The notes beneath the pieces are model-generated. The model was not told the DNA's origin, made no database searches, and was given only the letters and a program-made list of their open reading frames with translations. From a virus: DNA of 34,320 bases. Positions 1 to 34,320 of this stretch are shown one piece after another. Made by a program: the position numbers and the translations under genes. Position 1 is the stretch's first letter. Each line of letters begins with the position of its first letter. The DNA is taken from positions 1-34,320 of IMG/VR virus record IMGVR_UViG_3300032046_000114; one strand, written 5' to 3'.

Positions 1-1069
1 GCATGATGTCGCCGAAGTCCCCCTTGTAGAACTTCTTCTCGACAAGCACCTCGCCGGTCTTGGCGTCAGCGACGTTGAGCTCCTTCCATGAGCTTGTGCC
101 TGAGATGGACAGCAGCTTCCCGTCCTTCTCGATCTTGTTCTTGTCGCAGTACTCACGCACAACGTCGAACAACTCCTCGTGCTCGACGATGCCACGTCCG
201 AAGTGGATCTGGAAGAGGATCTTGCGGAAGGGAGCGGCAACCTTGTTCTTGATGACGGTGCCGATGACGTTGATGCCGATGAGCTCGTCATTCTTGCCTT
301 TGATCTGCGTGCCGCCGGACAACGCGATGCGCGTGCTGGCATGGAACGGCAACGACAGGCCACCTGGGGTCGTCATGGGGTCGCCAAACATCACGCCGAT
401 CTTCGTGCGGATCTGGTTCAGGCAGACGAGCGTGACGTTCTGGTTGCCGATGAGCTGTGTGATCTTGCGGAAACCCTTACTGAGCTGTCTCGCTTGCAAG
501 CCGATGCTCTCCTGTGTGTACTCCGCCTCAAGTTCCGCCTTCGCAGGCGTGGCGGCGACCGAGTCCCAGATGATCACGACGGGCACGTCCTTGTTCGCAG
601 CCTTCGTCTTCGTGATGATGGAGTCCATGACCTGGAACGTGTCCTCGACACACCCGGTCTCGACGTAGACGAAGCGTTTGCTGACGTCGACGCCGAGCGC
701 GCGCAGGTTCTCAGGGTTGACTGCGTTCTCGGTGTCGATGTAGACGGCGATGCCGCCCATTCGCTGACACGCTCGACAGATCTGCGCCGCTATGTGTGAC
801 TTGCCGATGCTTGGCTTGCCGTAGATCTCGATGATGCGACCTTCAGGGAGGCCGCCGCCGCGCTTGTTGGCGACCGCGTAGTCAAGCTGGATGCTTCCGG
901 TCGACACCCACCGCTTGATGTGCGTCGGCGACATGTCAGTTGACAGATTCCACGCCACACGTGTCTGGTGCTCGCGGTTCAGATCTTTGATGAGATCCTG
1001 AACGAAATCGTCACCGAGATCGCTCTTCGTAGGTGTGCTGTCGTCTGCCTTCTTCTTTGCGCTTGCCAT
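1..1069 (-). CDS. recA: RecA recombinase (C-terminus cut by window edge)
   Basis: ATP-dependent strand-exchange protein for phage recombination and replication repair. I translated the minus strand from the ATG at 1069; the frame stays open to base 1, giving 356 residues without a stop. Walker A is GKPSIGKS at residues 84-91, the catalytic Glu follows at about 114 (IDTEN), Walker B is VVIIWDS at about 164-170, and the loop-2 region with the RecA signature QIRTKIGVMFG is at about 219-229. These match bacterial RecA better than T4 UvsX. A weak AGGA lies about 12 nt before the start. It follows the tRNA-like gene and the SSB gene on the same strand, so recombination genes are grouped. The missing part should be the C-terminal domain. 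The family call is secure. Confidence 0.95.
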   Translation of the reverse strand, partial: MASAKKKADDSTPTKSDLGDDFVQDLIKDLNREHQTRVAWNLSTDMSPTHIKRWVSTGSIQLDYAVANKRGGGLPEGRIIEIYGKPSIGKSHIAAQICRACQRMGGIAVYIDTENAVNPENLRALGVDVSKRFVYVETGCVEDTFQVMDSIITKTKAANKDVPVVIIWDSVAATPAKAELEAEYTQESIGLQARQLSKGFRKITQLIGNQNVTLVCLNQIRTKIGVMFGDPMTTPGGLSLPFHASTRIALSGGTQIKGKNDELIGINVIGTVIKNKVAAPFRKILFQIHFGRGIVEHEELFDVVREYCDKNKIEKDGKLLSISGTSSWKELNVADAKTGEVLVEKKFYKGDFGDIM

Positions 1070-1087
1070 CTTGTCTTGCTTTCCTAG

Positions 1088-1205
1088 GGCGACGGGCAGG
1101 GATCGAACCTGCAGCCTTCCGATTAAGAATCGGGTGCTCTTTCCTCACGCTTGGTATCGAGGACTAGTACTCTCGACCTCACGTCAAACTACGAGCTTCC
1201 ATCGC
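1088..1205 (-). tRNA. tRNA-Lys(CUU)-like gene with enlarged D-loop
   Basis: Read on the minus strand. The T arm is GCAGG/TTCGATC/CCTGC (1112-1096). The anticodon arm is CCCGA/TTCTTAA/TCGGA (1134-1118) with anticodon CTT and one C-A mismatch at the base of the stem. The variable loop is AGGCT and the 3' acceptor strand is CCGTCGC (1095-1089). A matching 5' acceptor strand GCGATGG (one U-G wobble) lies at 1205-1199, then AA, then GCTC (1196-1193), which pairs with GAGC (1139-1136) as a D stem. The D-loop would be about 53 nt instead of about 8-11, and the insert holds its own hairpin. Position 8 is A, not U, and CCA is not encoded. It could be a functional tRNA with a D-loop intron, a tRNA-like RNA, or a decayed tRNA. 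Confidence 0.5.
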
Positions 1206-1209
1206 AAAC

Positions 1210-1237
1210 GACGAAGGGCCCGTGAAGGCCCTTCGTC
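1210..1237 (-). terminator. Hairpin terminator after the SSB gene
   Basis: A perfect 11-bp inverted repeat, GACGAAGGGCC and GGCCCTTCGTC, with a 6-nt loop, starts 7 nt after the SSB stop codon and ends 4 nt before the tRNA-like gene. On the minus strand it is followed by GTTTGCG, so the U-tract is weak. It may act as a terminator, or as a processing or stability hairpin between SSB mRNA and the downstream tRNA-recA transcript. Confidence 0.7.
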
Positions 1238-1243
1238 TCAGTG

Positions 1244-2179
1244 TCAGGTGCCGGTCTCGAGGTCGTCGAGCGCGTCATCCATGCTGTCATCGACCTCAGC
1301 GAGCATCGACTTCTTGGCCGTAGGAGGCTTCGGAGCCGGCTTGCGTTCGACCGGCTTGGCCTCCGCCTTCGCAGGCTCAGCCTTCGCCTCTGCTTGCGGC
1401 TTCTCAGCGGCGCCGCCGCGTGTGGTGCCGTCGCTGGTCACGTCGTGCGCGCCCGCGTCGATCCACTCCTGGAGCTTCTTCGCCGTCTCCTCGGTCGAGG
1501 TGATCGGGTAGTAGGCATCCACGTCTGGCATGTTCTCCAGCCAACCCTTGATCACAGCCGGGTCCGCGTGAGCCGGCGTGTTCTTGCGGTCAGCCGTGAT
1601 GGTCGCCTCGAGGACTGGCTCGCCCTTGCGCTTCCCGCTTTGAACGATCTTCTTGCCTTGCGTCACGACAAGGGTGATGTCGCAGCCTTCCGCGACGTCG
1701 GTGTAGTCGCCGGCGTCCGTGAGGAACAGGCCTTCGAGCTGCTTCACGTCGGTGTAGTTCGGGGACCACATCTGCGGGCCGGCGGCCTCGTTCGAGCGGT
1801 CGACGATCGCCACGCTGTTGACGCTCTTCTCCTTGAGAAGGCTCGCCATCTTCTTGGTCTCCTCCGCTTGCGCAGGAGCCTGATCCTTCGCCTGGTTGTA
1901 CAGGCTGATGCGGAAGTTCTTGATCGGATCCTCGTTGCCCGCGTTCTCAGGCGAGACGATCATGCCACCACCCTTGGCGTTGATGCCGTAGTACACGATC
2001 CGCATGGGGAACGGGACGCCAGGGTCGACGTTCTCGAAGGGGATCACACGGAGGTGGTACGTGCCGGGCTTCTCGTACATCCAGCGGGGGAACTTGTTCC
2101 CATTTCCGCCGGCGCGACCGCCGGTGCCGCCGATCTGCTCGAGACGCTTACGAAGTGCTGCGATGTCTACTTTTGCCAT
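1244..2179 (-). CDS. gp32-like single-stranded DNA-binding protein
   Basis: 311 residues. It coats single-stranded DNA and works with the polymerase and recombinase. The N-terminal region has a basic, glycine-rich stretch (RKRLEQIGGTGGRAGG), then an aromatic-rich OB-like core (RWMYEKPGTYHLRVIPF at about residues 32-48). A long Ala/Lys/Pro-rich linker (about 255-290) leads to an acidic tail rich in Asp and Glu that ends the protein, as in T4 gp32, where that tail recruits partner proteins. There is one cysteine only, so the zinc site of T4 gp32 is absent. The ATG at 2179 lacks a clear Shine-Dalgarno site; a TATAGT lies in the 105-nt gap upstream without a good -35. The assignment rests on architecture and on neighbours (recA, polymerase). 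Confidence 0.8.
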   Translation of the reverse strand: MAKVDIAALRKRLEQIGGTGGRAGGNGNKFPRWMYEKPGTYHLRVIPFENVDPGVPFPMRIVYYGINAKGGGMIVSPENAGNEDPIKNFRISLYNQAKDQAPAQAEETKKMASLLKEKSVNSVAIVDRSNEAAGPQMWSPNYTDVKQLEGLFLTDAGDYTDVAEGCDITLVVTQGKKIVQSGKRKGEPVLEATITADRKNTPAHADPAVIKGWLENMPDVDAYYPITSTEETAKKLQEWIDAGAHDVTSDGTTRGGAAEKPQAEAKAEPAKAEAKPVERKPAPKPPTAKKSMLAEVDDSMDDALDDLETGT

Positions 2180-2284
2180 TTGCGTTATTGCGTTTTCTTG
2201 GATGTTTTGAGGGTATGTTTTGACCTACGATCATCCGTCGCAGGTACCACTAACTATAGTCCGTTCAAGCGCTTAGCTGAACTT

Positions 2285-2878
2285 TCAGCGTCGCTTTTCC
2301 TGCTCACACGAAAGTCTGTCTGCTTGATGAACGAGCAAGGCCAAAACTGGCTCTTTCATGCAGTACGGTTTGTTCTCCACAAGCACAGGCCCGTCGTTGA
2401 GGAGGATGGCGGCCCACTCGCCCCAGGTCGTCTTGATGCCGAAGTGCTGAAGGATGAACACGCTCGCGTGGGCGTTCGTCGAGTAGTCCATCGCGTGGTT
2501 CATCTCGTAAAGGTTGCCCTTCTCGCGGTAGTAGTTGTTGGTTTGCGGCAGGTACCTGTCGTTGTCGATGTCTCCGACCTTGCCGAGATCGTGGAGCAGC
2601 GCCGCGAAGACGACCGACTCCTCCGGAATATCCTTGTAGACATCCGGGGACACCTTGATCATCCTCGAGCAGTTCTTGAGAACACGCAACGAGTGGTCAA
2701 CCAACCCGCCGACGAAGCAGTTGTGATACTCCGTACGTGAGGACGCAGGGGCGGTCACAAGACGGTCTCCGAAGTGATCCAGCATCGCCTGGATGCCCTC
2801 AATTCGGTGGTCGCCCGTTTGGAGCAGGAGTGAGGAGAATTTCTCCCAGTTTTGGATGATCTGTTCTTCGCTCAGCAT
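2285..2878 (-). CDS. HD-domain metal-dependent phosphohydrolase
   Basis: 197 residues. The HD-superfamily metal ligands are visible in order: YHN (His52), GGLVDHS (His62), LLHDLGK (His96-Asp97), NAHAS (His137) and a final HQAD (Asp186). The spacing resembles the HD part of YhaM-type 3'-5' exonucleases and phage HD hydrolases. The substrate cannot be read from the sequence; nucleotides or nucleic-acid 3' ends are likely from the family and from position. The ATG at 2878 is 4 nt after the polymerase stop, so it is probably co-translated with the polymerase. A processing role in replication is inference. Confidence 0.82.
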   Translation of the reverse strand: MLSEEQIIQNWEKFSSLLLQTGDHRIEGIQAMLDHFGDRLVTAPASSRTEYHNCFVGGLVDHSLRVLKNCSRMIKVSPDVYKDIPEESVVFAALLHDLGKVGDIDNDRYLPQTNNYYREKGNLYEMNHAMDYSTNAHASVFILQHFGIKTTWGEWAAILLNDGPVLVENKPYCMKEPVLALLVHQADRLSCEQEKRR

Positions 2879-2882
2879 TGCG

Positions 2883-4028
2883 TCAGACGATAGGTCTCCC
2901 GCTAGTCGTTGAGGCCTTGATAGGGAAAGGAAGTTTGAATTTTGGCACTTTCACACCTTGAGCAGCGATCTGAGCTGCCTCCCTCAGACTGGAGACGGGA
3001 ACGCTCGCGAAGAGCGCGTCGTGGAGGAGGAAATGAGGCTTGACACCAAGCCGACTGAGGCTTTGCTCCAACTGTGTGAAGCCAAGCAACGTCACGTCGC
3101 AGCCGGTTGACTGCACGTAGTTGTTGTAGAGAGTCGCTTCGGTCGCGTCAGGGATCACGCGACCGTAGAGATTCCTCACTGGCGAGCCGACGTCCATTGA
3201 GCGCTTGAGCTTCGCGAACGTCTCACCCAGTTTGAAGATGCGACGGACGGTGGACACGCGAGGGTCACGTTGGTTCGCGTCAGTTGGGTCGGAGTAGAGG
3301 GCGGCGAACGTTGAGCTCTTCGCTTCGTCACGATCGCTGATCCTCATGAGCTTCGCGATGATAGAGTACGGGTCAACGTCGACAGGGACGTCCTTGCCCG
3401 CGAGCCCCAAGGCAACACGTGCTTCGAGCGACGAGAAGTCAAACGCGACCATGAGATGATCGTCGTCCACGGCCAAGAAGAACTCGCGCGTGGCTTGACG
3501 CACGGTCAGCACCCTTGGACCTCCAACGACGGTCAGGCGACCTGTCCTCGTGCCGAAGCGGTTGTACGTTGGGGGAGCCGTCCAGCCGTTCTCAAACAAG
3601 CATGAAGCTGCCATCGGATCGTCTGTGTCAGCGATCGCGGGGTCGACCCTCCACGAGGTCAGACGCTCGAACAGAGCGGTCGACGGAGCAAACACGTCAC
3701 GGTGATAGGAGCGATCGCAGTCAGCGACGAGAGCGTTGGCATCTTTGAGCTTGTCAACGCCCCACCAGAGGCGTCTGGTCGGGTGGACGAGCTCCCACGG
3801 AGCCTTGCCCATCTGCTCACCGAGCTTGACGAACCTTTCTGGCACGCTCGTGTCAACGCTCTTACCTTCGAGCTCAAAAAGGGTGAGCAGACAATGCGGA
3901 TCGTTGTGATCCTGCGCGAGGCCGATCCAATCGCATGACAATGGACGCTCGACGGCGAACGTCGCCTTCCCGTTGTCCAAGACGAGGTGCCTGTCCAACC
4001 CGTTGTGACTTCGATCGAGGCCGATCAT
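2883..4028 (-). CDS. Small family A DNA polymerase (palm/fingers only)
   Basis: 381 residues, far shorter than Pol I (Klenow is about 600). Pre-palm FGTRTGRLTVVGGPRVLTVRQ is at about 158-178. Motif A is VAFDFSSLEARV with catalytic Asp197. The O-helix has all four nucleotide-binding residues in register: Arg233, Lys237, Phe241 and Tyr245. Motif C is FLLHDALF with His336-Asp337; the Glu of the usual HDE is Ala. No 3'-5' exonuclease motif is visible, and the N-terminal 150 residues are too short for a full thumb plus exonuclease. Both catalytic Asp are present, so activity is likely. The start is 17 nt after the preceding gene with no obvious ribosome site. Proofreading may be encoded elsewhere or be absent. 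Confidence 0.85.
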   Translation of the reverse strand: MIGLDRSHNGLDRHLVLDNGKATFAVERPLSCDWIGLAQDHNDPHCLLTLFELEGKSVDTSVPERFVKLGEQMGKAPWELVHPTRRLWWGVDKLKDANALVADCDRSYHRDVFAPSTALFERLTSWRVDPAIADTDDPMAASCLFENGWTAPPTYNRFGTRTGRLTVVGGPRVLTVRQATREFFLAVDDDHLMVAFDFSSLEARVALGLAGKDVPVDVDPYSIIAKLMRISDRDEAKSSTFAALYSDPTDANQRDPRVSTVRRIFKLGETFAKLKRSMDVGSPVRNLYGRVIPDATEATLYNNYVQSTGCDVTLLGFTQLEQSLSRLGVKPHFLLHDALFASVPVSSLREAAQIAAQGVKVPKFKLPFPIKASTTSGRPIV

Positions 4029-4045
4029 GCCGTGAGGCTAATGCG

Positions 4046-6865
4046 TTACTTTCCGGTTGTTTTCAAAGAGTTTTTCGTCTTCGCAACGAGCTCGTCGAGC
4101 ACACCACTAATCTTCTTCACTTTGGAAGCGATCGACTCGTACGATCCGTAAGCGTTCATCGGGGTCAACTTCGCCGTCGACTCGAACTTCCCGGCTTGGA
4201 TGCGATGTGACAACCCGACAACCGTGTACAGATCGTCAACGGTTGTCCCCGTGTTGAAGTCGACGAAGTACTGTTGCGCTCCGTTGAGCAGCGGGCAACC
4301 CAAGAGCGTGAGGTCTAACGTCGACGGTTGTACGCGCATCGGGATGGCGCCAACGGAGGAGCCGTTTGGCTCCGAGTTGTACGGTTGGCCCATCGCACGT
4401 TGCATGTTCACGGTCGCAAGGTCAGGGTTCTGCATGCTGGCCATCGTCGCGGCAAGGATGCCACTTGAGTTGCCACCGTACTGAAGCACGGGGACGACCT
4501 GCGAGATGTACTGCTTGAGTTCGCTCTGACTGAAGTTCTTTCTGGTGAGGTCAAGGCCGATCTGGCTCGCGAGCTCCTTCACTTGAGCAAAGGCTGGAGT
4601 GTCATCCCTTGTCAAGCTCTCAAGTCCCTGTTGCAACTGCAGGACTTTCAATGTAGGCTCGTAAGCGCTGCTTAGCTTGTCGTAGATGTGGATGCGGATG
4701 ATCTGCAACCCACTCTTGTCACTTTGCACCTCTCCCACCTTGAGCGGACGTCCACCGCGACATTCGATCTGTATCTCGACGACAGGCTTGCGGAAGACGC
4801 CACCACACTTCCTCGCGACGTCGTTCGCTTTATCTTGAAGAACGCTAGCGCTGACGTTTGGCGCAGGCGGCGGCGGATCACCCGGCTTGTTCGCTTGACG
4901 GGGGGCGTACATCTCGCGCATGCCGTACGCAGGGTGTCTGACGTCGCTCACGACGGTGTCGACCAGCAGTCTCACGAACTCTTGGATCGTGAAGTTCGCG
5001 TTCTTCTTGCGATCAGCGTGCTCCGCCATGACCTGTTTGAAGTACTGGAGTTCAACCGGGAATCCTGCAAGGTTCGTTCCACCGGCGAGACCTGCTTCAG
5101 CGTTTAACGGGTAGTAGACGAACTGCAGTTCATCAATCTCACCCAAGGCTTGCAGCGGGTGTCCAACGTAGAACAGCAAGAGCTTTGCGAGGGACACGTA
5201 CCTTGTGGGAGACTCAGACTTGCCGTCTATCCACGCTTGGATCTCGGCCAACTCTGATTTGGTTGATCCTTCCTTCCAGAACGGAGCGTCTTTCCAGAAG
5301 AACGGATCCTTCGCGCCTGCGTACTTCCCTTCCACGTTTTTCCAACCGGTCATGACCTGGAACTTCTTGCCAAGCAGGTCGTCTATACGCGGGTTCTTAC
5401 CCTTGACGAGCTTGTCCCTCTTGCCAGACGTGTCGTAGAACGACTCAATGTCCTTGAGCACGTCTTTCAGCTTGTCGAACGTTGTGCCGTCACCATGCTT
5501 CTGTGACCCTTTCTGCAAGCTTGAGATGAGCTGTCGCAGCAGGTTCTTGTCCTTCGGAAGGTAGTTGTTAGCCAGCTCCGCGTTGTCGGCGGCGGCGTCG
5601 ATGATCTGGTAGACACGTAGTTCCTCTTTGAAGTGCTCCGATTTTGAGAGTCCCGGGACGTGCATGCGAGCGTCCTGGATGGCGCTTGACAGGCGTTGCA
5701 ACTCCACGTTCAGGTTCATGAACTCCTGACTCTCAGCGATCCTGACGACGGCGAGTTCAGCTTGCCCTTTCATGGACAATTGCAAAATGATCTTCACACC
5801 GCCGCCCGAGCCAAAGCTGAACGAGGAGTTTACGATGTTGTACTTCTCGTCGTGGACAACCATCTGGTTTAGGAGATCAGCGATCGGGTTGTTGCCGCTG
5901 CGATCCGGGTGCGACCACCCGTACGTCAACGCAACGGTCGTGCGACTGTACGCGTCGGGTCGGACGAGCGTGGCGATCTCGTGCAGTCTGGAGCGATCGT
6001 GAAGCGTGATGTTCAGCTTCGCCGTCTTGTTCATCTGCATGCCGCCAGCTGGCGTTGACGTGATCTCCAACGACTCGATCGACATGAGCGAGGCGAAGCG
6101 ATCGAGGACAGGGACAGCGCGGGCTTGCAACGTGCTGTCTGGTGACGTCAACGTCTGAGGTGACGTGAACAACTCCATGCCAGACGTCACGTACGACGAC
6201 TCCTTCCATTTGTCTTTGGTGGTCTTGTCGTTGGTTCTAGACGAGAGGTCATGCTTCGAAACGCTACCCTTCGCCGACAGGATGTCAGCGGATCCGTACG
6301 CGTCAGCTGAGCCGTTGAGGTACCGAAGGAGCGTAGGTGAACGTGCGGATAGTCCAGCTGCTTTCTCTCTAGATTCTCCGGGCGGCTCTCCGGGGAACAT
6401 CAGTCCGAAGTTAACTTCAAGACGTGGAACACATCGACTCAACTCCACCGACGGGATCGCGTTGAGAAACACACCAATGCGGTTTGTGTCTCGCAGCGAG
6501 ATGCCAAGCATCGGCGTGTTCAAAGAGATGACTCCAAGCTTGCAACGAGCGTCTTTGATGCTCATCGAGCTAAGCACACTATCCACTACCGCACTGTCGT
6601 AGATCTTGACGGACGGTTGCTTGCCTTTTACCTCGTCAGCGAGCTTCAACCCGCTCACTGCTTCTTCGATCTCCTTGAAAAGAAGGAGACCAGATCCGCC
6701 TGGATCGCATGTGTCAACGAAGATCTTCAAGATCTTACCGATCTCGTTGGGTTCTTGCTTTGTTTTAGAGAACTTCTCTACACGGTACCGACCGACGAGA
6801 TCGGCTGGTTGAACGATCTTGTACAGTTGTTGCAGAAGGTTGAAGTTGTTGTCGGATTCAGACAT
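4046..6865 (-). CDS. Large tail/baseplate structural protein
   Basis: 939 residues, soluble, no signal peptide or membrane segment. I do not recognise a named family over the full length. A central part (about 250-370) is beta-rich: SIESLEITSTPAG, then LNITLHDRSRLHEIATLVRP, then TYGWSHPD. This style is seen in baseplate-hub (gp27-like) proteins, where a domain is described with respect to force or ligand-free beta sandwiches. It directly follows the LysM-like gene (7-nt gap) and the 1003-residue gene behind the tape measure, the usual position for hub and wedge proteins. A hub or central-spike platform role is inference from position and size. It ends with TAA just before the polymerase. Confidence 0.55.
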   Translation of the reverse strand: MSESDNNFNLLQQLYKIVQPADLVGRYRVEKFSKTKQEPNEIGKILKIFVDTCDPGGSGLLLFKEIEEAVSGLKLADEVKGKQPSVKIYDSAVVDSVLSSMSIKDARCKLGVISLNTPMLGISLRDTNRIGVFLNAIPSVELSRCVPRLEVNFGLMFPGEPPGESREKAAGLSARSPTLLRYLNGSADAYGSADILSAKGSVSKHDLSSRTNDKTTKDKWKESSYVTSGMELFTSPQTLTSPDSTLQARAVPVLDRFASLMSIESLEITSTPAGGMQMNKTAKLNITLHDRSRLHEIATLVRPDAYSRTTVALTYGWSHPDRSGNNPIADLLNQMVVHDEKYNIVNSSFSFGSGGGVKIILQLSMKGQAELAVVRIAESQEFMNLNVELQRLSSAIQDARMHVPGLSKSEHFKEELRVYQIIDAAADNAELANNYLPKDKNLLRQLISSLQKGSQKHGDGTTFDKLKDVLKDIESFYDTSGKRDKLVKGKNPRIDDLLGKKFQVMTGWKNVEGKYAGAKDPFFWKDAPFWKEGSTKSELAEIQAWIDGKSESPTRYVSLAKLLLFYVGHPLQALGEIDELQFVYYPLNAEAGLAGGTNLAGFPVELQYFKQVMAEHADRKKNANFTIQEFVRLLVDTVVSDVRHPAYGMREMYAPRQANKPGDPPPPAPNVSASVLQDKANDVARKCGGVFRKPVVEIQIECRGGRPLKVGEVQSDKSGLQIIRIHIYDKLSSAYEPTLKVLQLQQGLESLTRDDTPAFAQVKELASQIGLDLTRKNFSQSELKQYISQVVPVLQYGGNSSGILAATMASMQNPDLATVNMQRAMGQPYNSEPNGSSVGAIPMRVQPSTLDLTLLGCPLLNGAQQYFVDFNTGTTVDDLYTVVGLSHRIQAGKFESTAKLTPMNAYGSYESIASKVKKISGVLDELVAKTKNSLKTTGK

Positions 6866-6872
6866 GGTTCCT

Positions 6873-7166
6873 TCAAGCGATCAGTCGCGCGACATCCTCG
6901 ATTTTTGGGATGCGAATGAAGGTTCCGGCAGGGACTTGGAGGCCCCATCCAATTTCTGACGCGGCAGCGATCACCCACCAATAACGACCGTTGCTGTAGT
7001 ATTGACCTGCGAGGTGATCGAGACGTTGCGCTTCCTTGAGCGTGAGCGACTGGAATGGCAAGCGACCTTCTTTGATCGCTTGTCGGATGACCTCATGCGC
7101 ACGACTCGTGCCGTATTGACGTCCAAAATCGAGCAACGGTGCTCTACGGTATCTTGAGAATGCCAT
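6873..7166 (-). CDS. LysM-like / gp53-like baseplate protein
   Basis: 97 residues. The core reads AQRLDHLAGQYYSNGRYWWVIAAASEIGWG, then VPAGTFIRIP near the C-terminus. This is the LysM-like pattern of phage tail protein X and T4 gp53 (RxDxLAxxYYxxxRYWWxIA, then PxGxxLxIP). Such proteins join baseplate wedges or the hub to the tail tube. The start ATG overlaps the stop of the preceding gene as TAATG, so translation is coupled. The family call is good; the exact baseplate position is inferred. Confidence 0.8.
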   Translation of the reverse strand: MAFSRYRRAPLLDFGRQYGTSRAHEVIRQAIKEGRLPFQSLTLKEAQRLDHLAGQYYSNGRYWWVIAAASEIGWGLQVPAGTFIRIPKIEDVARLIA

Positions 7167-10100
7167 TAGATGAGCGTCTTCCTAAGCTTCTTGCTTGCTG
7201 CTTCAAAGGCTTTGCCTTCGTCTGAGTTGTTGAGATCGTTGCTCGGGTTACGTCCGCCCATCGCGTTACTTGGAGCGCCAACGTTGTAGACCGGAGCACG
7301 GTTGAACCCAGAGGCATCGATGCCTGGTGCGATGTCGTGGACGACTGCCATGTTCATAGTGATCTTGCACATCTTAGGAGCTCGAGAGCCAGCGATGCCA
7401 GTCTCCCACATGACGTTGCCGCCGTCAAACCAGTCGAAGTCAAGACTCTCAACCATGCACGCGAGGCCACGACCTTTCGACGACTCGTAAGCCATGACCA
7501 TGGCGTTGTTCTTAGACGAGAAGAAATCGCTCAGTTTCGTGGTTGTGGCCGACTTCTCATTCGTCGACATGGGATCTTCGTCAAGGAAGGATTCACTCAC
7601 ACCGTACGTGAACAATGTTCGGTTCGAGAAACTTAGATGCGATCGTGAAACAACGAACTTTGAATCCTTGACACGTGCCGGCAACCCTTCTTTGTCCTTG
7701 TCCACGATCTCGACGGTGTAAGCGTTACTATTTTGCACCTTACTGATCTTCACACCGGTGTACGTTCGAAGGCGAACAGTCACGCGTGCGGCGGGAGGTG
7801 ACAACGATATCCCGAATGCAGCCTTGTCAATCGCTGCGTCGTAGTCCCCTGGTTCAAGCAACCATTCGCTGCCGACTTTGAGTTCTCCGTTTAAGTTGCT
7901 GATCTGCTCCACAACGTTCTTGATCGCAGTGATCTTTTCGTTCACCTTGTCGTCTTTTGCGTGCGTGAACTCCTTCAGCTTGAAAGTGTCATCGCTACCA
8001 AGTCCAAAGATGCGAGCGAGCGAGAACTTGCTGTAGTTGCTTGTCCAAAGATCACCGACGCGGATGCGCATGAGCGGCGAAGCCGTGGGGATCTGTGAGA
8101 ACGGCTGCACGAAATGACTGCCATCTCCATCGTCCAGAAGTGTGCCCTTAGACCACTGTGGGTAGACAAGCGTTGTGAGCTTGTTGATCTTCACCCACAT
8201 CGCGTCGAAGTCATCCTTGTTTGTCGCCGCGACGATGAACTGAACGGAGATCTTCCTGGTCGTGTTCTTGTACATCTTGACCGTGTCGATCCGACCGTAA
8301 CCGTCGATGTTGTCGTAGTTCGCGGCGAAATTCTCGGTTAGGTTGCTTAGAAATGCTTGAAAAGACACGATCTCATTTGTGCGTAGATCGTGGAAGTAGA
8401 AAGGCAAGTACTCAGCGTTGAGAGCATCTTCTGCGGCTTCCACCTGTGCTGTTGAAAGTCTATTTGAGTCAGTATACTCGATATTTGACTTGTTAGACAG
8501 CATCGCAGTTAGAAGTCCAGGTCGACCGCCCATCATCGCTTTTGCAACATTACTTGGCAGAAGTAATGTTGTTGCTGTCGACGCTGCACCCCACGACAAC
8601 GCAAGGCTGTCTGGCTTGCGATTGCGCATCGCATCGAGTCCTTCAAGATTGTCGATCTGCGAAGCGTCTCGGTTCAGCAGCGACACGTCGCCGATCTGAG
8701 CGAACATGTTCATCGCCGCGACCACCTTCGACGACTTGATGACATCGATGAAGGCGATGATGTTCTCCGCGACCGCGATCGGGCTGCCGGTGCCAACATC
8801 CTCTAGCCCGCGCACGAGGTCGACGGCGGATCGCACGATGTTGCGACAGAAGACGACGTAGAAGCCGGGTGACTCGAGCACCTGAGTGAGCGACCCACCG
8901 ATGCTGCCACCGAAGAACACCTTGATGCCCTCACGTACAGCGTCTCCGAACGGGTTCACGGTCTCAAAGAGCCCAAACAACTTGGCCGGCAGCGGGATCG
9001 GAGGGAACGAGATCTTGCGGAAGGCTGGGTTGTAACGTGAGCTGCCAGGGATGAAGCGTCCGATGTCGTCGCGCTTCGTCGAGCTGGAGCTGCTCGCGTT
9101 CGTGATGAGCAGGAAGATCGCGAGGATCGCCTGGAGCGCGATGTTGAGGACGATGGACAGCGCGGCGCCGGCGGCGACCATGCCGAGTGGCAGCAGGCCC
9201 GAGAACTTCTCGAGCACGTTGTTCATCTGGCCGTACGACGAGTTCATCGAGACGACGACGCGTGGGCCGCTCGATCCGTCGGTGATGTTGACCGGGTCGG
9301 TCTCGCCGGCGATGAGCGCCTTGAGCACGGATTCAACCTCTAGGTCACTGGTTGAGACACGGGCCGCGCCTACCTGCGCAAGGCCGGGGAGCAGCGACGA
9401 CGCTTTAGCGCCGGAGCCGTCAGGCCCGTCTTGGCCGTAGCCTTCACGAGCGATGGAGTTGAGCTCCTTGGTGGCCCTGAGTGTGAGCATCGGGCCGACG
9501 TTTGCCAACTGCCCGTCAGACATGTCTGTGCCGACCTTGGCGTACTTCTTGTAGCTGCCAAGGCCCTCGGGTGGGTGGTCAGGGTTGAACTTCTTGTCGT
9601 GCCCGTCGATGGACGACATCAGGCGATTCGAGTTGAAGCGGTTGTTGGAGAGGATCGGCGAGACGTACTGCGAGAGCACCTTCTCGTTGACGTTCACGTC
9701 CTTGTCAGCGAGCAGTTGGTGACCGTCCACCTCTCCGCTCTTCGACTTACCCTTCTTGACGAAGGAGGAGTCACCGGTGTACGTCTGCATCAGGTCGCTA
9801 GGAGGAACGTCAAACTCGACAGGCTCAACGTCATCGACGTGACCCGCGACCATGTTGCCCATCCTCGTGAAAGGCTGCGCGAACTGCCCGTCCGCGTTCG
9901 TGATCGTGGACAGCGGCGGGGTCGTGCCGTCGTTGCCCACTACAGAGATAACGCTTGCCTGTCCACCGACCGGGTAGGCGTTCGCGTTGGAGTGGTTGCC
10001 CTCGACGCCATGCGTCAGATCCTTGACGTACTTGACGACCGTGTCCTTTGTGGCTGTGCTGACGTCGTCTCTCTCGGTCTCGATCGGACGTTGGCGATCC

Positions 10101-10177
10101 TGCGGCACGCCGTTGACGTACACGACGCCGACGTCGTACGAGAGCGGTTGACCGAATATGTTGACGCGACGAGCCAT
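7166..10177 (-). CDS. Large tail/baseplate protein with internal hydrophobic segment
   Basis: 1003 residues. The N-terminal third is polar and low in clear domains. A strongly hydrophobic stretch lies at about 328-359 (LLPLGMVAAGAALSIVLNIA...), followed by a Ser run and more hydrophobic helices to about 490. A globular C-terminal half follows, including FYFHDLRTNEIVSFQAFLSN, then GYGRIDTVKMYKNTTRKISV and KINKLTTLVYPQWSKG; this reads like a conserved phage baseplate/tail domain. The gene lies between the tape measure and the LysM-like gene, so it is probably a baseplate or tail-tip protein. The hydrophobic part suggests contact with the host membrane during DNA entry, which is inference. Confidence 0.6.
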   Translation of the reverse strand: MARRVNIFGQPLSYDVGVVYVNGVPQDRQRPIETERDDVSTATKDTVVKYVKDLTHGVEGNHSNANAYPVGGQASVISVVGNDGTTPPLSTITNADGQFAQPFTRMGNMVAGHVDDVEPVEFDVPPSDLMQTYTGDSSFVKKGKSKSGEVDGHQLLADKDVNVNEKVLSQYVSPILSNNRFNSNRLMSSIDGHDKKFNPDHPPEGLGSYKKYAKVGTDMSDGQLANVGPMLTLRATKELNSIAREGYGQDGPDGSGAKASSLLPGLAQVGAARVSTSDLEVESVLKALIAGETDPVNITDGSSGPRVVVSMNSSYGQMNNVLEKFSGLLPLGMVAAGAALSIVLNIALQAILAIFLLITNASSSSSTKRDDIGRFIPGSSRYNPAFRKISFPPIPLPAKLFGLFETVNPFGDAVREGIKVFFGGSIGGSLTQVLESPGFYVVFCRNIVRSAVDLVRGLEDVGTGSPIAVAENIIAFIDVIKSSKVVAAMNMFAQIGDVSLLNRDASQIDNLEGLDAMRNRKPDSLALSWGAASTATTLLLPSNVAKAMMGGRPGLLTAMLSNKSNIEYTDSNRLSTAQVEAAEDALNAEYLPFYFHDLRTNEIVSFQAFLSNLTENFAANYDNIDGYGRIDTVKMYKNTTRKISVQFIVAATNKDDFDAMWVKINKLTTLVYPQWSKGTLLDDGDGSHFVQPFSQIPTASPLMRIRVGDLWTSNYSKFSLARIFGLGSDDTFKLKEFTHAKDDKVNEKITAIKNVVEQISNLNGELKVGSEWLLEPGDYDAAIDKAAFGISLSPPAARVTVRLRTYTGVKISKVQNSNAYTVEIVDKDKEGLPARVKDSKFVVSRSHLSFSNRTLFTYGVSESFLDEDPMSTNEKSATTTKLSDFFSSKNNAMVMAYESSKGRGLACMVESLDFDWFDGGNVMWETGIAGSRAPKMCKITMNMAVVHDIAPGIDASGFNRAPVYNVGAPSNAMGGRNPSNDLNNSDEGKAFEAASKKLRKTLI

Positions 10178-10183
10178 CGCTAG

Positions 10184-10420
10184 CTAACTACCGACGCGCA
10201 TCTTTTCGGCAAGGCGAGCGCGTACCAAGGCCATCACTTCGTCGGATTGCTCCAGACCGCTGAGCGTCTCGATGAGCGGGCCGAGGATGGCGGCGACACC
10301 CTGCACGGTGGCCTCCACGCCGACGCGATCCGACTCCGACAGCTCGGCGACGACCTGGCTGTAGGTGTCGTCCTGCTTCACAGCGTCCACGATGCCCTTC
10401 ACACGCGCGTCGTCGCTCAC
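10184..10420 (-). CDS. Small helical protein after the tape measure
   Basis: 78 residues, GTG start. The GTG overlaps the TGA of the tape-measure gene as GTGA, so it is translationally coupled. The sequence is acidic, Ala/Val-rich and predicted helical (DDARVKGIVDAVKQDDTYS at the start, VMALVRARLAEKMRVGS at the end), with no motif I recognise. Position between tape measure and a baseplate-type gene suggests a small tail-assembly factor. An alternative overlapping frame reads as Arg-rich and is a shadow. Confidence 0.65.
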   Translation of the reverse strand: MSDDARVKGIVDAVKQDDTYSQVVAELSESDRVGVEATVQGVAAILGPLIETLSGLEQSDEVMALVRARLAEKMRVGS

Positions 10421-13400
10421 GTGCCACCCTTTGCCGCGTTCACCGCGTTGATGGAGGCTTCATGCTGAGGTGTGAGCGCGGCTGTCTTGTCAAACAGAGC
10501 GTCGAACAGGATCGACTCCTTACGCAGAACGATGGCCTTCTCGACCTCACCGGCGTCCATCGTGATCTTGAGATCAAGCTTCAGCATGATGCCCTTGTTC
10601 TTGATCTCGTAGCTGCCAGTCTTGCCAAGGCCGGAGTTGTTGGCGAAGCGTTGGAGCTTCTCGCCGATCTTCATGGAGGCGTTGTCGCCGGAGCCGATGA
10701 TGGTGTTGAGCTCGTTGATGCTCTTGACGATGCCTTGAGTCGCCGAGATGGCGGTGTTCAACGTGGATGTGGAGAGCTTGGTGTTGAACTCATCGAGCGC
10801 CGCGCCAGCCTTTGGGAGGGACACGTTGAGCTTCGCGATGATGCCACCCTCAACGAACTTGGTGAGCCCACCGATGTTCTCTTCCAATGTTCGTTTCTGC
10901 GACATGAGGCCTTCAATGTCAACCTTGAGTCCTCCGGCGTTGCTTGGCGCTTCCGCCATTTTCTGAGCGGTGATCGTTTTCTTCTGTTCGGCGACCTGTT
11001 CCGCAAATCGCTCGGCTGTTGCTTGAGCCCCAACGATCTCACGGGCTTGTTTCTCAGCAAGCTTTTGGATCTCTACCCCATTGGCTTGCATGTGATTTTC
11101 GATGTCTTGACCCATCTTCGCCATGTTTTCTAACATGAACTTCTTGCGATTAGCCTCATACTCTGGAGCTTTTTTCGCCATACCAGCAGCTGTCTTATCA
11201 AACTGATCTTCAAGACTCTGATGTGACTTATCAATCTGAGCCAGGACCTCAGGAGAAAACTCGAATCCTGCCAACAGAGATTTTGCCCCTTCAGCTGCCG
11301 TCGCTTGACGTTGTGCTAGAAGTTTCTTGTCCAATTCTCCACGGCCTTCGTAATAAGCTTTTTCACGTGCCTGCGCATTTTCCAACGCTGCCTTCGCGGC
11401 TTCAAAGTCAGATGACTTGAAAAATCTATTCAAGGTCTCCCCGCCAACATTGTATTTTCCAGAGAGTTTAGCGTTTTTTTCAAGATCAGCAAGTTTCTGT
11501 GACGCTTTCAACACTTCTTCAGTCACATCACCGGCTGTCTTGGCGCTAATATCCATTGTTTCTTGAGTAATTTTTCCGCCTTTTGATACACGTGCTTGTT
11601 CTTCTCGAAACTTGAGAAATGATTTGGCAGCCTCATCACACTTCTTGGTCATCTCATCCCAAGTCGCCATGCCCGAGTGAAGAATGCCTTCGTACACAGC
11701 CAGACCAACGCCAAGGCCAACAGCCGCGGCCTTGAGACCACCCATGGCTGACTGCATCTTTGTCGCGCCACCGGCCGCGTTGCCCATCTCGCCAGCAGAC
11801 TTCGTCGCGGCCTCGCCAGCCTTGGTCATCTCTTTGGTGGCGGCCGCAGCAGCGTCGCTTGACTTCTTGAACATGCCGACGATGTTGGTGGTGGCGCTGG
11901 CTAACCCGCCGATGTTGCCCATCATCATCTTGCCTAGGTTGAACAGGAAGAAATCCTTCGCTGCCTCACGGATCATGGGGCTCTCTTTGATCATCTCCCA
12001 GACAGCGGTCAACAGCTTCTCAAGCGAGTCCTTCAACTTCTTCATGACAGGCCCGTTCTTGCTGAAACCCTTGTCGAAAGACAGCAAGATCGCCTTGAAC
12101 ATGCCGCCAGCTTCTCCCCCACTTCTCTTCATGCTGTCGATGAAGCCCTGTGGGTTCTTTATGAAGGCCGTGAGTTGGTCGATGTAGATCGGTGCGTTCT
12201 TCGCCACTGCTGACAGAGCTTCGCCCAAACTCTTAGCCAAAAACTGCCCAAACTTCATCATGCCGTTCAGGATCGGCCCCGTCTGAGCCGACGTGAAGAA
12301 GCTCGCGAACGACTGCTTGATCGTGTCGAAACCCTCCTCCAGGTTGCCTTGGAAGATCTTCTTGAACCCACCGACGACGCCGCCAAGACGAGTGTTCATC
12401 GCGTCGAATTGCCCAGTGAACCCGAACAGCAGCTTCTTGATCTTGTCGGCGGAGAACACCGCGGTGAGTGACTTGAAAGATTCTGAGATGCCAGGCGTCA
12501 CCTTCATGAACATCTGACCGACCTCCATGCCAGCCACGTAGAACTGTCGCATGGCGTTCTTCAACGTGAACATGAGGTCGCGGTACTCGCTGGTCATCTT
12601 GAACCCGCGCTCGAAGCCAGCGACGAAGTTCTTCCAGAATCCAGCGATCTGCTCGCCGGAACGCACGACACGCTCGATGTTGTCGGACAGGCCCTTCATG
12701 ACCTTGGCCTGCGTCATCTGCGCGCTCTCGGCTTTGCCGGCCTGCTTCTGCACCTGCTCGTACGTGAGCCCTTGGTTCTTCGTCGAGAAGGCGAGCTGCG
12801 CGGCCTCCTCGGTCAACCCAGTGGTGGACGCGAGCAGCTTCAACTGCTGACGCGTCATGCCTTCGCTCGTCTGCCCTGCCGCCGACATCGCCTTGCGCAT
12901 CTCGTCCATGCGCTTCGCCGGGTTCTGCTCGTTCATCATGGCGAACGCGTCGACGGTCGCGCCGAATGCCTGCGATAGCATGGCGGAACTCTCTGCTGCC
13001 TTGTCAAAGTTGTCGAACTTGTCGATGGTGCCAAGGATGTCCTTCATCGCGATGCCGAGCTTCTGCGTGTACACCGTCGCGGTCGCCATCTCCTTTGGAG
13101 TGAGCGACCCGAAGTTCTTGACGTCCTTCATCATCACGCCGATCGCGCTGGAGATGGTCTTCGATGACAGGCCAAAGGCCTTGCCCATCTGAAGAGCGTA
13201 GTTGCCGACGCTGGTGAGCTGCGTCTGCATGTCGGTGCCAAGCACCGCTGCACGGGTCATGAAGCCCTTCATGTTCTCGGCGCCGATGCCCATGCCCTTG
13301 TCGAAGACCGTGATCGCGCCGCCAGCGGCCGCCATCTCAGACCCGAACTTATGCATCATCGGCCCAGCCTTGCTGGCGATCTCGTGCAGGTACTTGAGCT

Positions 13401-14019
13401 GCTCAGCCGGCGTCTCGAACACCTGCCACACGCTCAGGCCGGACATCGCTTGGAGCTGCGTGTTCACCGTCTTGTAGGCGCCGACGATGTTCTTGGACAC
13501 GTCCTCTTGGAACGAGCCGAAATCTTTGCGGATCGCCTCCAGCGCCTTGCCGAACGACGGGTCGCCGGACATGGCCGCGGCGTCCGCCATGAGGTTGTTG
13601 AAGATGTCCAGCGGGATGGAGAGGATCGCCTTGCCGATCTTGAGCATCGACCCAAGCACTCCAAGTGCCGTGCTTTGGAAGCTGCCCATCACCTTGGCGA
13701 TGCCGCCGAACGTCTTCTGCAGCATGCCAGCGTTGCTGGAGACTGCTTTGGTGCTCTTGCTCATCGCGTCCATCGACTTGGCGCCGATGTCGCCGGTCTC
13801 TGTCGCCTTCGACGCCAACGCCTCGAACGCCTTGTTGGCTTCTCCAAGCTGGTCGTTCAATTGCTCAGCCGATAGATCCTTCATCACAGCCTGCAGCTGC
13901 ATTGCCACCTTCAGCTCCTGCTGCATGGTGTTGAGGATCTGGTTCTCGACGCCTAGCCGGTTCTCAAATAGAGCGTTGAGCTGCTTCTGGACGCCGATGC
14001 TGTCGACTTCGCGTGCCAC
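10417..14019 (-). CDS. Tail tape measure protein
   Basis: 1200 residues. It sets tail length and is ejected ahead of DNA. It is rich in helix, Ala, Lys and Met, with coiled-coil stretches at the N-terminus (about 1-120) and late (about 830-1100), and an Ala/Gly-rich hydrophobic segment in between (KAAAVGLGVGLAVYEGIL, about 785-805). The GTG start at 14019 has GAGGG about 6 nt upstream and lies 8 nt after the previous stop. It sits directly behind the presumed frameshifted chaperone pair, the standard tail-gene order. A stretch coding about residues 800-970 (about 11090-11640) is noticeably more AT-rich than both flanks, which may mark an exchanged segment. Confidence 0.85.
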   Translation of the reverse strand: MAREVDSIGVQKQLNALFENRLGVENQILNTMQQELKVAMQLQAVMKDLSAEQLNDQLGEANKAFEALASKATETGDIGAKSMDAMSKSTKAVSSNAGMLQKTFGGIAKVMGSFQSTALGVLGSMLKIGKAILSIPLDIFNNLMADAAAMSGDPSFGKALEAIRKDFGSFQEDVSKNIVGAYKTVNTQLQAMSGLSVWQVFETPAEQLKYLHEIASKAGPMMHKFGSEMAAAGGAITVFDKGMGIGAENMKGFMTRAAVLGTDMQTQLTSVGNYALQMGKAFGLSSKTISSAIGVMMKDVKNFGSLTPKEMATATVYTQKLGIAMKDILGTIDKFDNFDKAAESSAMLSQAFGATVDAFAMMNEQNPAKRMDEMRKAMSAAGQTSEGMTRQQLKLLASTTGLTEEAAQLAFSTKNQGLTYEQVQKQAGKAESAQMTQAKVMKGLSDNIERVVRSGEQIAGFWKNFVAGFERGFKMTSEYRDLMFTLKNAMRQFYVAGMEVGQMFMKVTPGISESFKSLTAVFSADKIKKLLFGFTGQFDAMNTRLGGVVGGFKKIFQGNLEEGFDTIKQSFASFFTSAQTGPILNGMMKFGQFLAKSLGEALSAVAKNAPIYIDQLTAFIKNPQGFIDSMKRSGGEAGGMFKAILLSFDKGFSKNGPVMKKLKDSLEKLLTAVWEMIKESPMIREAAKDFFLFNLGKMMMGNIGGLASATTNIVGMFKKSSDAAAAATKEMTKAGEAATKSAGEMGNAAGGATKMQSAMGGLKAAAVGLGVGLAVYEGILHSGMATWDEMTKKCDEAAKSFLKFREEQARVSKGGKITQETMDISAKTAGDVTEEVLKASQKLADLEKNAKLSGKYNVGGETLNRFFKSSDFEAAKAALENAQAREKAYYEGRGELDKKLLAQRQATAAEGAKSLLAGFEFSPEVLAQIDKSHQSLEDQFDKTAAGMAKKAPEYEANRKKFMLENMAKMGQDIENHMQANGVEIQKLAEKQAREIVGAQATAERFAEQVAEQKKTITAQKMAEAPSNAGGLKVDIEGLMSQKRTLEENIGGLTKFVEGGIIAKLNVSLPKAGAALDEFNTKLSTSTLNTAISATQGIVKSINELNTIIGSGDNASMKIGEKLQRFANNSGLGKTGSYEIKNKGIMLKLDLKITMDAGEVEKAIVLRKESILFDALFDKTAALTPQHEASINAVNAAKGGT

Positions 14020-14027
14020 CTAGACCC

Positions 14028-14282
14028 TCAGGCCGGCCACTTCACGCCAAACTCACGTTTGAAGCGAGCGGCGGCTGCGCGCTTCACGGTCAACGCCTTC
14101 GAGACAACGTCAAGCTCCTCGCTCTCGCAAAGGATCCTGTCGAACTCGCGTGTGACGTACAAGGCTTCTGAGAACGCCTCCAACTGCTTGACAGTTCCGT
14201 ACACGTCGCAAGGAAGCTTGCCTGTCAGGGCGGCGCTCGCCGCGAAACGTCGGATGATCTTGGCGAGGCAGGTGGGTTCCAT
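14028..14282 (-). CDS. Small protein before the tape measure
   Basis: 84 residues from the ATG at 14282 (MEPTCLAKIIRRFAAS). I prefer this start because AGGA lies 3-4 nt before it and it sits 25 nt after the preceding stop; the longer frame to 14384 overlaps the preceding gene by 77 nt and begins with shadow-like sequence. The protein is basic and helical, and ends with ARFKREFGVKWPA. No family recognised. Its place between the chaperone pair and the tape measure suggests a tail-assembly role. Confidence 0.65.
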   Translation of the reverse strand: MEPTCLAKIIRRFAASAALTGKLPCDVYGTVKQLEAFSEALYVTREFDRILCESEELDVVSKALTVKRAAAARFKREFGVKWPA

Positions 14283-14307
14283 GTGTCCTAAGTAAACGTC
14301 CGTTGAG

Positions 14308-14616
14308 TTAGCGATCCTTGTCGCCGCCGAAAGCCTTCTCCAGCTGCGCGAAGTTGATACGTCGCTGAGGTGTGGATGGTCCAAGTGCCTCGTCAGGGTT
14401 GGATCCAGGCTTCTCGATCTCCTTCTTAAGGCGGTTCAGGTACCACTCCTTGTAAGCGATCGGGAAGTCGTAGTAGTCGCCCCAGTTCCACCCACCATGG
14501 TGCTTCATAAGGAAGAACGGCTCAAGGACGACTAGTTCCTTGTCACCTGGCTGAAGGCCAAAAGAACTCGATCCCGATGGGGATCTGCACCTCCTCGGTG
14601 TACTCGCAGCTGTCAC
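14308..14616 (-). CDS. Downstream frame of tail chaperone (likely frameshift extension)
   Basis: The open frame has 102 codons, but the first 19 or so (MTAASTPRRCRSPSGSSS) look like a shadow of the overlapping gp26-like gene. Real protein character begins near GLQPGDKELVVLEPFFLMKH and continues with a conserved-looking block HGGWNWGDYYDFPIAYKEWY. No ribosome site supports the ATG at 14616. The frame is +1 (or -2) relative to the gp26-like gene, and joins it at the run TTC TTT T near 14566-14560. I think it is made as a C-terminal extension of the gp26-like protein, as for G/GT chaperones before tape-measure genes. Confidence 0.6.
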   Translation of the reverse strand: MTAASTPRRCRSPSGSSSFGLQPGDKELVVLEPFFLMKHHGGWNWGDYYDFPIAYKEWYLNRLKKEIEKPGSNPDEALGPSTPQRRINFAQLEKAFGGDKDR

Positions 14617-15421
14617 ACTCGAAGAGCTGGGTCATGTCGATGCCAGGCTGGATCGTCTTCATCCTGTCGCGCAGTGCAAGCGAGTCACGGCCTGGCATGT
14701 TGTCGACGAAGAACATGAGGTTGGCGCGATCCCTCTTGTCGTTGACGCTGAGGATCGCGCTCTTGATCTGGTCAGAGACGTGGGTGTCGATCGGCGAGGC
14801 CATCAGCTTCTTCTTGCGTGCCTGCGCGGTGACGAGCTCCTCCTCATCTCGACCAGTCAGCATCTTGAAGGTCACGCGTGCCTTGGTGACAGGGAGCGTG
14901 AAATCGAACTCGTTGACACCTTCGGCAACCGGCTCCACCTCAAGCTCCTTGACAGCAAGCTGCGAGAGGTCAAACTCCTTCACCTGCTTCGTCTTGCAGG
15001 ATGGGCACTCCATCTCCGGCTTGTACTTGGAGCCGTAACCCGTAGCGCGGATGCCGATCATGAGCGCGTTACGGTCACCCGAGATGAGCTGCTCGATGTC
15101 GACCGACTTGTCGATGACGCATGACTTGATGAGCTCCGTGATGACGGTGCCCTTCTTGATCAACGCGGTGCTCGTGAGGATGTCCTCCTCACGGGTTGTC
15201 ATCGCCTTGACCTCTAGCTGTGTGCGTCGGTGCAGTCCGCTCTCCATGGAGTACAGGACGCCCTTCGACGGAAGCGTCACGAGCTCGGCAGGGACGACGA
15301 TGCCAAACTCCGCCTTCATCCGTTCAGCGACAGACATCTTTTGGATGCCCTGCGCAACGTTCATGTGAGAGGGCATGCCCTCGCCGAAAACCTGGTTCTT
15401 CTGCTCTCGCTTATCGCTCAA
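14543..15421 (-). CDS. gp26-like baseplate/tail-assembly protein with zinc knuckles
   Basis: 292 residues. Hallmarks of the T4 gp26-type family (T4_baseplate): an early VPAELVTLPSKGVLY block, MTTREEDIL, a CPSCKTK knuckle at about 148-151 and a second CDSC near 275, then VQIPIGIEFFWP at the C-terminus. The two CxxC pairs probably bind one zinc. The TTG at 15421 is a good start because AGAGGA precedes it by 7 nt; a later ATG at about 15376 is possible. The next frame overlaps its last 74 nt and may be reached by frameshifting. The ribosome site lies in a hairpin. It acts in baseplate-hub or tail-tube assembly. Confidence 0.8.
   Translation of the reverse strand: MSDKREQKNQVFGEGMPSHMNVAQGIQKMSVAERMKAEFGIVVPAELVTLPSKGVLYSMESGLHRRTQLEVKAMTTREEDILTSTALIKKGTVITELIKSCVIDKSVDIEQLISGDRNALMIGIRATGYGSKYKPEMECPSCKTKQVKEFDLSQLAVKELEVEPVAEGVNEFDFTLPVTKARVTFKMLTGRDEEELVTAQARKKKLMASPIDTHVSDQIKSAILSVNDKRDRANLMFFVDNMPGRDSLALRDRMKTIQPGIDMTQLFECDSCEYTEEVQIPIGIEFFWPSAR
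14560..14566 (-). other. Candidate +1 frameshift site in tail chaperone gene
   Basis: In the gp26-like frame the codons are GAG TTC TTT TGG. A tRNA-Phe on TTT can move one base forward onto another TTT (TTC TTT T), entering the downstream frame at GGC (14559). The slow or rare TGG codon in the A site would favour this. The zero frame ends only five codons later at TGA. A -2 slip would reach the same frame. Confidence 0.4.
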
Positions 15422-15423
15422 TT

Positions 15424-15446
15424 GGTATTCCTCTGTCAGAGGTACC
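15424..15446 (-). promoter_or_regulatory. Hairpin covering the gp26-like ribosome site
   Basis: An inverted repeat GGTA-TT-CCTCT / AGAGG-TACC directly precedes the TTG start at 15421. On the mRNA it pairs GGUACCUCU with AGAGG..UACC, so the Shine-Dalgarno AGAGGA lies in the 3' arm. It could hold initiation low until opened by a ribosome arriving from upstream. Confidence 0.5.
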
Positions 15447-15461
15447 TTAGCGCGCAGCTTG

Positions 15462-15485
15462 AAAAAGGTGCCCAGAGGTCACACC
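15462..15485 (-). terminator. Weak terminator-like hairpin
   Basis: On the minus strand GGTG...CACC (with an inner CC/GG) is followed by TTTTTC. It lies between the winged-helix gene stop (15497) and the gp26-like start. The stem is short, so partial termination or attenuation is the most that can be claimed. Confidence 0.3.
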
Positions 15486-15496
15486 CAAGAGACAGT

Positions 15497-15763
15497 TTAC
15501 CTGATCAGCATGTACGCGATGGCACGTGGTTCAAGCGCTCGCGCCTTCAACTCTTCAGCGCTGACGTAGCGAAATGTTCCTGCGTCAAGGAACGCTTCCA
15601 TCTGACGTGTGACCTGCTCGAGGCTACACCCAACCTCGATCGCGATCTCACCATGTAAAACTGGCCGTGGGGCAACGCGCTGACACAGAGCACGCAGACG
15701 TTCCTCGAACCTTGGGAGAGGGGAACGTGTGAAGGATGACATGGGTTTACGTAGGCTCATCAC
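15497..15763 (-). CDS. Small winged helix-turn-helix protein
   Basis: 88 residues from the GTG at 15763, which overlaps the preceding TGA as GTGA; an ATG one codon later (15760) is equally possible. The sequence FEERLRALCQRVAPRP, then VLHGEIAIEVGCSLEQVTRQ, then FLDAGTFRYVS fits a winged helix-turn-helix: helix 1, a turn with recognition helix at about 41-58, and a short beta wing. It lies at the end of the array of small paralogues and probably shares their transcript. It may regulate the array or the tail genes; no target site was identified. Confidence 0.65.
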   Translation of the reverse strand: MMSLRKPMSSFTRSPLPRFEERLRALCQRVAPRPVLHGEIAIEVGCSLEQVTRQMEAFLDAGTFRYVSAEELKARALEPRAIAYMLIR

Positions 15764-15990
15764 TTCACGCGTCTGGCCTTCTTGTTCATCAGCGAGTCTT
15801 GAGAGAATTGACCCGTTCTACCCGTGTTTAGATCCAGGTAGTTCCGAAACGGCATGCTGACTAACCTTGACTTTCTTTGGTTAGAACGCGTAGTGACCAC
15901 ATCAACGTGACCGTCCAACAAGAGAAAGATGATCTCATACTTGCCATCACACTTCCATGTGCTGCCTGTCGAAGCGTCGTAAGCCTTCAC
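15760..15990 (-). CDS. GSVW-family small protein (array member 7)
   Basis: 76 residues, GTG start overlapping the previous TGA as GTGA. N-terminus KAYDASTGSTWKCDGKYEII, then FLLLDGHVDVV, then RNYLDLNTGRTGQFSQDSL. It follows the family pattern: T-G-x-x-W at residues 8-12, a hydrophobic strand ending LLDG, and a final [Y/F]xLxxG block. The C-terminus is basic (NKKARRVK). The function is unknown; a small beta-barrel fold is my guess from alternating hydrophobic residues. Confidence 0.75.
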   Translation of the reverse strand: MKAYDASTGSTWKCDGKYEIIFLLLDGHVDVVTTRSNQRKSRLVSMPFRNYLDLNTGRTGQFSQDSLMNKKARRVK

Positions 15991-16169
15991 GCGATCCTCA
16001 CGCTGACCGAGAAGAATCCGCTGTCGAGTCGAAACGTCTTCCCATCGTCTTTTTCTCTGCCGATCTCGTCACACAGACACAGCATGCGATCGTCATGCAA
16101 GATGACGAACGTGTACTTGTCGTGGTAGCACCAGACGCTGCCGACGATGAACACGCTGCTAGACACCAT
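15987..16169 (-). CDS. GSVW-family small protein (array member 6)
   Basis: 60 residues, and the only array member with an ATG start. N-terminus MVSSSVFIVGSVWCYHDKY, then TFVILHDDRMLCL, then FRLDSGFFSVSVRIA. It lacks the PYxAP lead but keeps GSVW, the hydrophobic strand and the FRLDSG block. It begins 3 nt after the stop of member 5 and in the same reading frame (TGA CAC ATG), so readthrough of that TGA would fuse the two. It overlaps the next gene as GTGA. Confidence 0.72.
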   Translation of the reverse strand: MVSSSVFIVGSVWCYHDKYTFVILHDDRMLCLCDEIGREKDDGKTFRLDSGFFSVSVRIA

Positions 16170-16172
16170 GTG

Positions 16173-16391
16173 TCAATCAACCCTTGTGGAGTTTTGGTTG
16201 AGCACGGAAGACAACGTCACCGATCCAACGCACGCACGATCCAACCAGAACACCCTGCGCCACTGATGCATTTCGTTTACGCCGTTTGAGACGAACCCGT
16301 CGAGCACGACGAACAGCTCTGTCTTGTCATGTGTGGCGCGGTTGAACTGGTACTGCCACACCGAGCCTGTAGGAGCCTCGTAGGGTGTCAC
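16173..16391 (-). CDS. GSVW-family small protein (array member 5)
   Basis: 72 residues, GTG start in a GTGA overlap with member 4. N-terminus TPYEAPTGSVWQYQFN is the clearest copy of the family motif; then TELFVVLDGFVSNG and RRVFWLDRACVGSV. The motif at 2-12 and the strand FVVLDG at about 26-31 are nearly identical to member 3, so these two look like the most recent duplicates at their N-terminal ends. The C-terminal halves differ. Confidence 0.75.
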   Translation of the reverse strand: MTPYEAPTGSVWQYQFNRATHDKTELFVVLDGFVSNGVNEMHQWRRVFWLDRACVGSVTLSSVLNQNSTRVD

Positions 16392-16603
16392 TTGATCTCC
16401 TTCGACTTGTAGTTCACGTGCGACTCCTCAGCGAACCACCCAACGTCTCCGAACGTGAGGCTTAGGTGCTTGCGAAAGCTCTTCCCGGGATGCTCGTTCA
16501 GCACGCGATCCGAGTACTCTGCGAGCACCAAGAAGATGTCTTCTTCTGGGGTGTCCTTCTCGAACACCCAGACGGTGTTGTTAGGGGAGTCGAACGGTCT
16601 CAC
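16388..16603 (-). CDS. GSVW-family small protein (array member 4)
   Basis: 71 residues, GTG start in a GTGA overlap. N-terminus RPFDSPNNTVWVFEKDTPEE, then DIFLVLAEYSDRVL, then FRKHLSLTFGDVGWFAEESH. It is a divergent member: the glycine before V-W is Thr and the VLD is VLA. Length, spacing and the final LxLxxG block fit the family. Confidence 0.73.
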   Translation of the reverse strand: MRPFDSPNNTVWVFEKDTPEEDIFLVLAEYSDRVLNEHPGKSFRKHLSLTFGDVGWFAEESHVNYKSKEIK

Positions 16604-16815
16604 GCGATCCTCGCTGCATCGTTGTCGATCCAGGACCCTTCCCCAAACGGGATCAGACTCCCGTTCGTGAGGTTGAACGAGCGTCGGTACACACTATTTT
16701 CGCCAAACTTCACATGCCCATCAAGCACGACGAAGATCGTTCCTCTCGTGCTGTAGCTCGTTATTGTCAGAGGCATCTCCCAGACAGAGCCAGTTGGAGC
16801 GTGGTAAGGGGTCAC
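16600..16815 (-). CDS. GSVW-family small protein (array member 3)
   Basis: 71 residues, GTG start in a GTGA overlap. N-terminus TPYHAPTGSVWEMPLT, then TIFVVLDGHVKFGEN, then YRRSFNLTNGSLIPFGEGSW. It shows every family feature and serves as the type sequence here. The end block RRSFNLTNG...FGEGSWIDNDAARIA aligns with the out-of-frame tail of broken member 1. Confidence 0.76.
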   Translation of the reverse strand: MTPYHAPTGSVWEMPLTITSYSTRGTIFVVLDGHVKFGENSVYRRSFNLTNGSLIPFGEGSWIDNDAARIA

Positions 16816-16991
16816 GTGACCAACTCGCTATTGTCATCACGTGCTGAGTGGCGACCCATCCAGCAGAACTTTCCAGTGTCAAGACTGACGTACATTCTGT
16901 ACGGCAGATCGCTCATGAACACATCAAGCATGATGAAGAGTTCGCCCTCAAAATCCCACACGTTGCCTGTCTGAGCATCGTAAGGTGTCAC
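16812..16991 (-). CDS. GSVW-family small protein (array member 2, GTG start)
   Basis: 59 residues, found by translating from the GTG at 16991, whose first bases overlap the TGA at the end of member 1; its own TGA (16814-16812) overlaps the GTG of member 3. N-terminus TPYDAQTGNVWDFEGELFIM, then LDVFMSDLPYRMYVSLDTG. It is the shortest intact member; the loop between W and the hydrophobic strand is missing. It could be overlooked by size or ATG filters. Confidence 0.72.
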   Translation of the reverse strand: MTPYDAQTGNVWDFEGELFIMLDVFMSDLPYRMYVSLDTGKFCWMGRHSARDDNSELVT

Positions 16992-17180
16992 GCGAGCTCC
17001 ACGGCCTCTTCGTCGAAAGCAGACTTAGACGAGAAGCCTGCGAGACACCCGTTCTCCAGATCCAGACAACGTCGCTCCGGCCACAGGGTTCCAACGTGAT
17101 CCAACCAGGTAGTAGATCCGGTCAGGGCCGTACTTGTTCAGGCGCCAGACGGAGCCGTAGGGAGCGTTGTAGCAGGACAC
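16988..17180 (-). pseudogene. GSVW-family gene split by a frameshift (array member 1)
   Basis: From the GTG at 17180 the frame gives SCYNAPYGSVWRLNKYGPDR, then IYYLVGSRWNPVAG, and stops at TAA (17027-17025). The family C-terminal block (RRCLDLENGCLAGFSSKSAF) is present, but in the +1 frame, ending at TGA (16990-16988), which overlaps the GTG of member 2. The frame change must lie between about 17090 and 17060. No slippery codon or in-frame UGA marks the switch, so a mutation or sequencing error is likelier than programmed shifting. Confidence 0.65.
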
Positions 17181-17236
17181 AGGTTCAGGCTACAGCTCCC
17201 GAGCGGATGACGGCACTCTCGGCAGTTTAAACGAAA

Positions 17237-17265
17237 GAGGCTCGCACAGTCACCTGGCAAGCCTC
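17237..17265 (-). terminator. Rho-independent terminator after the tail tube gene
   Basis: On the minus strand GAGGCTTGC and GCGAGCCTC form a 9-bp stem (one U-G pair) with an 11-nt loop, followed by TTTCGTTTAAA. It begins 35 nt after the tail tube stop and before the paralogue array. It would uncouple the abundant tube mRNA from the array. Confidence 0.75.
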
Positions 17266-17299
17266 CATGTACATCCACAGTAAGTGGATGATATCGTTG

Positions 17300-17788
17300 T
17301 CAATATTGCAAAACAGCGTTGTCGTACCGAACCTCGAGAGCGATGTCACACGCCCCGAAGTCCTCGTACGTGAGCTCACCGAAGGTCGCGCTGCGGATGA
17401 AGGCTCCCTTGATGTCCCACAGCTCGATGACGGTGCCGACGGGGTCGACCATCTTGAGCTGCACGTCACGCTTGTAGAAGTCGGCGTAGCCGGCTCGACC
17501 CGACACGGACTCGTAGCACAGGCGGATCCACTCCATCACCTGCTGCGCGCCGCTGGGCGCGATCGCGTCCATCAACGTCATGGTGATCGTGTTGAACCGC
17601 GTCTTCGCCGCGAGGTACCTCACGGAGTTGACGAAAGGCATCTCGATCTCCTCTGTCGTGATCGTGGGGCGCGCCACGGTCTTGAGCAGGAAGGCGTCGA
17701 TGCCTTCGATCTGGAGAACCCATCGATTCTTGCGCTTTGGTTCGAAGCGGTTGGGAAGCAAACTAGAGACATCGAGCACCTCGGCCAT
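17300..17788 (-). CDS. Tail tube protein (gp19-like)
   Basis: 162 residues, the T4 gp19 tail-tube length. Features: NRFEPKRKNRWVLQIEGIDA at the start, ARPTITTEEIEMPFVNSVRY, WIRLCYESVSGRAGYADFYK and a C-terminal VRYDN. This is the standard single-domain tube fold that stacks as hexamers inside the sheath. AAGG lies 9 nt before the ATG. It is followed by a terminator and preceded by a plus-strand endonuclease gene, so it must be driven from its own promoter in 17789-17877; I could not pick a convincing one. Confidence 0.92.
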   Translation of the reverse strand: MAEVLDVSSLLPNRFEPKRKNRWVLQIEGIDAFLLKTVARPTITTEEIEMPFVNSVRYLAAKTRFNTITMTLMDAIAPSGAQQVMEWIRLCYESVSGRAGYADFYKRDVQLKMVDPVGTVIELWDIKGAFIRSATFGELTYEDFGACDIALEVRYDNAVLQY

Positions 17789-17860
17789 TTTTGTAACCTT
17801 TTCACGCTCTTGCTGGCGTTGTCTTTACATATTGCGTTCTTCAACTTTCCGAAGACAAAC

Positions 17861-17866
17861 TATAAT
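17861..17866 (+). promoter_or_regulatory. -10 element of the endonuclease gene promoter
   Basis: A perfect TATAAT lies 11 nt before the ATG at 17878. The -35 region (TCTTCA at 17838-17843, spacing 17) is poor. A start about 7 nt downstream would leave a leader of only about 5 nt, so the message may be nearly leaderless. Confidence 0.45.
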
Positions 17867-17877
17867 CTGTAGCAGAT

Positions 17878-19035
17878 ATGACTAGATACATCATGAACAG
17901 CGTCGAGTTCGTTAGACGCTCCATTGAGTTGCACGGCAACAAGTACGATTACACCGAATCAGTCTACGTCGATCAACAAACGAAAGTAAAGATCTTTTGT
18001 CGAACGTGTCAGAAGCATTTCGAGCAGAAGCCACAGAAACACTACGCAAAAGGCGAAGGATGTTGGGAATGCGGCGTTGCCAAGCGGACCGCCGCTCAGA
18101 CATTTACCTTTGAGCAGTTTGTTGAAAAGGCACGAATAAAGCATGGGAAACGCTTTGACTACGATCGAACGACATACACACGAGCAAAAGACAAGCTCAC
18201 TATCCGTTGTCGAACATGCAAGGACATCTTCGAGCAACAAGGTAACTCCCATTTGCTAGGGACGGGATGCCCGCGATGTAGTGTCAAGATCGCTCACATC
18301 AAACAGAGTTACGGCGGCGAAGGCTTCATCGTGCGAGCGAGGCAAATACATGGTGACAAGTTCGATTACCTCGGATGCTCAGATCCACATTGGAGACAGA
18401 AGAGCATAGTCACGTGGAGGTGTCGCGATTGCAGTCTGATGCATGATCAGCTTGTGCTCAATCACTTAGCAGGGCAAGGGTGTGCGAGATGTTCAGGCAA
18501 AGAACATCATCACACTCTTGAAAGCTTTGTTGAAAAGAGCAAAAGAATTCACGGTAACGATCGTTACGATTACTCAAATGTTGAGTATGTTGACAGTAAA
18601 ACACACGTTTGGGTGACATGCATTCCATGTCAATTGACATGGCAAGTCAGACCGTACAACCACATGAACGGCAAGGAATGCCCTCGCTGCGTCGCCAAAC
18701 GGTTTGTCTCTAAGGGAGAAACAGTTTGGCTCGACAGTCTCAACATCGATCTGAAAGACCGCAACGTGTGGGTCAAAGCGAACGGCCGAAAGTTCAACGT
18801 CGACGCTCTCGTTGGCACCACCGTCTATGAGTTCAACGGCGACTACTACCACGGCAACCCTGCGAAGTTCGCGCCAGAAAAAGTCAACCACAAATGTGGG
18901 CTCACCATGAAGGAACTTTACGACAAGACGTTAGAAAAGCACGCTTGTTTAGAAGCGGCAGGTTACACGGTCGTGTCGATGTGGGAGAGCGAATGGACGA
19001 AGCTCATGAAGGCTCGAACAAGAGCTCATCGCTAG
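17878..19035 (+). CDS. Zinc-ribbon-repeat homing-type endonuclease (Vsr-like)
   Basis: 385 residues. Four repeats of about 55 residues at 11-66, 81-135, 150-206 and 217-271, each F..[RK]A...HG.[KR][YF]DY, then CxxC, then a second CxxC ending GCPRC or similar: DUF723-type treble-clef zinc ribbons. The C-terminal domain (278-385) has VDALVGTTVYEFNGDYYHG with Asp309, Glu318 and His325, and later a KTLEKHACLEAAGYTVVSMW block, which resembles Vsr/EDxHD nucleases. Such genes in phages are freestanding homing endonucleases. It is antisense to all neighbours; its 3' end overlaps the preceding minus-strand gene by 32 nt. No ribosome site is visible; ATG 17893 is an alternative. Confidence 0.82.
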   Translation: MTRYIMNSVEFVRRSIELHGNKYDYTESVYVDQQTKVKIFCRTCQKHFEQKPQKHYAKGEGCWECGVAKRTAAQTFTFEQFVEKARIKHGKRFDYDRTTYTRAKDKLTIRCRTCKDIFEQQGNSHLLGTGCPRCSVKIAHIKQSYGGEGFIVRARQIHGDKFDYLGCSDPHWRQKSIVTWRCRDCSLMHDQLVLNHLAGQGCARCSGKEHHHTLESFVEKSKRIHGNDRYDYSNVEYVDSKTHVWVTCIPCQLTWQVRPYNHMNGKECPRCVAKRFVSKGETVWLDSLNIDLKDRNVWVKANGRKFNVDALVGTTVYEFNGDYYHGNPAKFAPEKVNHKCGLTMKELYDKTLEKHACLEAAGYTVVSMWESEWTKLMKARTRAHR

Positions 19036-19198
19036 AGTCCATCCCGAATGCGGCGTCGCCTAAGTGGTGGATGTTTCCTGTCTCAAGATCCATCGCGTGC
19101 CACCAAGGCATGCTTGCAGCGAAGTTGGTTGGCACGGACGCGTCACGGATCACAAGGATGATCGTGTTGCTCATCACCCAAACCTGACCCACGCTCAC
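19004..19198 (-). CDS. GSVW-family small protein (dispersed member 8)
   Basis: 64 residues from a GTG at 19198 that overlaps the release-factor TGA as GTGA; GGAGGAAAGG upstream supports it. An ATG at 19216 would overlap further. Sequence SVGQVWVMSNTIILVIRDAS, then WWHAMDLETGNIHHLGDAAF. The family elements G-x-V-W, the hydrophobic strand ending RD and the LxxG block are present; the PYxAP lead is missing. The last 32 nt overlap the endonuclease gene on the other strand. Confidence 0.72.
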   Translation of the reverse strand: MSVGQVWVMSNTIILVIRDASVPTNFAASMPWWHAMDLETGNIHHLGDAAFGMDSSDELLFEPS

Positions 19199-19864
19199 CA
19201 CTCGCCTTTCCTCCACTTCCTGAGGCTAGACTTCTTGCCTGACCTGCGATCGATGATCTGGTCGTCTTGCTCTCTGTACGTTCTCACCGCGTCTCCACGT
19301 TGCCCTGAACCCACCTGATCGTGTCTCAGACGGTCACGATCTGACTTCACGCCCTCGACCGCAGCCTCGTGCAAACGTGCGGCCAAGATCTGGTACGCTG
19401 TCGCCTTGTTCTGGTGCTGCGAGCGTTCGTTGTCGATGCGCACGCTGAGGCCTGACGGCCTGTGTGTGGCGATGACACAGCTCTCCGTCTTGTTGCGCTT
19501 CTGCCCCCCAGGGCCAGAACCTCTAGCCGTCACGATCTCCACGTCTGACGTGTTGAATTGCGTGTTGACTGAGGTGTTAAGGTCAAGCACGGCGACGGTG
19601 ATCGTCGACGAGTGAACGCGTCCACGCTTCTCAGTAGCCGGGATTCGTTGCCAGCGGTGACCACCGGCTTCGTTAGCGTAGAGGCGCTTTGCGTCCACTC
19701 CAGTCACTTGCACGCAAGCGAAGCCAGCGTACTCCTCGATCACCTCGACGTCAAAGACCGTTTCGACGCGCGGCGCACGCGTAAGCACGCAGCTGCTCGG
19801 TCACAAGGTTCTTAGCGTCGTCGCCGCCTTCTGCGGCGCGGATCTCGATGAGCACGGTCTCCAT
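19195..19864 (-). CDS. Class I release factor, RF1-type, with +1 frameshift
   Basis: Two frames make one protein of 222 residues. From the ATG at 19864 (AGGAG 8 nt upstream) 37 codons give METVLIEIRAAEGGDDAKNL and onward to NGL, then TGA. A +1 shift at CTT TGA C continues with DVEVIEEYAG. The joined protein aligns without a gap to bacterial RF1 domains 2-4: IRAxxGGD, GGHRWQRIPATEKRGRVHSS with the PxT recognition tripeptide Pro75-Ala76-Thr77 (RF1 type, reads UAA/UAG), GSGPGGQ at about 115-121 and SQHQNKA. Domain 1 is absent, as in PrfH-like factors. It lies between two GSVW-family genes. It may favour termination or rescue during infection. Confidence 0.88.
19750..19756 (-). other. prfB-type +1 frameshift site (CTT TGA C)
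   Basis: The seven bases CTTTGAC match the E. coli prfB shift site. The tRNA-Leu on CTT slips to TTT, skipping one base, and GAC is read next. The SD-like AGGGGG that stimulates prfB shifting is absent here; only ACGGT precedes the site. Both flanking frames encode release-factor sequence that joins exactly here. Confidence 0.85.
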
Positions 19865-19888
19865 GGTTGTTCTCCTGAACGTTCTTAG

Positions 19889-20125
19889 CTACAGAACCCT
19901 AGTCACGTATTCGGGGTCGTGGGCGAAATTCTCCCACAAGTGACACGTTTTTCCGCTATCGATGCACAAAGCCAGCCACGCCCACCGCTGGTGCTCGTAC
20001 CCGTCCCTGTCAAGGTCGGTCCGGATGCATCGCTCGAGCAGCAGGAACAAGCCGGTCTTGCGCCAGCCGCGTATCTCCCACAGCTGGCCCACTTCGAACT
20101 TGCGGGAAGCGGCGGGCCGCTTCAA
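19889..20125 (-). CDS. GSVW-family small protein (dispersed member 9)
   Basis: 78 residues from a TTG at 20125 that overlaps the previous TGA as TTGA; AAGG lies 4-5 nt upstream. Sequence FEVGQLWEIRGWRKTGLFLL, then RWAWLALCIDSGKTCHLWEN. It keeps V-G-x-x-W, a hydrophobic strand and the IDSGKT.HLWEN end block, close to member 8. The lead PAASRKFEV is basic. It ends with TAG 24 nt before the release-factor start. Confidence 0.7.
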   Translation of the reverse strand: MKRPAASRKFEVGQLWEIRGWRKTGLFLLLERCIRTDLDRDGYEHQRWAWLALCIDSGKTCHLWENFAHDPEYVTRVL

Positions 20126-20466
20126 CAGACCTTTTTACCTAACCTGTCGCCGCCCGTCCATGCGCAGTAAGTGCGAACTCGAGGGTCAATGTGTGGCCGA
20201 CCCTGCCAGAACTCGACACCGACCTTTGGCTGCTCGATCACTGTGATCGGCATGGGCGCGGCCGTCGAAGGGGAGCAAACGTGCTCAAGGCCAGCAAGCG
20301 GATCGATCGCGCTAGAACGATCAGGTGTTGCCTTCGTTAGAACAAGAGTAAGGTGATCCTTGATGCAGGCCACCTGCTCAGCGGTGAGCTCTGCCTCCGG
20401 GTCGTTACCCGCAGCGAGCACTTCGAAGTATCCTTGCAGCCAGTACGCGAAATTTTCAGGTGTCAC
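20122..20466 (-). CDS. Conserved phage hypothetical (MTPENFAYWLQGYFE type)
   Basis: 114 residues from a GTG at 20466. The first 45 residues match a common phage small-protein pattern: TPENFAYWLQGYFE, then AEQVACIKDHLTLVL. Its function is unknown in the family I recall. The C-terminal half (QPKVGVEFWQGRPH, DPRVRTYCAWTGG) is not familiar. It is 2 nt after the previous stop and overlaps the next gene as TTGA. Confidence 0.72.
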   Translation of the reverse strand: MTPENFAYWLQGYFEVLAAGNDPEAELTAEQVACIKDHLTLVLTKATPDRSSAIDPLAGLEHVCSPSTAAPMPITVIEQPKVGVEFWQGRPHIDPRVRTYCAWTGGDRLGKKVC

Positions 20467-20468
20467 GC

Positions 20469-20702
20469 CTATAAAGTAGTAGGCAACTCCATCTTGCCCA
20501 AATACTCATCAGTCTCGACACCAACGCCCCACTCTCGATGTTGACCCGCGTATTCTCCTTGGTACATGTCGCTCAGTATCGCCAGGATCAACGTGTTGTA
20601 GAGTCGTGTGTTCGGTATGCGATTTGTCTCAACGACGTCTAGCACAACGTACAGTCGATACAAGTCTACGAGAACGTCCCCGCGTTTGCGAGCGTCACCC
20701 AT
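20469..20702 (-). CDS. Hypothetical small protein
   Basis: 77 residues from the ATG at 20702, overlapping the previous gene by 8 nt. Helical and acidic, with DLYRLYVVLDVVETNRI and LILAILSDMYQGEYAG. No recognised family. Ends with TAG. The tight overlaps place it in the small-gene operon between the 370-residue protein and the release factor. Confidence 0.65.
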   Translation of the reverse strand: MGDARKRGDVLVDLYRLYVVLDVVETNRIPNTRLYNTLILAILSDMYQGEYAGQHREWGVGVETDEYLGKMELPTTL

Positions 20703-20907
20703 GTTTTTCCTTGAGTTTCACAACGCGGTAATCAGCGATGTGCCAGCACTTGTCAGCTGCGTCACTCGCCGCTTCGTGTGATCCAAAGCGATCAGCTCGT
20801 CCCTGTTTACGTGAGTAGAAGTAGAAAAGATCCCCGTAAGTGGTGAAAGCAGACGTCAGGTACTGCCCACGGCCGCGCTTCTTGCTAGAGCGAACGATGT
20901 ACTTCAC
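20695..20907 (-). CDS. Hypothetical small basic protein
   Basis: 70 residues, GTG start in a GTGA overlap with the previous gene. Sequence KYIVRSSKKRGRGQYLTSAF, then YGDLFYFYSRKQGRADRFGS, then KCWHIADYRVVKLKEK. It is basic and aromatic, and looks like a compact beta-alpha domain. The family is not recognised. Confidence 0.65.
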   Translation of the reverse strand: MKYIVRSSKKRGRGQYLTSAFTTYGDLFYFYSRKQGRADRFGSHEAASDAADKCWHIADYRVVKLKEKHG

Positions 20908-21134
20908 TTCTTGTCTCCTTCGATGATCTCAAAACGTGGTCTCTTCTTACGGATCTGCTTGAGCTTCTTCAGACGTTCGTCTTCATCAGATTTCGCCTTC
21001 TCGTCCCACGCGTAGTTGAACCCCTGCAGGTATCCATCATGCCAGTTGCGTGTACCAATGGTTCGTTTCACCAAGGTGTAAGTCACCACGCATCCAGCGA
21101 CGAAAGAGAGCAACACGGCAAGAGCATCACTCAT
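20904..21134 (-). CDS. Small membrane protein
   Basis: 76 residues from an ATG that overlaps the previous TGA as ATGA. One N-terminal transmembrane helix at about 4-24 (ALAVLLSFVAGCVVTYTLV), then a basic and charged cytoplasmic-type tail (DERLKKLKQIRKKRPRFEII). No cleavage site is evident, so it is a single-pass anchor. The function is unknown; small phage membrane proteins often act in lysis or exclusion, but nothing here proves that. Confidence 0.68.
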   Translation of the reverse strand: MSDALAVLLSFVAGCVVTYTLVKRTIGTRNWHDGYLQGFNYAWDEKAKSDEDERLKKLKQIRKKRPRFEIIEGDKK

Positions 21135-21490
21135 TGACCACGTCTCAAAAAACGTTCTAGCTCACTGAGGTAGATGTCTAGGTCCTCATCGCGCAGTCTC
21201 GAATGAAGCGCGACTTGTTTGTTAGCATACTCAAGGTCGCTCTCGACCTTTGCTAACTGTGCTCTGTACGACTCCGCCATGTGCTTGTAGTCGTCGCGGT
21301 CGCGTGCGAGCTCCTTGACCATCTCAGGCACGTCTGCGATGGTCGTTCCAGACCAATGTGGCGCAGCAGACACGACGAGAACTTCCATTGTCTCTTCTAA
21401 GAGAGAGGCCGCTGCGAGATCCTCAAACCTGTATTTGAGGTGAGAGACCACAGCTGCAACGGTGCTTCGGAACAACCCCACGTTGGCCAT
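21131..21490 (-). CDS. Hypothetical coiled-coil protein
   Basis: 119 residues from the ATG at 21490. The N-terminal half is globular (VGLFRSTVAAVVSHLKYRFE); the C-terminal half (about 55-119) is a charged coiled coil with DYKHMAESYRAQLAKVESDL. No recognised family. It follows the 370-residue protein by 11 nt and is coupled to the membrane protein gene by ATGA. Confidence 0.66.
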   Translation of the reverse strand: MANVGLFRSTVAAVVSHLKYRFEDLAAASLLEETMEVLVVSAAPHWSGTTIADVPEMVKELARDRDDYKHMAESYRAQLAKVESDLEYANKQVALHSRLRDEDLDIYLSELERFLRRGQ

Positions 21491-21501
21491 GGTAACGCTC
21501 T

Positions 21502-22614
21502 TCAGCGAAACTTACTACTCTTGGAACGTCGACGACTAGTGGAGAGTTTCGTGCCGGACTTCTTAGGTGGAGGAGTCTCCTCTTCCTTTGCCTTCTTGTT
21601 GAGCAAGAACGAAGCGACGTCATCGTCGTCATCGCTGTCCTTCTGTGAGAAGTCAAAGTGACCGCCCCCGGCGACGCCGAGCTTCATCTCTTTGACGACG
21701 CCTGCGATGAGATCTCTAAGCGTTTCGTTCACGGGCGGATTTTCGCCCGCGTGTGGACACTTCGGATCATGCTTTCCAGGAGGGCCACCGCATTCAGGGC
21801 ACTTTGTTCCGTCATCCTCGTCTTCGATCTCGTCGACACGATGATCAGGATGTTTCCATTTCGGCGGTGGCTTGTCTGCAGGACCGGCCTTACCCATCGT
21901 GCGAGCCGATGCGTTAGACGGAACATTGTCCATGGAAAAGTCTTTCCCGGTTGCGATCTTTGCACGGCGTACAGCTGCGCTGTACCTTCCAAAGTCATCT
22001 GACGTTGAATCTTCATCCTCGTCACGCACTTCACAAACGATCTTCATGATCGCGCGTCTAAGCACGCTCTCATTTGCTTGCTTAGATTGCTTGGCTTGCC
22101 ACTTGAGAAATTCTTGGCTAGGTCCGCCTTTTTTCTTGACGCTGACCGATGGTGTGAACACACCTTGCGGTCCACCAACGTCCTTCATCGCCAACTTCTT
22201 CACCTTGGAAGCGATGTGACTCAACCAACTTTCGTCTTCATCGGCTGGATCGCCTTCAGTCATGGCACATTCGCACGTGCCTTCGTTCTTCATGCCGCCG
22301 CAAACTTCACATGAGAGATCTGCTTCACGTTTCGGTTTTGCGACGATGAAGTCGTCTTTGGACGGAAGCTTCCCGTGTGGACTATCGTTGAAAGCCTCAG
22401 GATCAAGGTAAAGGTCACGGATGTCTGCGTCATCCTCATCAGCCCACACCTCTTGCCCGGTCTTGGGATCGATCCAACCGTATGCCTCATCGATCTCGTT
22501 AGAGGCGTCCAGCTTCATGTCACCAAGCAATGGCGACAGCTTCTTCGCGTCGTCAGGTTGAGCGCGTTCAAGCGCTTCCCTGACGATCTTTGCAACTGCT
22601 TCATTCAAGTTCAT
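21502..22614 (-). CDS. Acidic zinc-knuckle protein with repeated amphipathic helices
   Basis: 370 residues, very rich in Asp, Glu and Lys. A short amphipathic helix appears three times: LNEAVAKIVREALE at the N-terminus, ESVLRRAIMKIVCEVR at about 185, and NETLRDLIAGVVKEMKLG at about 300. Two cysteine clusters could bind zinc: CEVCGG...CEC (about 101-114) and CPECGGPP...CPHAG (about 272-288). The C-terminus is basic (STSRRRSKSSKFR). It lies directly behind sheath B (12-nt gap). T4-like prohead-core and internal proteins use similar short helices, so a virion or scaffold role is possible. Not a family I can name. Confidence 0.7.
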   Translation of the reverse strand: MNLNEAVAKIVREALERAQPDDAKKLSPLLGDMKLDASNEIDEAYGWIDPKTGQEVWADEDDADIRDLYLDPEAFNDSPHGKLPSKDDFIVAKPKREADLSCEVCGGMKNEGTCECAMTEGDPADEDESWLSHIASKVKKLAMKDVGGPQGVFTPSVSVKKKGGPSQEFLKWQAKQSKQANESVLRRAIMKIVCEVRDEDEDSTSDDFGRYSAAVRRAKIATGKDFSMDNVPSNASARTMGKAGPADKPPPKWKHPDHRVDEIEDEDDGTKCPECGGPPGKHDPKCPHAGENPPVNETLRDLIAGVVKEMKLGVAGGGHFDFSQKDSDDDDDVASFLLNKKAKEEETPPPKKSGTKLSTSRRRSKSSKFR

Positions 22615-22626
22615 GATGAGAACCTA

Positions 22627-25600
22627 TCAGATCTGCGCGCCGGCGTTGGTCACGACGAAGTCAAGTGCAACGTATTCGATCGCGTGAGTGGGTTGGACCC
22701 AGATCTTGCCACGAATCGTGTTGTTCTCAACGTCAGCCTGGGTGGTTGTGCCTGTGTCGATCTGAACCTTGTAGCGTTCAACGCCGAACTGCTTCTGGAT
22801 GCGTGAAAGCCGAGGCTCAACGGTTGCTTGGAAGCGTGCAAGCGTGCTCTCACGGTTCGGCTCAAAGACGAACGTGAGCGCGATGTCTCGCACCTGGCGA
22901 CGCAGATCGATCATGAGGCGACGAACGTTGACTCGATCCAGCGAGCTGGCGAACGCTTGCAGCGTGCGCTGACCCCACACAACCACTCCGCCTTGCGCTT
23001 GCGTGCCAGCCGGTGTGTTCCCTGGGAACGCGACGAGCGGGTTGATGTTCGCGTCGTAGAGCGTGTCCATGTTGTCCTTAGACAGTTTGACCTTCGTCTC
23101 GAGCGTGCTAGCAAGCGCGCCACGATCGAAGCCGGCGGGCGCGAACCAGGGGTACGCCTTCGCGTCGTTCAACGCGAACGCACCGAGGACGACGACGCTG
23201 GAGGGGACCATCACATTGCTCTTTGTGGTGGGATCCGTGACGACGACGTCAGGGTAATACGCGGCGCCGAACGAGTTGTTGAGCGCGCGTGTCTTGAACT
23301 GCGTCGTCGTGTTGATGACGCTGGGGACCTGGATGCTTCCCGTGATGAGCGAGCCGTTCGTGTCGTACTCCTCGATGTCCATGATGTACATGGCGTCGAA
23401 GCGACGTTCAACAGACTCGATGGCCTTGTCGGTGACGATAGCATGCCTGATGCCGGGGATGGCGAGCAGCTGGATGTCAACGTCGGTGCGCTCAGACATG
23501 ATGTCGATCGCCTTGCGGTAAGCTGCGGCCGACGCGCCTGCAGACTGGCCGCGTGTGGAGTCAGCCATGTCGGCCGTGACAGCCACGTTGGAGATGGCGG
23601 CCTCCTCGCGATCGAACATGTTTGTGCCGTCGAATCCGCCTTGCGTGAGCATGGTGAACTTGAGGTACTTGCGGTTTGGCTGCGTGAAGTCACCGATCGC
23701 GAGGGCTCGCGTCTTGTCAGCAGCGTTCGCTGCGATGTTGCCGTCACGCACGTAGACAGCGGTCGACCATTTTTGAGGATCTGCCTTCGCATCCGAGCCG
23801 GTCATGACACGGATGTTCTCAAGTGTGAACTTGTTGTTGCAGAAGCGATCCACGTCGAGAATGCCGTTCGAAGCCGAGTCAGCGACGCCGACAGAACCCT
23901 CTTCCAAGAAGTTCAGGTTGGATGTCTGGAAGTTGGGGAAGTAGAGAGTGTAGCTCGCGAGCGAGTCGTTCTTGACGCTGGTGGCGTTGGGGTTGCTCAC
24001 GCTGATGACCTGCTCGAACTGAACGCCCCAGTAGAGCGACGAGTTGACAAGCGCTTTGACGCCTTCGCCCTCTTGCAGGCTGAGCCTGAAGGGGACCGGG
24101 GGCTGGACGACGCGCTTGAGCGCGTCTGCCACGATCAGATCCGATTGCCCACCGATCGAGGTGATCGCGGCGAGAGGGGCAGAGCCGGACGTCACCAGGT
24201 GAGCGATGCCACGGAAGCCAATGGGGAGAGCAGTGGAGTCCACCTCACCGTTGACGACGAGATCATCGAGCTCAACGCGAACGTAGTTGGACGCGTTCGG
24301 GTAGTTGCCGTCAACGACGAGCTTCTGGGACTGGGTCGTCTTGTCGAAGTCGTAGAAGACGTTCATGTCGCCGATCGACTTGGCGATGTAGCGATCCGCC
24401 GAAGGGTTCAGGGACAGGCCGCGGTACTGCTCGAGCGTGCGAGGGTTCACGTCTGTGTCGTTCCACTCACGCACAACAACGTCGAACGTGCCGTATGGGT
24501 TCTGACTGTCAGACGAAGGCGCGATGTTCTCGATGGAGATCTTGACCTTGTTCGAGTTTCCGGCGCCGTCGTCTATCATGTGGAAGCGGAAGAGCGCCTT
24601 CGGCGTGCCACCAAATCGCTGCGAGAGAACCCAAGGAGACTTGGCGTGAGAGAAACGATCCTCCCAGTTCTCGTAGTTCGGAGTAGAAGCGCTGCCGACA
24701 TCACGGCCAAGACTGCCTGTGAGGATGAACGCCGCGGACTCAAGCCCGGCGGTGTTGCCAGCCGAGGAAGCGCTGCTGATGAGGCCAGATCCAGTCACGA
24801 CTGCGAGCGCGGGATGGATGTCCCAGTACGCGTAGAGGTAGTGACCAGCCTGCTGCAGCTTGTACGGATCGCTGTTGAGGACGTTCTTGAAGTAGTTTGG
24901 AGCCGTCGAGTCGAAGCTCGCGGTGTACACGTTGGGGTACGCTGCGTCAGTGCCCTTGTGACCGTTGAGCAGCAGAACGAACTCCTGCTTGCCGGAGGCG
25001 AGGACAACCGTGCCAACAGGCGAGCCACTAGAGCCAACGTCGGTCGCGACGAGGGTGGACGCGGGAGCTGCCGAGGCTGTGAAGGACGACGACAGCTTGA
25101 CGATGACACCCGAGGGAGCCATCAAGACGCCGCGGAGCATGGGAACTGCCGTGGAGGCGCCTGGCGTGACAGAGCCAACACCTTGCAGGCTGGCGGAGCT
25201 GAAGATGGACGAGCCAAGCGACTCGCTCATGAAGCAGCCGATCATGTACACGCGTCCAAGCGATCCGCCGGAGTTAGCGTAAGGGTTGGAGGTTAGGATG
25301 CCACTGTCGACGTTTGGCAGCTGCTCGCCGGCGACGAAGCCTGCGTTGAGCACACGGCCAGCGTTCGTTCCGGTCTCACGCTTGAGGCCTTGACCCACGC
25401 CGAGGACTCGAAGGTATGTGACAGCCTGCGCGCTACGCAGCCACTCAGTGACAGCAAGCGGGCCAAACTTCTGCCCATCGGTCTTGCCGAACTTGGCGTA
25501 GTAGTCCTCGATCAGGCCAACGGTGACAGGGACGAAGGCAGGACCTTTGAGAGAAGTTCCGATTACACCACACGGCGTTCCGATTGGCTGCGCGCTCACG

Positions 25601-25662
25601 GGGCCGGAGAGGTCTATCTCTCGACTAGTAACACCAGCACTTCCAAGTTTCACGTTCGCCAT
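22627..25662 (-). CDS. Tail sheath protein B
   Basis: 1011 residues. The N-terminus has GPVSAQPIGTPCGVIGTSLK, GPAFVPVTV and AVTYLRVLGVG, and the C-terminus YPWFAPAGFDRGAL, RVNVRRLMIDLRRQ and FVVTNAGA, all tail-sheath signatures (T4 gp18 class, but about 350 residues longer). It forms the contractile outer tail. It shares motifs along its whole length with sheath A. No Shine-Dalgarno lies before the ATG; that leader is shared with a divergent endonuclease gene, whose insertion may have replaced the original one. Confidence 0.92.
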   Translation of the reverse strand: MANVKLGSAGVTSREIDLSGPVSAQPIGTPCGVIGTSLKGPAFVPVTVGLIEDYYAKFGKTDGQKFGPLAVTEWLRSAQAVTYLRVLGVGQGLKRETGTNAGRVLNAGFVAGEQLPNVDSGILTSNPYANSGGSLGRVYMIGCFMSESLGSSIFSSASLQGVGSVTPGASTAVPMLRGVLMAPSGVIVKLSSSFTASAAPASTLVATDVGSSGSPVGTVVLASGKQEFVLLLNGHKGTDAAYPNVYTASFDSTAPNYFKNVLNSDPYKLQQAGHYLYAYWDIHPALAVVTGSGLISSASSAGNTAGLESAAFILTGSLGRDVGSASTPNYENWEDRFSHAKSPWVLSQRFGGTPKALFRFHMIDDGAGNSNKVKISIENIAPSSDSQNPYGTFDVVVREWNDTDVNPRTLEQYRGLSLNPSADRYIAKSIGDMNVFYDFDKTTQSQKLVVDGNYPNASNYVRVELDDLVVNGEVDSTALPIGFRGIAHLVTSGSAPLAAITSIGGQSDLIVADALKRVVQPPVPFRLSLQEGEGVKALVNSSLYWGVQFEQVISVSNPNATSVKNDSLASYTLYFPNFQTSNLNFLEEGSVGVADSASNGILDVDRFCNNKFTLENIRVMTGSDAKADPQKWSTAVYVRDGNIAANAADKTRALAIGDFTQPNRKYLKFTMLTQGGFDGTNMFDREEAAISNVAVTADMADSTRGQSAGASAAAYRKAIDIMSERTDVDIQLLAIPGIRHAIVTDKAIESVERRFDAMYIMDIEEYDTNGSLITGSIQVPSVINTTTQFKTRALNNSFGAAYYPDVVVTDPTTKSNVMVPSSVVVLGAFALNDAKAYPWFAPAGFDRGALASTLETKVKLSKDNMDTLYDANINPLVAFPGNTPAGTQAQGGVVVWGQRTLQAFASSLDRVNVRRLMIDLRRQVRDIALTFVFEPNRESTLARFQATVEPRLSRIQKQFGVERYKVQIDTGTTTQADVENNTIRGKIWVQPTHAIEYVALDFVVTNAGAQI

Positions 25663-25739
25663 GTTTGGTAACTAAGCGACTGTCTCAATTTCAGCTCTCG
25701 AATCTAACTGATAGGTCCTCAGTAGCTAGCATCATAGCA

Positions 25740-26945
25740 ATGGGACGCTCCGGGCCGCCACGGTTAGATCAAGATGTTGTTATCTCTCGTATGAGATCAA
25801 TACACGGCGACACGTATGACTACTCGAAGTTCGTCTACACAACTTTGCGAACCAAAGGTGAGATCATCTGCCGCGAACACGGGAGCTTCTTCCAGAACTA
25901 CGGCAATCACTTCTTCAATCGTTCTGGGTGTCCAACGTGTGTTCATCGTCGACTGACACTTCAACAGATCGAAGCACAACGAGCTCCATCAAATAAGCTC
26001 GCCTTAGACACCGTCGTCGACAGAATGCGTCAAGCTCACTCGACGCCTTTCGACTACACCGCTTTCGAGTACGTTGAGATGAAGACGCCGGGGAAAATCT
26101 CATGTCCAACACATGGACCATTCTGGATGTCACCTAACGATCACGTCAGAAGTAAGACAGGCTGCCCGGAATGCACGAACGAACACCTTCGCGCGCAGCG
26201 TGCTTGGTCGTTGGACGAGGTTGTGACTCGTTCGCGAGCAATTCACGGCGACACGTACGAGTATCCTCCGCAGGTCTACGTCAACTCCTCGACGCCGTTC
26301 ACAATCGTCTGTCGCAAGCACGGCGCCTTCCAACAGTGTTACGACAGTCACGTTCATCAGACAGCCGGATGCCCACAATGCTTTGGCTCGTTCAAACGTA
26401 CGCCCGATGAGTTCCTTGATGCAGCTAAGACTGTTCACGGCGAACGTTACGACTACTCAGAAGTCAAATATGTGAACAACTCGACTCCCGTAAAGATCGT
26501 CTGCTCTGCCCATGGATCCTTCTGGCAAAAGCCAATGAAACATATCAACGTCGAGCAAGGATGCCCTCGTTGCGCCGACAACGTATCGAAAGCCGAACGG
26601 AAATGGCTTGCTGCCGTCGGCGTGCCGGACGACCCTGATCATCGTCAAGTGCGCATCGTCGGCAGTCGAATGAGAGCCGACGGCATGATCAACCACACGG
26701 TCTACGAGTTCTTCGGCACCTACTGGCACGGTGATCCACGAACGTACGCACCCGACGCTCTCAACACAAGGAACGGCCACCGCATGGGCAGTCTTTACCT
26801 CGAAGCGCTCGAGAAGCAACGACGCATCATCGAGCTCGGCTACGAACTCAAGTACGTGTGGGAGCTAGACTACCGTGCGGGTCAACTCTTTTCAGAGAAG
26901 AACCCGCACGGGTGGCTCACACGAATTCCACGCCGGCGTTCGTGA
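25740..26945 (+). CDS. Zinc-ribbon-repeat homing-type endonuclease, second copy
   Basis: 401 residues from the ATG at 25740; a TTG at 25665 would add 25 residues but reads into the sheath leader. Four zinc-ribbon repeats start with HGDTYDYSKF.Y, HSTPFDYTAF.Y, HGDTYEYPPQ.Y and HGERYDYSEV.Y, each with CxxHG and GCPxC pairs. The C-terminal domain has a MINHTVYEFFGTYWHGDP block and ELGYELKYVWELDY, matching the Vsr-like domain of the first endonuclease. Here a His-rich CxxH replaces one CxxC of each ribbon. The 3' end overlaps the end of sheath A by 29 nt on the opposite strand. Sequence drift shows it is not a recent copy of the first. Confidence 0.82.
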   Translation: MGRSGPPRLDQDVVISRMRSIHGDTYDYSKFVYTTLRTKGEIICREHGSFFQNYGNHFFNRSGCPTCVHRRLTLQQIEAQRAPSNKLALDTVVDRMRQAHSTPFDYTAFEYVEMKTPGKISCPTHGPFWMSPNDHVRSKTGCPECTNEHLRAQRAWSLDEVVTRSRAIHGDTYEYPPQVYVNSSTPFTIVCRKHGAFQQCYDSHVHQTAGCPQCFGSFKRTPDEFLDAAKTVHGERYDYSEVKYVNNSTPVKIVCSAHGSFWQKPMKHINVEQGCPRCADNVSKAERKWLAAVGVPDDPDHRQVRIVGSRMRADGMINHTVYEFFGTYWHGDPRTYAPDALNTRNGHRMGSLYLEALEKQRRIIELGYELKYVWELDYRAGQLFSEKNPHGWLTRIPRRRS

Positions 26946-29934
26946 TGATGAAGTCGATCTTGATGAACTCAATCGTCCTTGTGGGCACGATCGTGATGCG
27001 TCCGTTGAGTTTGTTCTCGTCGCGGTCGCGGTCGGTGTTGTTGGTGTCGTCCATGACGACGCTGAAAGACTCCACACCGGCTTGCGTCTGAATGAGGCCG
27101 AGGCGTATGGACGCGTCGCGAACGAACTGATCCCTGACGGTGGGCGTGTTCTGCTCGAAAGGCAGTTTGAGAGCGATGCCAGTGACCACACGCTTGACTT
27201 CAAGCAGAAGGCGACGCACGTTGACACGATCGAGCGCGCTCTTGGAAGCTTTGCACGTCTTCTGCCCGAAGATGACGAAACCCTGCTTGGGGAACGTTGC
27301 GATCGGGTTGATGCGCACGTCGTAGAGCGCGTCGCGGTCAGCAGCGTTGAGCCTCACTGCGATGTTCTTGACGAAGTCAAGCGCGGCACGGTTGAAGCCG
27401 GCAGGCGCGAACCAGGGGTACGCGATCCGATCGTTGTAGGCAAGCGCTGCGAGAGAGGCCACTGAAGCTGGCACCTTGACGCGGCGCTTGTTGGTCGTGT
27501 CGTCGATGAAGACGTCGGGGAAGTAGACAGCCGAGTAATCGTTGTCGATCGCGCGTCCGTCGAAAGCCTTCGCCGTGTTCGTCACGTCAGGACGGCTGGT
27601 TGAATCGTCGTAAAGCCGTGTGTTCGTGTCGTCGTACGTCGCGATGTCCATGAGGTAAACAGCCATGCCGTACTCGCGCGTCTTCTGCGCCGCGTAGTTG
27701 GTCAGGTACGACTCACGGATGCCTGGGATCGCCAGGATGTTCGTGTTGATGTAGAACTGGTTCGTCATGATGTCGACGGCCGTCTTGTAGGCCACAACGC
27801 CGTTGTTGCGCGTCGCGGTGCCTGCTTGATTCTGTGCGAGTCCTGGCGAGACGTAGGAGCTTTCTGCGCCACCGCCAGCATCGAACGACACAGCCTTGTC
27901 CTGCATGCGTCGAGCCGACTTGTCAAGCATGTTCACGCCGTCGAATCCGCCGTAGAGGAACGTTGTGAACTTCGCGTACGGAGAGAATCGGTTGAACTGA
28001 ACGCTCGACGTCGCCGCAGCGAGAGCTGCAAACGTGAGTCGGCTAGAGATGGTGCCGTCGTTGACCGTGTACGTCGTCGGGTTGACCGTCGCGTTACGCA
28101 GGTACGAAGCCTCTTTCATGTGCGCGTCGATCGAACCCGTGAAGTCAGCAAATGCGGTGTTCGCGAAGGCAACACGTGCGAGGCTGAACTTGTTGTTGCA
28201 GAGGGCGTCGGCGTTCGTTCCAGTGACAACCGCATCAAGCTTGCGGATGCCCGCGAACTGCGTGAGGGTCGCGATGAGGCTGTTCTGATCGGTCACCGTG
28301 TTCGGGTTGAGCGGCGTGGTGTTGCGCTCGAACTTGACACCCCAGTAGAAGTTCGGGGAGGCGAGCTCAGTGGGGCCAGGGTTGCCGACGTAACCCGCGG
28401 TCGCGACCTCACCCTTCGTCACCTTGAAGCGGAACGGGATCGGAGGAATGACAGAGCCGCTGAGCATCGCTCCGATTGTGTTGCCAGAGACGTTTGCAGC
28501 GAGGCGAACGAGCGTGGCGACACCCGGGCGATCCGTTGTGCCGTCGTTGGTCTTGAGAACCTCGACGCCGCGGAACCCGAAGGGCAAAGACTTCGCCGGT
28601 GTGAGCTTGCGCTCAACCTGATCGCTCATGACGACGCGAATGAACTTGGATTGGTTGGCGTACCGACCACTGCTCAGAAGACGACGCTCGTTGAGATTCT
28701 CGCTCTCAAAGTTGAACGTGACCTTGCGATCGCCAACCTTGCGTGCGACGTAGTTCTCAGAATCTGGGTTCAGATCGCACTGCGAGAACTGCTCGAGGAT
28801 GTCGGGGGTCGAGTCCGTGTCGTTGAAAGCACGCACGAGCAACGAGAATGTGCCGTAAGGGTTGGCAGGATCACCCGAGATCTTGAGATCCGCGATAGAG
28901 ATCTTGTAGAGTCGGTTGGCGTACTCGCCATCGTCCAACGCCTGAACAGAGAAGAGATCGTACTCGGTCGCTCCAAAGGGTTGCGAGATGATCGACGGGG
29001 ACGCGGGCGCGCTGTACTTCGTGTCGAAGTGGCCGAACGTGTCGCGGAACTTCATCGAAGTGTCGCCGGATGCCGTGGATGTGTTGTTCGAACCAGAGAC
29101 GATCGCGACGGTGGTTGCCGTGGCGAGCTCGTCGTCGACCGCGTAATCGGCGTACACAAGGTGCTGTTCCGACGCGAACTTCTCAGGATCGCTGTTGAGC
29201 AACTTGGCGAAGTAATCCGAGCTGGATGGATCGAGAGATGCTGTGAAGATCTTGACGCCTGGGTTGCCATCGGTGACGCCGAAAGACGTGCCGTTCGACG
29301 AAGAAAGAACAATCTTGAACTTACCGCTGGAGACGGTTGCAACGTCGTCAGGAGTCGTGAGACCGAAAGCGCCTTGCGCGCTCTGGTTGCCGTCCAACAC
29401 CATCATGCGAGTGCCGGAGGCAAGCAGTACGACGCCCCGGACAAGGTTTGCGACCGATCCGGCGAAGGACGAGTTGTTTGTGAACATCGGCATGCCGAAC
29501 GCCTCGTTGGCACGCAAGCTGTGTTGCGCGACGAGGAGCTGGACGGCGCCCATGTGACGACCAGTCGAGTCGCCGTTAGCGAGCGAGCCAGTGACCACGA
29601 AGCCTGCGTTACGACACTGCCCAGTCGACTGAAAACGGAGGATGTCGCCGGAATTGTCGAGAGAGCCAGCGCCAAGGACGCGGAGGAACGTGAGAGCTGT
29701 GCGGTGCTTGAGGAACTCGTTCGCGGCGTAAGCCGACGGGTAACGGATGTCCAGATCGCCGAATGTCTGCTTGTAATTGTCGAAGTCACGGACCGTGACA
29801 GGCACGAACGCGGGGCCTCGGGTAGAGGCTCCAACGAGACCGGCGGGTACGCCAGCCGGGCCCAATTCTTGCCTTACTGAGAGGTCAGTCTCAGTCTCGA
29901 AGAATCCGGGAGAACGAAAGGTCTGCTCAGCCAT
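26917..29934 (-). CDS. Tail sheath protein A
   Basis: 1005 residues. N-terminus RSPGFFETETDLSVRQELGP, then GASTRGPAFVPVTV and LTFLRVLGAGS; late motifs are YPWFAPAGFNRAAL, RVNVRRLLLEVKRV and FIITNAGVE. These match sheath B block by block, but the middle parts differ. AGGAG lies about 10 nt before the ATG. It is probably the first-made sheath; the phage either mixes two sheath subunits or uses one for a special segment. Its last 29 nt overlap the second endonuclease gene. Confidence 0.92.
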   Translation of the reverse strand: MAEQTFRSPGFFETETDLSVRQELGPAGVPAGLVGASTRGPAFVPVTVRDFDNYKQTFGDLDIRYPSAYAANEFLKHRTALTFLRVLGAGSLDNSGDILRFQSTGQCRNAGFVVTGSLANGDSTGRHMGAVQLLVAQHSLRANEAFGMPMFTNNSSFAGSVANLVRGVVLLASGTRMMVLDGNQSAQGAFGLTTPDDVATVSSGKFKIVLSSSNGTSFGVTDGNPGVKIFTASLDPSSSDYFAKLLNSDPEKFASEQHLVYADYAVDDELATATTVAIVSGSNNTSTASGDTSMKFRDTFGHFDTKYSAPASPSIISQPFGATEYDLFSVQALDDGEYANRLYKISIADLKISGDPANPYGTFSLLVRAFNDTDSTPDILEQFSQCDLNPDSENYVARKVGDRKVTFNFESENLNERRLLSSGRYANQSKFIRVVMSDQVERKLTPAKSLPFGFRGVEVLKTNDGTTDRPGVATLVRLAANVSGNTIGAMLSGSVIPPIPFRFKVTKGEVATAGYVGNPGPTELASPNFYWGVKFERNTTPLNPNTVTDQNSLIATLTQFAGIRKLDAVVTGTNADALCNNKFSLARVAFANTAFADFTGSIDAHMKEASYLRNATVNPTTYTVNDGTISSRLTFAALAAATSSVQFNRFSPYAKFTTFLYGGFDGVNMLDKSARRMQDKAVSFDAGGGAESSYVSPGLAQNQAGTATRNNGVVAYKTAVDIMTNQFYINTNILAIPGIRESYLTNYAAQKTREYGMAVYLMDIATYDDTNTRLYDDSTSRPDVTNTAKAFDGRAIDNDYSAVYFPDVFIDDTTNKRRVKVPASVASLAALAYNDRIAYPWFAPAGFNRAALDFVKNIAVRLNAADRDALYDVRINPIATFPKQGFVIFGQKTCKASKSALDRVNVRRLLLEVKRVVTGIALKLPFEQNTPTVRDQFVRDASIRLGLIQTQAGVESFSVVMDDTNNTDRDRDENKLNGRITIVPTRTIEFIKIDFIITNAGVEFV

Positions 29935-30019
29935 GCTTAGATGTCTCCTGCGCGTTCATACGACGTCGTACGTAACTACGCGACGCGAGGTAGGAAGTCG
30001 TCTCGATGGTCAAGACGAA

Positions 30020-31234
30020 TCACTTTGGAGAGATGATACGCAACCCGATCCCATCGTCAGGAACGATCACAGACTCCCCAGTCGCGATGTTGCGACTGAT
30101 TACTCGCGCATATTCAGGCTCGCGACGACCTGTGAACGGGTTAAGCACTGTGTTCACAACAGCGCGTTCTGACGTACGAGCAACGTGTGTTTGCGGGTGT
30201 TGACTCGGATCTGTGAGAAGGTACTGACGATCTGGGTCGTCGGCTGCGGTATACGGATCAGGATCGGTGGGCATGCCATTTGTGAGGAAAGTGTCAACGC
30301 CTTCGCCACCGATGGCGAACGCGATCTGCGGAGCCGAAACGAATGTTCGCAAGCCAGAAGGAGTGCCAGGCGACGCGGACTCCACCAAGTACCCAGGAAT
30401 CTTGACTGTTAACTTGTATTTGCGGATCAACTCCTGCGCAGACGAATCGTTTGCGTTGTCGTCTGACGAGTAGCCTTCGTCAAAGTACGCGACAAACCAG
30501 TAACCTTTGTCTGTGTCGATCTTCAGTGTGCGATTGCCAGTCGGCAGGTACGACACCATCAAACGTTCAAGCATCTGATTCATGTGAACCGTGTACTGGG
30601 CCCAGATCGTGATCTCGTACGTCGCGGTGTAGAACTGAGGTGTTGGAAGCGATGTGACTTGCCACGCGTTGATCCCCAGTTTAGGGGCGAGCAACCCGCC
30701 AGCACGGATGTCGGCGTCATTTTCGTTTGCACGTGTGCCATCACGTGTCGTTGTCAATGACCCTTGCTCGTCAAAAAGCCGATCACCAGGCACATCCTCG
30801 GAGTTTGGGATGCCGAGCTTGTTCATGATGTTCTGGTAGGTGCGATCACGTGAATCGAGCTTCGTTCGCACGACAATCTCGCCAATGTGTTGATTCATGC
30901 CACGACCCGTGACGTCAATCGTCGTCTGCTCCACACTGACGCGGCGCATGGTGACGAGCGGAAGGATGAGGGTCTTGTTTTTATCACGTAGAGCTCGACC
31001 AGACTTGAGCATGCTCCACTTCTCTCCAACGGCGAAGACGATCGGCACGTTCTGCTGCTTGCCAGGATCGTCTCCTACTTGGAAATTGACTTCGTCACGC
31101 AACGTCTTGAAGAAAGCCCTATCAAGATCCTCAAGACCACAACTTGGCACAAGCACACTGTCGGGGGTCGTGTTACCCGCGTAACCTGAAGGCACGCCTC
31201 GAGGATCGCCTGATTTGAAACGGGTGGTCATCAC
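30020..31234 (-). CDS. gp15-like tail completion / sheath stabiliser protein
   Basis: 404 residues. Blocks FFKTLRDEVNFQVGDD, NVPIVFAVGEKWSML, YTATYEITIWAQYTVHMNQM, LERLMVSYLPTGNRTLKID and a late ELIRKYKLTVKIPGYLV follow the layout of T4 gp15, the proximal sheath stabiliser. It lies between the neck gene and the sheath, the T4 order. GTG (31234) or ATG (31231) start; both overlap the previous TGA. A long C-terminal part (about 290-404) is extra relative to T4 gp15 and has no known match. Confidence 0.72.
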   Translation of the reverse strand: MMTTRFKSGDPRGVPSGYAGNTTPDSVLVPSCGLEDLDRAFFKTLRDEVNFQVGDDPGKQQNVPIVFAVGEKWSMLKSGRALRDKNKTLILPLVTMRRVSVEQTTIDVTGRGMNQHIGEIVVRTKLDSRDRTYQNIMNKLGIPNSEDVPGDRLFDEQGSLTTTRDGTRANENDADIRAGGLLAPKLGINAWQVTSLPTPQFYTATYEITIWAQYTVHMNQMLERLMVSYLPTGNRTLKIDTDKGYWFVAYFDEGYSSDDNANDSSAQELIRKYKLTVKIPGYLVESASPGTPSGLRTFVSAPQIAFAIGGEGVDTFLTNGMPTDPDPYTAADDPDRQYLLTDPSQHPQTHVARTSERAVVNTVLNPFTGRREPEYARVISRNIATGESVIVPDDGIGLRIISPK

Positions 31235-31884
31235 TTTTCTCCGTAGAAGTCAGAGCCTGTGGGATCGTCAACCGTCTTGGACACGCCCGAGATAGGATCC
31301 TCTAAGACGCCGTTCTCGCGTAGATCACGTCTGTCACCAGTTGGTTCTCCGCTTTGAACTTTCTCGCCGCGCGTCTGCTCAAACGTCTTTTGAACAGCAT
31401 TTGGATCCGAGTAGCCGATATCAGACGGGCCGATCTGCGGTGCGTCGATCTGGCCTTTGCGAGACTGCACACATGAGAGCTTCATTCCGTCTAGCTGCTC
31501 TGCGTGACCATAGATGTTCCGCATACGTGAGACGTTGACGATCTCGTAAAGTGTGTCGCCCCAACGCACGAAGTCGCCGGTACAAACGTCGATCCCAACG
31601 TCGATCATGTCACGGTAATGCAGGAACACTTCAAGTTTTTGAAGTGTTTCAGGACCGAATATGTCGGTACGAACCTCAGTCTCTGGTGAACCCACAAGCG
31701 CCGGCAGCTGCACAGGGGTGTCCCAAACTTTATCGGGAGATTCGTTGTACATCTCGTGAGAGCGCGTCTTCACCTCAGAGATCGAGTAATAATACACGAA
31801 CTGCCCTGCCACGTCTCGGATGAGCTCTTTAGTGAGATCCGAGATGAGGTTCTGCTCTCGCTGCCCTATGAAAAAACGTGACAT
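31231..31884 (-). CDS. Neck protein (gp14-like)
   Basis: 217 residues from the ATG at 31884 (MSRFFIGQREQNLISDLTKE). The pattern, SRFF..E..LI.DL..E.I.D...YYYSIS, then LPALVGSPETEVRTDIFGPE and a later GDFVRWGDTLYEIVNV, fits T4 gp14-type neck proteins. I reject the longer frame to 31956 because its first 24 residues overlap the plus-strand gene and look random. A 16-bp palindrome directly precedes the start. The protein joins the head portal to the tail. Confidence 0.75.
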   Translation of the reverse strand: MSRFFIGQREQNLISDLTKELIRDVAGQFVYYYSISEVKTRSHEMYNESPDKVWDTPVQLPALVGSPETEVRTDIFGPETLQKLEVFLHYRDMIDVGIDVCTGDFVRWGDTLYEIVNVSRMRNIYGHAEQLDGMKLSCVQSRKGQIDAPQIGPSDIGYSDPNAVQKTFEQTRGEKVQSGEPTGDRRDLRENGVLEDPISGVSKTVDDPTGSDFYGEK

Positions 31885-31900
31885 CTTAGACGCGTCTAAG
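31885..31900. promoter_or_regulatory. 16-bp perfect palindrome at neck gene start
   Basis: CTTAGACG-CGTCTAAG is a perfect palindrome touching the ATG of the neck gene and 28 nt before the plus-strand gene. In mRNA it makes a 6-bp hairpin (loop CGCG) ending at the start codon, with no Shine-Dalgarno between. As DNA it could be an operator between the two divergent units. Confidence 0.5.
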
Positions 31901-31928
31901 TAGGTCGAGCGAACTAGGCTTCGACCAC

Positions 31929-32378
31929 ATGAGCGTAAGCACCATGGCAAAAGCAAAATCCAAAGACGTGATCGTTGAACGTAAGATCGAAAAGAGCAAT
32001 TTGCTTCCGATCGACTCAGGAGATGTCAAGTACTACGACTTCAGACAGAACAACAGCGGTGGAAGTTTCGATGTGAGCGATAACTTTGGCCAGAACGTCA
32101 TCATCGCCGCGCGCGACATGAGAGAGGCCAACCGACGCGCTGAGGAAGTTGGGCTCTACTTCGATGGCTGTAGCTCTGGGTTGGACTGTGACTGTTGTGG
32201 AGACCGTTGGAGCGAGCAGTACAGCGAATCCACTGACGTCAAGCCGGCTGTCTACAGTAGAGATCCAGAGATGTACCTCCTCGATAGTGACAGCTGGTCT
32301 AGCACAAAGATCGTGATCTTCCACGCGGATGGCACACGCGAATCGCTCACAAAGATCGGTAGAACCAACGCGGTGTGA
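31929..32378 (+). CDS. Conserved phage hypothetical with CxCC motif
   Basis: 149 residues (or 144 from the ATG at 31944). Core: KYYDFRQNNSGGSFDVSDNF, VIIAARDMREANRRAEEVGL, then a DCDCCGDRW cysteine cluster and a C-terminal YLLDSDSW region. This is a small-protein type found in many phages, of unknown function; the clustered Cys may bind metal. It stands against the surrounding strand and starts a two-gene unit. Confidence 0.75.
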   Translation: MSVSTMAKAKSKDVIVERKIEKSNLLPIDSGDVKYYDFRQNNSGGSFDVSDNFGQNVIIAARDMREANRRAEEVGLYFDGCSSGLDCDCCGDRWSEQYSESTDVKPAVYSRDPEMYLLDSDSWSSTKIVIFHADGTRESLTKIGRTNAV

Positions 32379-32596
32379 GCAGGTTCAACGACAAGTTGTA
32401 CGCACGCGTTGGATGTAAAGGTGAAATTGCGTTCGTTAGGTTCAACGATACGATCAAATTTGGCCCAGGCATCGAATTCGAGGTCATTTGGTCTTGCGGA
32501 GGCGATCGGTTGCCAACAGGCAGCACTGGGTTTCTGTGCGAGAATGACATCGACGAATTGATCGTCGAGGGCATGCTCTACGCGATCGTCACCTGA
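32375..32596 (+). CDS. Hypothetical small protein, coupled by GTGA
   Basis: 73 residues from a GTG that overlaps the TGA of the previous gene. Sequence SRFNDKLYARVGCKGEIAFV, then FGPGIEFEVIWSCGG and LIVEGMLYAIV; beta-rich, no family recognised. Its last 8 nt overlap the end of the opposing neck gene. Confidence 0.66.
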   Translation: MSRFNDKLYARVGCKGEIAFVRFNDTIKFGPGIEFEVIWSCGGDRLPTGSTGFLCENDIDELIVEGMLYAIVT

Positions 32597-33848
32597 TCGA
32601 CAAGCCTTTGCCGAGCGGCATCGGCATGAACTTCATGATGCGCGCGAGAGCCTCAGCCTTCGCCGCCTCACGATCAATGACTTGATCGTACGTCAACGCG
32701 TTGAGGAACTCGAGGAATCCTGTCTTCAACTTCTCCATGTCGTCGCGTGCTTCCTGGATCAACGCTTCTCCGTCTAGTTGCAGATCACTGCCAGGAATGG
32801 GGACCGTCTTGAACTTGCTGCGCACGCGACCCAACGTCTCTTTGCAGATCGCGAGCATGTACTGTCGCACCCACTGTCGACCAACCTCGTTGATCGACGC
32901 TGGAGGGACAACGGTGATCGGCACTTGCCCGGGAGTGGCGATCTTCGCCGCCTGAGCCAGTTGGTTGCCGTAGCCGTACGGCGCTGAGGCTGGATTGAAG
33001 GAGCTGTAGTTGTCGAAGTTGAGGGCAACGCGCATCCACAGTCTCCCGGACGGCGAGTAGCTGCCAGAGCTTGGCGTCGGGAAGATACGCAGGTTTCTGC
33101 CTTGGATCTTGTACGTGTAGTTTGAACGGCGAACACGATGTGCTGTCTCGATCATTCCACGACGCAGGATGTCCTCGTAGACAGGGAGCACGTAGAAGAC
33201 CGACGTGTTGACGTACGACTCGTAGTTGAACTCGGTCGCCAAGAAGTTGGTGATGTTGCTCGCGTTGAGCAGCATGTTCTGAGCAGCAAACGGCTCGAAG
33301 TGGAAGATCTCGTAGACACGGATCTTGCTGTCCATCGACGCACTTGGGACGGTGCTCAAGAACGGTTGTCCGCTCTGCGTGCCTTCGCCTCGCTTCGTCT
33401 CGGTGTAAAGGTTGTAATCCTGTCGGCCACCCACCAGGTCAACGTACAGGACGTAGGTGTCGTAGACACCGCCTAGACCAGCATACGCGGCGTAAGCGTC
33501 TGCCTGCCGCATGAGGAAGTCGAACGATGTCTGAGGGTACAATCCTGTCATCGAGTAGGATGAGGACAGAGTGCCGTTGACAACGCTTCCCGAGAACGCC
33601 TGGGCGATCCCAAGGAGAGACGCCATCTGGGACGTGATCTGATTCTGACCCACGAGTCGACCGTACTCGAGGAAAGACTCCTCCAACGCTGACCACACCT
33701 GGCGTTTCGTGAGCTCAACTGTGATGATGTCGTCGCCGAGCCTACGTCGCACCCATGTGAAGGACGCGTCGGCCTCCCACGCGAAGATCGGATCTGCGTC
33801 AAAGAACCCGTACGGGGTCGGGTTTGGAGTGGAGATGAACGTGGCCAT
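32589..33848 (-). CDS. Neck/head-closure protein (gp13-like)
   Basis: 419 residues. The start has FAWEADASFTWVRRRLGDDI, ITVELTKRQVWSALEESFLE and YGRLVGQNQI, a pattern of phage neck proteins that sit before gp14. Later blocks: TYVLYVDLVGGRQDYNLYTE, VYEIFHFEPFAAQNMLL and a C-terminal helical part. The homology to T4 gp13 is inferred from pattern and place. It is 1 nt after the preceding gene and its end overlaps the plus-strand gene by 8 nt. Confidence 0.68.
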   Translation of the reverse strand: MATFISTPNPTPYGFFDADPIFAWEADASFTWVRRRLGDDIITVELTKRQVWSALEESFLEYGRLVGQNQITSQMASLLGIAQAFSGSVVNGTLSSSYSMTGLYPQTSFDFLMRQADAYAAYAGLGGVYDTYVLYVDLVGGRQDYNLYTETKRGEGTQSGQPFLSTVPSASMDSKIRVYEIFHFEPFAAQNMLLNASNITNFLATEFNYESYVNTSVFYVLPVYEDILRRGMIETAHRVRRSNYTYKIQGRNLRIFPTPSSGSYSPSGRLWMRVALNFDNYSSFNPASAPYGYGNQLAQAAKIATPGQVPITVVPPASINEVGRQWVRQYMLAICKETLGRVRSKFKTVPIPGSDLQLDGEALIQEARDDMEKLKTGFLEFLNALTYDQVIDREAAKAEALARIMKFMPMPLGKGLSIR

Positions 33849-33849
33849 G

Positions 33850-34086
33850 TTACTCTGTCACCGGTTTTCCATCGCGCATGACGACGTTTCCGCCAGCGTC
33901 GATCACACGCTCAACTTCAGCCTGCGAACGTGTCAGCCATGTGCGTCCACGGAGCTCCACACGCACGGGAGGTCCAAGTGGATTAAGCATGACAGGAGCA
34001 CGTGGTGCCAACCCACGATCTCGGTCTGTTAGTTTGAGCGTCTCTCTGATGAGAGCACGCAGCAACAGCTCGTGTTCCTTCGCCAT
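33850..34086 (-). CDS. Small virion-type protein
   Basis: 78 residues from the ATG at 34086 (MAKEHELLLRALIRETLKLT). The longer frame to 34245 is a Ser/Thr-rich shadow of the plus-strand gene. The N-terminal amphipathic helix is like those in other virion proteins, and RVELRGRTWLTRSQAEVERV then a short beta end follow. AAGGA lies about 12 nt before the ATG. Position before the neck genes suggests a head-completion or decoration protein, but no family is certain. Confidence 0.65.
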   Translation of the reverse strand: MAKEHELLLRALIRETLKLTDRDRGLAPRAPVMLNPLGPPVRVELRGRTWLTRSQAEVERVIDAGGNVVMRDGKPVTE

Positions 34087-34126
34087 GTGGGTACGTATCC
34101 TTGGTCGAGAGTCTAAGATCACGTTC

Positions 34127-34320
34127 ATGTTCAGCATGATGGGATACGTCCCCGGTTTGAGCGACGTTGACATGGAAGATACCGTCGAAAAGCCTGATTG
34201 GGACGATGACGTCATCGTCGTTGGAGACATCGTGGAGGTTGCCACGTTGTACGGTCAACCAGCGTTGTCAAGAAGCGAGAACTTCGACACCAAGGCACAG
34301 CTGCGTGTCCTTGGTGCAGC
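34127..34320 (+). CDS. Partial gene, acidic protein, start only
   Basis: From the ATG at 34127 (or 34136/34139) the frame stays open to the window end: FSMMGYVPGLSDVDMEDT, then DWDDDVIVVGDIVEVATLYG and SRSENFDTKAQLRVLGA. Acidic and protein-like. It diverges from the 78-residue gene across a 40-nt gap. No family recognised; the C-terminus is missing. Confidence 0.6.
   Translation, partial: MFSMMGYVPGLSDVDMEDTVEKPDWDDDVIVVGDIVEVATLYGQPALSRSENFDTKAQLRVLGA

Follow-up and report, generated by a model that had tools for sequence, protein, structure and literature searches.

The window analysed here is the whole of a 34,320-base IMG/VR record, a tailed-phage fragment which encodes a baseplate hub, a DNA polymerase and two different tail sheath proteins (22627-25662 and 26917-29934, minus strand; each roughly 1000 aa long, double the length of the main PHROG sheath profile). 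It also carries a split release factor gene with the following parts.

19195..19864, minus strand: the split gene, coding for an RF1-type class-I release factor without domain 1; joined product of 222 aa with PCRF and RF-1 domains, best family prfA
19751..19864, minus strand: zero frame, ATG, 37 codons and TGA; a 37-aa peptide if UGA terminated
19750..19756, minus strand: shift site CTT TGA C, with a predicted slip of peptidyl-tRNA-Leu from CUU to UUU; same codon in 52 phage-family genes
19757..19771, minus strand: the five codons before CTT, GCG CGT CGA AAC GGT; the place of the internal Shine-Dalgarno sequence of relatives (CGGAGGGGT), lost or absent in the window
19195..19752, minus strand: +1 frame of 185 codons with PAT (recognition), GGQ (hydrolysis) and the stop TGA

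The zero frame starts with the ATG at 19864-19862, which has an AGGAGA ribosome site and an in-frame TAG 27 nt upstream, and ends with the TGA at 19753-19751. The +1 frame is open from GAC at 19752 as far as the stop at 19197-19195, and the two frames meet exactly at CTT TGA C (19756-19750), just as the original prediction had claimed. This join is not due to chance, because the shift falls on the same codon in the three nearest database relatives (54-58% protein identity) and in a published phage of 485 kb. These three relatives are a 369 kb phage (L002), a 32-kb fragment (L003) and a 424 kb phage (L004). They and the published phage (LR745208) shift via CTT TGA, and the four proteins are 47-60% identical to that of the window. 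The site fulfils the criterion for a prfB-type frameshift, namely a CTT T slip codon beside a premature in-frame stop and a product in the +1 frame. The opposite strand has an endonuclease-like ORF just past the 3' end of the split gene (17878-19035, plus strand; PHROG HNH/endonuclease families).

Residues 4-209 of the joined protein matched solved structures of RF1 (E 6e-39); the match to RF2 structures had an E-value of 3e-23 and that to PrfH one of 2e-14. The match to E. coli RF1 starts at residue 111, and the RF1 residues before about 107-111, which make up domain 1, have no counterpart. NCBIfam scores were 182-183 bits for prfA, 116 for prfB and 100 for prfH, all under the cut-off. The curated prfA equivalogs require 423 bits (TIGR00019) and 400 bits (NF001859), so at 182 and 183 bits and without domain 1 the protein is not an RF1 equivalog, but it fulfils the motif criterion of RF1 with PxT (PAT) and GGQ. 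The RF1-type recognition tripeptide predicted earlier is therefore present, and prfA is the best-scoring family. The loss of domain 1 was also predicted correctly; its comparison with PrfH-like factors did not hold. The recognition loop of PrfH has an SXY motif and lacks three residues, and the PrfH gene is paired with an RtcB-like one (PMC1586002). PrfH resembles the window factor as a class-I factor without domain 1, but the window protein has PAT in a full, ungapped loop and scores 100.5 bits against a PrfH cut-off of 166.65 bits (TIGR03072). PrfH identity was therefore rejected. No RtcB was found among the scanned ORFs of the window and none was recognised among recurrent neighbours in relatives, although RtcB was not itself the target of the search.

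A DNA scan by motif alone returned mostly unrelated matches. Wider scans with three alignments gave 167 distinct genes, one of them a bacterial RF2, which left 166 phage relatives. A premature stop at about codons 35 to 55, hereafter the gate, is present in 163 of them. It is crossed by a +1 shift in 58 and is an in-frame stop in 105, and the remaining three genes are uninterrupted. In every one of these 58, CTT immediately precedes the stop at which the shift occurs. In 52 of them the shift is at exactly the position used in the window, with TGA as the stop in 44, TAG in 7 and TAA in 1. The other six shift at a second site further on, always CTT TAG C, and one of these (L335) has an additional in-frame TGA upstream. 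Thus, TGA is the usual stop in the 57 one-stop shift genes, TAG occurs in 12 and TAA in only one. In the in-frame class, 76 of the 105 genes have TGA exactly at the Trp of the RF1 motif RRGW, and the others have TGA or TAG, sometimes two stops, elsewhere up to about codon 55. L021 and L027 still have the TGA of the frameshift position, and the same stop is in frame there because the extra base is gone.

The gene neighbourhoods were variable and there was no single partner gene. T4-type RNA ligase, peptidyl-tRNA hydrolase PTH2 and a dual-specificity phosphatase recur in the flanks of loci with in-frame TGA (L271, L082 and L325), and NADAR proteins lie close to frameshift loci.

The recognition loop varies within the family. 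Many frameshift relatives, for example L002, L022 and L030, have Q in place of the conserved H after the loop (RVQTS), and this replacement may affect stop-codon reading. L013 (LR745208.1, 485 kb) and L027 have lost the PxT loop (HRVQRT-SNGRIH and HRWMRD-RTGKVH) and kept GGQ and the gate. They are the only members with deletions in the loop, and they may be rescue factors rather than codon readers. A link between gate codon and recognition motif was not seen, as members with PPT have TGA, TAG and TAA gates.

Selection also acts on the nucleotide sequence around the gate. At the position used in the window, CTT T was found in 73 of 73 sites, bacterial loci included, whereas CTT accounts for only 71 of 442 Leu codons elsewhere in these genes. 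The base after the stop is C in 51 of the 73 sites and T in one, and C after UGA is a weak-termination context known from prfB (PMC5009743). An internal Shine-Dalgarno sequence, mostly CGGAGGGGT, precedes CTT in 48 of the 52 shift-position genes, with a mean predicted pairing energy of -9.5 kcal/mol compared with -5.3 kcal/mol for synonymous codons. CGG AGG dominates this stretch, although the rest of the genes shows no preference for these two Arg codons; we infer that the RRG of the ancestral RF1 motif eased the evolution of the Shine-Dalgarno sequence. The window is one of the four exceptions among the 52 (duplex -2.6 kcal/mol, synonymous null -3.8). The absence of a Shine-Dalgarno-like stimulator noted earlier is thus correct for the window and incorrect as a general trait. 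Lack of the stimulator might make shifting inefficient in the window phage.

Downstream of the gate, dN/dS was 0.04-0.14 in seven pairs of relatives. In one pair the proteins are 84% identical after the gate, and the gate is TGA in one gene and TAG in the other. Together with the comparative data, these values support the earlier claim that an RF1-type phage factor lies behind an RF2-type UGA shift. The split conserved gene is, with hardly any doubt, a real, conserved and functional feature.

The gate is not confined to phage records from metagenomes. Among 84,980 scanned genomes of bacteria and archaea, the CTT TGA gene occurs in the complete chromosome of Minicystis rosea, in several Nannocystis strains and in Novimethylophilus kurashikiensis, and a CTT TAG version occurs in MAGs. 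The bacterial genomes with a gated gene that were checked also have other, full-length proteins with the RF-1 domain. Gates are carried by cultured Nannocystis and Minicystis and by curated phages of 485-735 kb; published huge phages of 735, 642, 636 and 634 kb have an in-frame TGA gate, and one of 595 kb is uninterrupted. In Nannocystis pusilla Na p29 (L414), the gene has two bases fewer than in other Nannocystis strains, one of them within the CTTT run, which is probably an assembly error. Four matches in the phage collection are annotated prfA or prfB and are of the bacterial type. One metagenomic record labelled as a phage, MT835821.1 (L433), has a full-length bacterial RF1 (prfA) with domain 1 and no gate; it is likely to be bacterial contamination, and the same may hold for further metagenomic records labelled 'phage'.

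A sequencing error or a decaying gene could be suspected in the window alone, which is a single metagenomic fragment without an internal Shine-Dalgarno sequence. However, dozens of independent assemblies share the site, as do the complete M. rosea chromosome and several Nannocystis strains, gates are present in published huge phages, and the relatives are under strong purifying selection. Error or decay is scarcely credible for the window, and for the family as a whole it is already refuted by the conservation and the low downstream dN/dS.

If TGA were a sense codon for Trp in these phages, an in-frame TGA would be nothing special. The 76 genes with TGA at a Trp position would fit, and phages with code 4 are known to encode RF1 together with a UGA-suppressor tRNA (PMC10746230). 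The 152 other Trp codons counted in these 76 genes are, however, TGG, and recoding would leave the +1 shifts unexplained. The test of the code covered the window, the whole or almost the whole of seven fetched phage records, and 50-kb stretches from four published huge phages. TGA ends 14-59% of the ORFs of at least 100 aa in the fetched records, whose coding densities are 0.81-0.92 under code 11, and a tRNA with the UCA anticodon is absent from them. In four of the records TGA ends 55 of 141, 37 of 122, 101 of 314 and 234 of 398 such ORFs, with coding densities of 0.86-0.92 and no UCA tRNA, although not all fragmentary records were covered. Extending ORFs past TGA gave no longer stretches than extending them past TAA or TAG, both in the seven records and in the window. 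The 50-kb stretches conform to the standard code in stop usage and coding density. Recoding of TGA or TAG was therefore rejected for the seven records and the four stretches, and as an explanation of the gates it is very improbable.

TGA ends 14 of 19 ORFs of at least 120 aa in the window and 198 of 346 in a frameshift-type record (G014); in several phages with in-frame gates UGA is not the main stop. Despite the standard code, tRNAs with the CUA anticodon (amber suppressor type) occur in L072/G041, L030/G014 and L037/G020, and one with UUA in L021/G006. The tRNA-Trp(CCA) of phages G040, G041 and G014 apparently has U11-A24 in the D stem (judged without a control), as in the E. coli UGA suppressor tRNA-Trp. 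Such a tRNA could favour insertion of Trp at an in-frame TGA.

In a tree of 121 proteins, made with a quick method without bootstrap and with many weak inner branches, the family is a single clade apart from bacterial RF1 (SH-aLRT 100). Explaining the tree takes no fewer than 13 switches between gate classes, and 11 switches of stop codon inside the shift class. The shift at the window's position is present in all main branches, with the in-frame classes and the second shift site nested within, and it is probably ancestral. Only a few lineages have no stop gate (L355, L353, L356 and one bacterial MAG, L397-L399). The way in which the stop is crossed varies and a stop is nearly always kept; from this pattern we infer that the stop itself is the selected feature.

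The gate resembles the +1 frameshift of prfB, which encodes RF2, in the CTT TGA C slip site, in the C after the stop and in a full factor only after the shift. The internal Shine-Dalgarno sequence 3 nt upstream of CTT is shared with most relatives, but not with the window. The products differ, since the window factor is RF1-type (PAT, no domain 1) and not RF2 (SPF). The prfB site is at codon 26 in domain 1, whereas that of the window is at codon 37 and lies in domain 2, at the RRGW of RF1. This different place in the protein indicates a separate origin, and inheritance of the prfB site was rejected. In prfB, frameshifting uses TGA or rarely TAA and never TAG (0 of 8,164 motifs with TAG; PMC12421855), while TAG gates occur in the phage family. 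RF1, encoded by prfA, shares PxT, GGQ, domains 2-4 and the best sequence match with the window factor, but it has domain 1 and no stop gate; no conserved frameshift emerged when prfA was surveyed across bacteria (PMC12421855). In Mimivirus and Megavirus, a class-I release factor gene has UGA readthrough followed by a frameshift at UAG or UAA (PMC3521657). It is likewise a virus release factor behind stops, and L335, with its in-frame TGA and then CTT TAG shift, has the same order. The giant-virus protein is nevertheless of the eukaryotic/archaeal eRF1 type, from an unrelated family and with unrelated hosts, and it is described in two viruses, as against 163 gated genes in the phage family. Huge phages have been reported with RF1 and RF2, in a paper without mention of frameshifting (PMC7162821). 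We found no report of gated phage release factors in the literature searched, with subscription journals and preprints largely outside its scope. Standard gene callers would split or truncate such genes, and the pattern may have been missed for this reason.

How the gate might work is inferred, as no translation product was measured; this applies to shifting efficiency, RF2 sensing, codon specificity and the benefit to the phage. After 37 codons, ribosomes would arrive at CUU UGA C. With ample RF2 they would terminate at UGA and release a useless peptide. If termination at UGA is slow, the P-site tRNA-Leu would slip one base forward and the functional factor would be made. By the logic of prfB, a premature stop that is crossed when termination is slow would be a sensor of the cognate release factor, which for UGA is RF2. 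Since the shift would occur only then, output of the factor would report slow termination at UGA, that is, low free RF2. We consider it likely that the RF1-type factor is made only by ribosomes failing to terminate at the premature UGA and that its output reports low free RF2. The PxT motif predicts that the product reads UAA and UAG, so the UGA loop would be a cross-factor one. When RF2 is scarce, a larger amount of phage factor would handle termination at UAA (and UAG), and RF2 would be spared for the UGA stops that the window phage and some relatives favour. Exactly one release factor gene, and no second factor or phage RF2, was found in each of 50 phage records, which leaves no phage RF2 in such a circuit.

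A sensor is also suggested by the stops themselves. TAA, the stop read by both factors, is nearly absent among gates, and the reading as RF2 sensing gains weight from the same UGA gate being kept where in-frame readthrough replaces the shift. It is limited by the minority of genes with UAG, which in those lineages would be a direct, self-limiting RF1-type loop. For the majority, direct autoregulation by the product is not predicted, because the usual gate is UGA and not UAG and a PxT factor should not read UGA. If a factor without domain 1 also read UGA despite PxT, a prfB-like loop on the factor itself would be possible, and this would agree with the gate stop being mostly TGA as in prfB. The replacement of H by Q beside the recognition loop in many relatives and the untested specificity of the family leave some room for it. 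However, PAT and PPT are RF1 motifs, SPF was found in no phage relative, and the prfA score is far above that of prfB. PPT members have TGA, TAG and TAA gates alike, and L013 and L027 are gated without a PxT loop, so stop-codon reading by the product cannot be what keeps the gate in these two. We regard such self-regulation as unlikely.

The data leave another alternative, in which the premature stop does not sense anything and limits a toxic release factor to a small, constant amount. Release factors are harmful to cells when overproduced (PMC12421855), and the presence of both an in-frame TGA and a CTT TAG shift in L335 would suit a dampener. On the other hand, a weak start site would suffice for this purpose, stops have been re-invented at some ten positions by two mechanisms, and TAA is the gate in only one of the 57 one-stop shift genes. 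A dampener without sensing remains possible, but we doubt that it accounts for the pattern. The explanation that fits best, inferred with moderate confidence, is that the gate senses RF2 or RF1. On balance we favour a widespread phage RF1-type family with a termination sensor, in which the UGA majority reads host RF2, the UAG minority is the missing direct RF1 loop, and selection keeps the sensor while the crossing mechanism and its position are freely swapped.

Release factor genes with a built-in stop were previously thought to be limited to RF2 and one eRF1-like gene of two giant viruses. Our data add RF1-type genes with UGA, UAG and rarely UAA gates, in large phages up to 735 kb and in cultured Myxococcota. 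A 2016 review listed a readthrough-gated RF2 and a UAG/RF1 counterpart as unknown, citing only the giant-virus gene (PMC5009743). The family provides natural examples of two things that the literature calls not found, readthrough-gated bacterial-type release factors and UAG-gated RF1 (PMC5009743, PMC12421855). Many phages and a few soil bacteria thus have a protein whose synthesis would require ribosomes that do not terminate properly. It becomes testable why phages carry release factors, which may be to adjust termination when infection strains the factors of the host.
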